64,000 nucleotides of DNA from Pyronema omphalodes (Eukaryota > Ascomycota > Pezizomycetes > Pezizales > Pyronemataceae). The stretch spans positions 256,001-320,000 of the forward strand of contig JAJJXM010000041.1 in the NCBI GenBank assembly GCA_024516155.1. Direction: 5' to 3'. The notes beneath the pieces are model-generated. The model did no database searches, was not told the DNA's origin, and saw nothing but the letters and a program-made list of their open reading frames with translations. Shown one piece after another: positions 1 to 64,000 of the stretch; the stretch's first letter is position 1, and every line of letters begins with the position of its first letter. Made by a program: the position numbers and the translations under genes.

Positions 1-441
1 CATTGTGGTTTGTAGCAAAATATTGAAGGGGGCTCTTCAGAGCTTATAGCATCCGGGCTGTCGCGGGACGATAGTATAGCGGGTACTGTCGTCACTATAT
101 ATGTCGTAGGATAACCTAGGTATGAGCTTTGGCGTGGTTTGTTGCTAATTGAAATAAGAATGTCCGATGTCGGAAAATCCGGGGATGCCGATTTGAGTTG
201 GTTGGCTGTTGGTTGGTTTGATGGACTCGTGGAATCTGGAATCGCACTGCGCACACGACCAGGAAAAGAAAACGTGCGCTACGCCCAGAGTTTAAGAAGA
301 CCTGTCGGCTGCAACAAAAGCCTCCGCAACTTATGTGGACCAACCTAGGGAAGCTGGGAACTTAGGGAAATCTAGTGTATTTACAAGGCCGCCTGTCTTG
401 GGGGTTGGGGTTGGTTCTCCGGCTGGGAACGGCAGACGGCC

Positions 442-463
442 GGGGGGGGGGGGGGGGGGGGGG
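442..463. repeat. poly-G run of 22
   Basis: This is an uninterrupted run of 22 G. It is one of four very long G or C homopolymers in the window (others near 18,988, 26,469 and 62,250). Confidence 0.9.
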
Positions 464-894
464 CAGATGAGATGGCGGCAGCTATTCGGCTGTGAGCGAG
501 ACGTATATGGCTGGCAGGGCTGGCTGCTGCGGGTTGTCGGGGAAGGTACAAAGCGTCGATCAGACGAGATGTGGATATCTGCGTGGCAAGTGCAGTGGCA
601 AGTGAATTGGAGAGAGGGAGGGTTGGGGAGAGATATTGATGGATGGTTGTGGGTATAGTGCGCGGATGATGTTGGAGTTCCGGTGTCCACTGGCGGAGTT
701 GGGGAAATATGAAGGAATCAGAGTAGCAGTGCGGGTTCCACGATCTGATCACCACCAGCTCTTCGGGACTATGCGAGGGAGAGGTTGGGATTGTGGGGAA
801 GGGAAGGCAGTTGTGGGGGAACTGGAGAACTGGGGAACTGGGGAACTGGAGATTCTGTAGGGTCCTTGAAAAGGTCCTTGAATGGGGCCCTGGA

Positions 895-1069
895 GTAATG
901 GGTGGAGATTCTCGAGCGGTATGGAAGGTCCTGAATGGATAAAGGTCCCTAAATCGGTAGAGGTCCTTGAGTAATGCGTGGAGGTCCTTGAGCAGTATGA
1001 AAGGTCCCGAATGGATAAAGGTCCTTGAATGGGTAGAGGTCCTTGAGTAATGCGTGGAGGTCCTTAGGG
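895..1069 (+). repeat. 76-bp minisatellite
   Basis: The phrase GTAATGSGTGGAG recurs at 895, 971 and 1047, giving a 76-base period. The units carry repeated GGTCCTTGA words. Two full units and one partial unit are visible. A shorter array of about 10 bases (variants of GGGGAACT) precedes it at 818-850. Confidence 0.75.
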
Positions 1070-4000
1070 CATGCACTCGTCGTGATGAATGGTCGAGAGA
1101 GGGAGAGGCCGGTAGAAGAGAGGAAGGACGAGGAGAGGCAGGAGAACACCGGAATAAACTTACTCGATCTGATCTGCCTCTCGCTTATTAGGAGAAAAGG
1201 AATACCTAGTGAAGGCGTCTCATGAATATAGCGTCACTGGCGAGTAGGGACCGAAGATGCAGCTGCAGACTTGCACTTTCTCGCGGCCTCGAGATGTACT
1301 ATCCAAAATCCGACTGATGGCTGTGTCTCTTCTGGCTGTCTTCTTACTAGAATTCTTGCCAATTCCAACTATGTACGGATGTTAGAGTCATCTAACTATT
1401 CCTGCCTTCCAGACTCGCCTTCCTTTCCTCCCGTCCCGTTCAGTTCCTCCCTCCGCGCGCGCAAGGCCATCGTAGCCATTAGCACCCATAGTCCCTCCAC
1501 TCGTCAACCTCCGCCCTCTGCTCGGCTTGCCCAACCGTAGTCTGCACGCTTTCGCGCAACCTGCAGTTTTGCGGGGGCACAGGGGGGCTCGTTTAGGCAT
1601 TAGCGTACCTAATCTCTCACCCGCTAGCACCAACTTAAATCGCATCAAAAAGAGACGAATGAGTTTCCCGGGAGCGTCAGACCCGTAGTGTGGTCATTGA
1701 CCTGTCGATAGACCCTCGTAGAGACTCTAGAGACTCTAGAGTAACACACCACAGTAACACGCAGTCCAAGCATGTTGGTTTCCCGCCTCAACACACAGGA
1801 AAAACGTCGGAGCGGGGGAGAGGCATAGTGGAGCAGATCCGGATCAAGATTATACATATGCTCCTATTAACTTTCCGTAGCGTCCCTCAGCTCAGTCATC
1901 CGTAGCGGCCAATTCCAATCCTTAATCCAGCACTGCAAATATCTCCATTTATGCGGCCTCATACAGACACAGATGTATGTAGGTTTGCCTCGCGTGTTGC
2001 CTCTGTGGAAATTTCTCTAACGGTTTTTGCAAGGGATGGTCACAGGACCCAAAACCGGCCAGGGAGCTCTAAGAGCCCTGGGAGCCCATCAAATTGATTC
2101 TTCATTTATTCCGATTTATCACTTTTGCTGCAGACCGTGTCCTGGTGGGTACATATTCTTTTCGTTCGGTGCATCCTCGGTGGTACTCTAAAAGCAACTG
2201 GTCCAATCCGGGTCCCTACATATCTACTCCGTATGTAAAAGAAAATCCATGTGTCAAAGCCTAAAAGCCTAAAAGTCCAAAGGTGGGGAATCGAAAAGAA
2301 AAAAAAAATACCCACAAGCCCGCAAGCAAGCAAGTCCAAAGTCCAAGTCTGGGGTAGAAAAGCTGGGGTTTCGCATTTCGATTTTCTTCCGGGGCTCTAT
2401 GCACCGGACCAAGCCCACCCGACGCCTGTTCCTGGTAACACCATCATTTTATCCGAGGTGCTGGCGAGGAGGCGCGAAGCTCACAAGCAAGCAACAGATG
2501 GGAGAATTTGGCAGGTCCGGCTGAGTAATGATAGTGAGATGCATAACGATGGCCTCCTTAAACACTTTGTGATGAACTTGGAATCGATCCTTGGAACTTG
2601 GTTTGCGGAGAAAATTGACATGACTAACATAGAAGGCAGCAGCCTAAATACGTCATACATACATACATACAGTACATAGCAAACGGCTAGAGAGGAAAAG
2701 TGTTCAATTACTCTATGTACTCGTCAGTATATTCTACTTTGTCATAATAACCTCTCAGTGGGAATTCGGTACATACATATGCAAAGTCACGCTGCTTCTA
2801 CGGTTAACCTTCTTGTGCCGTAGCTAAAGAAATTACAAAAATTTCTGTACTCCGTTACACCGCCAACCCTTCAGCTGGGATAACGCAGGAGCAGCTCCTC
2901 TTGCTCATCGACAAAGCCATACTGTGCTGGATCACCGTACGCCGAGGTTTTTCGCTTGAGTTCGGAATCAATTGGGTCATGATGAGAGTAGCGTAGGTCG
3001 GTTCAGCCCGTGAAACATCACTACCGGTAACACTCTACTTCAAAGTAATCCGGAGAAGGCCGCCGTTGTCGCGCGTGCCCCAGCTTAACTTCCACTCCCA
3101 CACCGCGGAACATGCGACGGGCATCTTCGTAACCGAAAACTAGAAAAAGGCAACAATTGACCCGACGAATTGGGATCTTCGAACCAGAGCTTCACCGAGC
3201 GGTGGCTGTCAACCGACATCCATCATTCATCTTCGAATGAAAGCTGTGTCCCTAGCTGCTAGGGCAAGTCATCCATCCATCATCGGCTGAATGCATTTTC
3301 CGAAGTCCGCTTCACGGGAAAGGCATCTAGTCCAGCTTAGGTATCGTTTGATCTTCCCGGTGGGGTCAAGACTCAAGTTCAAATTCTGGGAGAAGGACCT
3401 GTGCAGATTCTAGGCACCAAGCATTCAAACGGGACTTGAATGAACGCATAGATATCCAGCTATAACGACCCATCCAACAACTATACAGTTCTTCTTCGAA
3501 CAACACATTCCCATATCATAAACCATAAATCTGACTGAAAAAAGCTTCAATACGGATTTTCCGCTCCGCCCCACCTTCTGAGAACTGGGGGCTCTGGTGG
3601 GGTTAGCATCATCTCCACCATGATCGGAGCCGATTCCCCGCTGGAGGCCTGACAAGGACTGACAAGGACTATCCGCAAGGTCTGACAAGAGCGTTGCACC
3701 ATGCTCTAGCGAGTCGCGACGCCTGGGGAAAGGCTAGAGAACCACTAGCAAGGTCTGAGTTTGGCCATCGGCTCTTCGCCCTTCAACGCCCGAGGAAGTG
3801 GACACGATGATTCCGCTAGCGGGCATCGTTCATGGAAATTCCTTGCCTGGTTGGGGAACGTAAGCACCAAGCGGGCACCAGGCAGCGAGAACTGAAGGGT
3901 GCTGAAAGGGACTGGAGGAGGCCACTGTCGTGTGCGCCGTAGATCCGACCGGAAGAAATCATGGCTTCAAAACACTTTTCACCGCGTAACTGGAAAAAGT

Positions 4001-6043
4001 CGCGAAAAATTCCGCGTCTGAAGATCGTCGCGTTTTAACAACCGAAAGTTACATTTTTCGACGGAACTGATGAAAAACAATTAACCTAGCCTCAATCGTT
4101 TCGTACAACCGTTTCCGGATTCCCTTCCGTGACCTTGGAAAATCGTAAAGCCGAAAGACAACGCGTGTTCGGTGCGTTCCCCGTTTCCAGAAACGAGAAT
4201 CCGACGTTCTCCCCGCACATTCATGAAGCTGTCTATCCGCGAAACGTTTTTCGGCTTCTCCCCGGATAGGACTTACCTTAGGCGGCACCGAAGCGATACA
4301 ATAAACCAGGAAGGCAGGAGACTGAGAGTTCTTCCAGAGTTTCTCCGAAGCGTTCCCCGAAGATCTGCGAGTCTGGACCGATCATAGTATGCATAGTGCC
4401 TACTGTCTCGTCTTCCCCGGGGAGAATCTCGGGGCAGAAACTCAGGCTGCCAAAAGTCGGGTCGCAACCGGAGGGTCGCATCGGTGTTGAGGCCGATCTG
4501 AAGCTACCGGAGTCAACCCGGAAAATCGGAAAATCGGACCTTAGACACGTGCATAACACCGGCGTCGATACGATGTGAATATCTATGCGTAGAGTATCTG
4601 ATTTATTAAGGTTACTCCCACATGTCGGTACTGGGAATCTTTTGTGCACCCCGTATTTCGTGCACCTTCCTTCGGTAGTTTTGCCGGGAGTAGTGAGTAG
4701 CAGGTGACAACAATCCAGGGGAAACAATACCGAGTCTGCGCGTCAAAAGTTGGCGGAATGACACTTGTCGATCTATGTTGATAGTTCCGCCGCATACATT
4801 CAATTTTCCTGATATAACTGACATGCTCGAGACGAATCAAAGTGGCCAAACTGCCAAGCGAGAGATGTGGGATAGGAATAATATGCGTACCGTGCTCAAA
4901 TACCGGATTTGTGGTTTGAGAGCTCCCGGAATCATTCTGTATTCCGCTGTACATTCTTGCCTTGTACAAGGGTTCTAATGGCCAGTAATTATCAAGCATA
5001 AACATAACGGCACGGTCCGCTCGGCCTTGATATTCTGTGAATGATGAGATCTTGCATTGTAAACGACGTACGGGTGCAGCAAGCCGCTTTCTGATGCGGA
5101 AATCACTCGTTTGAATTGCCACACTTTCTGATGCACAAGCGGGATGAAGACGTGGTATAAATCGGTTGAAGACAACCATTGTAGCCTTGGTCAATCAATA
5201 CAGAATATGATTAGTTTTGTCAGTTCTTCAAGGGTTGTTCCAGTTGACTTACTTAAGCACGGTTCACGGACTGCTCATTTCAAGCCATGTGAGTGATACG
5301 ACATGACGAGATGTAACGCCGGAATATGAACATGCGTTATATTTTCCACGAATGGATCAATCAAACAAGATATAAAACAAGGAGTATGACGCCATAAGAC
5401 TACTGTTGTAACGATGAAAGGTAGGTCAATACTGGTCAAAGAAGGTGGAGATGGATGTCCATTTTTGGAGTAAATGCACAGTCAGAAGTAGTAGCGGCAA
5501 CTGCGGTAAACTCCCCAGCATGCATAAATCTTCCATTTCCACCAGCACTCATTAGAAAACTCCGATAGCGGCTAAAATTGCCACACGTATCACATGCGTA
5601 TACGCTCAGAGTGATTTATCATGACTTCAGAAGTTGATACGCCAAGCCAATTATGCATGCCATCGAGTCGCGTGGCTATAGTCGCTCGGCGAATTCCAGT
5701 TTAGCAGGCCCCGTCAACGCACTGACAGCTCCCTTTTACCTGCTTTACTTGCGCAAACGGATTCGCGACTTGGAATTACACATTCAACCATCACATCGAA
5801 TTACCACGAACCACAGACTCAAAGCGCGTCAAGAACTCCCCCGAATACACATACATATATCGATACATACTCGGCATTCATTTACTCCAAAGAACTTCTT
5901 CGCGTCTAAGATCACCGTTACGCCCGCGGGGAAGCTCAAACGAAACGTCATACCTACCACCACCACTACCGCTACTACCACCATCACCATCACTCGTCGC
6001 TACGCCTCCATAACCCCCGACCACGCTCCGAAAGATACCCACC

Positions 6044-6601
6044 ATGTCAACCGCCTCTAAACGCCCCGCACCCTCCTCTCCAAGTCTCTCTGCGGCTGGG
6101 AAACGCGCCAAGCAGCTCCCCTCAGATTTCTTTGCGGGCGGCGGGGGTTCAGCAGAGGATGATTTAGATGCCGAATGGGCGGCCTTTGAAGCTGATGTAG
6201 TAGCTGAGACTCTTGTACCTACCAGTTCCGTATCTGCGTCGATCTCTGGAGCTCCTATCCCTTCGACCACGGTAGCAGCAACTATTAGTGCCCCGCCGAT
6301 GGCTGTAAATGCGCAACCGAATATCTTACAAACGGATGAGCTTCCGGAGGATGTTGTGGATGAAAAAGAGGAAGCGCAAGAGAGGCTGTTGGAGGAGTTT
6401 GAGGAGATGGGTGTGTTGGAAGAAAGGGTACAGAGGTTAAAAGAACGGAGGGAGGCATTGAGAGTTAACATGAGGGCAAATAGGGAGGAGACGAGGTTGG
6501 AGGTAGGGAGAGATAGGCCGGGTACTGCAATGCAACCAGAGGAAGAGAGTGATGATGAGGATGACGAGGACGACGAGGTGGATGATTTTTTTAAGCGGTA
6601 G
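6044..6601 (+). CDS. ZNF830/CCDC16-like protein lacking its zinc finger
   Basis: A 185-residue acidic protein with a good start context (CCACC before ATG). Residues 1-30 hold a basic KRxxP...KRAK patch followed by LPSDFF. An acidic block then contains DAEWAAFEADV. Residues of about 105-155 form a Glu/Arg-rich coiled coil (EEAQERLLEEFEEMGVLEE), and the C terminus is a poly-acidic tail ending DDFFKR. This order of motifs matches the C-terminal two thirds of fungal ZNF830/CCDC16 proteins, which are nuclear and linked to splicing and genome stability in animals. The N-terminal C2H2 finger normal for the family is absent: no C-x2-C...H pair is visible in the 400 bases upstream, which read as an untranslated leader rich in CACC/ACC. 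Either the finger was lost or an upstream exon escapes me. The family call is inference from motifs. Confidence 0.7.
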   Translation: MSTASKRPAPSSPSLSAAGKRAKQLPSDFFAGGGGSAEDDLDAEWAAFEADVVAETLVPTSSVSASISGAPIPSTTVAATISAPPMAVNAQPNILQTDELPEDVVDEKEEAQERLLEEFEEMGVLEERVQRLKERREALRVNMRANREETRLEVGRDRPGTAMQPEEESDDEDDEDDEVDDFFKR

Positions 6602-7040
6602 GAGGCCAAGGCAGTGGGGAGAGGAGCCTTTAGGAAGAAATGGCATGATATGGAGGGTCGGTATGAATGGAGCTTTGGATTTGTGGTTGCTGCAAAGAGT
6701 ATGGGAACGGAAAAGAAGGGGACTTATAAAATGGATTACGGGACACTATAAAGGATTGGGCAATCGGGCAATTTGGGAGTACTTTGGGATATAGATTGGA
6801 AGCGCAGTATGTAAATTTTCACTATGGAGTTTATGGAGAGTGATTAGAAGGAGCGAAGAATGAACAAAGTAATGGCAGTCGTGAGGGAATTAGGGGGGAT
6901 AGGGGAAGATTCAGGATCCATCATAGTTAAGTTATATATATACAAAGCATCATGCATCATGGGCTGCGCACCTGAAAATAAGCGCTGATAGATAAAATAA
7001 AATAAGCTCACGCCTTCAACATACTCTAACTTTGAAATTT

Positions 7041-7112
7041 GATTTGATTTGATTTTAATCATACTCTGACCGAGGCCTGAAAGGCCTATGCAGGACGCTA
7101 AGAAAAACCCAA
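7041..7112 (-). mobile_element. non-LTR retroelement 3'-end tag
   Basis: Read on the minus strand this ends in a tail of AAATC units preceded by CCTGCATAGGCC, TTTCAGGCCTCGG and GTATGATT. The same block occurs at 7,345-7,410, 26,271-26,340 and 26,692-26,762. A 3' end with a short hairpin (GGCC...GGCC) and a simple-repeat tail is typical of LINE-type elements. Confidence 0.55.
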
Positions 7113-7344
7113 AATTCCTGTCCCCGTGACCAAGGCCACATAATGAGGCCCCCTATTCTCTAACTTGGAAATCTTTTTATGCAGCATGATGGTATATATT
7201 CGAGTGATATTTTATGCTCAGAGTAAGTGTTCAGATATGAGTGCTCTTTTTATTCTTGTCTTGTTTTTATCTTTGTATTTCTGTTTCTATTTCTTTATTT
7301 CATTAGACGTATTATATGGGTGTAGTTCACGAGGATAAGATTAG

Positions 7345-7410
7345 GATTTTTCTTTTGTCCTGCTTGGCCTTTTAGGCCTCGGCCAGCGTACGATTCAGTA
7401 AGTAAATAAG
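7345..7410 (+). mobile_element. non-LTR retroelement 3'-end tag
   Basis: This plus-strand copy has TTTTTCTTTTGTCCTGC, a GGCC hairpin, CCTCGG and CGTACGATT, followed by an AGTAAATAAGTA-type tail. It has diverged from the other copies but keeps the order of words. Confidence 0.55.
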
Positions 7411-10400
7411 TATTGAGATGTGATATGATTATAACTCTGGATAATGGATGTGAATCGATTATATATGATAAAGGTTATGCTGCTCAAAGTCTGCTGCTCA
7501 AAGGCTGCTAATTAATGGTAGATACAAAATCCATATTGATAAAGGTAACCTGTACAGCTTCGTCGTAGACAATATAGGGGTATTGTCTGTGAGCACAGTC
7601 TGATATATTACATCCTTCATTTTTCGGTTCTCGGTTACAAGTTTGCCTATAGCCTGGAGTAGTCGATGTTTAGTGGGGGATCTTGGATTGGATCCTTATC
7701 TCTTCTTGTGGGGATACTTATTTGTAGCCAGCAGTGTCTGCATGCCGTTTACTATTTTGACGACAAGCTTTGAACGGCCAAGTACACTATACTCGTCAGC
7801 AATTTTTCAACACTGATAGAATTTTAGTTGTTGCATGATGTTGCGTGCTGCAACCTTAAGCGCTCCAAATCTCCAGATAATTGCAAGTGCTGAGTTATAT
7901 ATCAGTCGTTAAGTTCCATGAAACCGATTCCATGAAGCTCAACTTTAAGTAGACACCAGCCAGTAATGAATGGAACTCCTAATCTCGGATCATCGGCGAC
8001 TAGACGTTCGAGTCTCAGTACCTAAGCACTCACTCCATCACTCGGGTATTCTCCCGAATCGGCGGCTATTTGCGAGGGGAATAGATGAAGTCAAGCGCAG
8101 CTCGGCAAACTCCATTGTGGAGCAGCCCATTCTTGAGCCTAGAGCCACATGGGCGAATATATTTCCACATATGTATCAACATATATGTAGTCAGCCTCGG
8201 TGAATAGGCTAAATTTATGCGAACGCCCTAAAGGGCTGTAGAGTGCATACTCTGAGACTTCCGGTAGGAAACCCGTGGAGTCGTCAAGGAACTCAGGGAA
8301 CTCAGGATGTTTACGGTATCCAGATTCCAGGGTATCCAGAACTCACCTACCTTTGTCAGTACGTTGCATCCCAATTGATTATTCCGGTTGCAGTGGCAGT
8401 TACCCAACCGCATGTCTGGGACCGGTGCATGTGTATCCTGGCATTATCTTATCCGGCAAAAAGATTGTGTACATATCTAAGCTAGAAAGAAATAATGCGG
8501 CATACATAACGTTGCCAGATAGATAATGAATGGAAATTTGAATCCAGAAATGTGGCTTTGTAGGGAATGGTATTGCGGAGCTCAAGCACGGATGATAGCA
8601 ATTATGTACCCAACAGAGAGGTTCTCCATATGTATCCATGTAGCGTATCCAGGTTTATGCATTTCCAATCAGTTCATCCTTGGTCCAAGTGAGATTCCGC
8701 CGGATTAGAATACTCAGTAGCCGGGCAAGTGGTCTCTCCTGCGATGGCATGCCGTTCCTGAGTATTCAGACTCCGGCCCCCAGACTTTCCATCCAGACAC
8801 TTGAAATCTAGTGGCTGGATCCTAAAGGACTAGTTTGTCTTTGAAGCTGCGAGCGCTGCAAAATATATACCCGACCATCAGCCAGCGGGGATGTTTTGTG
8901 AGACTTCTTGAAGCCTAAAGTGGTCTAGGTCACGTCTTTGCCGCAGTGCGGCATGGCGCAGGCAAGACACAATCCAAGTTGTTGCCGCCGGAGGGGTCGG
9001 CGGACATAATAGGGCTGAGCCCGCCTCTAGCGTTTTTCTTGCCCTTTCTTGTCTCTCCAAAAAGGAATAAGTAGCAGCTTCCTTTTGTATCAATAGGCTG
9101 GTGCGCCATCTCTAAAACCTTGGATTGAAGAAAAAAAAATTAGATAAGCGTTTTGCTTTTCAACGGTGTCAGGCCTTGCACTGCGTTGACGTCGTCAGAA
9201 CCTAATGAAGAATCCGGGCATCTCCCCGAAGACGTGATGAGACCCTCCAAAGCTTTTTAGGGCTGGTGAAAAAAGCCATGGAATGGAGTTATCCGCGGCG
9301 GAAGAAATAGAAATTCCGGGCGCTTTGCGTACGTAACAAGAATTAGCGCTCGCCGCCGCTACGCGAAACGAAACATGCTAAAGAATTAATTTACAGGCTT
9401 CCGCAAGGAAGCTCCTGAAGTGAAGTGCTAGGTTATGTAACAGTAATGGTTTTTCGGTGTGGTAATAGATTGTGCCTATATATTCGTCATATTAAGGGAC
9501 ATTACGTAGCATAGGGAGTACCGAAAGGTTCAAAAGAAGTATGTAGGGTACTTGCGTACAAGTATCACACGGAAATTGATTGTATAATCTCGTGTAGCTT
9601 GTGAAGAAAAACTTCAAACTTCGGCGTGACAAATTTTCTTTGGCACCATTACCCCAGACCGCACCAGGCGTAGATCCCCGGGCTACTAGCCGTAGAGGCA
9701 ACGGCCTTCTCGAAAGTGCAGCGCGTGGCCGGTGTCATCTGCGGCACCAGCATTTCGTTTCGTTTTGCACGCCGCACAAGTCTGTGCACCCCGGGACAGC
9801 TGCGGAGACGGGCATCGGCTATCCCGCGTGCAGAGACATCACCTCTTTTTGGTCTTGCCACTCTCTAACCTTTGTCGTATCATGTACTTACTCAGATCCT
9901 GCAGAAGCTGAACGATGTTAAAAGAAGAATCCTCTTTTCACCGCAGCCTCCCTTCAAGATCCAGAATTCGTTTCGCCGCTAATAACTGACTAGTAAAACG
10001 TACCCCGCACCTAGGGGGCACCGTTGTGATAACGCTTGGGGGCTGTGGCTTCACCCATGCTCTCGTGGCCGAAAGTCAGCCTGCCTCGAAAACAAAAAAC
10101 GCCATTTTTTTTTACAGAACTTCGCTTCAAAGCTTGGCTCGCGGGTGTCTGACGGTGTCCAAAAGGTGTCTAGATTCGTCATTGATCCTCACTCGTGGCG
10201 ATTCTTGGCAGATGCGGCTGTGTTGTCCAATGGGGAATTCTTCCGAAATACTGGGTGTATGTGCTAAGTTGAAGGTGCAAGGTCAAGCACTTGCCACTTC
10301 TGGTGGCGGGTCGGGGAAGTGAATCGTGGAACTAGCCGAGATGGGGGAAACGAAAAGGATCGTCTACCCCATCCCAATCGCTCCGGTTAGCTCCGAATTG

Positions 10401-13400
10401 GCGATAATGGAAGTCCGCGCAAGGAAGGAAACTTTGTTTCATTGGGTATTATTGGGTTCGCCTTTACCTTGCAAGCTTGTGTCAGCAGCTATGATGCGGC
10501 TGATGCAACTGATAAAAATTTATTGATTGTACTCAGTCAGGTGGTGCTCGACGGTGAAACGGGGAAGACGCCATTGATGAAAAGACGTCAGATGGTTATC
10601 CAATCAAGCGGCAACATGACCGGAAGTATTCCGTTTGCAGGTATCGCCGGGAGTGTTTGTGTTTCCGCGTAGGAACTGGCAGATCTTTTTGTGATATCGG
10701 TTTCCTGCCATGTCCTGGTAGAAGGCTACTACCAGTACTTTTCGATATCGAGTGGGGCTATCAATATTCAAATTGCGAGATGACAGTGCCAAGACGATGT
10801 GCTTCGTTTCGCGTGAACGCCGATGGACGTCGTCATTCTCCTTAGGGCCGCAGTTTTTCAGCATCCAGAGGCCGAAGATATTCAGTTTCAACAAAAAACT
10901 CATACAGCATTCTGTGAGGGCCAAATCCTTTGCATTTATCTCCATTAAAGCGGTCGCAGATGTTATGAATCGCCATTGTACGAGCTTGTCCGAGGAAGTA
11001 AAGCGGTACTCCTAGCTTCAGGAATGCATCAGTGTGTAGACGTGGCCAAGAATTTAATATGAATGTAACTGGGAAGATTTATAGACTACCCAAAGCTCCG
11101 GGTATGACTGTAGTTCAGTTCTGCTTTCTGCAGCATGAGAAATTTTGTTATTGATGTTTTGCTGCCTAAAAGATGAACCTAAAGTGTACGTTAATCAGCA
11201 TGTGACCTGTGGAAGACCGATGACATTGATCCAGTTTCTAACTGGATGATTGTACTCAAGATTTCATGGAGAATAATAGTGCCGAATTGCCAATTCTCAG
11301 ACAGCAAAACCTGCAAGTGAGATGTACAATGTCAAGGAGAATCTAGAGGACATGAGATGGAAGACGTGTGTTGGTCCTCCAGGTCTTGGCAGTTCTATCC
11401 CCCGTCTTCCAGATGATGGAGCTTCACGGCAAACCGTAAACCACCGACTAACGGATATTCGTCGTTCCATCTCCACTTTAAACCATAGCCGCCGAATTTA
11501 TGTTGATTTCTACTTCCACCAGATTCAATTTATCCTCTTCCAAGATACATTTTTAAAGACTTTGCTAAGGACCAGAGATTCGGTTTTGACATTCGGTGCC
11601 GACAGATGCAAGTGCGGTATTCAAGGAACCACACGATGCATTTGATACCTTTTGCATATACGAGTCGATCTGGCTGGACGAAACGTCATACGTGCCCAGT
11701 AGGGTGGGGCAACTGTTGACCCAGCAACGGAGCATGCTTTGCTTGACGGTCAACAACTCATCAGGTGCTCATGGACAAGGGAAAAAGATACTGATAACGG
11801 GCTTCGGATCTCCGTTGGTTGGTGCTTCTGGAAATTGAAGTTGAAAAGATATATGATGTTTACAGAAAACTGCACAAACAGCAACCACTCAGCTAGCCAT
11901 CAGGCCCTGGTCTGTCAAACTTCTTCGAGATAAACGAGGTACGCTCCCTAGGGCCCTCCCATAAGGGAGCTTGTTGGGGTTGCATTTCCATCCTTGTCCC
12001 TGTAAGTCAGTTTACGACTGACTTATCATCGAGCCTCTAGCATTTCAGCTTTGAGATGCTGTTGCTATTCTTGTTGAAGGGTTGATTGGATCAACCAGTG
12101 GCATAGCGGATTCAAAGGTGCTCATTCGTGCGCCTACTTCTCCATTCACTCCCTGTTTCCTTTGTATCGCTTGACTGACTCCCTAGATATACATACATGT
12201 GCCTGATTGTTCAACACACTGGAAGCTCGACAGCCGCCTGATCCCGCCAAAACAAAATGCGGCCGCTGACTGGCCCCTCGTCTCCTGCAATGCACAACAC
12301 CGACACAGTCAACGCCGCCAACGGAATCTGGTTACCCCCAACGTGTATTCCCCGCGCAATAACACGACAGCCACCAGTTATGTACATACATACATACATA
12401 TTTTAGACCCCAGTCGAATCCTGCCAGGTTCATCACTATGCCAACCATACCAAGAGGCTCCTTGATTGTCACCTGAAGCGGCAGGAACTGTGATTGCCGA
12501 AGAAGATACTATGGCAACTCCAAGGACTTTTTGTGGGTCACGTATGTTAAAGTACTGATACAGGAATACTCGAAGTTGGTTTTTGACTTAACAACTCCGG
12601 AATCCTGTGATTCTGAGGAACAGACGCACAGCAAGCACGAATTTCTAACGCTTCGCAACCCTCCCCTTCGCGATGCACCCATATCAGCAATCCCTGCAGG
12701 CACGCAAGGCGAGGCGTCGTATCCTAAGCCAAAGGGATATTAGCCATAGTGATGGTGAAGGATCCTCGCTATAATGGCGTCTTGGCTACAGGGATTTGTA
12801 AAAGACGCTTGGCACCGGTATCGTCTGCGCAGATGTGAGGTGCTTGATTGAGACGCAAAGAATCACAAAATGTCAATGGCACTTGCTCTTTCGATATGGA
12901 ATTTGGCAAAATATGCGAGAGAGCCTGTGGCTATAAGAACATTAACGGATTGTTGCTATGGCCGGACGAAGACCCCCACTCATTGCTCGGAATTCTTATC
13001 CCGGGATACAAAGGACTATACATAGACACTTCGACACTCTTGGTCCTGAGATACATTCGGTCATGAAAACGCTTCGACACGGCTTCGTTTGATCAGAATT
13101 GACGTCGGTTCATTTATGGTTCTTCTTTATTTAGCATCGGTGAAGGAGATGCTCGGCTATTGCGGACTGGAGATTGAAGTTATCACTCAGGATTCAGGGT
13201 TCGGGACGCGATTATGGCTTCAGCTACGACCTCGATATCGGCGAGAATAGGGTCCTCGCTAATTTTTGTGATGCCACAATAGCAAGCGATATCTTGTGGA
13301 CACAGGGCAGCAGTCGGAAATTAACGAAGCATGTCATCGTTGTAGATCAGGAATACTGATGGAAGCCCGACATGGCAGATGGCAGGCCTATTGTGCAAAT

Positions 13401-14329
13401 ACTTGTGCATGGACAATTAGATGAAAGGCGCTCGGGAGCAAACATGGCAAAGCACATTTTCGACGGGATCCTGTGCCATTCATCTCGAGTTTCATGTCCT
13501 GAACAAACCGGGCTTGATATCGATACATATTATTATTGGATATACCTCCGGAGCCGTGCTTGGACAATGCTCGCACCAGTCAAGGAACGGACTCGCGTCC
13601 CGTTGGTAGTTTCGTTTATTTCTGCGCGTAAAAATAAGTTGTGCTCACCCATGCGCCTTCAAATGCACCAACCCTATTCCATCACTTCCACGCTGCGGGC
13701 GGCGTCCCACTTCTCATGCTTGGTGGGGTGTCAACGGTTGCTATGCGCAGTGTGTGTGGTACCTGCTGGATCGAAGACGATTTGGAACCGCCAACTTATT
13801 CGTGTTTAGATGACACTTTGGACTGTCTGGACTGTCACTTGATACTCCATCCGTGTTGCCGATGTTGTTGCGTGTACTGCAACATAGTCTGTGATGCCTT
13901 GTGCGCTCTCTGTGGACTTTGTCGAGGGCGGTGCTGCTCGTGGTGCTGGTCTTGTCTGGCGCTGTCGGTGAGTGCCGGACCAGTTGCTGTCCAGTCGCTG
14001 TAGTCGCAGCTCACTCAGAGATGCAGAAATGGCAGCGATATTCGACTAGCCAATCCCTGCGCGCAAGCAGGGCGTCGTCAACTAAGGACAGAAGGGGAAC
14101 GCAGACAAGAGCAGCGAGGCGAGAGGGCGGGCGCTGATGCTGATGCTGTTGCTGATGTTGTTGCTTTTGCTGGTTTGGTTGTTGCTAAAGTTGCTGGGTT
14201 TGTTAGATCGGTCGTCGTCAATTACAGAGAGAGGTCTTCACTCTGCCTGTATGAACATTAACTATTGCCTGTACCATAATTATGTACATAGTTACATGGT
14301 TACAGGCTTCACCCTCGTTGCTCGACTTA

Positions 14330-15660
14330 CGCTGCTCTGCTCTGCTCTACTCTGTTTTGCTCTTTTTTTTTCTTTTTTTTTTTTCGTTCCGTGCTGCTCT
14401 TGCCTGTCTTGTCTTGTCTTGTCTTCTCTTCTCTTCTCTTCTCCAGAAATTCACATCCATTTTCTTTTTGCTATTATTCAGATCCACTGTCCTGTGTGGT
14501 CTGTCTGTCTGTCTGTCTTTTCACTCTTTCCACTGACAGAACAGTAAAACTGACTGTCTGTCACATCCTACTGATAGTGGGCTGGCTACTGCTGTTGCAA
14601 GGTAAGGCGTTAAAATCCTTTCCCCAGCAACCACCCCCTCGCTGCTCGCTACCTGGTTTAACTTGCCGACCTCCCATCTTCTTTCTCTTCCCTCCCTTCC
14701 CTCGAATCCCCTCCTTCTCTCATTCTCGCTTCTCGAGGACCTATTGCAGATCCACTTATTTTGTCGTCCGCTCGGTCATCCGTGTGAACGCTTTCAAGCC
14801 GGCGCCAGACGGGCCGTGCAAAGGCAGGGGGCCTCATCCTATTCTCGTTGTTATCCTCCTCCTCCTCCTTCTTCTTCTTCCCTTTCCCACCTCTCCCTAC
14901 CTCTCCCCGTACTTCTCCGACTCCGATCACCAGGCGCAGTCCCACCACTGTCAAGCCAAAACAGAACAAAAAGCTATTGTTGCGATTTTTGCCGCAACGC
15001 TTGCTTTGTAGCCTGTCGACATACAGTACCGGTGTTCTGAATCTAAATTCGAAATCCAGCCATCGTCTTCCTCTTCTCCCCCGTCTCAACCTTAACCACC
15101 ATTCACTATCGTTGCGCATAAACCCACCATTCAACCCACCCAAGTATCCACTTTGGTCCGCACCACACCCACCTTTGCTTTCCCCCCCCAACCAAGCCCC
15201 TCTCACGCAAGTCAAATCTAAGAGGCTCAAATCCGCTTGTACAAGCTTGTGCTCGCTCTTTGGATATTCTTATTGCAGACTTGACCCAACTCATTCAACG
15301 GATAACTTATTAACGTTTATCTATTGGTGAAAATAGGCTTCACTCTCGAAATCGTTATAAGGTCTCGTCTGCCGCATCACGCACGTTCACGCCTCCCCCA
15401 ACATCAGCAACCTTAACTCAATCTACCTGATACAGCCTGATCGGGTGCTTTCCACGAGCTCAAATCCGGATAAGCCGAGTCGAAAAAATTTCTGGTCCCC
15501 AACCATAGCATAGTGTGTTGTTGCCGAGTCTCTGCCACAACAAATCGTTACCCGAGTTTTGTTCATCCGTTCCACCCCGCTTCGACCATCACGCGTTTTA
15601 TTCGATACAGTTCCATCCCACTTTAACTACCACACCTGGCGGGCATAAACAACCTTCAAG
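14330..15660 (+). promoter_or_regulatory. pyrimidine-rich promoter and leader of the copper-fist gene
   Basis: About 1.3 kb upstream of the copper-fist start is strongly CT-rich on the plus strand. It has T runs, a TCTTG/TCTTC microsatellite at 14,400-14,445 and repeated CTGT units at 14,495-14,520. The long serine, leucine and proline frames here are a by-product of this composition. Such stretches are common in promoters and 5' leaders of highly expressed or tightly regulated fungal genes. The transcription start is not determined. Confidence 0.4.
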
Positions 15661-17549
15661 ATGATGATCGATGGGAAAAAGATGGCCTGTGAGGCCTGCA
15701 TTCGCGGCCATCGGGTAAGCGGTTGCAATCACCATGGTCAGTCCACCCTACCACTGTGATCCCCACAATTGTCACTATTTTCGTCTCCGATAAATGCCAT
15801 CATCTGTCGCATTGACTTTGACTGCACTTTTCTGGTGTTGGTCTGTTTTTAGCGAAGCCGTGCACTCGTGGTACGCGTCTCGTTACGAAAAAGCTAACGA
15901 GAAGGATTTTCGCAACTCACAGATCGCAAACTACTACCAATCGCGAAAAAAGGTCGTCCAGTATCGCAGTGCAACCACTGCCGAGCTGCACGGAAATCTC
16001 GTGCCTCCCACGTTCGATGCGACTGCGGCGAGAGGATTGCGGCGGCTAAGGAGCAGGCGAAAAACGGCGTAACGCATGGGACTAATTTAGGTGATGGGAT
16101 ATCCATCGGAGGAGTTGTTATGACAGCTGTCGGCGGAAATGCAGGAAGTGGAGGAGGATCGCACGCGGGGGTTGCTGTTGCTCCTCTCGGTGACGATTCT
16201 AAAAGTGAGCTCGCGTGGCCTCCCGGTTGAAGATCATTTCCCCTGTCGGAACAGAGTGCTAAAATGTTCCTTTTTCTTCTCAAGGTGCCCAACCCCCATG
16301 TTCGTGTTGTCACGGCGGACATTGCACCTGTGCGTTGAAGAAGGAACCACAGCATCTCGATGCCGTGCCGGAATTCTCAGAAACGCCACACCACGGTGCC
16401 TCGTCTGCTTTAACGAAGCCCCGGCTCACATCAGTGCAATCGGAGACTAATCTCACGACGTTCGCCAACGGTCACCACAAGCCAACACACCACAAACACC
16501 ATACGACACATGGATCCTCGCCGTATAGTATCCCAACCGTCGGACACAGTGGACACACCTTCGGCGAGCACAACGGCTGTACGAAAACGCAATCCTCATC
16601 AGGATCCCAGTCTGGGGCGAAATCTCGACGCATCAAATCCGAGCAGTCGTCCCCTGATTTCCGTACATATCCAGCTCTCCAGCTAGGAACTGCTGGCATC
16701 ACAACTTTAGAGCTAACACCTAGACAACCACCATCAAAACCGGTTATTAATCGTGCTTCGACCGGACGTGCTCTTGGCCTTAGCGTAGATACCAATCATC
16801 AGCCCGCATTCACCATGCATGAATTTCCCAGTCAGGAATTTCTTCCTTCAGCAGAATCCGAGAGTTTTGGTCAATTCTCAGCGAGTCTCTTTCCTACGCC
16901 ATCTGCTGCCTGGCCCCCGGCATTCTCTACATACAACAGGACAACCTCATTCGAAGAACCACCACGCCCTGCATTCGATCCAAGCCAGCCTTTAGATTCG
17001 AATTTGGAACTCAATCAGCTTTTGGCTGCTATGCAGCAGCACGGTCCGCCATCAAATTCCGGCGACGAGCGAGAACCTTATGATATATTCGGCGGTGGGC
17101 CGAGCCCACCTGCGTTCTACCGTAACGGCGAGATCTCATCAAGCTCCTCCGACCACGGCGTTGAGTCCGAACCTTACCATATCAGCGCAACACCATCATT
17201 TATGGATTTACCAAATCTTGTGGACCAGCCGTATGGCCAAAATACTTTCAGTGCAGCTGATTTGGACAACTTGATTTCGACCACAGCACTACCCAGTAAT
17301 ACTGGCATTGACTTTTCTGATGCTGGGCTTGCAATGGTTGCTGCAAATGTGGATGCATGGGCTAACCCAACGGATCTTGGAAACATGGGTGGTTACCCCC
17401 CAAGTTTCCCACAAAATAACCTGGCAACGGATTTAAGCAAGGTTATGTCAGATGGTCAAACTATTTTGGTACAACAACAGCCGGTTTATGTACCTCCACC
17501 AGAAGATGATGGCCTTTGGATGGCAGGGTGGTCCAATCAGGCACAGTAG
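15661..17549 (+). CDS. copper-fist transcription factor (Ace1/Cuf1/GRISEA family)
   Basis: Three exons, 15661-15736, 15923-16204 and 16285-17549, encode 540 residues. Residues 1-41 form the copper fist: MMIDGKKMACEACIRGHR, then SGCNHHD across intron 1, then KKGRPVSQCNHC and SHVRCDCGE. All zinc- and copper-liganding cysteines and the minor-groove KKGRP motif are present. The exon 3 start gives a second Cys cluster, CSCCHGGHCTCALKKE, which is usual in filamentous-fungal members and resembles copper-sensing clusters. The remaining 400 residues are Ser/Pro/Gln-rich and presumably carry activation. Family members bind copper and control copper uptake or detoxification genes in the nucleus. Both introns have GT...AG borders, and splicing restores the fist motif exactly. 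Whether this one activates uptake (Mac1/Cuf1-like) or detoxification (Ace1-like) cannot be told from sequence alone. Confidence 0.93.
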
Positions 17550-18986
17550 CATGCTGTAGGTTAGGAGAGATATTTTTCGATCAACAAAATGGTTTCTGAA
17601 GCAACCAACGTTGTGGATGGAAACAGGTGACAGCGTGAAATATGCTCGGGGAAATATTTTTTTTGTTTACTGTTTTGTGTCTAGGTTAGCTGGAGTTTAA
17701 CGGGATGGGTTTTGTGTAGTCGTGAGTGGTGGACTTTTTTTGTGCTCTCTCTGAATTTTATATAGCTTTTCTTTTTTCGTTTTTTTTTCTTTTTTTTTTT
17801 CGTGTTTCAGGACCCGTTTCTTTTTTTGCTATTTTGGGTTCGAACAGACATGATGCTACACGCATGCAACAAATATAGATGGATCGAATCGGATTGCAAC
17901 GTTTAGGGCTTGTGGATAGGGAAACCGTCGGTCTTTTTCTGGTCTTTGGGCTTTTTCCGATTTTTTTTTTATAGATGGTGATCTTCCATGGTGTTTTTTT
18001 TTTTTTTTTTTTTTTTTTTTTTGATATCGTTTTGGTTTGAATTTGGGGAATTGGGGTAGCTCTCTCTCTTTTGGGATGGATTGGGCAAGGAGAGGGTTTG
18101 GATGATGTCACGAGTGGAATAAAGTACATACAGAACAAATTACTTACAAAGAATAACAAACAAATGTAGATGCAACCCATCGCTGTTGAATAAATAAATG
18201 TGATGATATAAATATCCCTGCTTCCTGCGTGATGATACCTGTGGCAAAAAAGCATCGACTATTAATTGATAAAGGGACGATACTGTATATGTCTGTCTAC
18301 CTATGTAATATCTATTAGCTACGTTGGAAAAATTAACTTGGGTATGTAATCGGATATGTATGTAAGCATACATTTATGGTGCCATACTGATGTGGGGGGG
18401 CGCAAGAAAAAAAGTGGGGTGCATACCAATCCATCCAAGGGCCTATAAGTACGAGGCGGGAGTGTGGGGTGGCGTGGCGTAGTGGGGTGGTGTAGGGTCG
18501 CTACCAATATGACCATGCCTCCACGCTGATAACGGACGATGGGTCCACCCGAACCTATGAAAGACACCACGACCGTTCCGGCTTGATTTTCTTCCACCAA
18601 TCTTTCAAACCAGCCATACAGTAATTACTGTACGTGCTTCAGTTTGATAAGAACAGAAGGCGTATATATACAGTGATGTGTGTATATATATATATATATG
18701 AATCACTACTGATCACTCGCACACATGTATATATCAGGATTCGATGCAAGATCCAAGATATTGGCTGGATCTTACATACAAAATTTACCTACCTGCCTGC
18801 CTACCTGCCTGCCTGTTCTGCATAGCATACGTAGGAGGGAGGGGGGTACAGATTGTTATGCCGAACTTATGATGCGGGTGCGATCGAAATCATATTGACC
18901 AGTAATAGAAATATGGTACAGACATAGCGATGCGAATCATGCGATGAATATTGGGGGGGAGGTTTCCTATCGAATGATCATCGATA

Positions 18987-18987
<1 letters not shown>

Positions 18988-19020
<33 letters not shown>
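18988..19020. repeat. poly-C run of 33
   Basis: This is an uninterrupted run of 33 C, the longest homopolymer in the window. TATA/TGTATA microsatellite sequence lies near 19,090-19,135. Confidence 0.9.
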
Positions 19021-19021
<1 letters not shown>

Positions 19022-19103
19022 CTCTGCCGGCGGCGAGTTGGGAGGTGAATGTCGGACTTCGGTTAACGCGCGATGATGATGGATATGTACGAGTATATAT
19101 CAT

Positions 19104-19134
<31 letters not shown>

Positions 19135-20954
19135 CATGGGAAAAAAATTGTCTGGTCTGGTCTTGTCTTGTCTGGTCTGGGTCCGGTGGTCGCATGATAA
19201 TGATTGGTTCGCTAAATCTCCCCCCTGAAACCCTTTTTAGATAGGATTTTCTGGTATGCCACCATATGCACCATACATACCATACCGGCTTTGAGAAAAA
19301 AAAAAAACTTTTGGCAGAGGAGGATAGGAAAATTCTTGGAATTCATTCGTTAGATGGAATTTATATTTTTATACATACACACGCATGATGTCGGTTAGAT
19401 ATGGTTACGGTATGGATCTGTGTATGTATGTAAAATCTCGCCAACGGGTGGGAAATGTCGATATGTAGATGAATTAGGCAGACTGCAGCTTGGATTCTTG
19501 GAATGCAGCGCATGTGTCTTTTTTTGTTTTTATTTTTTTATTTTTTTTTCATGCCGCTGCTAGAGAAAGGTTGATATTGGTGGGATTAAAAACAGCGGAA
19601 TTGAAAAAAAAAAAGAAGAGCAAAATGTTGTTGATCTACTCGGTAAACGGATGATGACAATAATGCTGACGATGATTCTGACGAGTCGTCGTTGAATTCT
19701 GGTTGGTGAGGAAAGATAGCTAATCCTTCTATCCTTCTGCGAACCCTATGCTGCGGCTGAGACGGATATGCGCGGATAGAAATCGCTGGGAAACTCTAAG
19801 GAATGGACAAAGAATTTAAATCAGTAATGTTGTTATCAATGTGAAACAATTTATAGCGTAAGAAGTCCCGCCATCGACATAGTGAGATGGGTCGTACGGT
19901 GGAAAAATTAGGGTGTCGAATTTTTGTAAACCATTAAAAGCCACTTTTGCCACAGGTTCGTTGGTTGGTGGGGTGTGATTTGTCGCTTCTGTAGCATGTC
20001 GGGTGTTGATAGACGCTATATATCGCATGTTACAGGTTACAGCCTTGTACTTCTGAGGGCTATCTGAAGAATTTAAGATGGAAATCGTAATGGAATTAGT
20101 AGTCCTTTGATTACTTCTACAAGCAAGCATGTACCCACATAGCCCTAAATACATATAAGTTTTCACAGGTTATAACCTGCTGGTTATTTATCTGATGGAT
20201 TTCTGCTGTATCCTTTCATTCCATTAGTTGAATAATTTGTTAGCCTGGGCACCATATCTATCGACTAGGAATTCAAAGATCTCCCTTTTAGCACAGCCGT
20301 TGCGAAGCGAGTTGGAAGCCTATTCCACAGACATTTCTACTACCTAAATAACCTGTATTTTCTGGTACCCTGAACTAAATCGATAATCCTCTAGACGCCG
20401 CCGTTTAAAACACATATCAGTCTAATGATCATCGGTTTGACAGCTCTCCACCCGCTAAATAACAGGGTTTATGCCTGCGCATAGGCCCTGCGCATGTTAG
20501 GTGAAGACTAAACTACGTAACGGGTAATGAGGCACGCGACCATGAATTAGTGTGAATTTATTCAAATGTAGTCTTTATTTGCTGCAATAATTACCAATAA
20601 CACTTATAAAATAGCTTACTTTATAGGTATTATACAGAACATACTGTAATTTGCAAAAAAGAGCTCTAGATCGTTGATAGCTAGAGGCACACAACCAGTG
20701 TCGAAGTCTGGGATATGGTATCTATATCCCGAATTCTGACCATATTGATATGTTTGTCACATTAGTATCTTTTATATGCGTCTTATCCATATGGGTTTTT
20801 GAAGATATCCCACTGTTTTCACCAATACCCGATGAATCCTCACTAGTCTAGGACTTCAGGTCCTGAAATTATGAAGAGACTAGAAGAGGTACCTGGCAGA
20901 ATACACAGGTCACAATTCAAGAGAGTCGGAGCTAATAGAGAAAGACAAATAAGC

Positions 20955-21005
20955 TATTGGCTGAACAAAAATATAGCATCGCGGATGCACTAACTAAAAC
21001 AATAT
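20955..21005 (+). mobile_element. possible Ty1/copia RNase H relic
   Basis: One frame reads EQKYSIADALTKT. The words ADALTK are the usual ending of copia-type RNase H domains, just before the 3' LTR. The surrounding frame is broken, so this would be a decayed fragment. The evidence is one short motif only. Confidence 0.3.
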
Positions 21006-22225
21006 GGTCACGTGATGGTAAATGTGAAGTGATATTCCATGCATAATACCAATTAATGAGAATTGATCACGCCATCGCCCGGCTTTCGGAAGCAGTATGA
21101 TTAGTTATTAAGATATCCCACTATATTCAGTTATCAGAGTTTTCTTGACACTTTAATCGGTGTTCCAGATACGACCACGGACCGTGGTCGGCGGTTAAAT
21201 TCCCCTCGTAACATCGTGCCGCAGCGCCAGTCGGTCCGAAGCGCCGCCGTTTCCTAGTACTCCGGTAGAATCGGCCTGTCTAGCAGGACTTTCTAAACCC
21301 TGGTCGACACACCGGCCGATCCCGAAACTGGGGAAAGACTCCACTTTTGGAGACCGGATGGGAAGGAGGTTGGACTTATACCGGAGCTGGGGTGGAGAAC
21401 TCGCCCTGGATGGCTTATCGATATTTGAAACGTTGAATTTTCTTTGTTCTAGGATATCGTGTTCCATGATGTCGGAGATGAGGATGTAGAGAGTGATATC
21501 AAGGGGCTCAACAGGTGCTGGAGTGCGGAGGAACATCGGAGTTCCTTTGATTTCCTACTGGGAAATAAACCCTGATGCACGTGGTGATATACTGACAATA
21601 CTAGTGAATGAAAGATAATGAAGGATTGGATAAAAAGGCCCCGCAGAAATCAATCGAAAACCAGGAGTACGATATGTTTACTCATCCATGATATTGCGAT
21701 AGTTTCTGAAGAATTTTCTGGTTATGTTGGTCCCTGGCTAGAACTGATAACGTAGAGGCGATTATGCAGACGGATAGGATGTATAGATCGCTACACAGTT
21801 GCCGGATCTCCAGCATTAGAGACATAGAAGAAGCTGTCAAATTAGTAGATTAGTAGATTACTGATCACCGGACTTATCGCGAGAAATTGTTCCTGAAGAT
21901 TATGCATGCATAATCGGAAGTGCATGGCGGATCAGTGACCTGAACTGATGAAGTTCCTCATCAGGGCACTAGTAAGGCCAAGGCTCCGGTGAAAAGTATT
22001 TCTCCCAGAATCTCATGTATGAGGGTAGATTAAACATCGGAATTTGGATAACTCGGCTTAATGTTTGAGACCTGAAAGATCTTAATTGACATTTCTCAAG
22101 GCAATAACAAGCGGAACTATGGACTCCAAGAGTCCTACAACGCGCAAATTATGGTTCCTGACGACGTGCATAAAACGTATCACAAGATCAAGCCGTGGTG
22201 ATCAGGCACAACTTCCCTTTGATGA

Positions 22226-22370
22226 GGTTTCCATGACTCTTTCTACCGTTCGGTATTATGGAAGTCTTGTTTTATTTGCCTCACAACCCATGGCAAAGCG
22301 TCATGATGAATTTGATCATGATCATGATTTTATCCACGGGCCTTGGTAGTGAGCGTTCCGTTCAACCTTC
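22226..22370 (+). mobile_element. possible Ty3/gypsy integrase relic
   Basis: Across one frameshift the translation reads YYGSLVL then PHNPWQSVMMNLI and LSTGLGS. This resembles the start of the gypsy integrase core, where a YGLLQPLP-like run leads to PW, then MDFI and LPxSxG. The acidic catalytic residue of MDFI reads Asn here, so the copy is dead. It sits in a 3-kb region with no intact frames. Confidence 0.35.
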
Positions 22371-23952
22371 AGCTCATGACTTTCATCACCACCTTTTAAT
22401 TCAACTATGGTCTTGGTCTTGCAAACGACTGACCCGATCTTGACCAGTAGGAATTGGGCAAAAAACGTCATGCTGGCCGTCGGGCACAGATGCGAGTGAG
22501 ATTCTGTTCAGCCAATGGCAGTGTGTGGCTTATTGTGACACCATCCTGACTTGGACACTCAGCCCGAAAATTTCGCCAAGTAAGCTTCCAGAAGCAAATT
22601 CAGAGAGATGACTAGAATAGGGGCTTGTGAATAATTTTTCATGTGATCTTTACGATTCCAATGCTTATGGGAGATTCTTTGCGCCCATGTCTGAGATGTT
22701 TTTGACCGTTGGGTTTGAGGTTAGGGTAGACGCGGATTCGACGGAGAAAACCTTAACTTCCGAGTCACTACGTCAAGAATCTCAAAAACATTCCCGATAC
22801 CTATTTTAACTTCCAAATGTGATTCAACGCTATTAGGTTTCTCCACAAACAGGCCTGATAACTACAACCAAGGGAGAACACGGCTCTCGCGGCATTGCTC
22901 CAATTCTTTAGAATGTCTTCCATTTGCAGTTATTCTCCCGTATCCACAGTTGATTTCTTCACCTCCTTTACAAATGCACTGATATCCTGAGGCTCGAGGA
23001 GTGGAATTCCATCTGTCCGTCGTGATTATTAGCGAAAACGAGCCCATCGTCGTTTTTCCTTTCATCATGGAGATACTCCCCGATGTAGTTTACTTTGTCC
23101 AAGATCATTTTCTCCAAACGTTATCTTCAACTCATAATCTCAAAGTTCCGAGATTTTTTGTGCCACTCTGATACTCCGTATCACAAACTCCATGTCTCAA
23201 ACCAGGTTCGAGAAAACCCATCTGCACCCAAGGACCATTTTCTTCATCCCTCGTGGAAGGTGACGTCTTCTTTCTCGTTCGGTTATAGGGAGTTAATCAA
23301 CATCATATTGAGGGGTAACGCGGGGTAAGTAAATATTTCGGCGCTGGGAGCTCATTTGGTGATGAAGACCGTTGAAAGTACTATGGGGACTATGGTGCTG
23401 AAAAACTCCGGCCTCCTACGTGAAATGAAAGAACCCTAGCCCATTGTTACGTCTCCGCGAAACCGAGAATTAATGACTCTAACGCTGTTAAACCTCGTAA
23501 GTTTACACGCGAAACTTTGTGTTCCCGGGATTCCAGCTCCCTGGTAGCCGAAAAATTTGGTAGAGCGTTGAGTGCCTTTCGCCAATCATGCGAACGTGTC
23601 AGCATGCATACCATTACACCGAACCATGGTTAACAACCACTTTTGGTAATGCAGGTCCGCTTTTTTGTTTTTCGGAGCGTTCCGTGATACGCGGTCCTCA
23701 GAGCGTCTAACCGGGGAACTTGAGATGGGATGAGGGAAGAAGAGAAACTGTGATGGAAATGAGACTGATGATACTGAGCTCGTGATTAAAATTTTGGAAC
23801 TCCATTGAGGAAGGCCTGGTATGAGACGAAAGAGTATAAAATCTTCAGATGGAACGTCCTTGAGATGGTTTTTTTTCCTGGCTAAGCACAATCAAGGCTC
23901 AGCCTACTAAATCCAAGAAAAATATTGCAAACTTCTTTGACAGAATACTAAA

Positions 23953-25056
23953 ATGCGGCTTTCAGTCTTCTTCCTCCTGGCTTCGGTCTTGACTGTACTA
24001 GCAGTGCCAGTTACAAACGTTAAGAGATACGCAGGACAAACAGTATGGATCCCTTTTTTACAGATCGTTTTTGTTTTACATCATCTCCAACAAAAGCACT
24101 AATAAATGACCATCATAGGTTGCCTACTTCGGGCAAATCAAGAAGTCCTCCAGTGATTCTCTTGCCAACCTCTGCAAAGACCCCAACGTTGACATCGTTG
24201 TCCTCGCATTCCTTCACATTCTCTGGGGAGCCGGTGGTCTTCCAGGCACTGACTTCTGGCCCTACTGCCCTGCAACCATCCCAGGAACAGATCTCGCCAA
24301 CTGTCCTACCTATGAGGCCGACATCAAGTCCTGCCAGGCTAATGGCAAGAAAGTCTTGTTGTCCATTGGAGGTGCAACTATGACACAGAGTATGACCGAC
24401 CCCGTCAAGTTCTCTCAGAATATTTGGAACTTGTTCGGTCGTGGATATGGATCCATCAGGCCTTTCGGAACTGCAGTCGTTGATGGGTATGATCTTGATA
24501 TTGAGACCAATGATAATACTGGCTGGACTCAGCTCGTAGCCGAGTTGAGAAAGTTGGCGGCAAGCTCCGGAGGAGTCATCATCTCTGGAGCTCCTCAGTG
24601 TCCCAAGCCAGATGCGAGCTTGCAAGACACTGTGGTAAGTAATTGGATTATATCTTTGGAATCTAGTGGTTGCTAATAGTATATGATGTAGTACAAACTT
24701 GATTACCTATTCATCCAGTTTTATAATAACTGGTGTGGAACTGGGAGCATTCCCTCTTCTTTCTCGGACTGGAGTCAGGATCTTGCAGCCAAGAACCCTG
24801 GTGCGAAGTTGTTTGTGGGAGTTCCGGGTGCAGCAGACGCCGCGGGATCAGGATACATGACGCCAAGCCAGATGGCGAGTATGGTTGCGCAGGTAAAGAA
24901 CAAGAGCAACTATGGAGGTGTTATGTAAGTGAATGGACATTTCCCCGAGACAGATGGGAGCTAATAAGGCGTAGGACTTGGGATTGGGCTTATGCAAAGA
25001 ACAATATCGGCTCTGATGGAAGGAATTATATGCAAGCACTTAGACAGGCCGCTTGA
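23953..25056 (+). CDS. secreted GH18 chitinase (class III type)
   Basis: Four exons, 23953-24042, 24119-24634, 24692-24924 and 24975-25056, encode 306 residues. Residues 1-18 are a signal peptide (MRLSVFFLLASVLTVLAVP). The catalytic barrel begins at VAYFGQ. KVLLSIGGAT is the first conserved GH18 strand, and DGYDLDIE is the DxxDxDxE active-site motif, with Glu as proton donor. IQFYNNWC and GGVMTWDWAY are the late barrel strands, the latter with the conserved Trp. The enzyme would hydrolyse chitin outside the cell or in the wall. Length fits a bare catalytic domain: there is no chitin-binding module, no Ser/Thr stalk and no GPI signal. All splice junctions keep frame and rebuild the motifs. The gene stands alone between transposon relics. 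Confidence 0.93.
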
Positions 25057-25689
25057 GACAGCCTTGAAGAAGAAATGTAGCTCTGGTAGCTAGGGTATGG
25101 GATTTGGAACTTTGGGCCTGTAACCTTTTTGATGCGAGAAAGAACTTATTTCGGAGTCAGAACTTGGAAGGCTGAATTTTGTCATGGTTGTTGATCAATC
25201 GATTATGTTTGAGACTTGCTCCGGATGCACGTGTACAGGCGCGGAAAAAAGAAGGGTCGTTTTAAAAATGTATGATGTACGAATCTAGTTTTTATTGAAA
25301 AATATGGTGTATTAGTTGGAATGTAGTTCGAGTTTAAAGTTATGGAAATTATGCAGGATAACCCCGCCAAGACCACGAAATACGCAGGATACTCCTTGCT
25401 TAAGCCTAATGGGTGTGAGTTCCTTGGTGCAATTAGTATTGATAAATATAGGAAATATTGTGAGCTTTTCTTTTTATAGGTAGGCTAGAGGAAAATGAGA
25501 GCGAAGAAAAAGTCAGAAGGACAAAAAATGCTGTGAAGGCGAAAAGCTGATAAATAGGCTGGCTTGCCCGCTATATCAGCAGATAGGTGTGACTATTCAT
25601 AATAAGTCACTCGGCCATTCGTGCTGGTACGGCCCTAAGCCAATTAAATAGGATTACAGCCGCCGAAAAGTTGGGATCCGCCCGTAACT

Positions 25690-26340
25690 CCGCAGCGTCT
25701 TCAAACGCAGAGCCACTGTCTTCCTTCACATTGCCTCTGGACACGCCCTGGTGGGTACGCACCTGAAAAGCATTAAGAAAAAGGACTCCGATGAGTGTTG
25801 GTGGTGTGAGTCGGGCCAGAAGCGGACTCGAGGACACCTATTCGGGGAGTGCCGCAGATGGAGATCGGAGATTGCAAACTTCCATAAAGAGGTGGAAAGA
25901 ATGACAGAGAAAGCCAGGCGAGCGAGGGGCAGGCTCAAGGTGATTGACCTCTTTAACGATGATTGACTCACGAAAGTGGTCTCGGAATACTTAGCCGCAA
26001 CAGAGATTGTCAGGCGATATGATTAAAAAAAAAACAGAAAGGGCAGGGGAGGATAGGCCTGGGCTATTTTTGTTTTGTATTTCGTTTGAACGAGTCTTTT
26101 CCTTCACGTTTCTACATGTATGCAGTCCGCTTGTAAGCGACTTGCATTTTTCTTTTCTTTCTCATTTTTCCTGGGTCAGTTTTTACAAGTTTTGTTTTTC
26201 CTTTGTGCAGGGACGGTTAGTTGGGAGCAGGAGATAGGGCGCCTCATTAGGGACCCCGGCCTCGAGGACATAATTTTGGTTGTTTTTATTTCCCACATAG
26301 GCTTTAAAGGCCCCGAACGGTGTATGATTAAAATGTAAAA
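25690..26340 (+). mobile_element. LINE (Tad-like) C-terminal fragment and 3' end
   Basis: From about 25,699 a frame reads RRATVFLHIASGHALVGTHL, then KSIKKKDSDECWWC, then RGHLFGECRRW, ending near 25,966. This SGHALVGTHL...CWWC...H...C block is the C-terminal end of many fungal non-LTR retrotransposon polyproteins, after the reverse transcriptase. The following 370 bases are non-coding and end in the shared 3' tag at 26,271-26,340. No reverse transcriptase is visible upstream, so this is a 5'-truncated, dead copy, the normal fate of LINE insertions. Confidence 0.65.
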
Positions 26341-26468
26341 TGTGAATGTAAATAGGATTATAGAAGGTACGAGCGGAGGGGATGGACAGGGAAAGGGCAA
26401 CGCAGAGTGAGAACGTAGTATGGAAGGGGGGATGAGGGTCCAGGATTGAACACCTGCGGGGGAGCCTC

Positions 26469-26492
26469 GGGGGGGGGGGGGGGGGGGGGGGG
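26469..26492. repeat. poly-G run of 24
   Basis: A run of 24 G lies inside the non-coding block between two retroelement 3' tags. Confidence 0.9.
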
Positions 26493-26691
26493 AGCATGGA
26501 GATAGATGGGGGAGGGGTTGAGAAGGGCAACAGAGTGTCCATCGCGGCCAGTTCTGAAAGCATAGGGCTAAGGGCTTGGTGAATGGGATACTGACAAATT
26601 TGTCGCATTTTTTCGCTTCCTTTTTTAAGGCAGATTGTACGAGGGTAGGATATTGAAGGGCCTCACTAGGTGGTTTCAGCCACAAGAACGG

Positions 26692-26762
26692 GATTGGGGT
26701 TTTTCTTTTGTCCTGCATAGGTTATAAGGCCTCGGACGGCATATGATTGAATTGAATCAATA
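26692..26762 (+). mobile_element. non-LTR retroelement 3'-end tag
   Basis: A further copy of the tag: a TTTTTCTTTTGTCCTGCATAG word, a short hairpin, CCTCGGACGGCATATGATT, then an AATTGAATCAAT tail. It lies about 420 bases after the end of the previous LINE fragment, suggesting a second 5'-truncated insertion in the same direction. Confidence 0.55.
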
Positions 26763-27106
26763 GGTTCACAGAAGAACGTGTAACGTAACAAACTCCAATG
26801 GAGGTGGAAGAAATTGGTCTTTGCACCATAAACCTAGCTTGGAAAGCTCTCATCGTATTTCCTCTTGTATCCCGCCTCAACCACCTCCACCACCAACTCC
26901 ACAATCAAAACCAAATACTCCAAGCTGCATCTAAAGGTGAAATCAAAACCTTTATTACCTCTGTTTCAGCCACGAATAGGCACTTTCCCAGTTTTCCACT
27001 CATCTAGAGTAAGTTCTACGGCATTATTTTCGGATATTAGATATACTAAAACAGGGAAAACTTAGAACACAACGCACCGTTGCATTGAAGCAAGAAATCA
27101 TCTACC

Positions 27107-28363
27107 ATGACAGAGAGAATCACAAACCAATCTAAACCGCTCTTCCAAATGGATATCATGGATGCTATATACAATGACTGCTTATGTCATGTCTGCAAGA
27201 ATGCAGACTTCGAAGACTGGACCTGGATAGACTTTATTACCGAAAGACCACGCCACAGTTACGAAATTCTAAAAACATTACGTGATGACAGTCTTGAAAT
27301 GGAAGGGAACGAAGCATTTCCTCCTAATCTCCGATGCCCCCCCGAGGATTGGAATTGTCTCATTCAAGCCTTTACAGAGAAAAGAAAAATCAGACTTCAT
27401 GGCAGGACAATTCCTGCATTTACTTCTGTCTATAATCGTAAATTCTTGATTCTTGTACATCTGAGCATTATACAGCAACAACTCAGAGAGCAAATGACGC
27501 AAGAAACTGTAGACAGATATATACCAAAGAGGGCTAAGCAGATAATAAGATCCGTCAACGATACTCCCGGTGCCACGGAACGAGAAGAGTGCAAATACGA
27601 TTTAAGTTGGTATGAGTTTGTGGAGAAAGTTCATGCTTTGACGATTAAAGCTAGAAGGATGACAGAAAAGGCCAAACAGGGGAGCGGAAAGGAGGGCAAT
27701 AAGGAGGTCAATGAGGAGGACAAAGAGGAAGACACAAAAGCGGGCAAAGAGAAGTACAACGGCACGGCTTGGATGGACTACATATTTGCCAACCCAGAAA
27801 TAGCCATTTCGAACTTCAGACAACACAATGGTGGCGATCCGTCCAGATTTCCACGACTCCTATGCTCTAATAAGGATTTTGAAATATTCCTAAAGGCTTT
27901 CGATAAACTTGGAAAGAACGACCATGTGGATTATGATGAGGAGGATGGTCACACTCTTTCATGTCAGTATCAGTGTTTATTTGCCATGCATTTCATGCTT
28001 TGTGTAAGTGAATGCATTTTGAATGAGAACCTCAGTACCGGCATGCCAGAAAAAGAAGCAATAGACCTTAAAGATCACCGGACTATGATTATCAAAAGGA
28101 CCATCAGAAACAACATCAAAGCCGATATAAGAATAGCTGAAGTTGAGATTGATAAGCGCTGGGCTGAGTTTCTGGGATACATTCGCGAGTATAAAAAAGA
28201 AGCCATGATCGCCGAAAAAATTAAAAACCTTGAATTAGATACTGAATCGAGCGGTGAAATGACTAAGGAAGGGGTGGAACAGAAGTTAAGCAATAGCGAT
28301 TATAAAAAAAAAGCGCAGAGAAGGCAAAAGGAAGGCCGAGTAAATAAGAGAGTTATGAATTGA
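27107..28363 (+). CDS. unrecognised 418-residue protein with internal duplication
   Basis: A single intact frame with a good start context (TACC before ATG). I do not recognise the family. The protein is hydrophilic, with no signal peptide and no membrane segment. Two related halves can be aligned by eye. Residues of about 43-200 run WIDFITERPRHSY, FPPNLRCPPEDWNCLIQAF, RKFLILVHLSII, and RAKQIIR with WYEFV. Residues of about 222-375 run WMDYIFANPEIAI, FPRLLCSNKDFEIFLKAF, QCLFAMHFMLCV, and RTIRNNI with WAEFL. A charged Lys/Glu linker of about 30 residues (near 200-222) joins them. The C terminus is a basic, Lys/Arg-rich tail that could bind nucleic acid. It is flanked upstream by LINE debris, so a transposon-associated or recently formed gene is possible. 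No homology search was available. Confidence 0.6.
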   Translation: MTERITNQSKPLFQMDIMDAIYNDCLCHVCKNADFEDWTWIDFITERPRHSYEILKTLRDDSLEMEGNEAFPPNLRCPPEDWNCLIQAFTEKRKIRLHGRTIPAFTSVYNRKFLILVHLSIIQQQLREQMTQETVDRYIPKRAKQIIRSVNDTPGATEREECKYDLSWYEFVEKVHALTIKARRMTEKAKQGSGKEGNKEVNEEDKEEDTKAGKEKYNGTAWMDYIFANPEIAISNFRQHNGGDPSRFPRLLCSNKDFEIFLKAFDKLGKNDHVDYDEEDGHTLSCQYQCLFAMHFMLCVSECILNENLSTGMPEKEAIDLKDHRTMIIKRTIRNNIKADIRIAEVEIDKRWAEFLGYIREYKKEAMIAEKIKNLELDTESSGEMTKEGVEQKLSNSDYKKKAQRRQKEGRVNKRVMN

Positions 28364-30209
28364 GTTATAGAATCTCTATCTTCATTATTATCAGAGACTT
28401 GCATTGGATACTGAATTTTCTATCAGGTGTTAAAGTTTTGGATTAGACATGTTGATTTATGTTGATCATTACGTTGATTATATTTTTGCTGTATTATTTG
28501 TATTGAATCAACTTTGAATGAATTATCCTTCAAGCCATGCTTGTGCAATCTGAAGTTTCACCCTGTAAAAGTTTCTCGCTTATAATTCATTAGAAGGTAT
28601 TATAACCCTCGCAAAACTAAACTAAATCTGTGTCGTTTTATACTTCTGTAGTAGCTTCAGGTTTGCCAACTTCTAGTCCACGCATTCAGCCTTCCATTGT
28701 ACCCCGAAAAAAGTATTCACCATTAGCAATCTCTGTGGGACCCGCATTAAAAATTTGCGAATTTCTCTGTCCCACACCCGCCGAAGCAGCGGTTAAGGAT
28801 GCAAATGATATCCCATAAAGAAGCGAATTCTACTTAGAGATTCTCTCGGCGTTCCGAAATCTGATGACGGAACGCTGAAACCAATCCTCCTTTACAGCGC
28901 TTTCAACACAGCCACAACCAGGAAGAAGCGAAAAGGCGCTCTTTAGATCTATGATGAATTATAGAGGGCGAGTATTATGAAAAAGCCAACGCAGGAAGAG
29001 TAATAGCGAGTGCCGTTCACGGGATTTTGCAGTGGCTTAGGGTTTCGATGCGTTGAGTGGACCCCTACTACATAGACCACTTTCGATACATACATATTGC
29101 CGAGTACATAGTGTTACATCCACACACTTAATTACTTTAGGCATAAGTGAAGTGATAGTTAGCGAAACGCGGCTCTCGCTTTACCCTGATCCAGTTTCCC
29201 CGTCGCTTGTGGCCAGAAACGCACCACTTGATATTTATCATGGAGGCTTGATTTAACGGTAAGAGGAGTGGCTACGCTACAAAAAGCTGCTTTCCTTTGT
29301 TTCCAACGCTCTAATCTTCTCCTGGTCTCTGATTATGGACTAACTAGAAATGAGCTTTGAGTGGTGTTGTCGGAAACTGAGATGGAAACTTAGACTGAAA
29401 CTTGTTGCGAAGCTGCGGGCGAGGCTAGACCGTACTACGATACAGATCATCAACTTTCTAAACTTTTTTGGGACAGCTGAAGAGTTTCCGACAGTTTTCA
29501 ACACTTCCGTCAGCGGTTTTTCGATCACTAGAACCCCACACACAACCGTCGAAGAGGAACGAGTGCCGCTAGGAGAACCCTCGGACTCGAGTAATGGGTG
29601 GTTAGTCAATTGAAGAATAAAAATAATCTTGTCTTTTTCAATAGGTAAAAATAAATAAATAAGTAAATAAATAAAATAAAATAACCCGAACTTCAAGGGC
29701 CCTCTATTGCTTTGTAATTTCAGGATGAACTATTGTATAACATGAGACAAAATCTGAGAACCGTGTGATTTTGACGTCGAGAAAAGTGAAGATATTGAGA
29801 GATATATACTTAATCCACCCCCCAAGCTTCATATGCTCGACAGCTTTATGTACTCCTAGCGTATCATTTCAAGAAAGTTTATCTTGAGAATTATGTCGGG
29901 TCAATCCCTGCAAAGTGTGGCAAGTCTCTATCTCCCGGTGTTAGTAGTGGTATTGTTAGAAGCTTTGAAACAGAGCTGTATCCTGACTGCCGATGCGTAA
30001 TTAACGTTTTGTGGTTTACTGTGTTTAGTCGTTCCGTAAGTTTGAGTTGCTCTGTAACATCCTAATCTTCAGGAGATCACGGGATGCAAAAGAATTTCTA
30101 CAGTAGCTTCAGAACCAACCCAGAACCAGAGTTAATATTGGTTCTCTACAATCTGAAAACTAGGTATATAGGTATATAGGTATCCAGCCTCACTCCGCTA
30201 CTCAACAAG
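28364..30209. other. gene-free interval
   Basis: No supportable gene. The interval holds an A-rich simple repeat of AAATA units near 29,645-29,685 and GGTATATA repeats near 30,162-30,182, close to the 3' end of the nuclease fusion gene. Confidence 0.5.
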
Positions 30210-33200
30210 TTACTTTTCAAGCCTATACCGCGTCCTCCCCGCCATATCCTTTTCCACCCGAATAACTCTCGCTCCACTAACCTCTCTATGTGTCAACAAA
30301 AACGCCCTAGCCCCAATAGTCCCGCAATACTCCCTCAACCACGTCTGTAACCCTTCAATGCCACTCACATCCAACGCATCAATCACCTCATCCATCCACA
30401 AAAAGTTCGGTCTAAATTGCATCCTCGCCCTAGCAACAATAAACATGCCCAAAAACAACGCCAAATAAGTCCTGGTCAATTGCCCTCTGCTACGCTTAGC
30501 TAGTGACAGCGCCCCATCTACTGGCCTTAGCTGAAAATCCGGTGTAAGTTGAAACAGCAATAACTGCTGGGTTGACAAGAGGCCCTCAACATCATCACAC
30601 AGCGATGATAGAATCGGCGGGATAAGTGTATTAATATGACTGACATAACTTGAACGACAATGGGTTATGAATGCACCCTTCTTCGTCGCCGCATCTTGAA
30701 GTTGTGATTGCCAAAATTCTGCAAGTGAGAGCTTTTGCTTTCTAGCTGAAAGGGTGGCAGAGTTGGTGTCGAGAGAGGCGGCGAGCTGCTTTGCCCGAGA
30801 TTCAAGTTCGGCAATATGGCGCGCTCGTTCTTTGCGTTGTGAGGTAATGTAGGATAATTGCCCCTCAATCTGTGATCGCCGGTGGTTGGAGGTGTTGATG
30901 ATGTTTTCGAGCCGCCGGTACTCATCTTTGGGTACCCGTACAGCTTCTGCAGCTACGCGTTGCTCACGCATTTGATCTGAGAGATGCTTTTGGTGGTGGG
31001 AGATATTGTTGGCTAGGGCGTTGATTTTGAGGCGGTTGTATTCTTGGAGAATGGGGTCGTAAATTTTGGTAAGATCGATATCAGCCGGCTTTTCCTTGGG
31101 AGGTTCTGGAATTTCGTCTGGGATGATGCCGAAGTAGTCTCGTAGAGAGTCAACAACTCGGTTGAAGAAAGACCAGAACATTCCTTGAAGTGTCAAGGAG
31201 TGCTCAAATTCTTTCTGTCGTCGTTCTTGCTCTTGCATCATCCATTCTCTCTCTATTTCTAGCTGTCGATCTCGCTCTGCTCTGAGATTCTCGTGTCGTC
31301 GCTCTACCATACGATAGGTTTGCTGTCGTTCTGAAAGAGTATTGATGATTCTGGAAATCGGTTCTCTTTTCATTTCGACATCATTTAGAGCTTGTTGAAA
31401 CTGTTTAATCTGAGACTCGAGGATCCCGAGTTTAACTCGTAATGGGTCTAGCCGTGATTTTATTTCATCGAGTTCTTTGTTGAGGGCCTTAACCCTTATT
31501 TCTTCGTTCGCTGCTTCGGAGGATCTGGCACGCTGGTGGTATCCGTTCTCTTGAATCTGATTTTTGAGTCCACGCTCTGTATTCTCAAGCTGAAAGATTT
31601 GCCTTTCCAGATCCTATAAAAGTCAAATACGTCCAAGCAGTCTTTCATTAGATGCTTTACCTTTGTCATGAACCCTAATTCTTCGCGAATCTGGCCCAAG
31701 AAGTCCAGTCCAAACATCATATCCAGGGTCTGAGTCCTTTCCTGTTCACCAGCTGCTCTGACGAAATACTCAGCGTTATCACCGATCACAACCGTTTGTT
31801 TGAACATAGAGATATCCATGTGTAAAATATTCTCAATTAAGTACTTCGTAGTAGACGTGGCATCATGTCCATGTTCTTCAGTTTGTCCCAAAGGATCTAT
31901 AATAGTGAATGTAAGCTTCTTTGTCTTCCTCCCTCTGCGTTGGCGAATGAATGAGTATCCATTTCGAAAATCAAGTCGGACATAACACTCTATTGCGTCC
32001 TTGTACGCGATTTCGTCTGCAGGAATTCTCTTTCCCACAAATTCGCCAAAAAGGCACCAAACCACTGCTTCAATCAAAGTTGATTTCCCGGATCCATTCG
32101 AACCAGCAACTAAAAACACATCAGAACCGGGCAGAGCGTCGAGGTTAAACTTGCATGTATCCCTAACACCACGAAAGTTGTGCATAGTGATTGAAACCAA
32201 GTCACCCTGGAAGACTTTGCCTGTATTCTCTACCCGTGGTGCATTCTGTTGGTATGGTTTGATAAATTCCAGAAAAAATTCTTTCCGTTTTTCTTCGAGC
32301 TCAAGATTAATGCCCCAAGGTTTGTCTCCCTTCCTGATTCCCATAAAGCCGTTCACCATATCCGGGATAGTGTCCTGCAAACTAACAGCTGTAATTTCCT
32401 CAGAAGCCAATTGAGCCGTAGAGACTTTCTTAACATCTCTCGCCTTATATCGTACTTCAACCATATCTGCACCCATTTCAAACAACCTCTCACGAGCTTC
32501 TTCGACTTGGCTTTGTTCAACTTCGGGTCCATTTGCCATCCGAATCTGAATCTTCTTCCCGGCCACCATTTCAGGCGTAGCGCTATCCATGGCACTCCAT
32601 GGTATTTTGACAAAATATTCTGCATACGGATTCCTATGTAGCGTCCATTCGTTTTGATCAGGCCGATAGCTGACGAAACCTTTGTTCAAATCGTTCGCAT
32701 CCCCCATGTTGGACTGAATTGGCGCACCTACATACAAAACGGTTGACTCTGGATCTCCCACTGGACCATGGGTGTGGAAATGTCCAAGAAATGTGCGTTT
32801 GTATCCAGCCAGATTATCGGGTATTACACCGGCCTCGTAACATATCTGTTTGGTGTTCATAATGGCACCCAAGACGGGGCCATGGTAGAAGGCGATTTTG
32901 TCTGGCGTAACATCGGTTTTGACAAAGTCTCGCACGATGACATCGTCGGCATGGAATGGAATAAACGTGACCGGATATCCGTCCAAAACTACGTTCTTGT
33001 TTTCTGAGTAGACGCTGACCTTACCGGAACTGAGGCCAAAGGGATGCAAAGAGTTGTCTTGTCGGTTGTAGCGATTTTTCATGTCACTATAGAAAGAAGT
33101 TGTTAGTCTGATCACGCAAACGATAGCTTGGGCAGGCTGGGGAGGGATTGCTGACACTCACTGATTTCCAACCAGTAAATGAACCCTGGGATGCCATGGC

Positions 33201-33721
33201 GCTTGTATTATCCGCTCGAGGAGGTCTGTAAAAACTCGGTGGTGTGTAGGATCCGTTCCGCCTCGTACGTGGAATATATCACCCAGAAATATTACATGCG
33301 TCGGCTTTTGGCTATGAAATTCAGTAAAGAAATACTCGAAGAACTTTTCAAGTCGGGGCATCGTTCGATCTGAGATATGGACATCCGCGAGTAAGAACCA
33401 TAGCGGTTCAGTTGAAGATTGTGAGAAGGTAGGATCTGGTGGTATTAGATTGATATCGGTTGGTGTATCTGGTACCAAGCTGGGTGATTTGGTACTCGTT
33501 TTCACAGCCCTTGCCCTTGAAGTAGTTGTTTTCCTCGTGGTCTTGGGTTTGGTAGTAATCGTTGCAGGATCCTTTGCGGTAGCCGTCTTACGTCGCGCCA
33601 CAAATTTCCGTACAAGCGTGTTTTTAAATGGCGTCCCTGGATGGCAGCAGAGCAACGCGGGTCGCGTTGATGTGAACACGACTCCAGGAAGGCGTGAGCC
33701 AGACGTGAGCCTGGTTATCAT
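30210..33721 (-). CDS. single-chain Mre11-Rad50 (SbcD-SbcC) fusion, probably mitochondrial
   Basis: Three exons on the minus strand, 33721-33162, 33086-31661 and 31613-30210, encode 1129 residues. Residues 1-50 hold ten Arg/Lys and no Asp/Glu, like a mitochondrial presequence. Residues 105-310 are a calcineurin-like nuclease with D113-V-H115, GDIF at 147, GNHD at 185-188 (rebuilt exactly by splicing intron 1), H255 and GHFHTH at 288. Residues 478-660 are a Rad50-type ATPase N lobe with Walker A GSNGSGKST at 515-523. Residues 663 to about 960 are a short coiled coil. The C lobe follows: signature-like RSRGQ at 1036, Walker B FLWMDE with D1070-E1071, D-loop, and H1104. All key catalytic residues of both enzymes are present, so it should process DNA ends using ATP. 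Mre11 and Rad50 are normally separate proteins. No C-x-x-C zinc hook is present. Location is inferred. Confidence 0.92.
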
Positions 33722-34473
33722 GACGCGGATGGCGCGTTAGTAAAAGTGGCGGCTATCGTGCCTGCATTAACGACAGAAAGTTCCGCCGTGGATATTTATG
33801 CGTGATTGGTCTTCCGGTGCCAGTAGATCCAAAAATATCTGAGTGTGATAGGCGTAGATGATGTTGAGATGCAGATACGTTCAAGAAGAGCTGATGGCAA
33901 GCCCTATGAGTATCCATGTTTCATTCGCTTGATTCTAGACTTCTGCGGAAAACTCCGCCGCCAAACGTCATCCGCTGCAGGGTCCTTAGTTGGGATCCTT
34001 ATATGAAAATTATTATAGAACAACCCATACGCCTGAGAAACGATATTTAATGTGAATGAAAATCAGGATTCCCACGTTAAATCGTAGAGACCATGATTTT
34101 TCTTTTCTTCAAAGTCCACGATCACGTGTGTCGAATCAGCGCGTCTTGAAGCACTCACACTCGGGAAGCGACGAAGCCGACACGAAGACACATCTTAAGA
34201 ATAACATCAGTCATAATGCCGGGCGAAGAAAAAGAAAGTTTGTAGATATTTTGGAATACCTTGTGATCTTGAAAGGTGGAAGTGGGTGGAATTGAGATGT
34301 AATCGTCGGAGAGCGTGCTGGGAGTGGTGAGCCAGGAGCCCGACAGGTATGTAAAAGTTCTCTGAGAGGATCACGTGGGACTAATGATATGTCTGGTTTC
34401 GATGCCACATCTTTCTGAAATTACTCTTAAAGGATATTATACACACTCGTGCCTATCGCCATTCAAAATGACG
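33722..34473. other. spacer between the nuclease fusion and RAD4
   Basis: A 752-base spacer between two genes on the same strand. It should hold the fusion gene's promoter and the 3' end of RAD4. I see no conserved motif I can name. Confidence 0.5.
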
Positions 34474-37400
34474 TTAATCATCTTCATAATCAAAGTCGTA
34501 ACCTTCCGAATCCTCGGCTTCGACATCAACCGTTGATTCTGCATCAGGGAGGAACCCGCCTCCTGTCTCATCATTAGAAACAACCCCACCACCATCACCA
34601 TCACCACCAAGAGCAACTTTACCGTCCAAATGGGGTTCTGGCTCGATTTCTGCCTGCGTATTCACCTCGTTCTGGATAGGCTCGGTATCTTCACCGCCAT
34701 CCTCAATTACGAATCCGCCGCCAACCTCTTCTTCTTCGACCACAAATCCACCACCAACCCCTTCATTTGTAATAACTCCAACACTAGACTCTTTGTCTTC
34801 AACCATAAACCCACCGCCTGGCTCTTTGGTAACTATATCAACCACTAATCTACTACCAATTGCGGCAGGGCTATCATTAGCCATTAGCATTTCGTCATCC
34901 TCTAGTTCTTCACCTTCTTTCTGTTTCCCTTTAGCTCTTCTCCTCGATGTCCTTTTCACTACGAGCTCCTCCTCTGATCCATCGCCCTCATCTTCTCTAT
35001 CTACTGAGAAACCTCCTTCGCCAATCTCTTCCTCCCCTTCACTATCCACAAGAAATCCACCCTCATTCTCATTCTCATCTTCATACTCATCTTCATTCTC
35101 ATATTCATCCTCGTCATCGAACTCGTCCTCGGACTGAATCTTCTTCTGCATCTTTTGCTTCTTCTGTTTTTTCTGCTCGGCCTTCTTATTTTTTATCCTC
35201 TTCTCCATCAACGCAATCTGTGGCATCTCATCCGTCCCCACTCCGAGCGTCTGTCGAATCTGCAGCCTGAATAGGAACCTTTTCCATAATTTCAAAGACG
35301 CGCTTGACTTCTTTCTAATTTCCTCCCTTTCTGCCTCCCACTCAAATGCTTCCACTACAGCTCGTACTGCATCTTCATACTCCTCTGCCACTACAACTCC
35401 CTGAACCTTAGCGGTTGCCGCCCGATTCCGAAACTCGAATCCTGTAACAGCGGCGGTATAATCAACTCCTATCAACTGTGCCGCTTTTGCCGCGTTTTGT
35501 AACGGGATATGAACACCTCCCTTCGGCACCATACTCGGTACATATACATCGATATTTCCAAACTTATTTTTAGGAACCATTCCATCCTCTACGGGTGGGG
35601 GTACGTAAATCTCGGTTTGACTGTATTCAAACATGGGTTGATGTGGCCTGTCATCATCATCTTCCTCCTCCTCCTGCATCCTTCTTGGATCATCTTCCTT
35701 CCTTGCCATGGTTCTTGCCTTTGTAAACTTTCTCGGCATCTGGTCCTCCGCAACAGTTCGACCAAGTTTATACCACTGCTCTCGTGTTTTCACAACCTTA
35801 ACATCCTCCCTTCTATAGACTTTTTCCACCTTCCCTTTTCCAGCAGAAACTGTCCCGCTGCTTCGCTCGGGATATATGACCTCCCCTCTCTTCAAATGCC
35901 TCTTTAAAGCAAATATTGGATGATCCTTGAAATCCTCTATATTATTCGGCATTTTTTCATGAAGATTCTCTTTCGCAAACTCTGCTTCTTCAATCTGGTC
36001 TCTGTCCAGTTCATATTTCCTCTCAAACCGGCTCAACAGAATCTTCCACCATCGTTCTCCGCCCTTCGTAGAGCCGACCCTTAGCCTCCGAGTTTTAGCT
36101 AGTAGCCACTTCGCATACCGTCTAGTAACATCAACCGTATGCCCCGTATCCTCGAAGGCAAGGACGTAACTCATGGTGTTCAGATGATCCGATATAGCAG
36201 GCTCAAGCATCATAGGTTTACCGACGGAGTTGGTGACTAACGGATCAACACAGATCCATTTCTGGGCCGCAATATTCCAGGCTTCCACCCAGTATACTGG
36301 TCGTAGGCTTTCAACAATCTCAACAGTTTTCTTTGATACGGGGCTGGGTTTGGGAGCTTTTGGCGGAGGTGGACGCCCGGGACGTCGGAGGTTACCACGG
36401 CGACTTGGTGTACCTGCAGATGCTTTGATGTTGGCTTCAGTTTCGGGTTCTTCGACGGAGACGATTATGCGTTTCTGCGATATTAGGGGAGCAACAGGTT
36501 TTTTGGTAGTGAATGAGAAACCGAGGACTTGAAGGGAGGACACGAGGCGGGTGGTGATGCCGTGGGCGCGGAGGAGGGCACAGAAGAGTTGTGCGCCCAG
36601 ATCTCTGGAGCCCTTCATGATTCTAGAGGCCTTAATAAAGGCTTCTTTTGAGATTATTTCACTACCAACGGGAGCCTTAAAATTCTTAATTTCCTCGGGT
36701 TCTAGCCATTGGGGAGTTGTTAGGCCACGATGGGTGATCTTAAATTTTTGGCGAAAGGTTTCACAGGCTTCCTTCAGTCCTTCCATGAAGAATACTGAGC
36801 GGCGGAACTGCTTGTCTTTGGCATTGTCGTGGAGTTTGTCGACGATCTTTTGGGGTAGTATTGGACGGAGGTTTCCCTAGTAGATGGGTTAAAAGCCAGT
36901 ATACAAACGAATAGATACTCAGGATTTACCTGCACTTCAGCGTTATTACACCATCGGTTCCTTAGTCGCACGTGAGATATAAGGCATATTAAATTGAGCT
37001 TGTGGACCTCTAGCCGTATCTTACGATCGACGGCGGTTATCTGCCGCCTCTTTGGTCCTTCTTTTTTAGCTGTTGCCGCATCATGTAAGACGAGATTTAG
37101 TGCTGCAGGTTTTGCGGGCTCAGGTTGTTTTACTGGAGCTTGCGCTTGTGCTTGAAAAATATCGACAATATTCAAAGCTACAGAGAATCTAACTGTCAGC
37201 GCGGGAAGATTGCCATCTGGAATATGCAACTCACGCTTTGCGCTTAAATCTACATTCTCCCAGTCAATGTCCTCATCCGAATCCTCATCTTGCTCCTCCT
37301 CTCCGTCATCATCTTCAATCGTTGATATTTGTACGCTTGACTTCGAAGCTGATTGTGGGCTAGTCTTCTCGCTCGTTGCTTCCTGTATTTCCTCCGTTTC

Positions 37401-37682
37401 ATCCTCTACCGCAGTTTCCTCTTCAAGCTTTCTACGCTTCGTACTACCCTCTTCATCCTCTTTGATTTTATGCCTTCTTTCCCTCCTCATATCCTCTCTA
37501 ACCATCTCTTTAAAAACATCTGGTACTAGTTCCTCCTCTGCCGGTGCAGGCACCGCGCGCTTTCTAGTGGCAGTTGGGCGTGAACGTGATGGACCTGCTG
37601 TTGCATTGCGACGAGGAGTATTTGGTATATCTGCGTGATCTGAATCTTGATCCTTTTCGGTTCTTCTCCGTTTCGGCGGCAT
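34474..37682 (-). CDS. RAD4: Rad4/XPC DNA damage-recognition protein
   Basis: Two exons, 37682-36930 and 36876-34474, encode 1051 residues (1032 if a possible 57-base in-frame intron inside exon 1 is removed). Residues 1-180 are charged and disordered, starting MPPKRRRTEK. The transglutaminase-like domain spans roughly 200-520, with LGAQLFCALLRAHGITTRLV and YWVEAWN...WICVDP. The DNA-binding beta-hairpin domains follow: BHD1 at HPIFALKRHLKRGEVIYP (about 570), BHD2 around 610-680, and BHD3 at FGNIDVYVPSMVPKGG and VDYTAAVTGFEF (about 690-735). The protein recognises distorting lesions in nucleotide excision repair, normally with Rad23, and recruits TFIIH. The C-terminal 240 residues are an unusually long acidic tail with six GGF-containing repeats. 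The gene diverges from KAR5 and precedes the nuclease fusion on the same strand. Confidence 0.94.
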
Positions 37683-38274
37683 TGCGATTGAACGTTACGG
37701 AAGACGGGTGAGATTTCCCAAGGGGTGGCCCTCACGCGCAAGCTGGGAAGACGCGACAGCCGTTGATGACGCACCGATTTGCAACACGTGACGTCAAGCT
37801 GCCTTGGTAGGCCAAACGATTATTCAGCAAGGAACCGTAAATATGTACCTGTGACAACTAACCGCTGGGCAATGTTGTCTCTATAAATAACGGTGTAGCT
37901 ATGTTCCGGACTGATGGGAGGTTTCTCAATGTTCAGGCCAAGCCTGTCAGGTCACGTCGGACGCTTCTTTGTTGATTGACACCGAGATTCGTATGGCCTG
38001 AATATTAAATTAACATCTGCACTTCGTTCCGAGTCGGATTACTCACTTTTTTATCAAAAATGTTGAAATAGAGATTTCAGGAATATGGTGGTAGAACTCG
38101 AGAAAAAGATGGAGGACACAAGGAAAAACATGTAGACCAGCCACAACTCTGCCTCAATAATTCTTCACAAATGCGTACTCGCTCCACCTTTGTTCCATCT
38201 TTCTATGAGACTTTTTCCACCAGGATATAAGCATCGATCTCCATTCCCCCAGTCTCCCCGCATCCTCATTCTCA
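37683..38274. promoter_or_regulatory. divergent RAD4-KAR5 promoter region
   Basis: A 592-base interval between two start codons facing away from each other, so it carries both promoters. The words CACGTGACGTCA near 37,785 contain overlapping CACGTG (E-box) and TGACGTCA-type (CRE) sequences, about 110 bases upstream of RAD4. A functional role is inference. Confidence 0.45.
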
Positions 38275-40005
38275 ATGGCTCCTCTCCCAAATGCTCTCCT
38301 TCTCCTCTCACTGGCTCTTTACTCACTCGCCTTCTCTTTCCGCAGCTCCTCCCCACCGCCCACGGACCTACTCGCCGGCGCCTTCCCACCTAATGCGCGC
38401 CATGCCCCCTCCTATTCAACAGTTCTACAATATCTTTCCACCCTTGAAACAGCTCCTTCATGCCATAGGGAAGCTACCACCTCCTTAATTTCCGACTGCA
38501 GCATTCTCGAAGCCTCACATTCAGATCTCCGCTACCGCTATGCTTCCCGTCTAGCCGTCTGCGAATTTGAAGCAACCGGCGTCAACTACCCTTCTGAATG
38601 CCATAATGGAAGACACGAAAAATGTATCAAACGCCTTGAAGAACGGCCTCAATGGTGGACTACGCTTTCGAACAATATTCAAAATGTTCTGGTTATTTGT
38701 GCTGCGGTTAGACATGAGGTTGAGGAAGGGAGGATTCTGGAGTTGCATAGGAATGCGACGAGGGCACAGGAAATGTTAGTGAAAGTTGCACATGGGGCTC
38801 TGCAGAGTATGAAGGCTCAGCAGGATAGGGAGGAGCTGGATAAAAGGGAATTCGGGGAGGGGTGGAGGGAAATTCTTGAGGGTGTGAAAACGGAGATGAT
38901 GGAATTACAGGTGGATGCAAAGATGCGTGCTAAGGAGGATGGGGAGGCCTTAAAAAGGATGTTTGATCGGTTGCTTCAAAGGGTAATCCATGGACATGAG
39001 GAGTACTCAGAGAGATTAGAGGAATTGGCTGTGGTGAGTGGTCAAGCTATGCAAATACAAACTTTGGCTTTATAATTCGGAATTGACTCTTGCAGGTTTT
39101 ACGATCAACCGATGAAACAAGCCTTTCTGTAACGTCAAAGATGGAGGAAATGGGCAAGGCAATGATCACTACTCTTACAAAACTATCAACCACGCAAATT
39201 GAGAAAATGTTGGAGGCACAGCAAGGCATTGAATTGGTTTGTCGAACAAAACTTCTCATTTGAATTTCCATACTAACTGAAACTTCAGATCAATTCCGCC
39301 CTCTTCTCGACCACTGGACTCTCAGACCAATTGCACACTACCGCCCAATCTCTTTCCTCTGAACTCGAAACGGCAGCCCTGAACACCAACAAACTATCAT
39401 CACTCTCCGAAGTCTACAGTAGCCTCGTCGCTGCGCAATTCTCAATCGCCAACTCACAAACTGAGTTGGCGGAGCGTCAAAAGCACCTAATGCACTCTCT
39501 CGAAATTCTTGGCCCGCAGATTGACCAAATGGTGCTTACCCTTTCGACAAAAACCGATAAACTAGAAAAGTCCCTTGACAACGCCGAGGAGCGCATCAAT
39601 TCAATCAGTGGAATGGGTAATAAGAGGACTATGGCGATTGGAATACTCGCTGTTTCTTTAGCAGTTTGGTTAGGGCGAGACAACTGGCGCTCAGTCACGG
39701 GCGTGGTTGGTGCTCTCTTTGCACTATGGATTCTCGCCAATGACTTGGAGCTACTTTCCGTACTAAAAGAGACGCTTCCAATTGAGCGTGCAGTTAGTCT
39801 TGCACCCAGTCCATCTGTTAGATCAGCTGTAAACGGAACGGAATTTTCTTCCATCCCTACCACGGTTGGCATCTATTGGATTGGAATTCTCTTGGCCTTC
39901 CTCTTCTTGTCTTTATATATCTGTCATCTCAGCAGGACTCGGAAAGCCATGAATACTGACCGGCGTACGGAATCGGAATTGGAGAAGATAGTGGTGGAAA
40001 AATAG
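38275..40005 (+). CDS. KAR5: Kar5/Tht1 nuclear fusion protein
   Basis: Three exons, 38275-39033, 39096-39236 and 39289-40005, encode 538 residues. Residues 1-20 are a signal peptide (MAPLPNALLLLSLALYSLAF). The N-terminal luminal domain has the Cys pattern of the family, ending in RYASRLAVCEFEATGVNYPSEC, the most diagnostic stretch. The middle is long coiled coil. Two or three hydrophobic segments follow at the C-terminal end (AIGILAVSLAVWLG, GALFALWILANDL and WIGILLAFLFLSLYI). Kar5 sits in the nuclear envelope at the spindle pole body and is needed for membrane fusion in karyogamy. Presence of an intact copy fits a sexual fungus. All splice sites keep phase 0. Confidence 0.9.
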
Positions 40006-41613
40006 GTAGACACCTGATACCCTTGATTTTACTTTCTGCTCTCTGCTTTTTGCTTTTTGAAATCTGTTTTATTTTTAATCTTTTGCGTTTTACTTGAAAA
40101 TCTTTGACATGGATGGATATGGTTTGAATTTCGTTGGATGTGGGGATATGACTACCCGGAAGAGGTGGTAGAATTGTTTTTGCTTTTTGATGGACATTTT
40201 TTTTTTTTTTTTTTGAATAATTTAGGTCGGCGAGTTAGTAGACTTTAATGTTGTAATTGAAGCGCGATAATAACAGAACCAACATCAAATGGAAATGTTT
40301 CAGCTTAATTTCATCTGTGAACAAAGCAAAATGGGTACTTCGATTGTGATTTCTTTGTTGCATCGGACTGTTTTTGCGTCACAGAAACTATTCGAGCCAA
40401 GCTGGGTTGAATGAGTTTCTCAGAATGCGACTCCTTTCTTGTATAGAATGCGTGCGGGAGCAGTGAGCACTGTTACATTGGGTATTGACGCTATAACCTT
40501 TCTTATACATAGGACACTAGGGGGTACCAGTAGACAGCAGTCCGCGGAATAGATACGCGCGAAGTAAGATATTCGTCAGCGTGCTTTGAAAACTTGTGCA
40601 TGAAGCGTAGAAGTCTGTATGTATAAGTCGAGAAAATCCCAAAGCGATTTAAACCCATGCATGGCAGATATTCCAACCAATCCACGGTCAGCGAAATCCT
40701 CACTGATACAAATCTGTACGACTCGTGTATCTAAAACTGTTTCAAGAGACTTATCTGAAGTTCCAAAGTTCAAGCTTCGGTTAAGGTTTACACGCGCTGT
40801 CGTTGGCTCACTAGCCTTTTGCTCGTCTTTCCTGTCTTCCTTTCTTTAGGCTCTGTCGCGTCGTGCGAACTTGGCAGCTCAAGCCACAAGCCTCATAATC
40901 GCGTCGATCGTCGCTAAACCCAGCCTGCATTAGCTCCCGATGCCAATCCCAGTCCCGGTCCGTTCCCCACAACATGCAACAAGTTTGCACGTCGCGCTTC
41001 ATGACGTCATTGGATGTTCCAGCAAGGTCATTTCTTGATGGTTCCTGAAATCATGATTAGCTTGCCGTGATCCATATGCAGTTAGTTATCACCTTGATAA
41101 GCCCCCAATTTTACTGACTTTTCGTACTTTTTCGCAACTTTTCGTAGATCTTTGTCGAATTGGATAGGTCTTTGCAGTCGTGTTCGCAGGGGTATCTGTG
41201 CTCTTCTTGTGGATCTTTGAAGATCTTTGTCGAGTTTTGGAAATCCTTTTGCAGGGGTTATCGCAGGCTTCTATAGGTTTTTGGGCAGGTTCATGGAGGC
41301 CTCATAAACCCTCTTTCTGTCCTCTGTAAGATTTGACTTCAACATACAACAACATCAACGCACACGATACGCAAGCATCCGAACTCACCGCAACGAAACT
41401 TTCCAAAACATCAATTCGCCTCATTCAGACTATCTGGGAGCTTCCAATACCTTAAAGTCCAACTATTAGCATAACATCATCATATAGGCAACGAAAATTA
41501 GTATGTCGTGCCATCTACTTGCAACCCTTCTATCACTAGATTTCAAAAGCACAGAATGCCACTGCTCACTGCAAATTGATCCCTAAACTGACATCCATCG
41601 TCTTTTGATAGCT
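40006..41613. other. gene-free interval
   Basis: It contains the KAR5 3' end with a 15-base T run near 40,199 and repeated CTTTTCG and GATCTTTGTCGA words at 41,115-41,240. Frames here are short and unsupported. The last 250 bases (A/C-rich, CAACATCAACGCACACG) probably form the promoter and leader of the small gene that follows. Confidence 0.45.
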
Positions 41614-42003
41614 ATGTCTCTCCTCCGCATCAGCACCCGTTTCCCTACCACTATCACTCGCGCATACGCTATCCCCTCAACTACTCGTCTCATGTCCTCT
41701 GGAGTCCCATCTAAAGACGAACTTGCTCCACGATCTAAGGAACAGACCCGTTCTGGCACCAACGACGAGATCGCAGGAGATAGTACAGCATACAACAGCG
41801 ATACCAACCCGCAATCACAGAAGCAGTCCGTTGGACAGGAGGTATGCAGTAATTTTGATTTCTCAGTGTTTTCGAGTAATAGTAGCAGTAGTAGTTACTG
41901 TAATGTATATGCGGGGATGGCTGCGGTAGCGGCGGAACAGTTACCCGGGGGTGGAGCAGAGGTAGACGTCCAGACCGGGTTGTTGTGCGGGTTTTGGTTG
42001 TAG
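41614..42003 (+). CDS. small basic-start protein, probably mitochondrial
   Basis: The true ATG is at 41614, starting MSLLRISTRFPTTITRAYAI. The first 30 residues carry Arg but no acidic residue, like a mitochondrial presequence ending before RLMSSG. A short motif, NDEIAGDSTAYNSDTNP, follows. It resembles small uncharacterised fungal proteins containing an IAG..AYN.DTNP motif; this is from memory and not certain. After QSVGQE a GTATGC donor-like word occurs. The frame stays open to 42003, but that tail is Ser/Val-rich and may be intron, so the 3' half of the model is uncertain. The function is unknown. Confidence 0.5.
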   Translation: MSLLRISTRFPTTITRAYAIPSTTRLMSSGVPSKDELAPRSKEQTRSGTNDEIAGDSTAYNSDTNPQSQKQSVGQEVCSNFDFSVFSSNSSSSSYCNVYAGMAAVAAEQLPGGGAEVDVQTGLLCGFWL

Positions 42004-42564
42004 GAGTGCTTATATGCTATAAATTGGTCATGTAGAAGGCGTTATGGTTGTACTACATTGTTTTTGGGCGCCCTTTCGTTTGATAAGAATGAGTTGTTGG
42101 GATAAATTGTCTTGAGTTTTTGTTTTCGGGGATAGGGATAGGACTTACATGGGCTTTCTCTTTATTTGCTGCTGGGCGGCTTTGTCTTTTTACAGCGTTA
42201 ATTTTGGGGGATCAAATCTGACGTTATATAAACTGATTAGGAAAACCGACATGGTGCACAGAACCCTCTAGAGTACTCTCCGGCAACCCCGGAGGTATCA
42301 CATCAGAAACAAGACAACAGTGCAACAAAGGGTGGCAAAAAGGAGCCCAGTGGAGGAAGCAAGAGCGCATAGAGGAGGAGATGGACTTGAAGAAGCAATA
42401 CACAATGTAAATACCCTACGCATAGATAATTTTGTGATGTAAATTTATGACTCAATTGATTCCCTATTGGTTTGTAAATTGTCTTCCAACCACTATCTCG
42501 ATTGGGATTGCTATAGATTATTTTGAATATTGCTGCCACTTCCCAGTAACCGGTTGCCGTCTAC
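42004..42564. other. convergent 3' interval
   Basis: A 561-base interval between the small protein gene and the 3' end of the minus-strand REC114. It should hold both terminators. I see nothing else in it. Confidence 0.5.
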
Positions 42565-44159
42565 TCAGGTTTCAACCCTTTTGAACAACATGTGATTGAT
42601 GAGCCGGTGAATCTCCGGGAACCTTGGGTCCTCAAGAACTTCTAAGGCTAATTCCTCCATCATATTTAACTCAGATGAGGGCTGTGAAAAGGAACTGGCC
42701 TCAGAATCCCCTCGTATCTTGTCACCTAGTGCCTGATCCATCATCTCTATCATATCCATGAACTCGGGGTCGGCGAGAATTTTGTAAACTTCGTCTTCCA
42801 GTCCAATGGCTTCAGATTCAGGCATCTGAGGAGGAAGTCCATTAACAGAAAACTGCCCTGTCATCATTCCCGGCAATTTAGCGTGTATGTCTTTCCATCT
42901 TCGTTCTCTCGCTTTTGATGCTGTTTCTCTGGCTTGGTGAACAGATGGATATCTATTCTTCGTTGGCGATTGGCTCCTGTGATATGACTCTCGTTGCACG
43001 CTGCTGGCTAAAGGGGTGTTGTCTCTATGTACAGCAGAAGTTGGGCCACGGTAGGATGGGTCTCTTTGAAAGGGCACAGCACTGGGAGTGCTAACCCTCT
43101 GAGGCAGTTCCAGTATGGGTGTAAAACGGCTATTGGGCCCATCAGAATGTTCTGTGGGACCAAAAATGTTCATTCCATCCAGCGTATGTTGTGGTGCTAC
43201 ATTGAATGGATTATTCGTGGTAGGGGGTATCGGCATTGAATATTTTGATTGTGGAATCATGTACTGATGCTGCTGACTTTGCTGTTGGACAACTTGCTGT
43301 TGTTGGGAGTGAAGTTGGTTTTGCTGAAGCTGCAGAACATCGGTCAAAGCACGTGTAACCATGCCTAACTGCTGCACATGGCTATTGCCGAACGGGTCAA
43401 GTGTGGTCTGCTGACTTGCCGGCGGAGTACTGTAAGTGGGGACTATCCCCGATGTCTGCGAAGACCCGTACCACTGTTGTGGAGTTATCGGTGGTTGTTG
43501 AAACTGTGGCTGCTGAGACTGTTGCTGTGGTTGTTGAGATTGAGAGTGAGAGTTGCTTAGCATTGAATCTGATTTGACCGGTGATTCGCTAACTTGGCAC
43601 CCCATATCTTGGAAGCGGTTCTTCACTGTCTCCATGTCGTTTTCCGACTTGAAAGTAACTTGGAACCTGTGAGTGCATCCACTGGGTGATTGATATTTGA
43701 CACCGAGTGATGGTGAACGGCAAAGGATCTGAACTGATGTATTCCGCATGAGTAACTCAGTAATATTGATCTCCATCTATTGTCAAGTTAGCGTTGTCTT
43801 TTGAGCTAGAATTCTGTCACCAACCAGTGTTTGCATGCTCCAGATGATCTTGACAATCACAATCTCAGCAAGGAATCCATCTAGAGGTCGATGCTGCTGA
43901 ATCACGAAGTCGAGATTGTCACGCTGGGGAAAGTGTGACCTATGAATTTAGTTAGCTGAAGCTCGAGAAGATGTTCACATCAAGTCTCGTACCAAGACTC
44001 GGGCTCGTCAGGATTTGGCATGCAGAAGGCATATTTCTGGAGAGGCCAGTGATTTGTTGCAGAATTGGGACCAGATATAACTGGGGCATTCGTTGGAGCT
44101 GAATTGAATGATTTGGCTGGTTTTTCAGCAAGCTTCCGAGGTTTTTTGGGTGGAGCCAT
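42565..44159 (-). CDS. REC114: Rec114-like meiotic recombination protein
   Basis: Three exons on the minus strand, 44159-43993, 43939-43825 and 43776-42565, encode 497 residues. The N-terminal PH-like domain (about 30-190) reads SWSHFPQRDNLDFVIQ, FLAEIVIVKIIWS, and ILCRSPSLGVKYQSP with HRFQVTFKSENDMETV. These match the conserved blocks of the Rec114/Rec7 family. A Gln-rich, disordered middle follows (about 200-350). The C-terminal helices end MEELALEVLEDPRFPEIHRLI, the likely Mei4-binding region in this family. Rec114 works with Mei4 and Mer2 to activate Spo11 for meiotic double-strand breaks. The start codon lies in MAPPKKPRKLAEKP, a basic tail. The family is fast-evolving; the call rests on the order of motifs. 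Confidence 0.82.
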
Positions 44160-44711
44160 GACTTTGAACTCGTGGTGGCTGTGACAGAAAAGATGGAGAT
44201 GGAGAATGGGAATATGGTGGAGAGTGAGTGATGGAAAGAAGATCGAGAAAAAGCAGAATATACATGGAGCGATCGAGATGCACAGCCCTCTCCAAATATC
44301 TTCTTCTCAAACATGTCCATCTCCATTGCAAAGACTCCAGAGATATTCGAAATTCTTCACAGATTTGTTTACAACTCAATGTTGAGGATACAGACTCGGA
44401 AGGTTGACCGCCGGCGGCAAATTTGGACTGGACAGGGGGGTCGACGCACAAGAAACGGCAGCACGGTAGTCTACTTCAGCCCTAACAGCCATAAAAAGGG
44501 CTCCGCTACTGAGCTCATCCTCCCAGACTTCGACCCAACCCTCGAGACAATCAACACGCATCAAACCTTGCTCGAGGCCTCAGACCCGACCACAAACACT
44601 CCTTTTTTTTTTCTTTGACCCCTCTCTGTCTGACGAATTCAGCCTCTGTTTACACTTTCCAAATTTCAACCCTTTTTCGTTTCAAACTTTTCTCTGCCAA
44701 ACATAACAACA
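44160..44711. promoter_or_regulatory. divergent promoter, REC114 and BED-finger gene
   Basis: A 552-base interval between two diverging start codons. The plus-strand side is pyrimidine-rich just before 44,711 and ends in an ACAACA leader, a usual fungal 5' leader. No named site is certain. Confidence 0.4.
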
Positions 44712-45381
44712 ATGCAGAACGACATTTCCTACGAGTACTACGCTCAATGCTATGAGCACGATCCATCCAAATCGCCCACCTCCTCTGAGCCTTCCCTTGA
44801 CCCTCAGCTCACTGGGTTGTACGAACAGTACGGTGTTCAAGACCTTCTTGGTGCCGAGTCCCCCACTCGTCGCTTTGTTAAGCCATTGTCATCCTGGATC
44901 TGGGATCATGGGAACAGGCTTACCATCGATGGTGCCGAGCGTTTCGAGTGTAACTACTGTAATACCCCAAGTCTATTACATTTGATTCATCTTTTACTGA
45001 CAATTAACAGGCAACGCTGTCTTTCGTCGTTCTGGGGTCCAGAATATCGAACGTCACCTCCGCAATGCCCACACTATCAACCGTCCTCCTATGGAAGTAA
45101 AGGCCCCTCGTGCAGCCAAAAGCTCTCGCCCATCTGCATCTGTCAAGGAGTACCTCGCTCTCGCCGAATCCTTCAAGGAGGAGGCTAACCACGCCAACGA
45201 GGAGAACATGAGACTCCGTGCTCAGATTGATGTTCTTATCGAGGAGAATACCCGACTTATGAAGGAGAACGCAACTTACACTGAGCGATTGAGCTCCTAC
45301 GGTTTTATGGTTGGCAATGCGGCCTATGATCCTGCGCTTGACTGTCCGTCCATCAAGAAGAGGAAGAAGTGCGTTATCTAA
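44712..45381 (+). CDS. BED-type zinc finger with coiled coil (transposase-derived)
   Basis: Two exons, 44712-44958 and 45011-45381, encode 205 residues. Splicing with a GTAATA donor joins the two halves of the finger: SSWIWDHGNRLTIDG, ECNYC, NAVFRRSG and IERHLRNAHT. This gives C-x2-C...H-x4-H with the leading aromatic Trp of BED fingers. Residues of about 120-175 form a leucine-zipper-like coiled coil (EENMRLRAQIDVLIEENTRL). The end, KKRKKCVI, is a basic patch. Its last four residues, CVI, would be a possible CaaX-like box (KCVI), though this is weak. BED fingers come mostly from hAT-family transposases, but no transposase core follows, so this looks like a domesticated DNA-binding dimer. The role is unknown. 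Confidence 0.8.
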
Positions 45382-46336
45382 AGATACATCCAATACATCA
45401 TGGCTAGTATTCACTCAATACGGATGCTAGCCGATACTTGCATTCGAAGGGAAGTTTTAGGGTCGATCATGTTTTGTTTCTCGGCGCTGTTTTTACATTG
45501 GAGCATAGGTCATAGGCGCACCGGATATATACGATAATGTTTGGTTTTCGGAAATGTTTTCAACGTCTTGGAGATGTATTGTTTCTGGTCGACGGTTCTA
45601 CGTCTATGTTGCGACTGACCCATAAGTGGCAGAAGTTTCTCATAATTACCATCTTTTTTGTTTTTGCATCACATGTACCTACCGCTGTGGTAGACGATAT
45701 CGTTTTTGCTACTTTTTGTGGGGATACCCGGATATTTGCTGTTTTTCATGAAAATTTGTTAGGGAGGTTAAGTTTGGCTCGGCGATTGTAAAAAATTCTT
45801 TGCTTTTACCAGTAGTTAGGAATTGAAAAGGTTAACTTTGAATCCTCATCTTAATCTGATAATCTGCAATCCGTGTTTCATGTTGATATCCTCGATACCC
45901 GAATTCCACGTGGTTACAAGCGTATTAGCGACCAGGAGCGGCCACATCGCCAGGGACAAGGAGGTTGTATTAAGGTTATCCTAGCTTCTTTTTCGACGCA
46001 GGGTCAATCCGGGGAAATGACGTATGCCACCATTTCCAGCGCACATCGCAATTTTTCTCGCAACCTACGATAATGCAATTATCAACTCTTCGGTTAAGAT
46101 TTTAGTTGCCATTAACGATTAACAAATAATAAAATACAATTCCATCCTTGCTTGCTTGCTTATTCTTGTCCAACAAAAAATAAAAAATAAAAAATGAAAA
46201 AGTAAAGAAAAAAACGCCTTATAGTATATCCATTTGATACCAAATTCAAAATTTTGCACACGAAAAACTCCATTCCCAAGCCTCTTCATCTTCAGGGGGG
46301 CGTCACCATGACTTTCTTAAACGCATTATGCCCAAC
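45382..46336. other. convergent 3' interval
   Basis: It lies between the BED-finger gene and the end of the Rsm1-like gene. It contains A-rich repeats (AAAAAATAAAAAATAAAAA near 46,175) and unsupported frames only. Confidence 0.5.
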
Positions 46337-47838
46337 CTAAACCTCCGCTGACATATCCTTACCCTTCTCCTTCTTTTTTCCCTTCCCAAAGTACATGGTC
46401 TTTAATCTCCTCAACTTTTGTAGCTTACTATTATCTTCTGCGTCGCGTTCTGCATTAGATAGAACGGAGTGTTGGGTTGCTATTGAGGCTACGCTGTAGA
46501 CGGATGCTGAGCTGGAAAGGTTCTTCGGGGCTTGCTGTAACACTCGATGGAGCGTTTTCCAGGCTTCTTCTTTGCCTTGAGAAGAAGCGTTGATCCAGGG
46601 GCAGTACTGGTTTGTGTTAGTTTCTGTTTCTGTTCCTTGAGGGTACGCCACATCATGTAGAGAAATATCGCCGATGATAGACAAGGTGACTTACATCTCT
46701 ATGTTCCTCTACAAGGTCAAGGCGACAAACACTGGCCTCTCCTTCTTTTTCTTGGAATAACCATAATCCTAGTCGTCGAAAGCATGCAGAACATGTTACT
46801 AAGCTAGGGATGCCGGGGTCCATGTTCTGCCAACCGAATAATGCTAGCAGTGCTGCGGTTTCGTCGACGGGGCCGTGGTCGGAGCATTCTGAGGGGTAGT
46901 GAAGGGCGGCGGGATCAACCTCGGCCGGGTAGGAAAGTTTTGGGGGGATTGAGGTGCGGATTTTAAGGAGGGAGTTGTAGCGGGCTGAAAATGCGGGGCG
47001 GGCTTGGGAGGAGTTTTGCAGGGGGAGACGGTAGATTGTATCTAGAGAAGAGAAAAAGGGATTAAGTCAGCATTTAGTCAAATTGGATCTTCAATAAATG
47101 TCACATCCATTGTATAAGTGCGGCCTCTAATAAAGTCCGAGCGGGGACAGAGACTAGAGTTAAAGGCACGCGAGCAGAACGGAAGCACTAACCATCACTA
47201 CCCCTCTTCCTCCAAAGGCAGCTCTCATCATGTGCATCAATCACCATATCCTCATATTTCTCTACCAATTCCCGACCGGCTTCGGTTACTTCGTCATCGC
47301 TTTCGACTTTCACTAGTAGCTCGTTTTTGCACGTTACACATCGCACCCGGTTTTTGTCTACGCAAATCCAGCCGCGCTTACTCCACGCGACCTCATTAAC
47401 CGCTGTAGGCTTCGCGCTCCACTTATCGACAAATCTGAAAGTTCCTAGACGGTTAAGAAAGGCGTCACGATCCCATGGTGCATAGGTGGCTCTGCCCTTT
47501 CCGTCTTGGTGGAGTGAGGATAAGGTGGTGACAGTGCTTCTGACTGAGCTGATTGATCCGGAAGGTGAGACGGCACGGATAGAGGGTTTGCCGTTTCCAG
47601 CACTTCGGGGGGTCGCGTCGAAGCGGCGTTTTTTAGAATCGTCGGGGGATTGAAGGCGGGATTCGCGGGATTCTGTGGTTTCGGCAGAGTTTCTAGCTTC
47701 AGGAGCTTCCGAAGCTTCAGGGGCCGGGGTTATGGTGATGGTGGTTGTAGTTTCCAACGGTTCTGCTGGTGTGGATTTGCTCGTTCCAGCAGTGCTGTTC
47801 ATAAGCTTGTCCCATTTTCTCTTTGTTGAGTAGAGCAT
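46337..47838 (-). CDS. Rsm1/NIPA-like C3HC zinc-finger protein
   Basis: Three exons on the minus strand, 47838-47193, 47041-46695 and 46606-46337, encode 420 residues. The N-terminal 120 residues are Ser/Thr/Pro-rich and disordered. The C3HC finger reads PWDRDAFLNRLGTFRFVDKW, VAWSKRGWICVDKNRVRCVTC, and AHDESCLWRKRG, with the Cys and His ligands present. A second, Rsm1-type finger follows in exons 2-3: GWQNMDP...LVTCSACFRRLGLW and RLDLVEEHRDYCPWINA, with C-x2-C...H-x3-C. The tail is Lys-rich (GKGKKKEKGK), a likely nuclear signal. Relatives are S. pombe Rsm1, involved in mRNA export, and animal ZC3HC1/NIPA at the nuclear basket. All three junctions keep frame and restore motifs. It shares a promoter interval with MET22. 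Confidence 0.87.
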
Positions 47839-48207
47839 GGTTGAAATTTCTTGGGCTTGAATAGCCGAAATACTGCACGGAGTGTAAGTTGAGGCGTTGG
47901 ATGTGTCGTGTGAAAGAGGGATTATTGCTGACTTCGTTTGGTTGTTATGATCGGCAGATGCCGTTGTTTATTCGCTTACGCGCCCGCGAGATGAGATGTG
48001 GGTGTGATGAGATTATCAAGATAAGATTATCAGCGGATCTAATCAGGAGATGGGATTGAACCGTTGCGTCACGAAACCTTTCGCGGTTTCCTGCAGTACC
48101 CCGCCAAAAACGAAAAACCCCGCAAATTTCACGAAATTCCCAGCCAAACCGCAACCACGTTTTACTCAAAGATTTTATATTCTTCAACGTTTCCTAAAAT
48201 TTTAGCA
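47839..48207. promoter_or_regulatory. divergent Rsm1-like/MET22 promoter with GATA sites
   Basis: A 369-base interval between diverging starts. At 48,012-48,033 there is ATTATCAAGATAAGATTATC, a cluster of three GATA motifs (GATAAG and two TTATC/GATAA forms). Such clusters are bound by GATA factors that control nitrogen or iron genes in fungi. Use here is inference. Confidence 0.45.
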
Positions 48208-49447
48208 ATGGCCGCAAACTACGCTGTCGAGCGCAAGATCGCTGAATTGGCTGTTCGCCGCGCTTCTATCCTTACAAACAAAACTTTCCACTCGCTCGTA
48301 AAGGGAACCGTATCTAAGGAGGACAAGTCTCCTGTCACGAGTACCGTACCTTAATCCGACGTATTACGACGCGCAAAGTTGACCACTACCTACCAGTTGG
48401 TGACTTTGGCGCACAGTCCGCTGTTATCGGTGCCGTTCTTCACGCCTTCCCCGGTGACGCCGTTGTTGGTGAGGAGGATGCCGATGTCCTTCGTCAGGAT
48501 GAGAACACCAGAAACTTGGTCTGGGACCTCGTTAAGGGAGCTGTTGAGGAGAGCACTGCTCTTGACGGAGAGATCGGAACTATCAAGACCGCTGAGGAGA
48601 TGATGGACCTCATTGATCGTGGTAACTCCGAGGGAGGACCCAAGGGCCGTGAGTATCCGTGTCTCGTGGAGCTGTGCACGAAGCTGATACTGAGAAGGCA
48701 TCTGGGCTCTTGACCCCATCGACGGCACCAAGGGATTCCTCCGTGGAGGCCAGTACGCCGTCTGTCTCGCCTTGATGGTCGACGGAGAGGTTGTTGTCGG
48801 AGCAATGGGATGCCCCAACCTTCCCGTTGACCCTGCCAACCCTGACGGAGAGCGTGGTGTTCTCTTCTCTACCGCCAAAGGAGCTGGAGCTATCCAGGTT
48901 TGAGATTTCTATAATTTTTTTTGTTCCATACTGATACAGTTAGAAACCTCTCAACTCTTCCCTCGACGTTGAGGGAACCCCCATCTCCATGAACAAGGTC
49001 ACCGACCTTTCTCAAGCTTCCTTCTGTGAGAGTGTTGAGGCTGGTCACTCCTCCCACGGACAGCAGGCTGCCATCGCTAAGGCCCTCGGAATCACCAAGG
49101 ACTCTGTTCGCATGGACTCTCAGGCTAAGTACGGATCTATTGCTCGTGGTGATGGTGATATCTACCTTCGTCTTCCCACCTCCAAGTCGTACCAGGAGAA
49201 GATTTGGGTATGTTTTCTGCTGCATTCTTGGTGTGGAGGATAGCTCTGACTTGAATAGGACCACGCCGCTGGAAAGCTCCTCGTTGAGGAGGCTGGTGGA
49301 ATTGTTACTGACAGTGTTGGAAAGCCCTTGGACTTCAGCATTGGAAGGACATTGAGAGACAACAAGGGAGTTGTTGCTGCTGAGAAGGATGTCCACCAGC
49401 AGGTGTTGGATGCTGTCATGGCCGAGCTCAGCAAGGCTTCTTTATAA
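48208..49447 (+). CDS. MET22: 3'(2'),5'-bisphosphate nucleotidase (Met22/Hal2)
   Basis: Five exons, 48208-48340, 48397-48648, 48698-48897, 48944-49207 and 49259-49447, encode 345 residues. The enzyme removes the 3' phosphate from PAP and PAPS, clearing the by-product of sulfate assimilation that poisons exonucleases; in yeast it is the lithium and sodium target. Family motifs in order are DKSPVT and IGDFGAQ (split by intron 1), VVGEEDAD with metal-binding Glu, WALDPIDGTKGFLRGGQYAV (split by intron 2), and WDHAAGKLLVEEAGG (intron 4 falls between Trp and Asp). Length fits the yeast enzyme of about 357 residues. It is cytosolic, with no targeting signal. Codon use is strongly biased to C-ending codons, suggesting good expression. 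Confidence 0.95.
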
Positions 49448-49730
49448 AAATACCCTGGCTTCTTCAAAAAGCTGTAGATTAAAAGTGCTGGACATAGTTA
49501 GTTGGAAAATATCCTCTTGTTTATATTGTAAATATTCTTAACACCAATGCCGTGATTTCTAAGTCTTGATTCGTGAGGGAGCTACTTTAGAGCTTATAAG
49601 CCACGCGTGCCTCTATATCCCACCCCTAACCCATAGATCCCCGTGGTGAGGCTCAATTACACGCTCGCACCCCACATCGCGCGCCTCTCTGTTCAAACTT
49701 AATGGAAACAGCACGGCGGTGACGAAATTT

Positions 49731-52700
49731 ATGGAATCCGACTGGAAGGAGGTAGTTTCTCCCCACCACACTTACGGACTCGCACAGATTTCTAACCAGC
49801 AGCTTTACACGCGTAGGTTTACCGGGTTGCCCCGCTTCAGCAGCATGCCGTGTCTTTGCCCCTCAGGCCAACGGCAATAGCATTCGACACGACCTCCGAG
49901 CTCTTATACGTCGGAACAGATGAGGTACACTATTACCCACAATACTACAAGCTGTACCTATGAGAGAGAATGGTTTATTGAGCAGATAGATAGGGCTACA
50001 TTCAATCCTTCGAAGGATGCGAGCTACGGAAATATACGAGCTTCAGAGCACATACTACTCCGCCGCTTACACCGCCGACCGACAAGCATGTCAGACAGAT
50101 CTTAACGAATAGGGATGGAGTGGTTTCGATTTCCGCAAAGAGCGTCCACATGTCTAAGCGAGGTGGACCTGCGCTGTGGAATGTCTTGTAGGTGCTACAT
50201 TCACCCTCCAGGAGCTTCCAGCTAATACGAGGACGTCAATAGTGATGATCGCTTCAAGAACTTGACAAGTATGGCTTTCACTAGTAGAGGAACGTCGGAA
50301 ATGTTAGTCGGAGGTGCACAAGTATCACCACATATAACACAGTCGTCGATGTTTACGGTCAACTTGGATAAGGGAACGATTGGGGCTGAGGTTGGTGCTG
50401 TGCCTAAGCTTCATTGGAGCTTAAGGGAAGCTTTACTAATAGTTTTTTTTTGCTACAATAGATCCCGACGGATTATGATGTGAATATCATGAAGCGTACA
50501 GCACGGCATATCGCGGTCGGTTCGTCAGGTGGTGATGTGAGGTTACTGGATATGAACTCTTTCCAAGTCGTCAAGCACTTTGAGCACGTGCATAGTTCCG
50601 GTATCATGGATATGGATACTCACGATAACTATCTGGTCACTTGCGGATATAGTTTCAGGTTGAAATATCGTCGTACTTTGAAGGAATATCTGCTGACTGA
50701 ATTTTAGACATAATTCTTTCATCCTCGACCCGCTAGTCAGAGTGTTTGATATTCGGGTTCAAAAATCCTTACCTCCAATCTCTTTCATTAATGCTACCTT
50801 CATCAAGATGCACCCCAAACTATCTGGCACTGCAATCATTGCGAACCGTCAGGGTAAAGTTGACATTGTCGATGTCAACAATCCTGGCGCGACAAAATCG
50901 TTCCAAACATCCCACTACACACATACCGCCCACACTGCTCACAACCAGGGTACAGTTTTAACACAAATAGAACTATCACCTAGCGGCGATGTCCTCGCAA
51001 TGATGGATAGCGACGGAGTGCTTCAGATGTGGAGTGCGTTTGGCAAGAGGAACTTCACGGAGTTTGGAGCTCCAGTTGAGTGGCCAGAACCACCCACTAG
51101 ACCGAGTATTGTGATGACCGATACAACGTATGTTACCTTATATGTTGGATGCCTGTTACACATGCTAATTAATTACAAGACCTCTCAACTCGATTGGCAT
51201 GCCGTATTTCAGTGACCCATTACTCTCCAACTGGGATCCGAATATGATATTCGAGGTTCCGAACCAACCTTACCAGAGGATCGACCCAGAAACCATTGCT
51301 GCTACAGCCGGAATTGGTTATGCACCTTTCAATAAAAGATATCCCCGAAATTACGTAGCTAGCAGGAGTAGAGCCAACGGTAATGGTGGCTTGGTTACGG
51401 CTCCCATGTTCTTGAGTCAGCAAGGACGATCGAACTCGGGATTCGCACCTGACAGCGCCCCTAGCGATACCAATGGTGGTCATGGTGATGAAGCGAATGG
51501 AAGATTCGAAGTTCCAGCGCTGTACAGAAAACATAATATCAAGTACAGTAAATTTGGTATCGATGATTTCAATTTTGGGTAAGAATTAATGTTCAATTTC
51601 GTTCCCAAATACTAATTTTGGTAGTTATTTCAACAAGACAAAATACTCCGGATTGGAGACTAACATTCCCAATTGCTACATGAATCCGCTATTACAACTG
51701 TACAAGTACACACCTCGACTAAGAAATGTGGCGTTATTCCATACTGCCACAGCTTGTACAATAGAGATGTGCTTATTGTGCCAAATGGGATTCCTTTTCG
51801 ACATGCTAGAGAAGGCGAACGGTTTGAATTGTCAAGCAACTAATTTACTAAGCACCTTTAGTGCCTTACCCAATGGTATGTACTCCAGCATTGGTGTTAA
51901 GGCACCCTCTGACAAGAATGCAGCTGCCAGGCATGGAGTATTGGACGACGAATCAAATACCAGCAATAATCCGGCACCAATGATGATACAGAGCCTCAAC
52001 AGGTTCCTTTTGGACCAGACAATATTCGAGTTGAAGAACACACCGCAGCCAGCGATAGCCAGTGAGGAGTCTGAGCTACCACAAGTATTGTTGATCAGGG
52101 CTGTTAAGCGGCAGCAATGTATGATCTGCCACAAGGAAACACGACCTATGGGCGACACGGTTACCACCGATTTGATCTATCCATTAAAGGTTTGATATTA
52201 TTTCGTAATCTAATTATTGTATCGAGCTAACTTCCATAGCCGCCGGGCCACAAATCTCTCCCATCCTTTGCTCAAATCGTTCGACAAAGCATTCAACTAG
52301 AAAGTACTCAGAAGGGCTGGTGTGACAGGTGCAAACGATACCAGAGTCAGCATACTCGTAAAACGATTACCAAGCTACCTGATGTCCTCACCTTCAATGT
52401 TACTTCCTCTGACAAGAACTTAACCCACGCAAGAGATTATTGCTCGCAACCTGGCTGGTTGCCGGACGAAATCGGACTCTCCATTACGAATAAGATGCTC
52501 AATGTGTGGCAAGGCGATGACTTGAAGCGAGTAGCAAAGCGTAATAACAATGACCAAGTCGATCTCAGAATGTACGAACTTGTTGGATTCGTTGCGCAGA
52601 TTAAGGAAGAGGGATCAAAGAAACACATGGTCTCCTTCATCAACGGTATTTTCCCTTTCAAACCCCATCCAACGATACTATCTAATTGCTATTAGTTGCG

Positions 52701-53786
52701 TTGTCCGACGAGAACCGTGTAGAAGGCGAAAGTAGGTGGCATGTCTTCAATGACTTCCGAGTCGATGAAATTCCCAAGGCCACCGCACTGGACTTTACAC
52801 CAAAATGGAAGATGCCCCTAGTGCTGTGCTTCCAACTCAAACACGAACGCAGTAGAATCGACAACAGATGGAAAGACCTCCTGGACACATCTCTTCTTTA
52901 CAACGACTCCCTGTACCTTGGTGAAACCCGACAAGAAGAACAAACTATCCTTCTTAACCGCGAAACCGAGGTACCGAAAGCTGGAACCCTTGTTGCGCTC
53001 GATGCAGAATTCGTTGAGCTCCATAAGGAAGAATCAGAGATTAAGGCGGATGGTACAAAGGAGATTATCACACCAGGAAGACAAGGGTTGGCAAGAGTAT
53101 CGGTGTTGCGAGGAGCTGGAGAACTCGAGGGTGTGCCGTTTATCGATGATTATATCGCGATTAAGGTACCCGTGGTGGATTACTTAACGGCATACTCCGG
53201 AATTCACCCCGGAGATCTGGATCCGCATACCTCCAGACGAGCACTGGTGTCATTAAAGGTTGCTTATAAGCGAATGTGGATTCTGCTTAACCTTGGCTGT
53301 ACTTTTGTTGGCCACGGTTTGTTGAAAGATTTCCGCATAATCAGTATGTTTCTTCCTGGCCCTGCTTTTACTTTTCCCTATACTGTATCATGATCTGACG
53401 CAACTGCAATAGATATCCATATTCCCAAAGACCAAGTAATTGACACCGTTAACCTCTACGCGTTACGGTCAACAAGCCGGAAGCTATCCTTGCGATTCTT
53501 AGCCTGGGTAGTGCTCAGCGACCTCATTCAAACCGAAACCCACGACTCAATTGAAGACGCCAACACTGCTTTGAGGTTATACAAAAAATACCTTGAGTTT
53601 GAAGAGGCAGGAGTGTTTGAGCAGATGATGCAAAGAATCTTTAATGAGGGTATCCGGTATAACTATAAACCACCTACTCCGCCAAATGCTCCCATCAGGG
53701 ATGTGGAGAGGTTACAGTTGGCTGAGAGTGGGGTGCCACGATCTGAGGGGTCGACACCGCAGCCGATGGGCGCTTTGGAAAAGTAG
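49731..53786 (+). CDS. PAN2: PAN2, catalytic subunit of the PAN2-PAN3 deadenylase
   Basis: Eleven exons encode 1164 residues: 49731-49816, 49867-49924, 49994-50187, 50243-50390, 50462-50658, 50708-51127, 51180-51578, 51625-52189, 52240-52645, 52696-53343 and 53413-53786. An N-terminal WD40 domain spans about 1-330 (TAIAFDTTSELLYVGTDE; RKYTSFRAH; LDPLVRVFDIRV). A linker that binds PAN3 follows. The ubiquitin-hydrolase-like domain starts at GLETNIPNCYMNPLLQL (about 510), and a DEDD exonuclease starts at LVALDAEFVEL with D927 and E929, plus DSIEDANTAL near 1088. PAN2 trims poly(A) tails in the cytoplasm. The third intron borders (50188-50242) and first intron (donor GTTTAC) were chosen because they rebuild the conserved frame. 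C518 is unusual for PAN2. MET22 ends 283 bases upstream. Confidence 0.95.
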
Positions 53787-54527
53787 AGAAGTCGAATGTT
53801 GAGAAAGATGGCGAATGAAAAGTAAGAGAAGAAGAGGAGACCTATTGGTGAAGGGGTAGATATTATTTACGTATCTAGTGTTTGGATTAGGCCGGGGTGT
53901 GACATGAGTTAATGGTTATCGTGTATGATGGTAAATGGTAGCCCGGTGATATCCAGATGTCAAGAAGGACCTAATGGCAAAGGCTTTAGATTGGGTGGAA
54001 CATGAAGGTTCTTGTATTTTTTTCCTTTTGCACAAAATTGATTAAGACGGAAAAACATCGTAAATTAAACTTGGGATTCCAATTACTGGTGACTGTCATG
54101 GATTTTTGTGGATGGCCACCGCTCGTGAAGTTCAATTTGCATATTTATTGAACTAAAATAAGGGCAACACCCTAAGTCTAATGCCTATGTGAATGGTTTT
54201 AAAACATAAAGTTTCGTAGATATTTGGAGCATTCTCAAAGCTCATCAAACTTCAATGGGTGCGTCATTGGTTTTCTATGACGTGATGGATTCTTCGCATA
54301 TTCACGGATCTTTTGTCGTATTCCGCGTTCCTGCAACGGTAACTTTCAATTATGACATATCTTTGCATCCCGTTAGCGACTTCCCTCTTGTCACCACTAC
54401 CACCACTTCTTTATCTTATCCCCCACTTTTCTAATGCCCACGACAACTAAGTGTTATCAAACAACTAGTTACACACCTCCAAAATCGCCAGTAAAGCCGT
54501 GATTTATACAACCCTCAGCGTACCAGC
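53787..54527. other. intergenic, PAN2 3' end and HAD-gene promoter
   Basis: A 741-base interval with no gene I can support. The part before 54,527 is C/A-rich (CACCACTACCACCACTTC near 54,395), typical of a fungal leader. Confidence 0.5.
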
Positions 54528-55568
54528 ATGTACATCCACCTCTACCTCGCCGGAGCGTTCGCCCGCTTCCTATGTACCGTTTCTGCCGGTCCAATCCACG
54601 ACATCACCCTCTCTGACGACTCTTCGCCTTCTTCCTCCCCCTCCTCCGTCGCTGACAACTCTTCGTCTTTATCTTTCTCCTCCTCCTCCTCTTCCCCCAT
54701 TACTCTAGCACCCATAACCAACCCCGAACTCTTTCTTGACTTCGATTCCACCATCGCCATCTCCGACGCGTTCCGAATTTTACCAACCGCGGCATATGCC
54801 TCCCCGCACATAAACCCATCCCTCCCTGGTTGGGACCACTACAAATTCCTCTACCACCAATCCTACGATTTTGCCTCCAGTTTTCATCCGCAAAACCGTA
54901 CTGTTGCGGAGGAACTTGCATTCCAACATGATTTGTTGTTACGAAAAGCTGAGGAAGATCATTTTAACAGGATCAAAGAGAGTGGGATGTTTGATACCAT
55001 CCAGGAACCTTTGTTGTTGGAGCATGCTGAGGGAATCAAGTTCAGAAAGGGATTTTGGGAGCTGGTAGAGGAGGCGAAGAAGAGGGATGTAAAGGTCTCT
55101 GTTATGTCTAGGAATTTGTCTACCAGGTGGTTGAGACATGTTTTAAGGGCTCACGATCCGGCAGGTTTGTCGGAGGATATACCGATATATGCGTTGGAGG
55201 TATTGCCGGATGGGATATTGAAACCAGGGAAAGAGGGGGTTGATAGACCGAGGTTTGATATGCATAGTGGGGATGATAAGAGGAATGTTATTAGGGAGAT
55301 GAAGGAGCCGGATACGGAGGTCGTTTTTGTGGGAGATGCGAATAGTGATCTTCCTCCGGTCCTTTTGGAACCGGCAGTCCTAGGTGTTGCAGCCAGGATT
55401 TGGGGGAAGGAGGATAGGATTGTCGAGTTGGTTCAGGGAGATGATTCGGTAGAGCTTTGGAGATTGAAGGAGGGGTGGAAGGGACCTGGAGATGGGACAA
55501 GAGGAGTTTATTATTTGGAGGATTTTGATGAAATTCAGGCTATTTTGGGCTGGCAAATGACGATGTGA
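54528..55568 (+). CDS. HAD-superfamily hydrolase
   Basis: A single exon of 346 residues. The N terminus, MYIHLYLAGAFARFLCTVSA, is hydrophobic and could be a signal peptide or anchor. A Ser-rich, acidic stretch follows to about residue 55. The HAD fold starts at ELFLDFDSTIAISDAF, whose DFDST holds the two catalytic aspartates (motif I). VSVMSRNLS supplies motif II, LKPGKEG a motif III Lys, and VVFVGDANSDLPPVL the metal-binding motif IV. All four motifs are intact, so it should be an active phosphatase or related hydrolase. The substrate is unknown. Uncharacterised relatives occur across fungi. Third-base use shifts from C-rich in the first 130 codons to A/T/G-ending codons later. Confidence 0.82.
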   Translation: MYIHLYLAGAFARFLCTVSAGPIHDITLSDDSSPSSSPSSVADNSSSLSFSSSSSSPITLAPITNPELFLDFDSTIAISDAFRILPTAAYASPHINPSLPGWDHYKFLYHQSYDFASSFHPQNRTVAEELAFQHDLLLRKAEEDHFNRIKESGMFDTIQEPLLLEHAEGIKFRKGFWELVEEAKKRDVKVSVMSRNLSTRWLRHVLRAHDPAGLSEDIPIYALEVLPDGILKPGKEGVDRPRFDMHSGDDKRNVIREMKEPDTEVVFVGDANSDLPPVLLEPAVLGVAARIWGKEDRIVELVQGDDSVELWRLKEGWKGPGDGTRGVYYLEDFDEIQAILGWQMTM

Positions 55569-55721
55569 ATAGATGATAGGTTCGATGACAACTGTGTAAT
55601 TTGGACGTAGGTGCCAGTTACTTGTCTTGGATATCGAGTGCTCTTCTATGAAAACGTCATGACCATCGGCGGTTGAAGGTTGTGGAACTTTTTGTTTTTT
55701 TTCTTATTTGTCTTGAATATT

Positions 55722-56211
55722 GGAGGACTTCCCATCTTGTGGACAGGGGTGTCTAAATTTTCTCTCGCGCTAAGACCTAAAATCTGGGTGAGAAACTGTT
55801 CCCATCTTTCAGTTTTCCAATAAATTTAGCGGAAATTGTAAAATGTAAAAATGGTATGCGTGCTTGTGAGTGGAGGACTTTCTGGTGATATTCATATAGT
55901 ATTGAGTCAATCCTACAATAGTCCTCTCATATTTTGTGGTGGTTGTGGGGGTGGTTGTGTTCCTGTTGTGGGCAGGCTGGCATGGACGGATGAATCTTCA
56001 GCCTTCGCGTGCTATCGCTAACATCACCAGATCTGCCCGCTCTCGCTGCGGCAATGTTGAGTTCTCCGCACCCGACACGTCGGCATCGGAGCCAGCAACA
56101 CACTATTTTGACGCTATTCGAATTAGTTCGTCAGATATAGCGTCTTTGTGTTGAGCTAAACCTGTTACGTTTTCCTTTTCGTCTGAACGTACCCCACCCC
56201 TGCGACTCATT
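55722..56211 (+). repeat. inverted repeat arm A (490 bp, left)
   Basis: It starts GGAGGACTTCCCATCTTGTG. Its reverse complement recurs at 56,320-57,612 once the 803-base transposon insertion (793 plus duplicated 10) is subtracted; both arms are then exactly 490 bases. It contains an open frame of 72 codons (55,936-56,154) with a hydrophobic start, mirrored in the other arm. Confidence 0.9.
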
Positions 56212-56319
56212 GGAGGACTTCCCATCTTGTCGACAGGGATGCTAAACGTGTATGTCGAGGTTAGACCAACTTTTTAGCGTCTTTTTTTTTCGAAAAAAAT
56301 CCACCCAAACTAATTTTCT
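56212..56319 (+). repeat. inverted repeat arm B (108 bp, left)
   Basis: It starts with the same words as arm A (GGAGGACTTCCCATCTTGT), then CGACAGGGATGC. Its reverse complement is at 57,616-58,526 after removing the second transposon; the sum is again 108 bases (8 plus 100). It sits as the spacer between the two A arms. Confidence 0.88.
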
Positions 56320-57612
56320 AATGAGTCGCAAGGGTGGGGTACGTTCAGACGAAAAGGAAAACGTAACAGGTTTAGCTCAACATAAAGAAGCTATATCTGA
56401 CGAACTAATGTGAATAGCGTCAAAATAGTGTGCTGCTGGCTCCGATGCCGACGCGTCGGGTGCGGAGAACTCAACATTGCCGCAGCGAGAGCGGGCAGAT
56501 TTGGTGATGGTAGCGACAGCACGCGAAGGTTGAAGATTCATCCGTCCATGCCAGCCTGCCCACAACAGGAACACAACCACCACCACAACGACCACAAAAT
56601 ATGAAAGGGCTATTGTAGGATTGACTCAATACTATATGAATATCACCAGAAAGCCCTCCATTCACAAGCACGCATACCATTTTTACATTGAGCAAAGGTC
56701 TACAATGCCCGTCTCTTGGCGCATTGTGTTTCTAAATGCCCGACCGGTTTACAATGCCCGACCCCCCTGCACAAAAAATGGATGACAAAGGCTGACTTGT
56801 GGCTGAAGAACACGCGCGAATGAATAACACACGCGAACGGGGACGGAAAATCTCGATACTTGAAATAATCACGGTGCGATTAACAGAAAAATTTAGAATT
56901 CAATAATAATAAAATAATTTTTTTGGACAGCGTAAACCCCATGGAAGTACGCGCGGATGGAAAGCACGCGCGTAAGGGTACGCGAATGAAGACGCGATTA
57001 AATGTAAAATCTGGATGTTAATAACCACCACGTGATCAGTTGGGGAATTTTCAATTTCGAATTTAATTTTTCTTTTATTTTATATCTGGTTTTATTCATT
57101 TTTTCTACAAAAATTCGACCATGCGCACGTCGTGGCCCTCTCCTCTGAAGCAAGAACACCACGCGTTACACCCGACCGTGCCCTTTCAGCGCGCCCATAA
57201 ATTTAGCATGACGGGTACACTGCTTCCCCATTATGTGCCGTACTCTTGCTGGTCGGCCTCGCGGTTTGTTTCTGGAAGAGGGGCGGGCGACAAAGTGGTT
57301 GTCGACATGGAGATAAACGCGCTGGTCGGAAGACGTGCGCACGGAGACATTGGCGATGAGTACTTTACGCCACAGCTAGGCCTTAGTCATCCATTTTCTG
57401 TGCAGGGGTGTCGGGCATTGTAAACCGGTCGGGCATTTAGAAACACAATGCGCCAAGAGACGGGCATTGTAGACCTTTGCTCTTTTTACATTTTACAATT
57501 TCCGCTAAATTTATTGGAAAACTGAAAGATGGGAACAGTTTCTCACCCAGATTTTAGGTCTTAGCGCGAGAGAAAATTTAGACACCCCTGTCCACAAGAT
57601 GGGAAGTCCTCC
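56320..57612 (-). repeat. inverted repeat arm A' interrupted by transposon copy 1
   Basis: Reverse complement of arm A, split at 56,690 by a 793-base element. Without the element and one target copy the length is 490. The mirrored 72-codon frame is at 56,377-56,595 on the minus strand. Confidence 0.9.
56690..57482. mobile_element. 793-bp miniature transposon, copy 1
   Basis: It starts GAGCAAAGGTCTACAATGCC and ends with the exact reverse complement; inverted repeats extend about 100 bases. It is flanked by a perfect 10-base duplication, TTTTTACATT, at 56,680-56,689 and 57,483-57,492. A 9-11 base duplication and long inverted repeats fit non-autonomous Mutator-like elements. There is no transposase; a 100-codon frame at 57,121-57,423 is broken in copy 2 and looks accidental. 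Confidence 0.88.
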
Positions 57613-57615
57613 ATT

Positions 57616-58526
57616 AGAAAATTGAGCAAAGGTCTACAATGCCCGTCTCTTGGCGCATTGTGTTTCTAAATGCCCGACCGGTCTACAATGCCCGACACCC
57701 CTGCACGAAATGGATGACTAAGGCTCACTTGTGGCTGAAGAACACGCGCGAATGAATAACACACGCGAACGGGGACGGAAAATCTCGATACTTGAAATAA
57801 TCACGGTGCGATTAACAGAAAAATTTAGAATTCAATAATAATAAAATGATTTTTTTGGACAGCGTAAACCCCCATGGAAGTACGCGCAGATGGAAAGCAC
57901 GCGCGTAAGGGCACGCGAATGAAAACGCGATTAAATGTAAAATCTGGATGTTAATAATTACCACGTGATCAATTGGGGAATTTTCAATTTTGAATTTAAT
58001 TTTTATTTTATTTTATATTTTATTTTATTTATTTTTTCTACAAAAATTCGACCATGCGCACATCGTGGCCCTCTCCTCTGAAGCAAGAACACCACGCGTT
58101 ACACCCGACCGGGCACTTCCAGCGCGCCCATAAATTTAGCCTGACGGGTACACTGCTTCCCCGTTATGCGCCGTACTCTTGCTGAACGGCCTCGCGGTTT
58201 GTTTTTCGAAGAGTGGCGGGCGACAAAGTGGTTGTCGACATGGAGATAAACGCGCTGGTCGGGAGACGTGCGCACGGAGACATTGGCGATGAGCACTTTA
58301 CGCCACAGCTAGGCCTTAGTCATTCATTTTTTTGTGCAGGGGTGTCGGGCATTGTAGACCGGTCGGGCATTTAGAAACACAATGCGCCAAGGGACGGGCA
58401 TTGTAGACCTTTGCTCTTAGAAAATTAGTTTGGGTGGATTTTTTTCGAAAAAAAAGAACGCTAAAAAGTTGGTCTAACCTCGACATACACGTTTAGCATC
58501 CCTGTCGACAAGATGGGAAGTCCTCC
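57616..58526 (-). repeat. inverted repeat arm B' interrupted by transposon copy 2
   Basis: Reverse complement of arm B, split after its first 8 bases by the second miniature transposon. It ends GATGGGAAGTCCTCC at 58,526, followed by ATT. ATT also follows arm A' (57,613-57,615) and precedes arm A. Confidence 0.88.
57624..58416. mobile_element. 793-bp miniature transposon, copy 2
   Basis: Same length and ends as copy 1 and closely similar throughout, in the same direction. Flanked by a perfect 10-base duplication, TTAGAAAATT, at 57,614-57,623 and 58,417-58,426. The near-identity of the copies points to recent movement. Confidence 0.88.
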
Positions 58527-59093
58527 ATTCTCTACTTATGCGTTTTAGTAACTTTTAATTTAATAATTTCTAAATCCACTTCTGTTTCCTACAATACCGA
58601 CGTAAATAGCTTCCGGCTCTCAAGGACGGTTGCTTACTGCTTATACGAAGTGAAAAAAAAGTCCTCCGTCGGCGATCTCGCTCATCCCCGACCCATCATC
58701 AAGCCACCAGACTAGCGGAGCCCTAAGCATCACCGGTACTGATCGCCGGCACGGCCTTCACGACGGCCCGGATACGAAGTCTCCACAAAATCGCCGTTAG
58801 CGCAATTCTGTATCGGCAACCCTGTTGAAACATAAGCTTCCTGGGCGCCCGAATCGCCACCTCGCTTAGAGTAGGGATTCGGCATTTTGTAGATCCGAGC
58901 CGAATGGGTGAAATTTTACGTTATGGAATTAACTTTTGGTCCAAGACAAAATCATACGAGAAGTCAAATAATTTTTGAGGAGTGAATTCATTATTCCGTC
59001 CTATCGTTTAGGGAACGTTAAACCTTTTTATGTACTTGAGGAGTATGTACCATCGAACTATATACCGTATGTAGCAGTGGCTTCTTTGATATC
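58527..59093. other. intergenic
   Basis: It lies between the repeat complex and the 3' end of the secreted Cys-rich protein. No feature I can support. Confidence 0.5.
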
Positions 59094-59912
59094 TCATGCA
59101 GAAATAAACAAAGCCGCAACTCCAAAAAGTCCAATCAACCCACCGACAGCCTGCTTCTTCGCACCACTAGTAGGCGGAGTACCAGAAACCTCCGCAGAAG
59201 CCGAAGCAGAAGCCACAGTACTTGTTCCCGATACAGTGGCAACCGCCGAAGAGGCACCGGACTCTGTAGCAGTAGTAGCAGTAGCAGTAGAAGTAGCCAC
59301 CTCACTGCTGGTTTTCGCTTCTGCCTTTTTCTTCTCCTCCACGGCCTTAACAACATCCTCGTCCACCATATTTCTTAGTCCCTCTACCTCCGTCTTGCCT
59401 ACCGTAACCGTCTTCTTATCCCTTCCAGTACTTGACGCCCATGCCGTTCCATTCTCCCAATCGAATCCCGCACAAGCGTATCCACTGAAAGAATTCCAAC
59501 CACAGACACCCTTACCAGGGTTTCCGGGGATATCATCTTCATGGGTAGCATCAACAACTTTTACACTTGCACCAGCGTTTGTGCAAGCCACAAAAGTGTT
59601 GCTGATGGCCATTTGAAGGCTGGAGTAGAAATCCGATACGGTAGGAGGGGGGTTGCCTTCGGCTAGCATTAGGCAATCACGACAGGCAATTCCGCTAGAA
59701 TACCAGGAGCGGGTGCAGATGCAGCTTTTATGGGAAGAGAAGGCTGTCGGAGAGAGCTCTTGGCACCGGGTTGCCATGTTGATGAAAGCATTGCAGCCGC
59801 AGTCGTTTAATACAGAGGGTGAGATGGTTTTGGCGGGTTTTGGAGGGCCCATGTTGGCGGTTGCGGTGCCGAGAAGAGTGGTTGAAAATAGGAGGATGGT
59901 GAGGAGATTCAT
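59094..59912 (-). CDS. secreted Cys-rich, GPI-anchor-like protein
   Basis: A single exon of 272 residues. Residues 1-19 are a signal peptide (MNLLTILLFSTTLLGTATA). The domain to about residue 150 has ten cysteines: DCGC, RC, SCICTRSWYSSGIACRDC, VACTNA, VCGW and YACAGF. A Lys/Glu-rich linker and a Ser/Thr/Ala-rich stalk follow. The end, VGGLIGLFGVAALFISA, is hydrophobic after a small-residue site (TSGAKK), as in GPI-anchor signals. It would be a cell-wall or surface protein. The Cys spacing recalls CFEM proteins but does not fit that pattern well, so I leave the family open. It diverges from a CFEM-like gene. Confidence 0.8.
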   Translation of the reverse strand: MNLLTILLFSTTLLGTATANMGPPKPAKTISPSVLNDCGCNAFINMATRCQELSPTAFSSHKSCICTRSWYSSGIACRDCLMLAEGNPPPTVSDFYSSLQMAISNTFVACTNAGASVKVVDATHEDDIPGNPGKGVCGWNSFSGYACAGFDWENGTAWASSTGRDKKTVTVGKTEVEGLRNMVDEDVVKAVEEKKKAEAKTSSEVATSTATATTATESGASSAVATVSGTSTVASASASAEVSGTPPTSGAKKQAVGGLIGLFGVAALFISA

Positions 59913-60782
59913 GTTGATTGGGGTGATTGTATGTTGTACAAAATGAGTGTGAAAATGAGTGTATAAAGATTGGTTTGTGTAAAAGAGTGACGAAGTTGAC
60001 TGATTAGCAGATGAAGCTCGTGGTGAGGGAGTGGAGGCTTTATAAACTTATGCACTGAATTCTCTGTGGCTTGCGGATTTTTCTGGTGCCTGAAGAAAAT
60101 GCAGGGTGAATGATACCAGAATAGACGGCTCGGTGATGACCGAATGTAGTAATTCACCTTGACACTATTGACGCTATCCATAGAAAGAGCGCCACTGATG
60201 ATACTGTATCCTTGTCAATGACTCACAAGCATTAACCAATTCACCGGAACGCTATCTCATCTCGTTTAAACCCTTTTCTTTCCTTTTTTAGGGGGTTATG
60301 GACAATTGTCAAGGGTTGTGTAAAGTTACTTTGGTGTCTGCACCCGGATTTACGCGGTTAATCGGTAGCTAACCGGTGTGGCCAGACTTCCTATTTGGTT
60401 TGTACTACTCTGCAAGGTTAATCTATTGGTTAATGTCAGCAGCTTTCCGTGATGATTCGTCACTCTACAAAACCTTGTGCTAAATAATAATCGGAGTGGG
60501 ACCAAATAAGCTTATTACTTCGCCTCAAAACCCTTAGAAATTCGAAAGCTGCAAGCATCAAGTCAGCACAACAGTCGTATTTCGGGTCTCGTTATCCGGG
60601 GGTTTTCCTTTTAACCGTCGACACAAATAAGGCTGTGGTTATCGTGAATATATAACGGTTCTTTTTAAACCCCCGAGTTTTCCTGAGTTTCGTTTACCCT
60701 TCCCATCCTATTCCATAAATTGACCCTTCTTTCTTTATTCTCGCTAGGCCATTCCCGCTCTGCGACCTTCACACTGTCAAAG
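59913..60782. promoter_or_regulatory. divergent promoter of two surface-protein genes
   Basis: An 870-base interval between diverging starts. A TTTATAAA-type TATA box lies near 60,043, about 130 bases upstream of the minus-strand gene. ATATATAA near 60,645 lies about 135 bases upstream of the plus-strand gene. The middle has no gene. A shared arrangement could allow joint regulation. Confidence 0.45.
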
Positions 60783-61678
60783 ATGTTATTCTCCCGCTCT
60801 CTTCTTGCTACGCTGTTGGTTTCGTCGGCTTCTGCTATCTCTAGCAGTCCGGTAAGTTCCCACATTCTATATCTTTGACCCGTATCTAACAGCAGCGTCA
60901 GCAACCCACCGCAACTCCCTCCCCAGATATCAATTCCAGAAGCAACTCCAGCTCCATCTTTGGCACTCCATTAATCCCAAAATGCATGGAGACCTGTGCC
61001 GAGTCCACTTCACAGATACTCAAGATAACCCCCCTCTGCAGTGTTCCCAACATAAACATGAACACGACCAACCCAGAAGAAGCCGAAAAGGAGGCCAGTA
61101 AAAACTCCTATTCCTGCATGTGCCGAGACAAGATTTTCCTCCGAACGCTCATAGGATGTTCTGTTCAAACCTGCGACGACAAAAACATTGTCACTGTAAT
61201 GACCATTATGTACGAATTATGTAACGCACTTGGTTCCACCACCTTTCCTACTCCGGAACGATTTCTGGCCGCTCTTGGAATTGATACGGCAGGAAAGCCC
61301 ATTCCCAAGAGTTTGAGTCTGGATACAGGTAATGCTACTTATGTTACCAATTCTGTCTTCCCGGGGGTTACTGCTACTATTGCTATCGGATCGGATCATC
61401 CCATGTGGCCGACTGATCCGGCGATCTTGAAGACTGCGACGGATACGGCGGATGATGGAGAGGTTCGCTTTAGTGGAACTGGTACTCAAATTGTTTCGGC
61501 GGCAAAACAGACTACTACTGCGGCGGGAGGTTCTGCGGTTGGTGCTGCAGCGGCCTCGCCTTCAGCTTCACCTTCACCTTCGGCTTCGACACCCGCGGGA
61601 AAGAATGAGGGTGGAAAGGTTGCTGTTGCGGGATCCGTTTTAGCTCTTGTGATGGGTGCTTTGTTGATGGCTTTGTAA
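60783..61678 (+). CDS. CFEM-domain GPI-anchored surface protein
   Basis: Two exons, 60783-60851 and about 60896-61678 (an acceptor 3 bases earlier is equally possible), encode 283 residues. Residues 1-18 are a signal peptide (MLFSRSLLATLLVSSASA). After a Ser/Pro-rich stretch, eight cysteines follow in CFEM order: PKCMETC, LC, YSCMC, LIGCSVQTC and YELC. A Ser/Ala/Pro-rich stalk and a C-terminal hydrophobic segment (VAVAGSVLALVMGALLMAL) mark a GPI anchor. CFEM proteins bind haem or act at the surface in host interaction and adhesion. The Asp that often precedes haem binding in the CFEM loop is not obvious here, so the ligand is open. Confidence 0.83.
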
Positions 61679-62249
61679 AATGGGATAATGATTTGAATTG
61701 CAGTGTAATGAAGGAGTTTCCTGGTGACTTCCATATGATACGATAATATAATAACATTTTAATTTGAGGTTCCTCATTGTATGTGGTCTTGTGTAGAGTG
61801 TGCATTATGTATAAGTGTATTAATCGCACTATCTCCTGGCACCTGATTCAGGCCGTTTGGCGCCTCTGCATTTATCTCACATTACCATAGATCTTAATCT
61901 ATAAGCCAATCACAGTTACTCGTTCAATTTATTTATGTTCCACGAAATGGTTGACATATGCAAATTTTCATTATTTTGTTGAAAACCGTACGGTTATTCT
62001 AATTTAACTATACGTTTCCTCTGCTCAACTTCACCTTTGATTTGTTCATTCACCGGCACTCTATTCGATCACACCAAAACACTCACTAGCTTCAACAGTT
62101 AGACAGAATTTGAACCATCCTATACGTTTTACCATAATCTTCTAACTCGAATCGAGATTCAAATCTGATATTCATTTTTCAAAGCCTTGTGCTGTCTCCT
62201 GAGACATAAAATACGACTATTCAAGGCGTTCAGCTGAGGAAGTGGGAAT

Positions 62250-62270
62250 GGGGGGGGGGGGGGGGGGGGG
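62250..62270. repeat. poly-G run of 21
   Basis: A run of 21 G, followed by a G-rich stretch and GGGTTGAACCC about 95 bases later. A similar run at 26,469 has GGATTGAACACC nearby, on its upstream side. Confidence 0.9.
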
Positions 62271-63544
62271 AGGGGGGAGGTGGGATGCGAGGAGGTAGAT
62301 ATGGAACATGGAGGAGGGTAGAAATAGAGAGTAGAGGGGGTCAGGGTTGAACCCTCTGTTTGGTTTTAGTCTCTTTATGAGGTATCCATAATGGTCGGCG
62401 GGGTGCCATAGTCAACACCTTTTCCGTATTATCTAGATACATCCCGGATACAGCGGGGATGGGGCAGGCTCTTTGGGCAAGCGGTGGCATACTCTAATTA
62501 GTATGCATGCACCGCTAGTGAGAAGATGAGATCGACATACGTTTGATAGCTCGTCGACGATCATTAGACATTTTAATGTCATCCATAAACCGTCTGGGCG
62601 GACAAAAGTCACCCTTGAACGTTCGAACTCCTGACCTTTCTTCGTGGCGCGTTTTGTTTTTAACCTCCCGAATAAAGTTGGACTATGCTATGCACTAGAT
62701 TTTTCATCGAGTTATAGAGCTTTTAGAGAAGTAAACAAAATATTTGTACTCGCTATGCGTCAGGAGATACGCATAAAACAGCTCAAATTTCCGGTAGAAA
62801 ACAGCCGTAAGTCTGTTTATTTTACAGATCTTTGGAGTTCCTATTTTTATATCTCTTCGATGACATACATCTCATATCCAAGCTCGCAGAATCCAGAAAA
62901 GAAACGGCATCCTTTGATCGAGCCAGGAGCTAACATTGACAAAGAATTGTGCGCTAATATGGTCGCGATTGAGACAGCGAATTTATACAGAATAATCTCT
63001 GTAGGCTCTATGGACATTTTCTTGTGACCTGCTAATGTTTTTTAACTTGATCATCTTGATTGTATTTTATTTGGAAGCAGGAATAGCTATCGGTCCGTTT
63101 ATTCGCTTGAGTTCATATGTTATTTTACTATCTTGTTACACATGTTCTTTGATTGCTATCTAGATCTTGCCATCTTGATATATCAATTTCGTCAAATGAT
63201 ACGCTTGTATTATCATGCTGAACTTTATAGCTATGACCTAGACATGAACGCGGAAAACAGTATACTATATCACGAGCAATTTCTTTGTAAGTGCTTTAAA
63301 CGACCTTGTCGTCAAACAATGTAAGAAATCACCACCAATGGAGTGTATAAAGCGGATAATAGTGCCGAAATATCAAGTTGTTTATCGATCAAATCAACAA
63401 AGGGATGTTAAGCAAATTTGGCCCCCATTACTGGTAATAAAGATATTTACGCTAACCAAGTTTTGCTTCGCTTAACAACATTTAGTAAAGCCAAGGCGCT
63501 AAATAGCTACGCGAACCTCTTGGATTTACGAGCTAGCCCCCTTC

Positions 63545-63610
63545 AAATCTATATAAACCAGCCTATTCCTTCCTTCCTCTCAAACACCTCACTCTCACAG
63601 CACCTCATCA
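63545..63610 (+). promoter_or_regulatory. possible core promoter at right edge
   Basis: CTATATAAACC is followed within about 60 bases by CT-rich, CA-containing DNA typical of fungal transcription starts. The candidate gene would run off the right edge. The only downstream frame, from 63,633, ends at 63,875, so no product can be named. Confidence 0.3.
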
Positions 63611-63881
63611 GTATCCAACCTTGGATTATCATATGTTACCACATCAAGTCACTTGGCTTCCACATCAGCTCCGAAAACGCCGGTTCCAATTCTCCTGCAT
63701 TCTTTTCTTGTCTGGTTTTTTTTTACAGCACATTCGACTTCGAAAAACAGTAGGGGGGTCGACTATGGCTGTCTCTCACAATCAAGCGCGGCTATCAACT
63801 ACCAGCAATCATCAACTGCTGTGTGTTTCGGTGTACCAACTTTCAACGGCAACTCCAACTTTTAAAAACAGTTAGGGAATC

Positions 63882-64000
63882 GACGATGGCCGCACATCAC
63901 CATCAATTCCCCGTCTTGGTGACGATGGCCGTACATCACCATCAATTCGCCCGTCTTGGTGACGATGGTTGCACATCACCATCAATTCGGCTGTCTTGGT
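63882..64000 (+). repeat. 40-bp minisatellite running off the window
   Basis: Units start GACGATGG and contain ACATCACCATCAATTC and GTCTTGGT. They lie at 63,882, 63,921 and 63,961 with lengths 39, 40 and at least 40. The array continues past the window. Confidence 0.85.

Follow-up and report, generated by a model that had tools for sequence, protein, structure and literature searches.

Introduction

Single-chain fusions of Mre11 and Rad50 are already known from eukaryotes. According to Yoshida, Claverie and Ogata (2011, PMC3175470), 13 such fusions occur in Mimivirus (R555), Physcomitrella, Dictyostelium, Polysphondylium, Phaeodactylum, Micromonas, bacteria, and Bacillus phage 0305phi8-36; their distribution is sporadic, and a spread by viruses and plasmids was proposed. 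The gene described here, located in a 64,000-nucleotide stretch of Pyronema omphalodes DNA (the window), resembles these fusions by description only: the nuclease precedes the ATPase in one chain, the proteins stand outside the canonical clades, and in all cellular hosts but one the 2011 fusions occur beside the canonical pair (PMC3175470). The novelty that the initial annotation of the locus implied for the joining of nuclease and ATPase is therefore lost. In the main text of the 2011 report, the terms 'fung', 'hook', 'zinc', 'transit', and 'chloroplast' are absent, and 'mitochondri' occurs once, regarding octocoral MutS7 (PMC3175470).

In trees of the nuclease and of both halves concatenated, the nearest sampled kin of the window protein are the gp47/gp46 pair of phage T4 and its T4-type relatives, which are likewise short-armed. 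However, gp47 and gp46 are two chains, retain a CPTC hook, and have no leader. E. coli SbcCD and the nuclear Mre11-Rad50(-Nbs1) complex share the folds of both halves with the window protein, but they are built of separate chains, carry the zinc hook, and are not the nearest relatives. The zinc hook of Rad50 is regarded as a hallmark of the family. The replication set of mitochondria is phage-like, with a T7-type polymerase and helicase, and, to our knowledge, the start of broken-DNA-end processing in these organelles is poorly settled.

We predict that the window gene encodes a mitochondrial T4-type end-resection nuclease, composed of one chain and additional to the nuclear pair (probability about 0.7).

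Structure of the gene and of its predicted protein

The gene lies on the minus strand and has three exons (33721-33162, 33086-31661, and 31613-30210). The spliced sequence of 3390 nt encodes 1129 amino acids with a lone terminal stop, in agreement with the initial annotation, which had proposed one reading frame across two GT-AG introns. The removal of intron 1 re-forms the codon of His187 in the GNHD motif, which is split into CA and T. The features of the gene are as follows.

33401-33721, minus strand: leader, residues 1-107; basic, acid-poor, predicted mitochondrial presequence
32447-33400, minus strand: Mre11/SbcD-type nuclease and capping domain, residues 108-400, split by intron 1
33087-33161, minus strand: intron 1, 75 bp, GT...AG; interrupts the His codon of GNHD
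32243-32368, minus strand: helical pair, residues 427-468; inferred site of the Rad50-binding helix-loop-helix of Mre11
31703-32212, minus strand: Rad50/SbcC N-lobe with Walker A and Q-loop, residues 479-648
31242-31702, minus strand: first coiled-coil arm, residues 649-786, split by intron 2; mapped from the P0001 model
31614-31660, minus strand: intron 2, 47 bp, GT...AG
31053-31241, minus strand: coil apex, residues 787-849, without CxxC; hydrophobic segment 802-826 LTLQGMFWSFFNRVVDSLRDYFGII
30702-31052, minus strand: second coiled-coil arm, residues 850-966; mapped from the P0001 model
30213-30701, minus strand: Rad50/SbcC C-lobe (signature, Walker B, D-loop, H-loop), residues 967-1129

The related protein P0001 of Trichophaea hybrida matches the exons in order and collinearly, with residues 112-208 (61%), 207-680 (63%), and 686-1140 (48%). 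Its match to exon 1 extends 4 bases into intron 1 and includes one TGA there. The gap between the last two exon matches comprises 5 residues of P0001, opposite 5 residues of the window protein. The spliced frame and the collinear matches rule out two separate genes or a stop between the halves, and we regard the single-chain Mre11-Rad50-type enzyme as real with near certainty.

The complete metallophosphoesterase with five motif types and the two lobes of a Rad50-type ATPase, both described in the initial annotation, were located residue by residue. The nuclease motifs are D113/H115, D148, GNHD (185-188), H255, and GHFH (288-291). The ATPase has a Walker A motif (515-523), an SRGQ signature (1037-1040), a Walker B motif (D1070-E1071), and an H-loop (H1104). 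The protein thus combines the five phosphodiesterase motifs with a bipartite ABC ATPase (Walker A, signature, Walker B, H-loop) that flanks a coiled coil, as is characteristic of the Mre11/Rad50 (SbcD/SbcC) superfamily. Both halves score above the Pfam cut-offs: Metallophos on residues 111-259 with 29 bits (cut-off 21.5), and AAA_23 on residues 485-718 with 53 bits (cut-off 27). The Pfam search of the window protein gave no match to Mre11_DNA_bind (PF04152). Among PDB sequences, the profile matches an archaeal Rad50 best (E 8.2e-20); E. coli SbcC matches with E 8e-18.

The fold of both halves, with Rad50-binding helices between them, is predicted from a model of P0001. The Foldseek/VIA structure matches were made with this relative and not with the window chain (P0001 model pTM 0.48), and differences between the arms make their rmsd over the whole chain large. 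The helical pair was placed by mapping helices 447-461 and 469-489 of the model to the window protein. The coil arms are predicted from the same model to be ~138 and 117 residues long, and the stretch equivalent to the leader is disordered in it.

The upstream neighbor of the gene is a frame at 34474-36876 of the window (minus strand) that encodes a Rad4/XPC nucleotide-excision-repair protein with Rad4 and BHD_1-3 domains. A frame at 36774-37679 (minus strand), without a Pfam match, is perhaps the first exon of the Rad4/XPC gene. The open frame at 27104-28363 (plus strand) encodes 419 residues and has no Pfam match at E 0.001.

Single-chain relatives

Protein searches identified single-chain relatives in five named genera, of which Trichophaea and Tricharina hold the nearest and Geopyxis, Rhizina, and Kalaharituber the others, and 23 further single-chain sequences without an organism name (P0004-P0023, P0030-P0032). 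The EukProt entry UC4_evm5s1447 (P0035) is also a single-chain member, the record of which lacks the start of the nuclease; UC4 is read, from the record name, as an uncultured choanoflagellate single-cell genome (PMC6792448). The searches also yielded separate SbcC-like proteins (P0024-P0028, P0036, P0037) and the distant fused protein P0029. The list of relatives is a minimum, with ~8000 candidates scored in each of three protein searches. The relatives from Trichophaea, Tricharina, and Geopyxis have the same conserved motifs as the window protein. The proteins of Rhizina (P0033) and Kalaharituber (P0034) represent a deeply diverged single-chain form that retains the zinc hook. The existence of two single-chain lineages within cup fungi suggests hidden paralogy or transfer.

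The window gene is additional to the nuclear pair

The 60.8 Mb host genome encodes a canonical Mre11 elsewhere (C112; PF04152, E 5.9e-56) and a Rad50 (C159), named from its own frames, among which is a CKLC hook. The window gene therefore specifies an additional enzyme. This arrangement, one chain with both domains in addition to the canonical pair, is the one by which single-chain fusions are defined in PMC3175470. Queries with P0034 and P0001 for a second copy in the genome, such as one of the hook-bearing Rhizina/Kalaharituber type, matched the window locus only. The same genome encodes Mgm101 (PF06420, E 7.7e-66), described as a mitochondrial Rad52-like protein in PMC5176325.

The leader and predicted mitochondrial targeting

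The first 50 residues of the window protein contain ten K/R and no D/E, as counted in the initial annotation, and are the sole acid-free 50-mer among 1080 in the protein. From composition, ~0.001 are expected per 50-residue segment. The amphipathic helix of the leader is weak, with a maximal moment of 0.35. A stop is present in frame five codons upstream of Met1, and the second methionine is residue 121, beyond motif I. The leader therefore accompanies any functional nuclease, barring an upstream exon.

At least 20 residues precede motif I in 12 of the 17 members examined, and K/R outnumber D/E in ten of these 12, the exceptions being P0002 (2 to 2) and P0020 (1 to 3). Distant relatives such as P0003, P0023, P0031, P0033, and P0034 also have basic leaders, and those of P0003, P0033, and P0034 have no acidic residues before motif I. 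The sequences LVRKFVA of the window protein, LTRRFVA of P0001, and ARSLST of P0034 resemble what we take to be the R-3 processing motif. The composition of the leader suggests that mitochondrial import is plausible, and the basic leaders of distant relatives strengthen this prediction. We consider the window protein quite probably mitochondrial.

A second nuclear or dual-localized Mre11-Rad50 enzyme, acting on a special nuclear substrate, is an unlikely alternative, in which the basic ends would be nuclear or DNA-binding signals. It is consistent with a leader that remains strongly basic up to residue 80 (18 K/R and 1 D/E in residues 1-80), and with the basic C-terminal tails of P0023, P0030, P0033, and P0034, which could be signals of this kind. 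The database records of 16 of the 18 proteins P0005-P0022 begin directly at the nuclease and have no leader, which speaks for the nuclear alternative and against import; these may be gene calls lacking the first exon. Several distant leaders start at Met1, are acid-poor, and vary in sequence while the start of the nuclease is conserved, which resembles presequences. Furthermore, the window protein stops just after the C-lobe, without a basic tail.

Descent of the single-chain proteins

Unrooted trees, all without archaea, were calculated for the ATPase (41 rows), the nuclease (36 rows), and both concatenated (36 rows). The 12 phage and 13 bacterial comparators were picked by hand, and those without an organism name (P0024-P0026, P0028, P0029, and P0036) were sorted into phage or bacterial by our own judgement. 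The nuclear pair is represented by one row, which is long and incomplete.

The 15 single-chain rows of eukaryotic type cluster in all trees, with supports of 100/100 (ATPase), 99/98 and 98/99 (nuclease), and 100/100 (concatenated). T4-type phages are the sister of this clade, which is not nested among them, with supports of 98/94 in the nuclease tree and 98/98 in the concatenated tree. The relation is preserved (98/96) in 30 rows, after removal of six long or incomplete ones: the nuclear pair, two bacteria, two fused phage rows, and UC4. In the ATPase tree alone, the phage affinity has a support of 89/87 and is not starred. Within the sampled rows, sequence comparison shows an ancestry shared with T4-type gp47/gp46. 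The direction of transfer between phage and eukaryote is an inference that agrees with the viral origin argued in PMC3175470. A search of genome_contigs for a prokaryotic source near the fungal proteins gave 82 pattern matches and no relatives, and P0014 had no match in viral_contigs.

Topology tests, the p values of which are somewhat generous as the tested groups were chosen after viewing the first trees, rejected a grouping with bacteria (p-AU 0.0005 for the nuclease, 0.001 concatenated) and with nuclear and bacterial rows jointly (p-AU 0.015). A fusion of duplicates of the lineage's own nuclear MRE11 and RAD50 is very improbable: the nuclease tree rejects placing the clade with the nuclear pair (p-AU 0.014), and the concatenation does so more strongly (0.0009), although this placement survives in the ATPase tree alone (p-AU 0.07), where the bacterial grouping is not rejected either (0.21). 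Neither PF04152 nor the nuclear grouping, which together mark a canonical eukaryotic Mre11-Rad50, was found by the Pfam search and by the nuclease and concatenated trees, respectively.

The idea of a degenerating or remnant mobile or viral gene without a cellular role, which the sporadic distribution of fusions and their proposed spread by viruses and plasmids would favor (PMC3175470), is hardly credible given the intact catalytic and ATPase motifs, the two introns, the relatives with conserved motifs in Trichophaea, Tricharina, and Geopyxis, and the adjoining Rad4 frame.

The fused proteins XacN1 ORF305, LR756501 (from an uncultured 735-kb phage), and P0029 have the same single-chain domain order as the window protein, but retain the hook. 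A common origin with the eukaryotic single-chain proteins was rejected, as one clade of both gave p-AU 0.0004 and 3e-5, and by their sequences the three phage proteins are separate fusion events. ORF305 of the Xanthomonas jumbo phage XacN1 (L010:3917-7216) is annotated as 'recombination endonuclease subunit' and is actually a single-chain SbcD-SbcC. Fusion is not the norm among XacN1 relatives, since 16 of 17 IMG/VR loci have a nuclease frame of just 336-365 residues; the 17th locus starts within the nuclease half.

The hydrophobic coil apex and the loss of the zinc hook

The CxxC motif is present in all 25 phage and bacterial comparator ATPases. Among the 30 single-chain members (the window protein, P0001-P0023, and P0030-P0035), the zinc hook is present only in P0033 and P0034 and absent from the other 28, including the window protein. 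The CQKC of P0012 is near the head and was not scored as a hook. The gain or loss of the hook on the trimmed tree requires two changes.

In the window protein, P0001, P0002, P0004-P0023, and P0030, the hydrophobicity of the coil, taken over 18-mers, peaks near the middle (relative position 0.39-0.50). The top 18-mers of these members score 0.69-1.14, with 0.78 in the window protein and 0.80-1.14 in most of P0005-P0022. The top 18-mer of P0003 is at relative position 0.35 (score 0.79), and P0031, P0032, and P0035 lack both a hook and a mid-coil hydrophobic peak. The best 18-mers of the 25 comparators score 0.38-0.86 and include the hook itself in ten cases. The score by itself fails to distinguish the window protein, as one of the 25 comparators matches or exceeds 0.78 and the hook-bearing P0033 reaches 0.86, at relative position 0.56. 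The window type is set apart by the central position of the segment, the absence of the hook, and the higher scores of most of P0005-P0022. Judged by its sequence, the window protein is a hook-less variant of the superfamily and not a zinc-hook Rad50.

Discussion

The single-chain enzyme, if imported into mitochondria as we predict, would likely process the double-strand ends of mitochondrial DNA. Two chains may pair by contacts between their nuclease domains, together with an engagement of the heads that is driven by ATP, and ATP hydrolysis would gate endo- and exonuclease activity at ends that are blocked or broken. The resulting 3' single strands would be handed to the recombinase Mgm101. 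By analogy, T4 gp46/gp47 initiates recombination-dependent replication. In place of the hook, the hydrophobic apex would likely provide arm-to-arm contact or attachment of the arms to a membrane. More tentatively, we speculate that a virus-derived, hook-less gp47-gp46 fusion starts recombination-dependent replication and repair of mtDNA in the mitochondria of fungi and choanoflagellates, with its apex tethering ends at the inner membrane.

None of the literature matches listed describes a fungal or mitochondrial single-chain Mre11-Rad50, which is weak evidence of absence. As far as the literature search shows, the new points are the occurrence of members in fungi and UC4, their grouping in one clade, the sister relation to T4-type phages, the loss of the hook, and the predicted mitochondrial role.

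A natural hook-less, short-armed enzyme with a fixed 1:1 ratio of nuclease to ATPase offers a way to probe what the hook does, and to ask whether a dedicated Mre11-Rad50 machine operates in mitochondria. Through the T4-type tie, the phage-like, T7-type replication set of mitochondria would gain an enzyme that starts recombination. If true, this would be a second phage-type module in mtDNA maintenance, alongside the T7-like polymerase and helicase.
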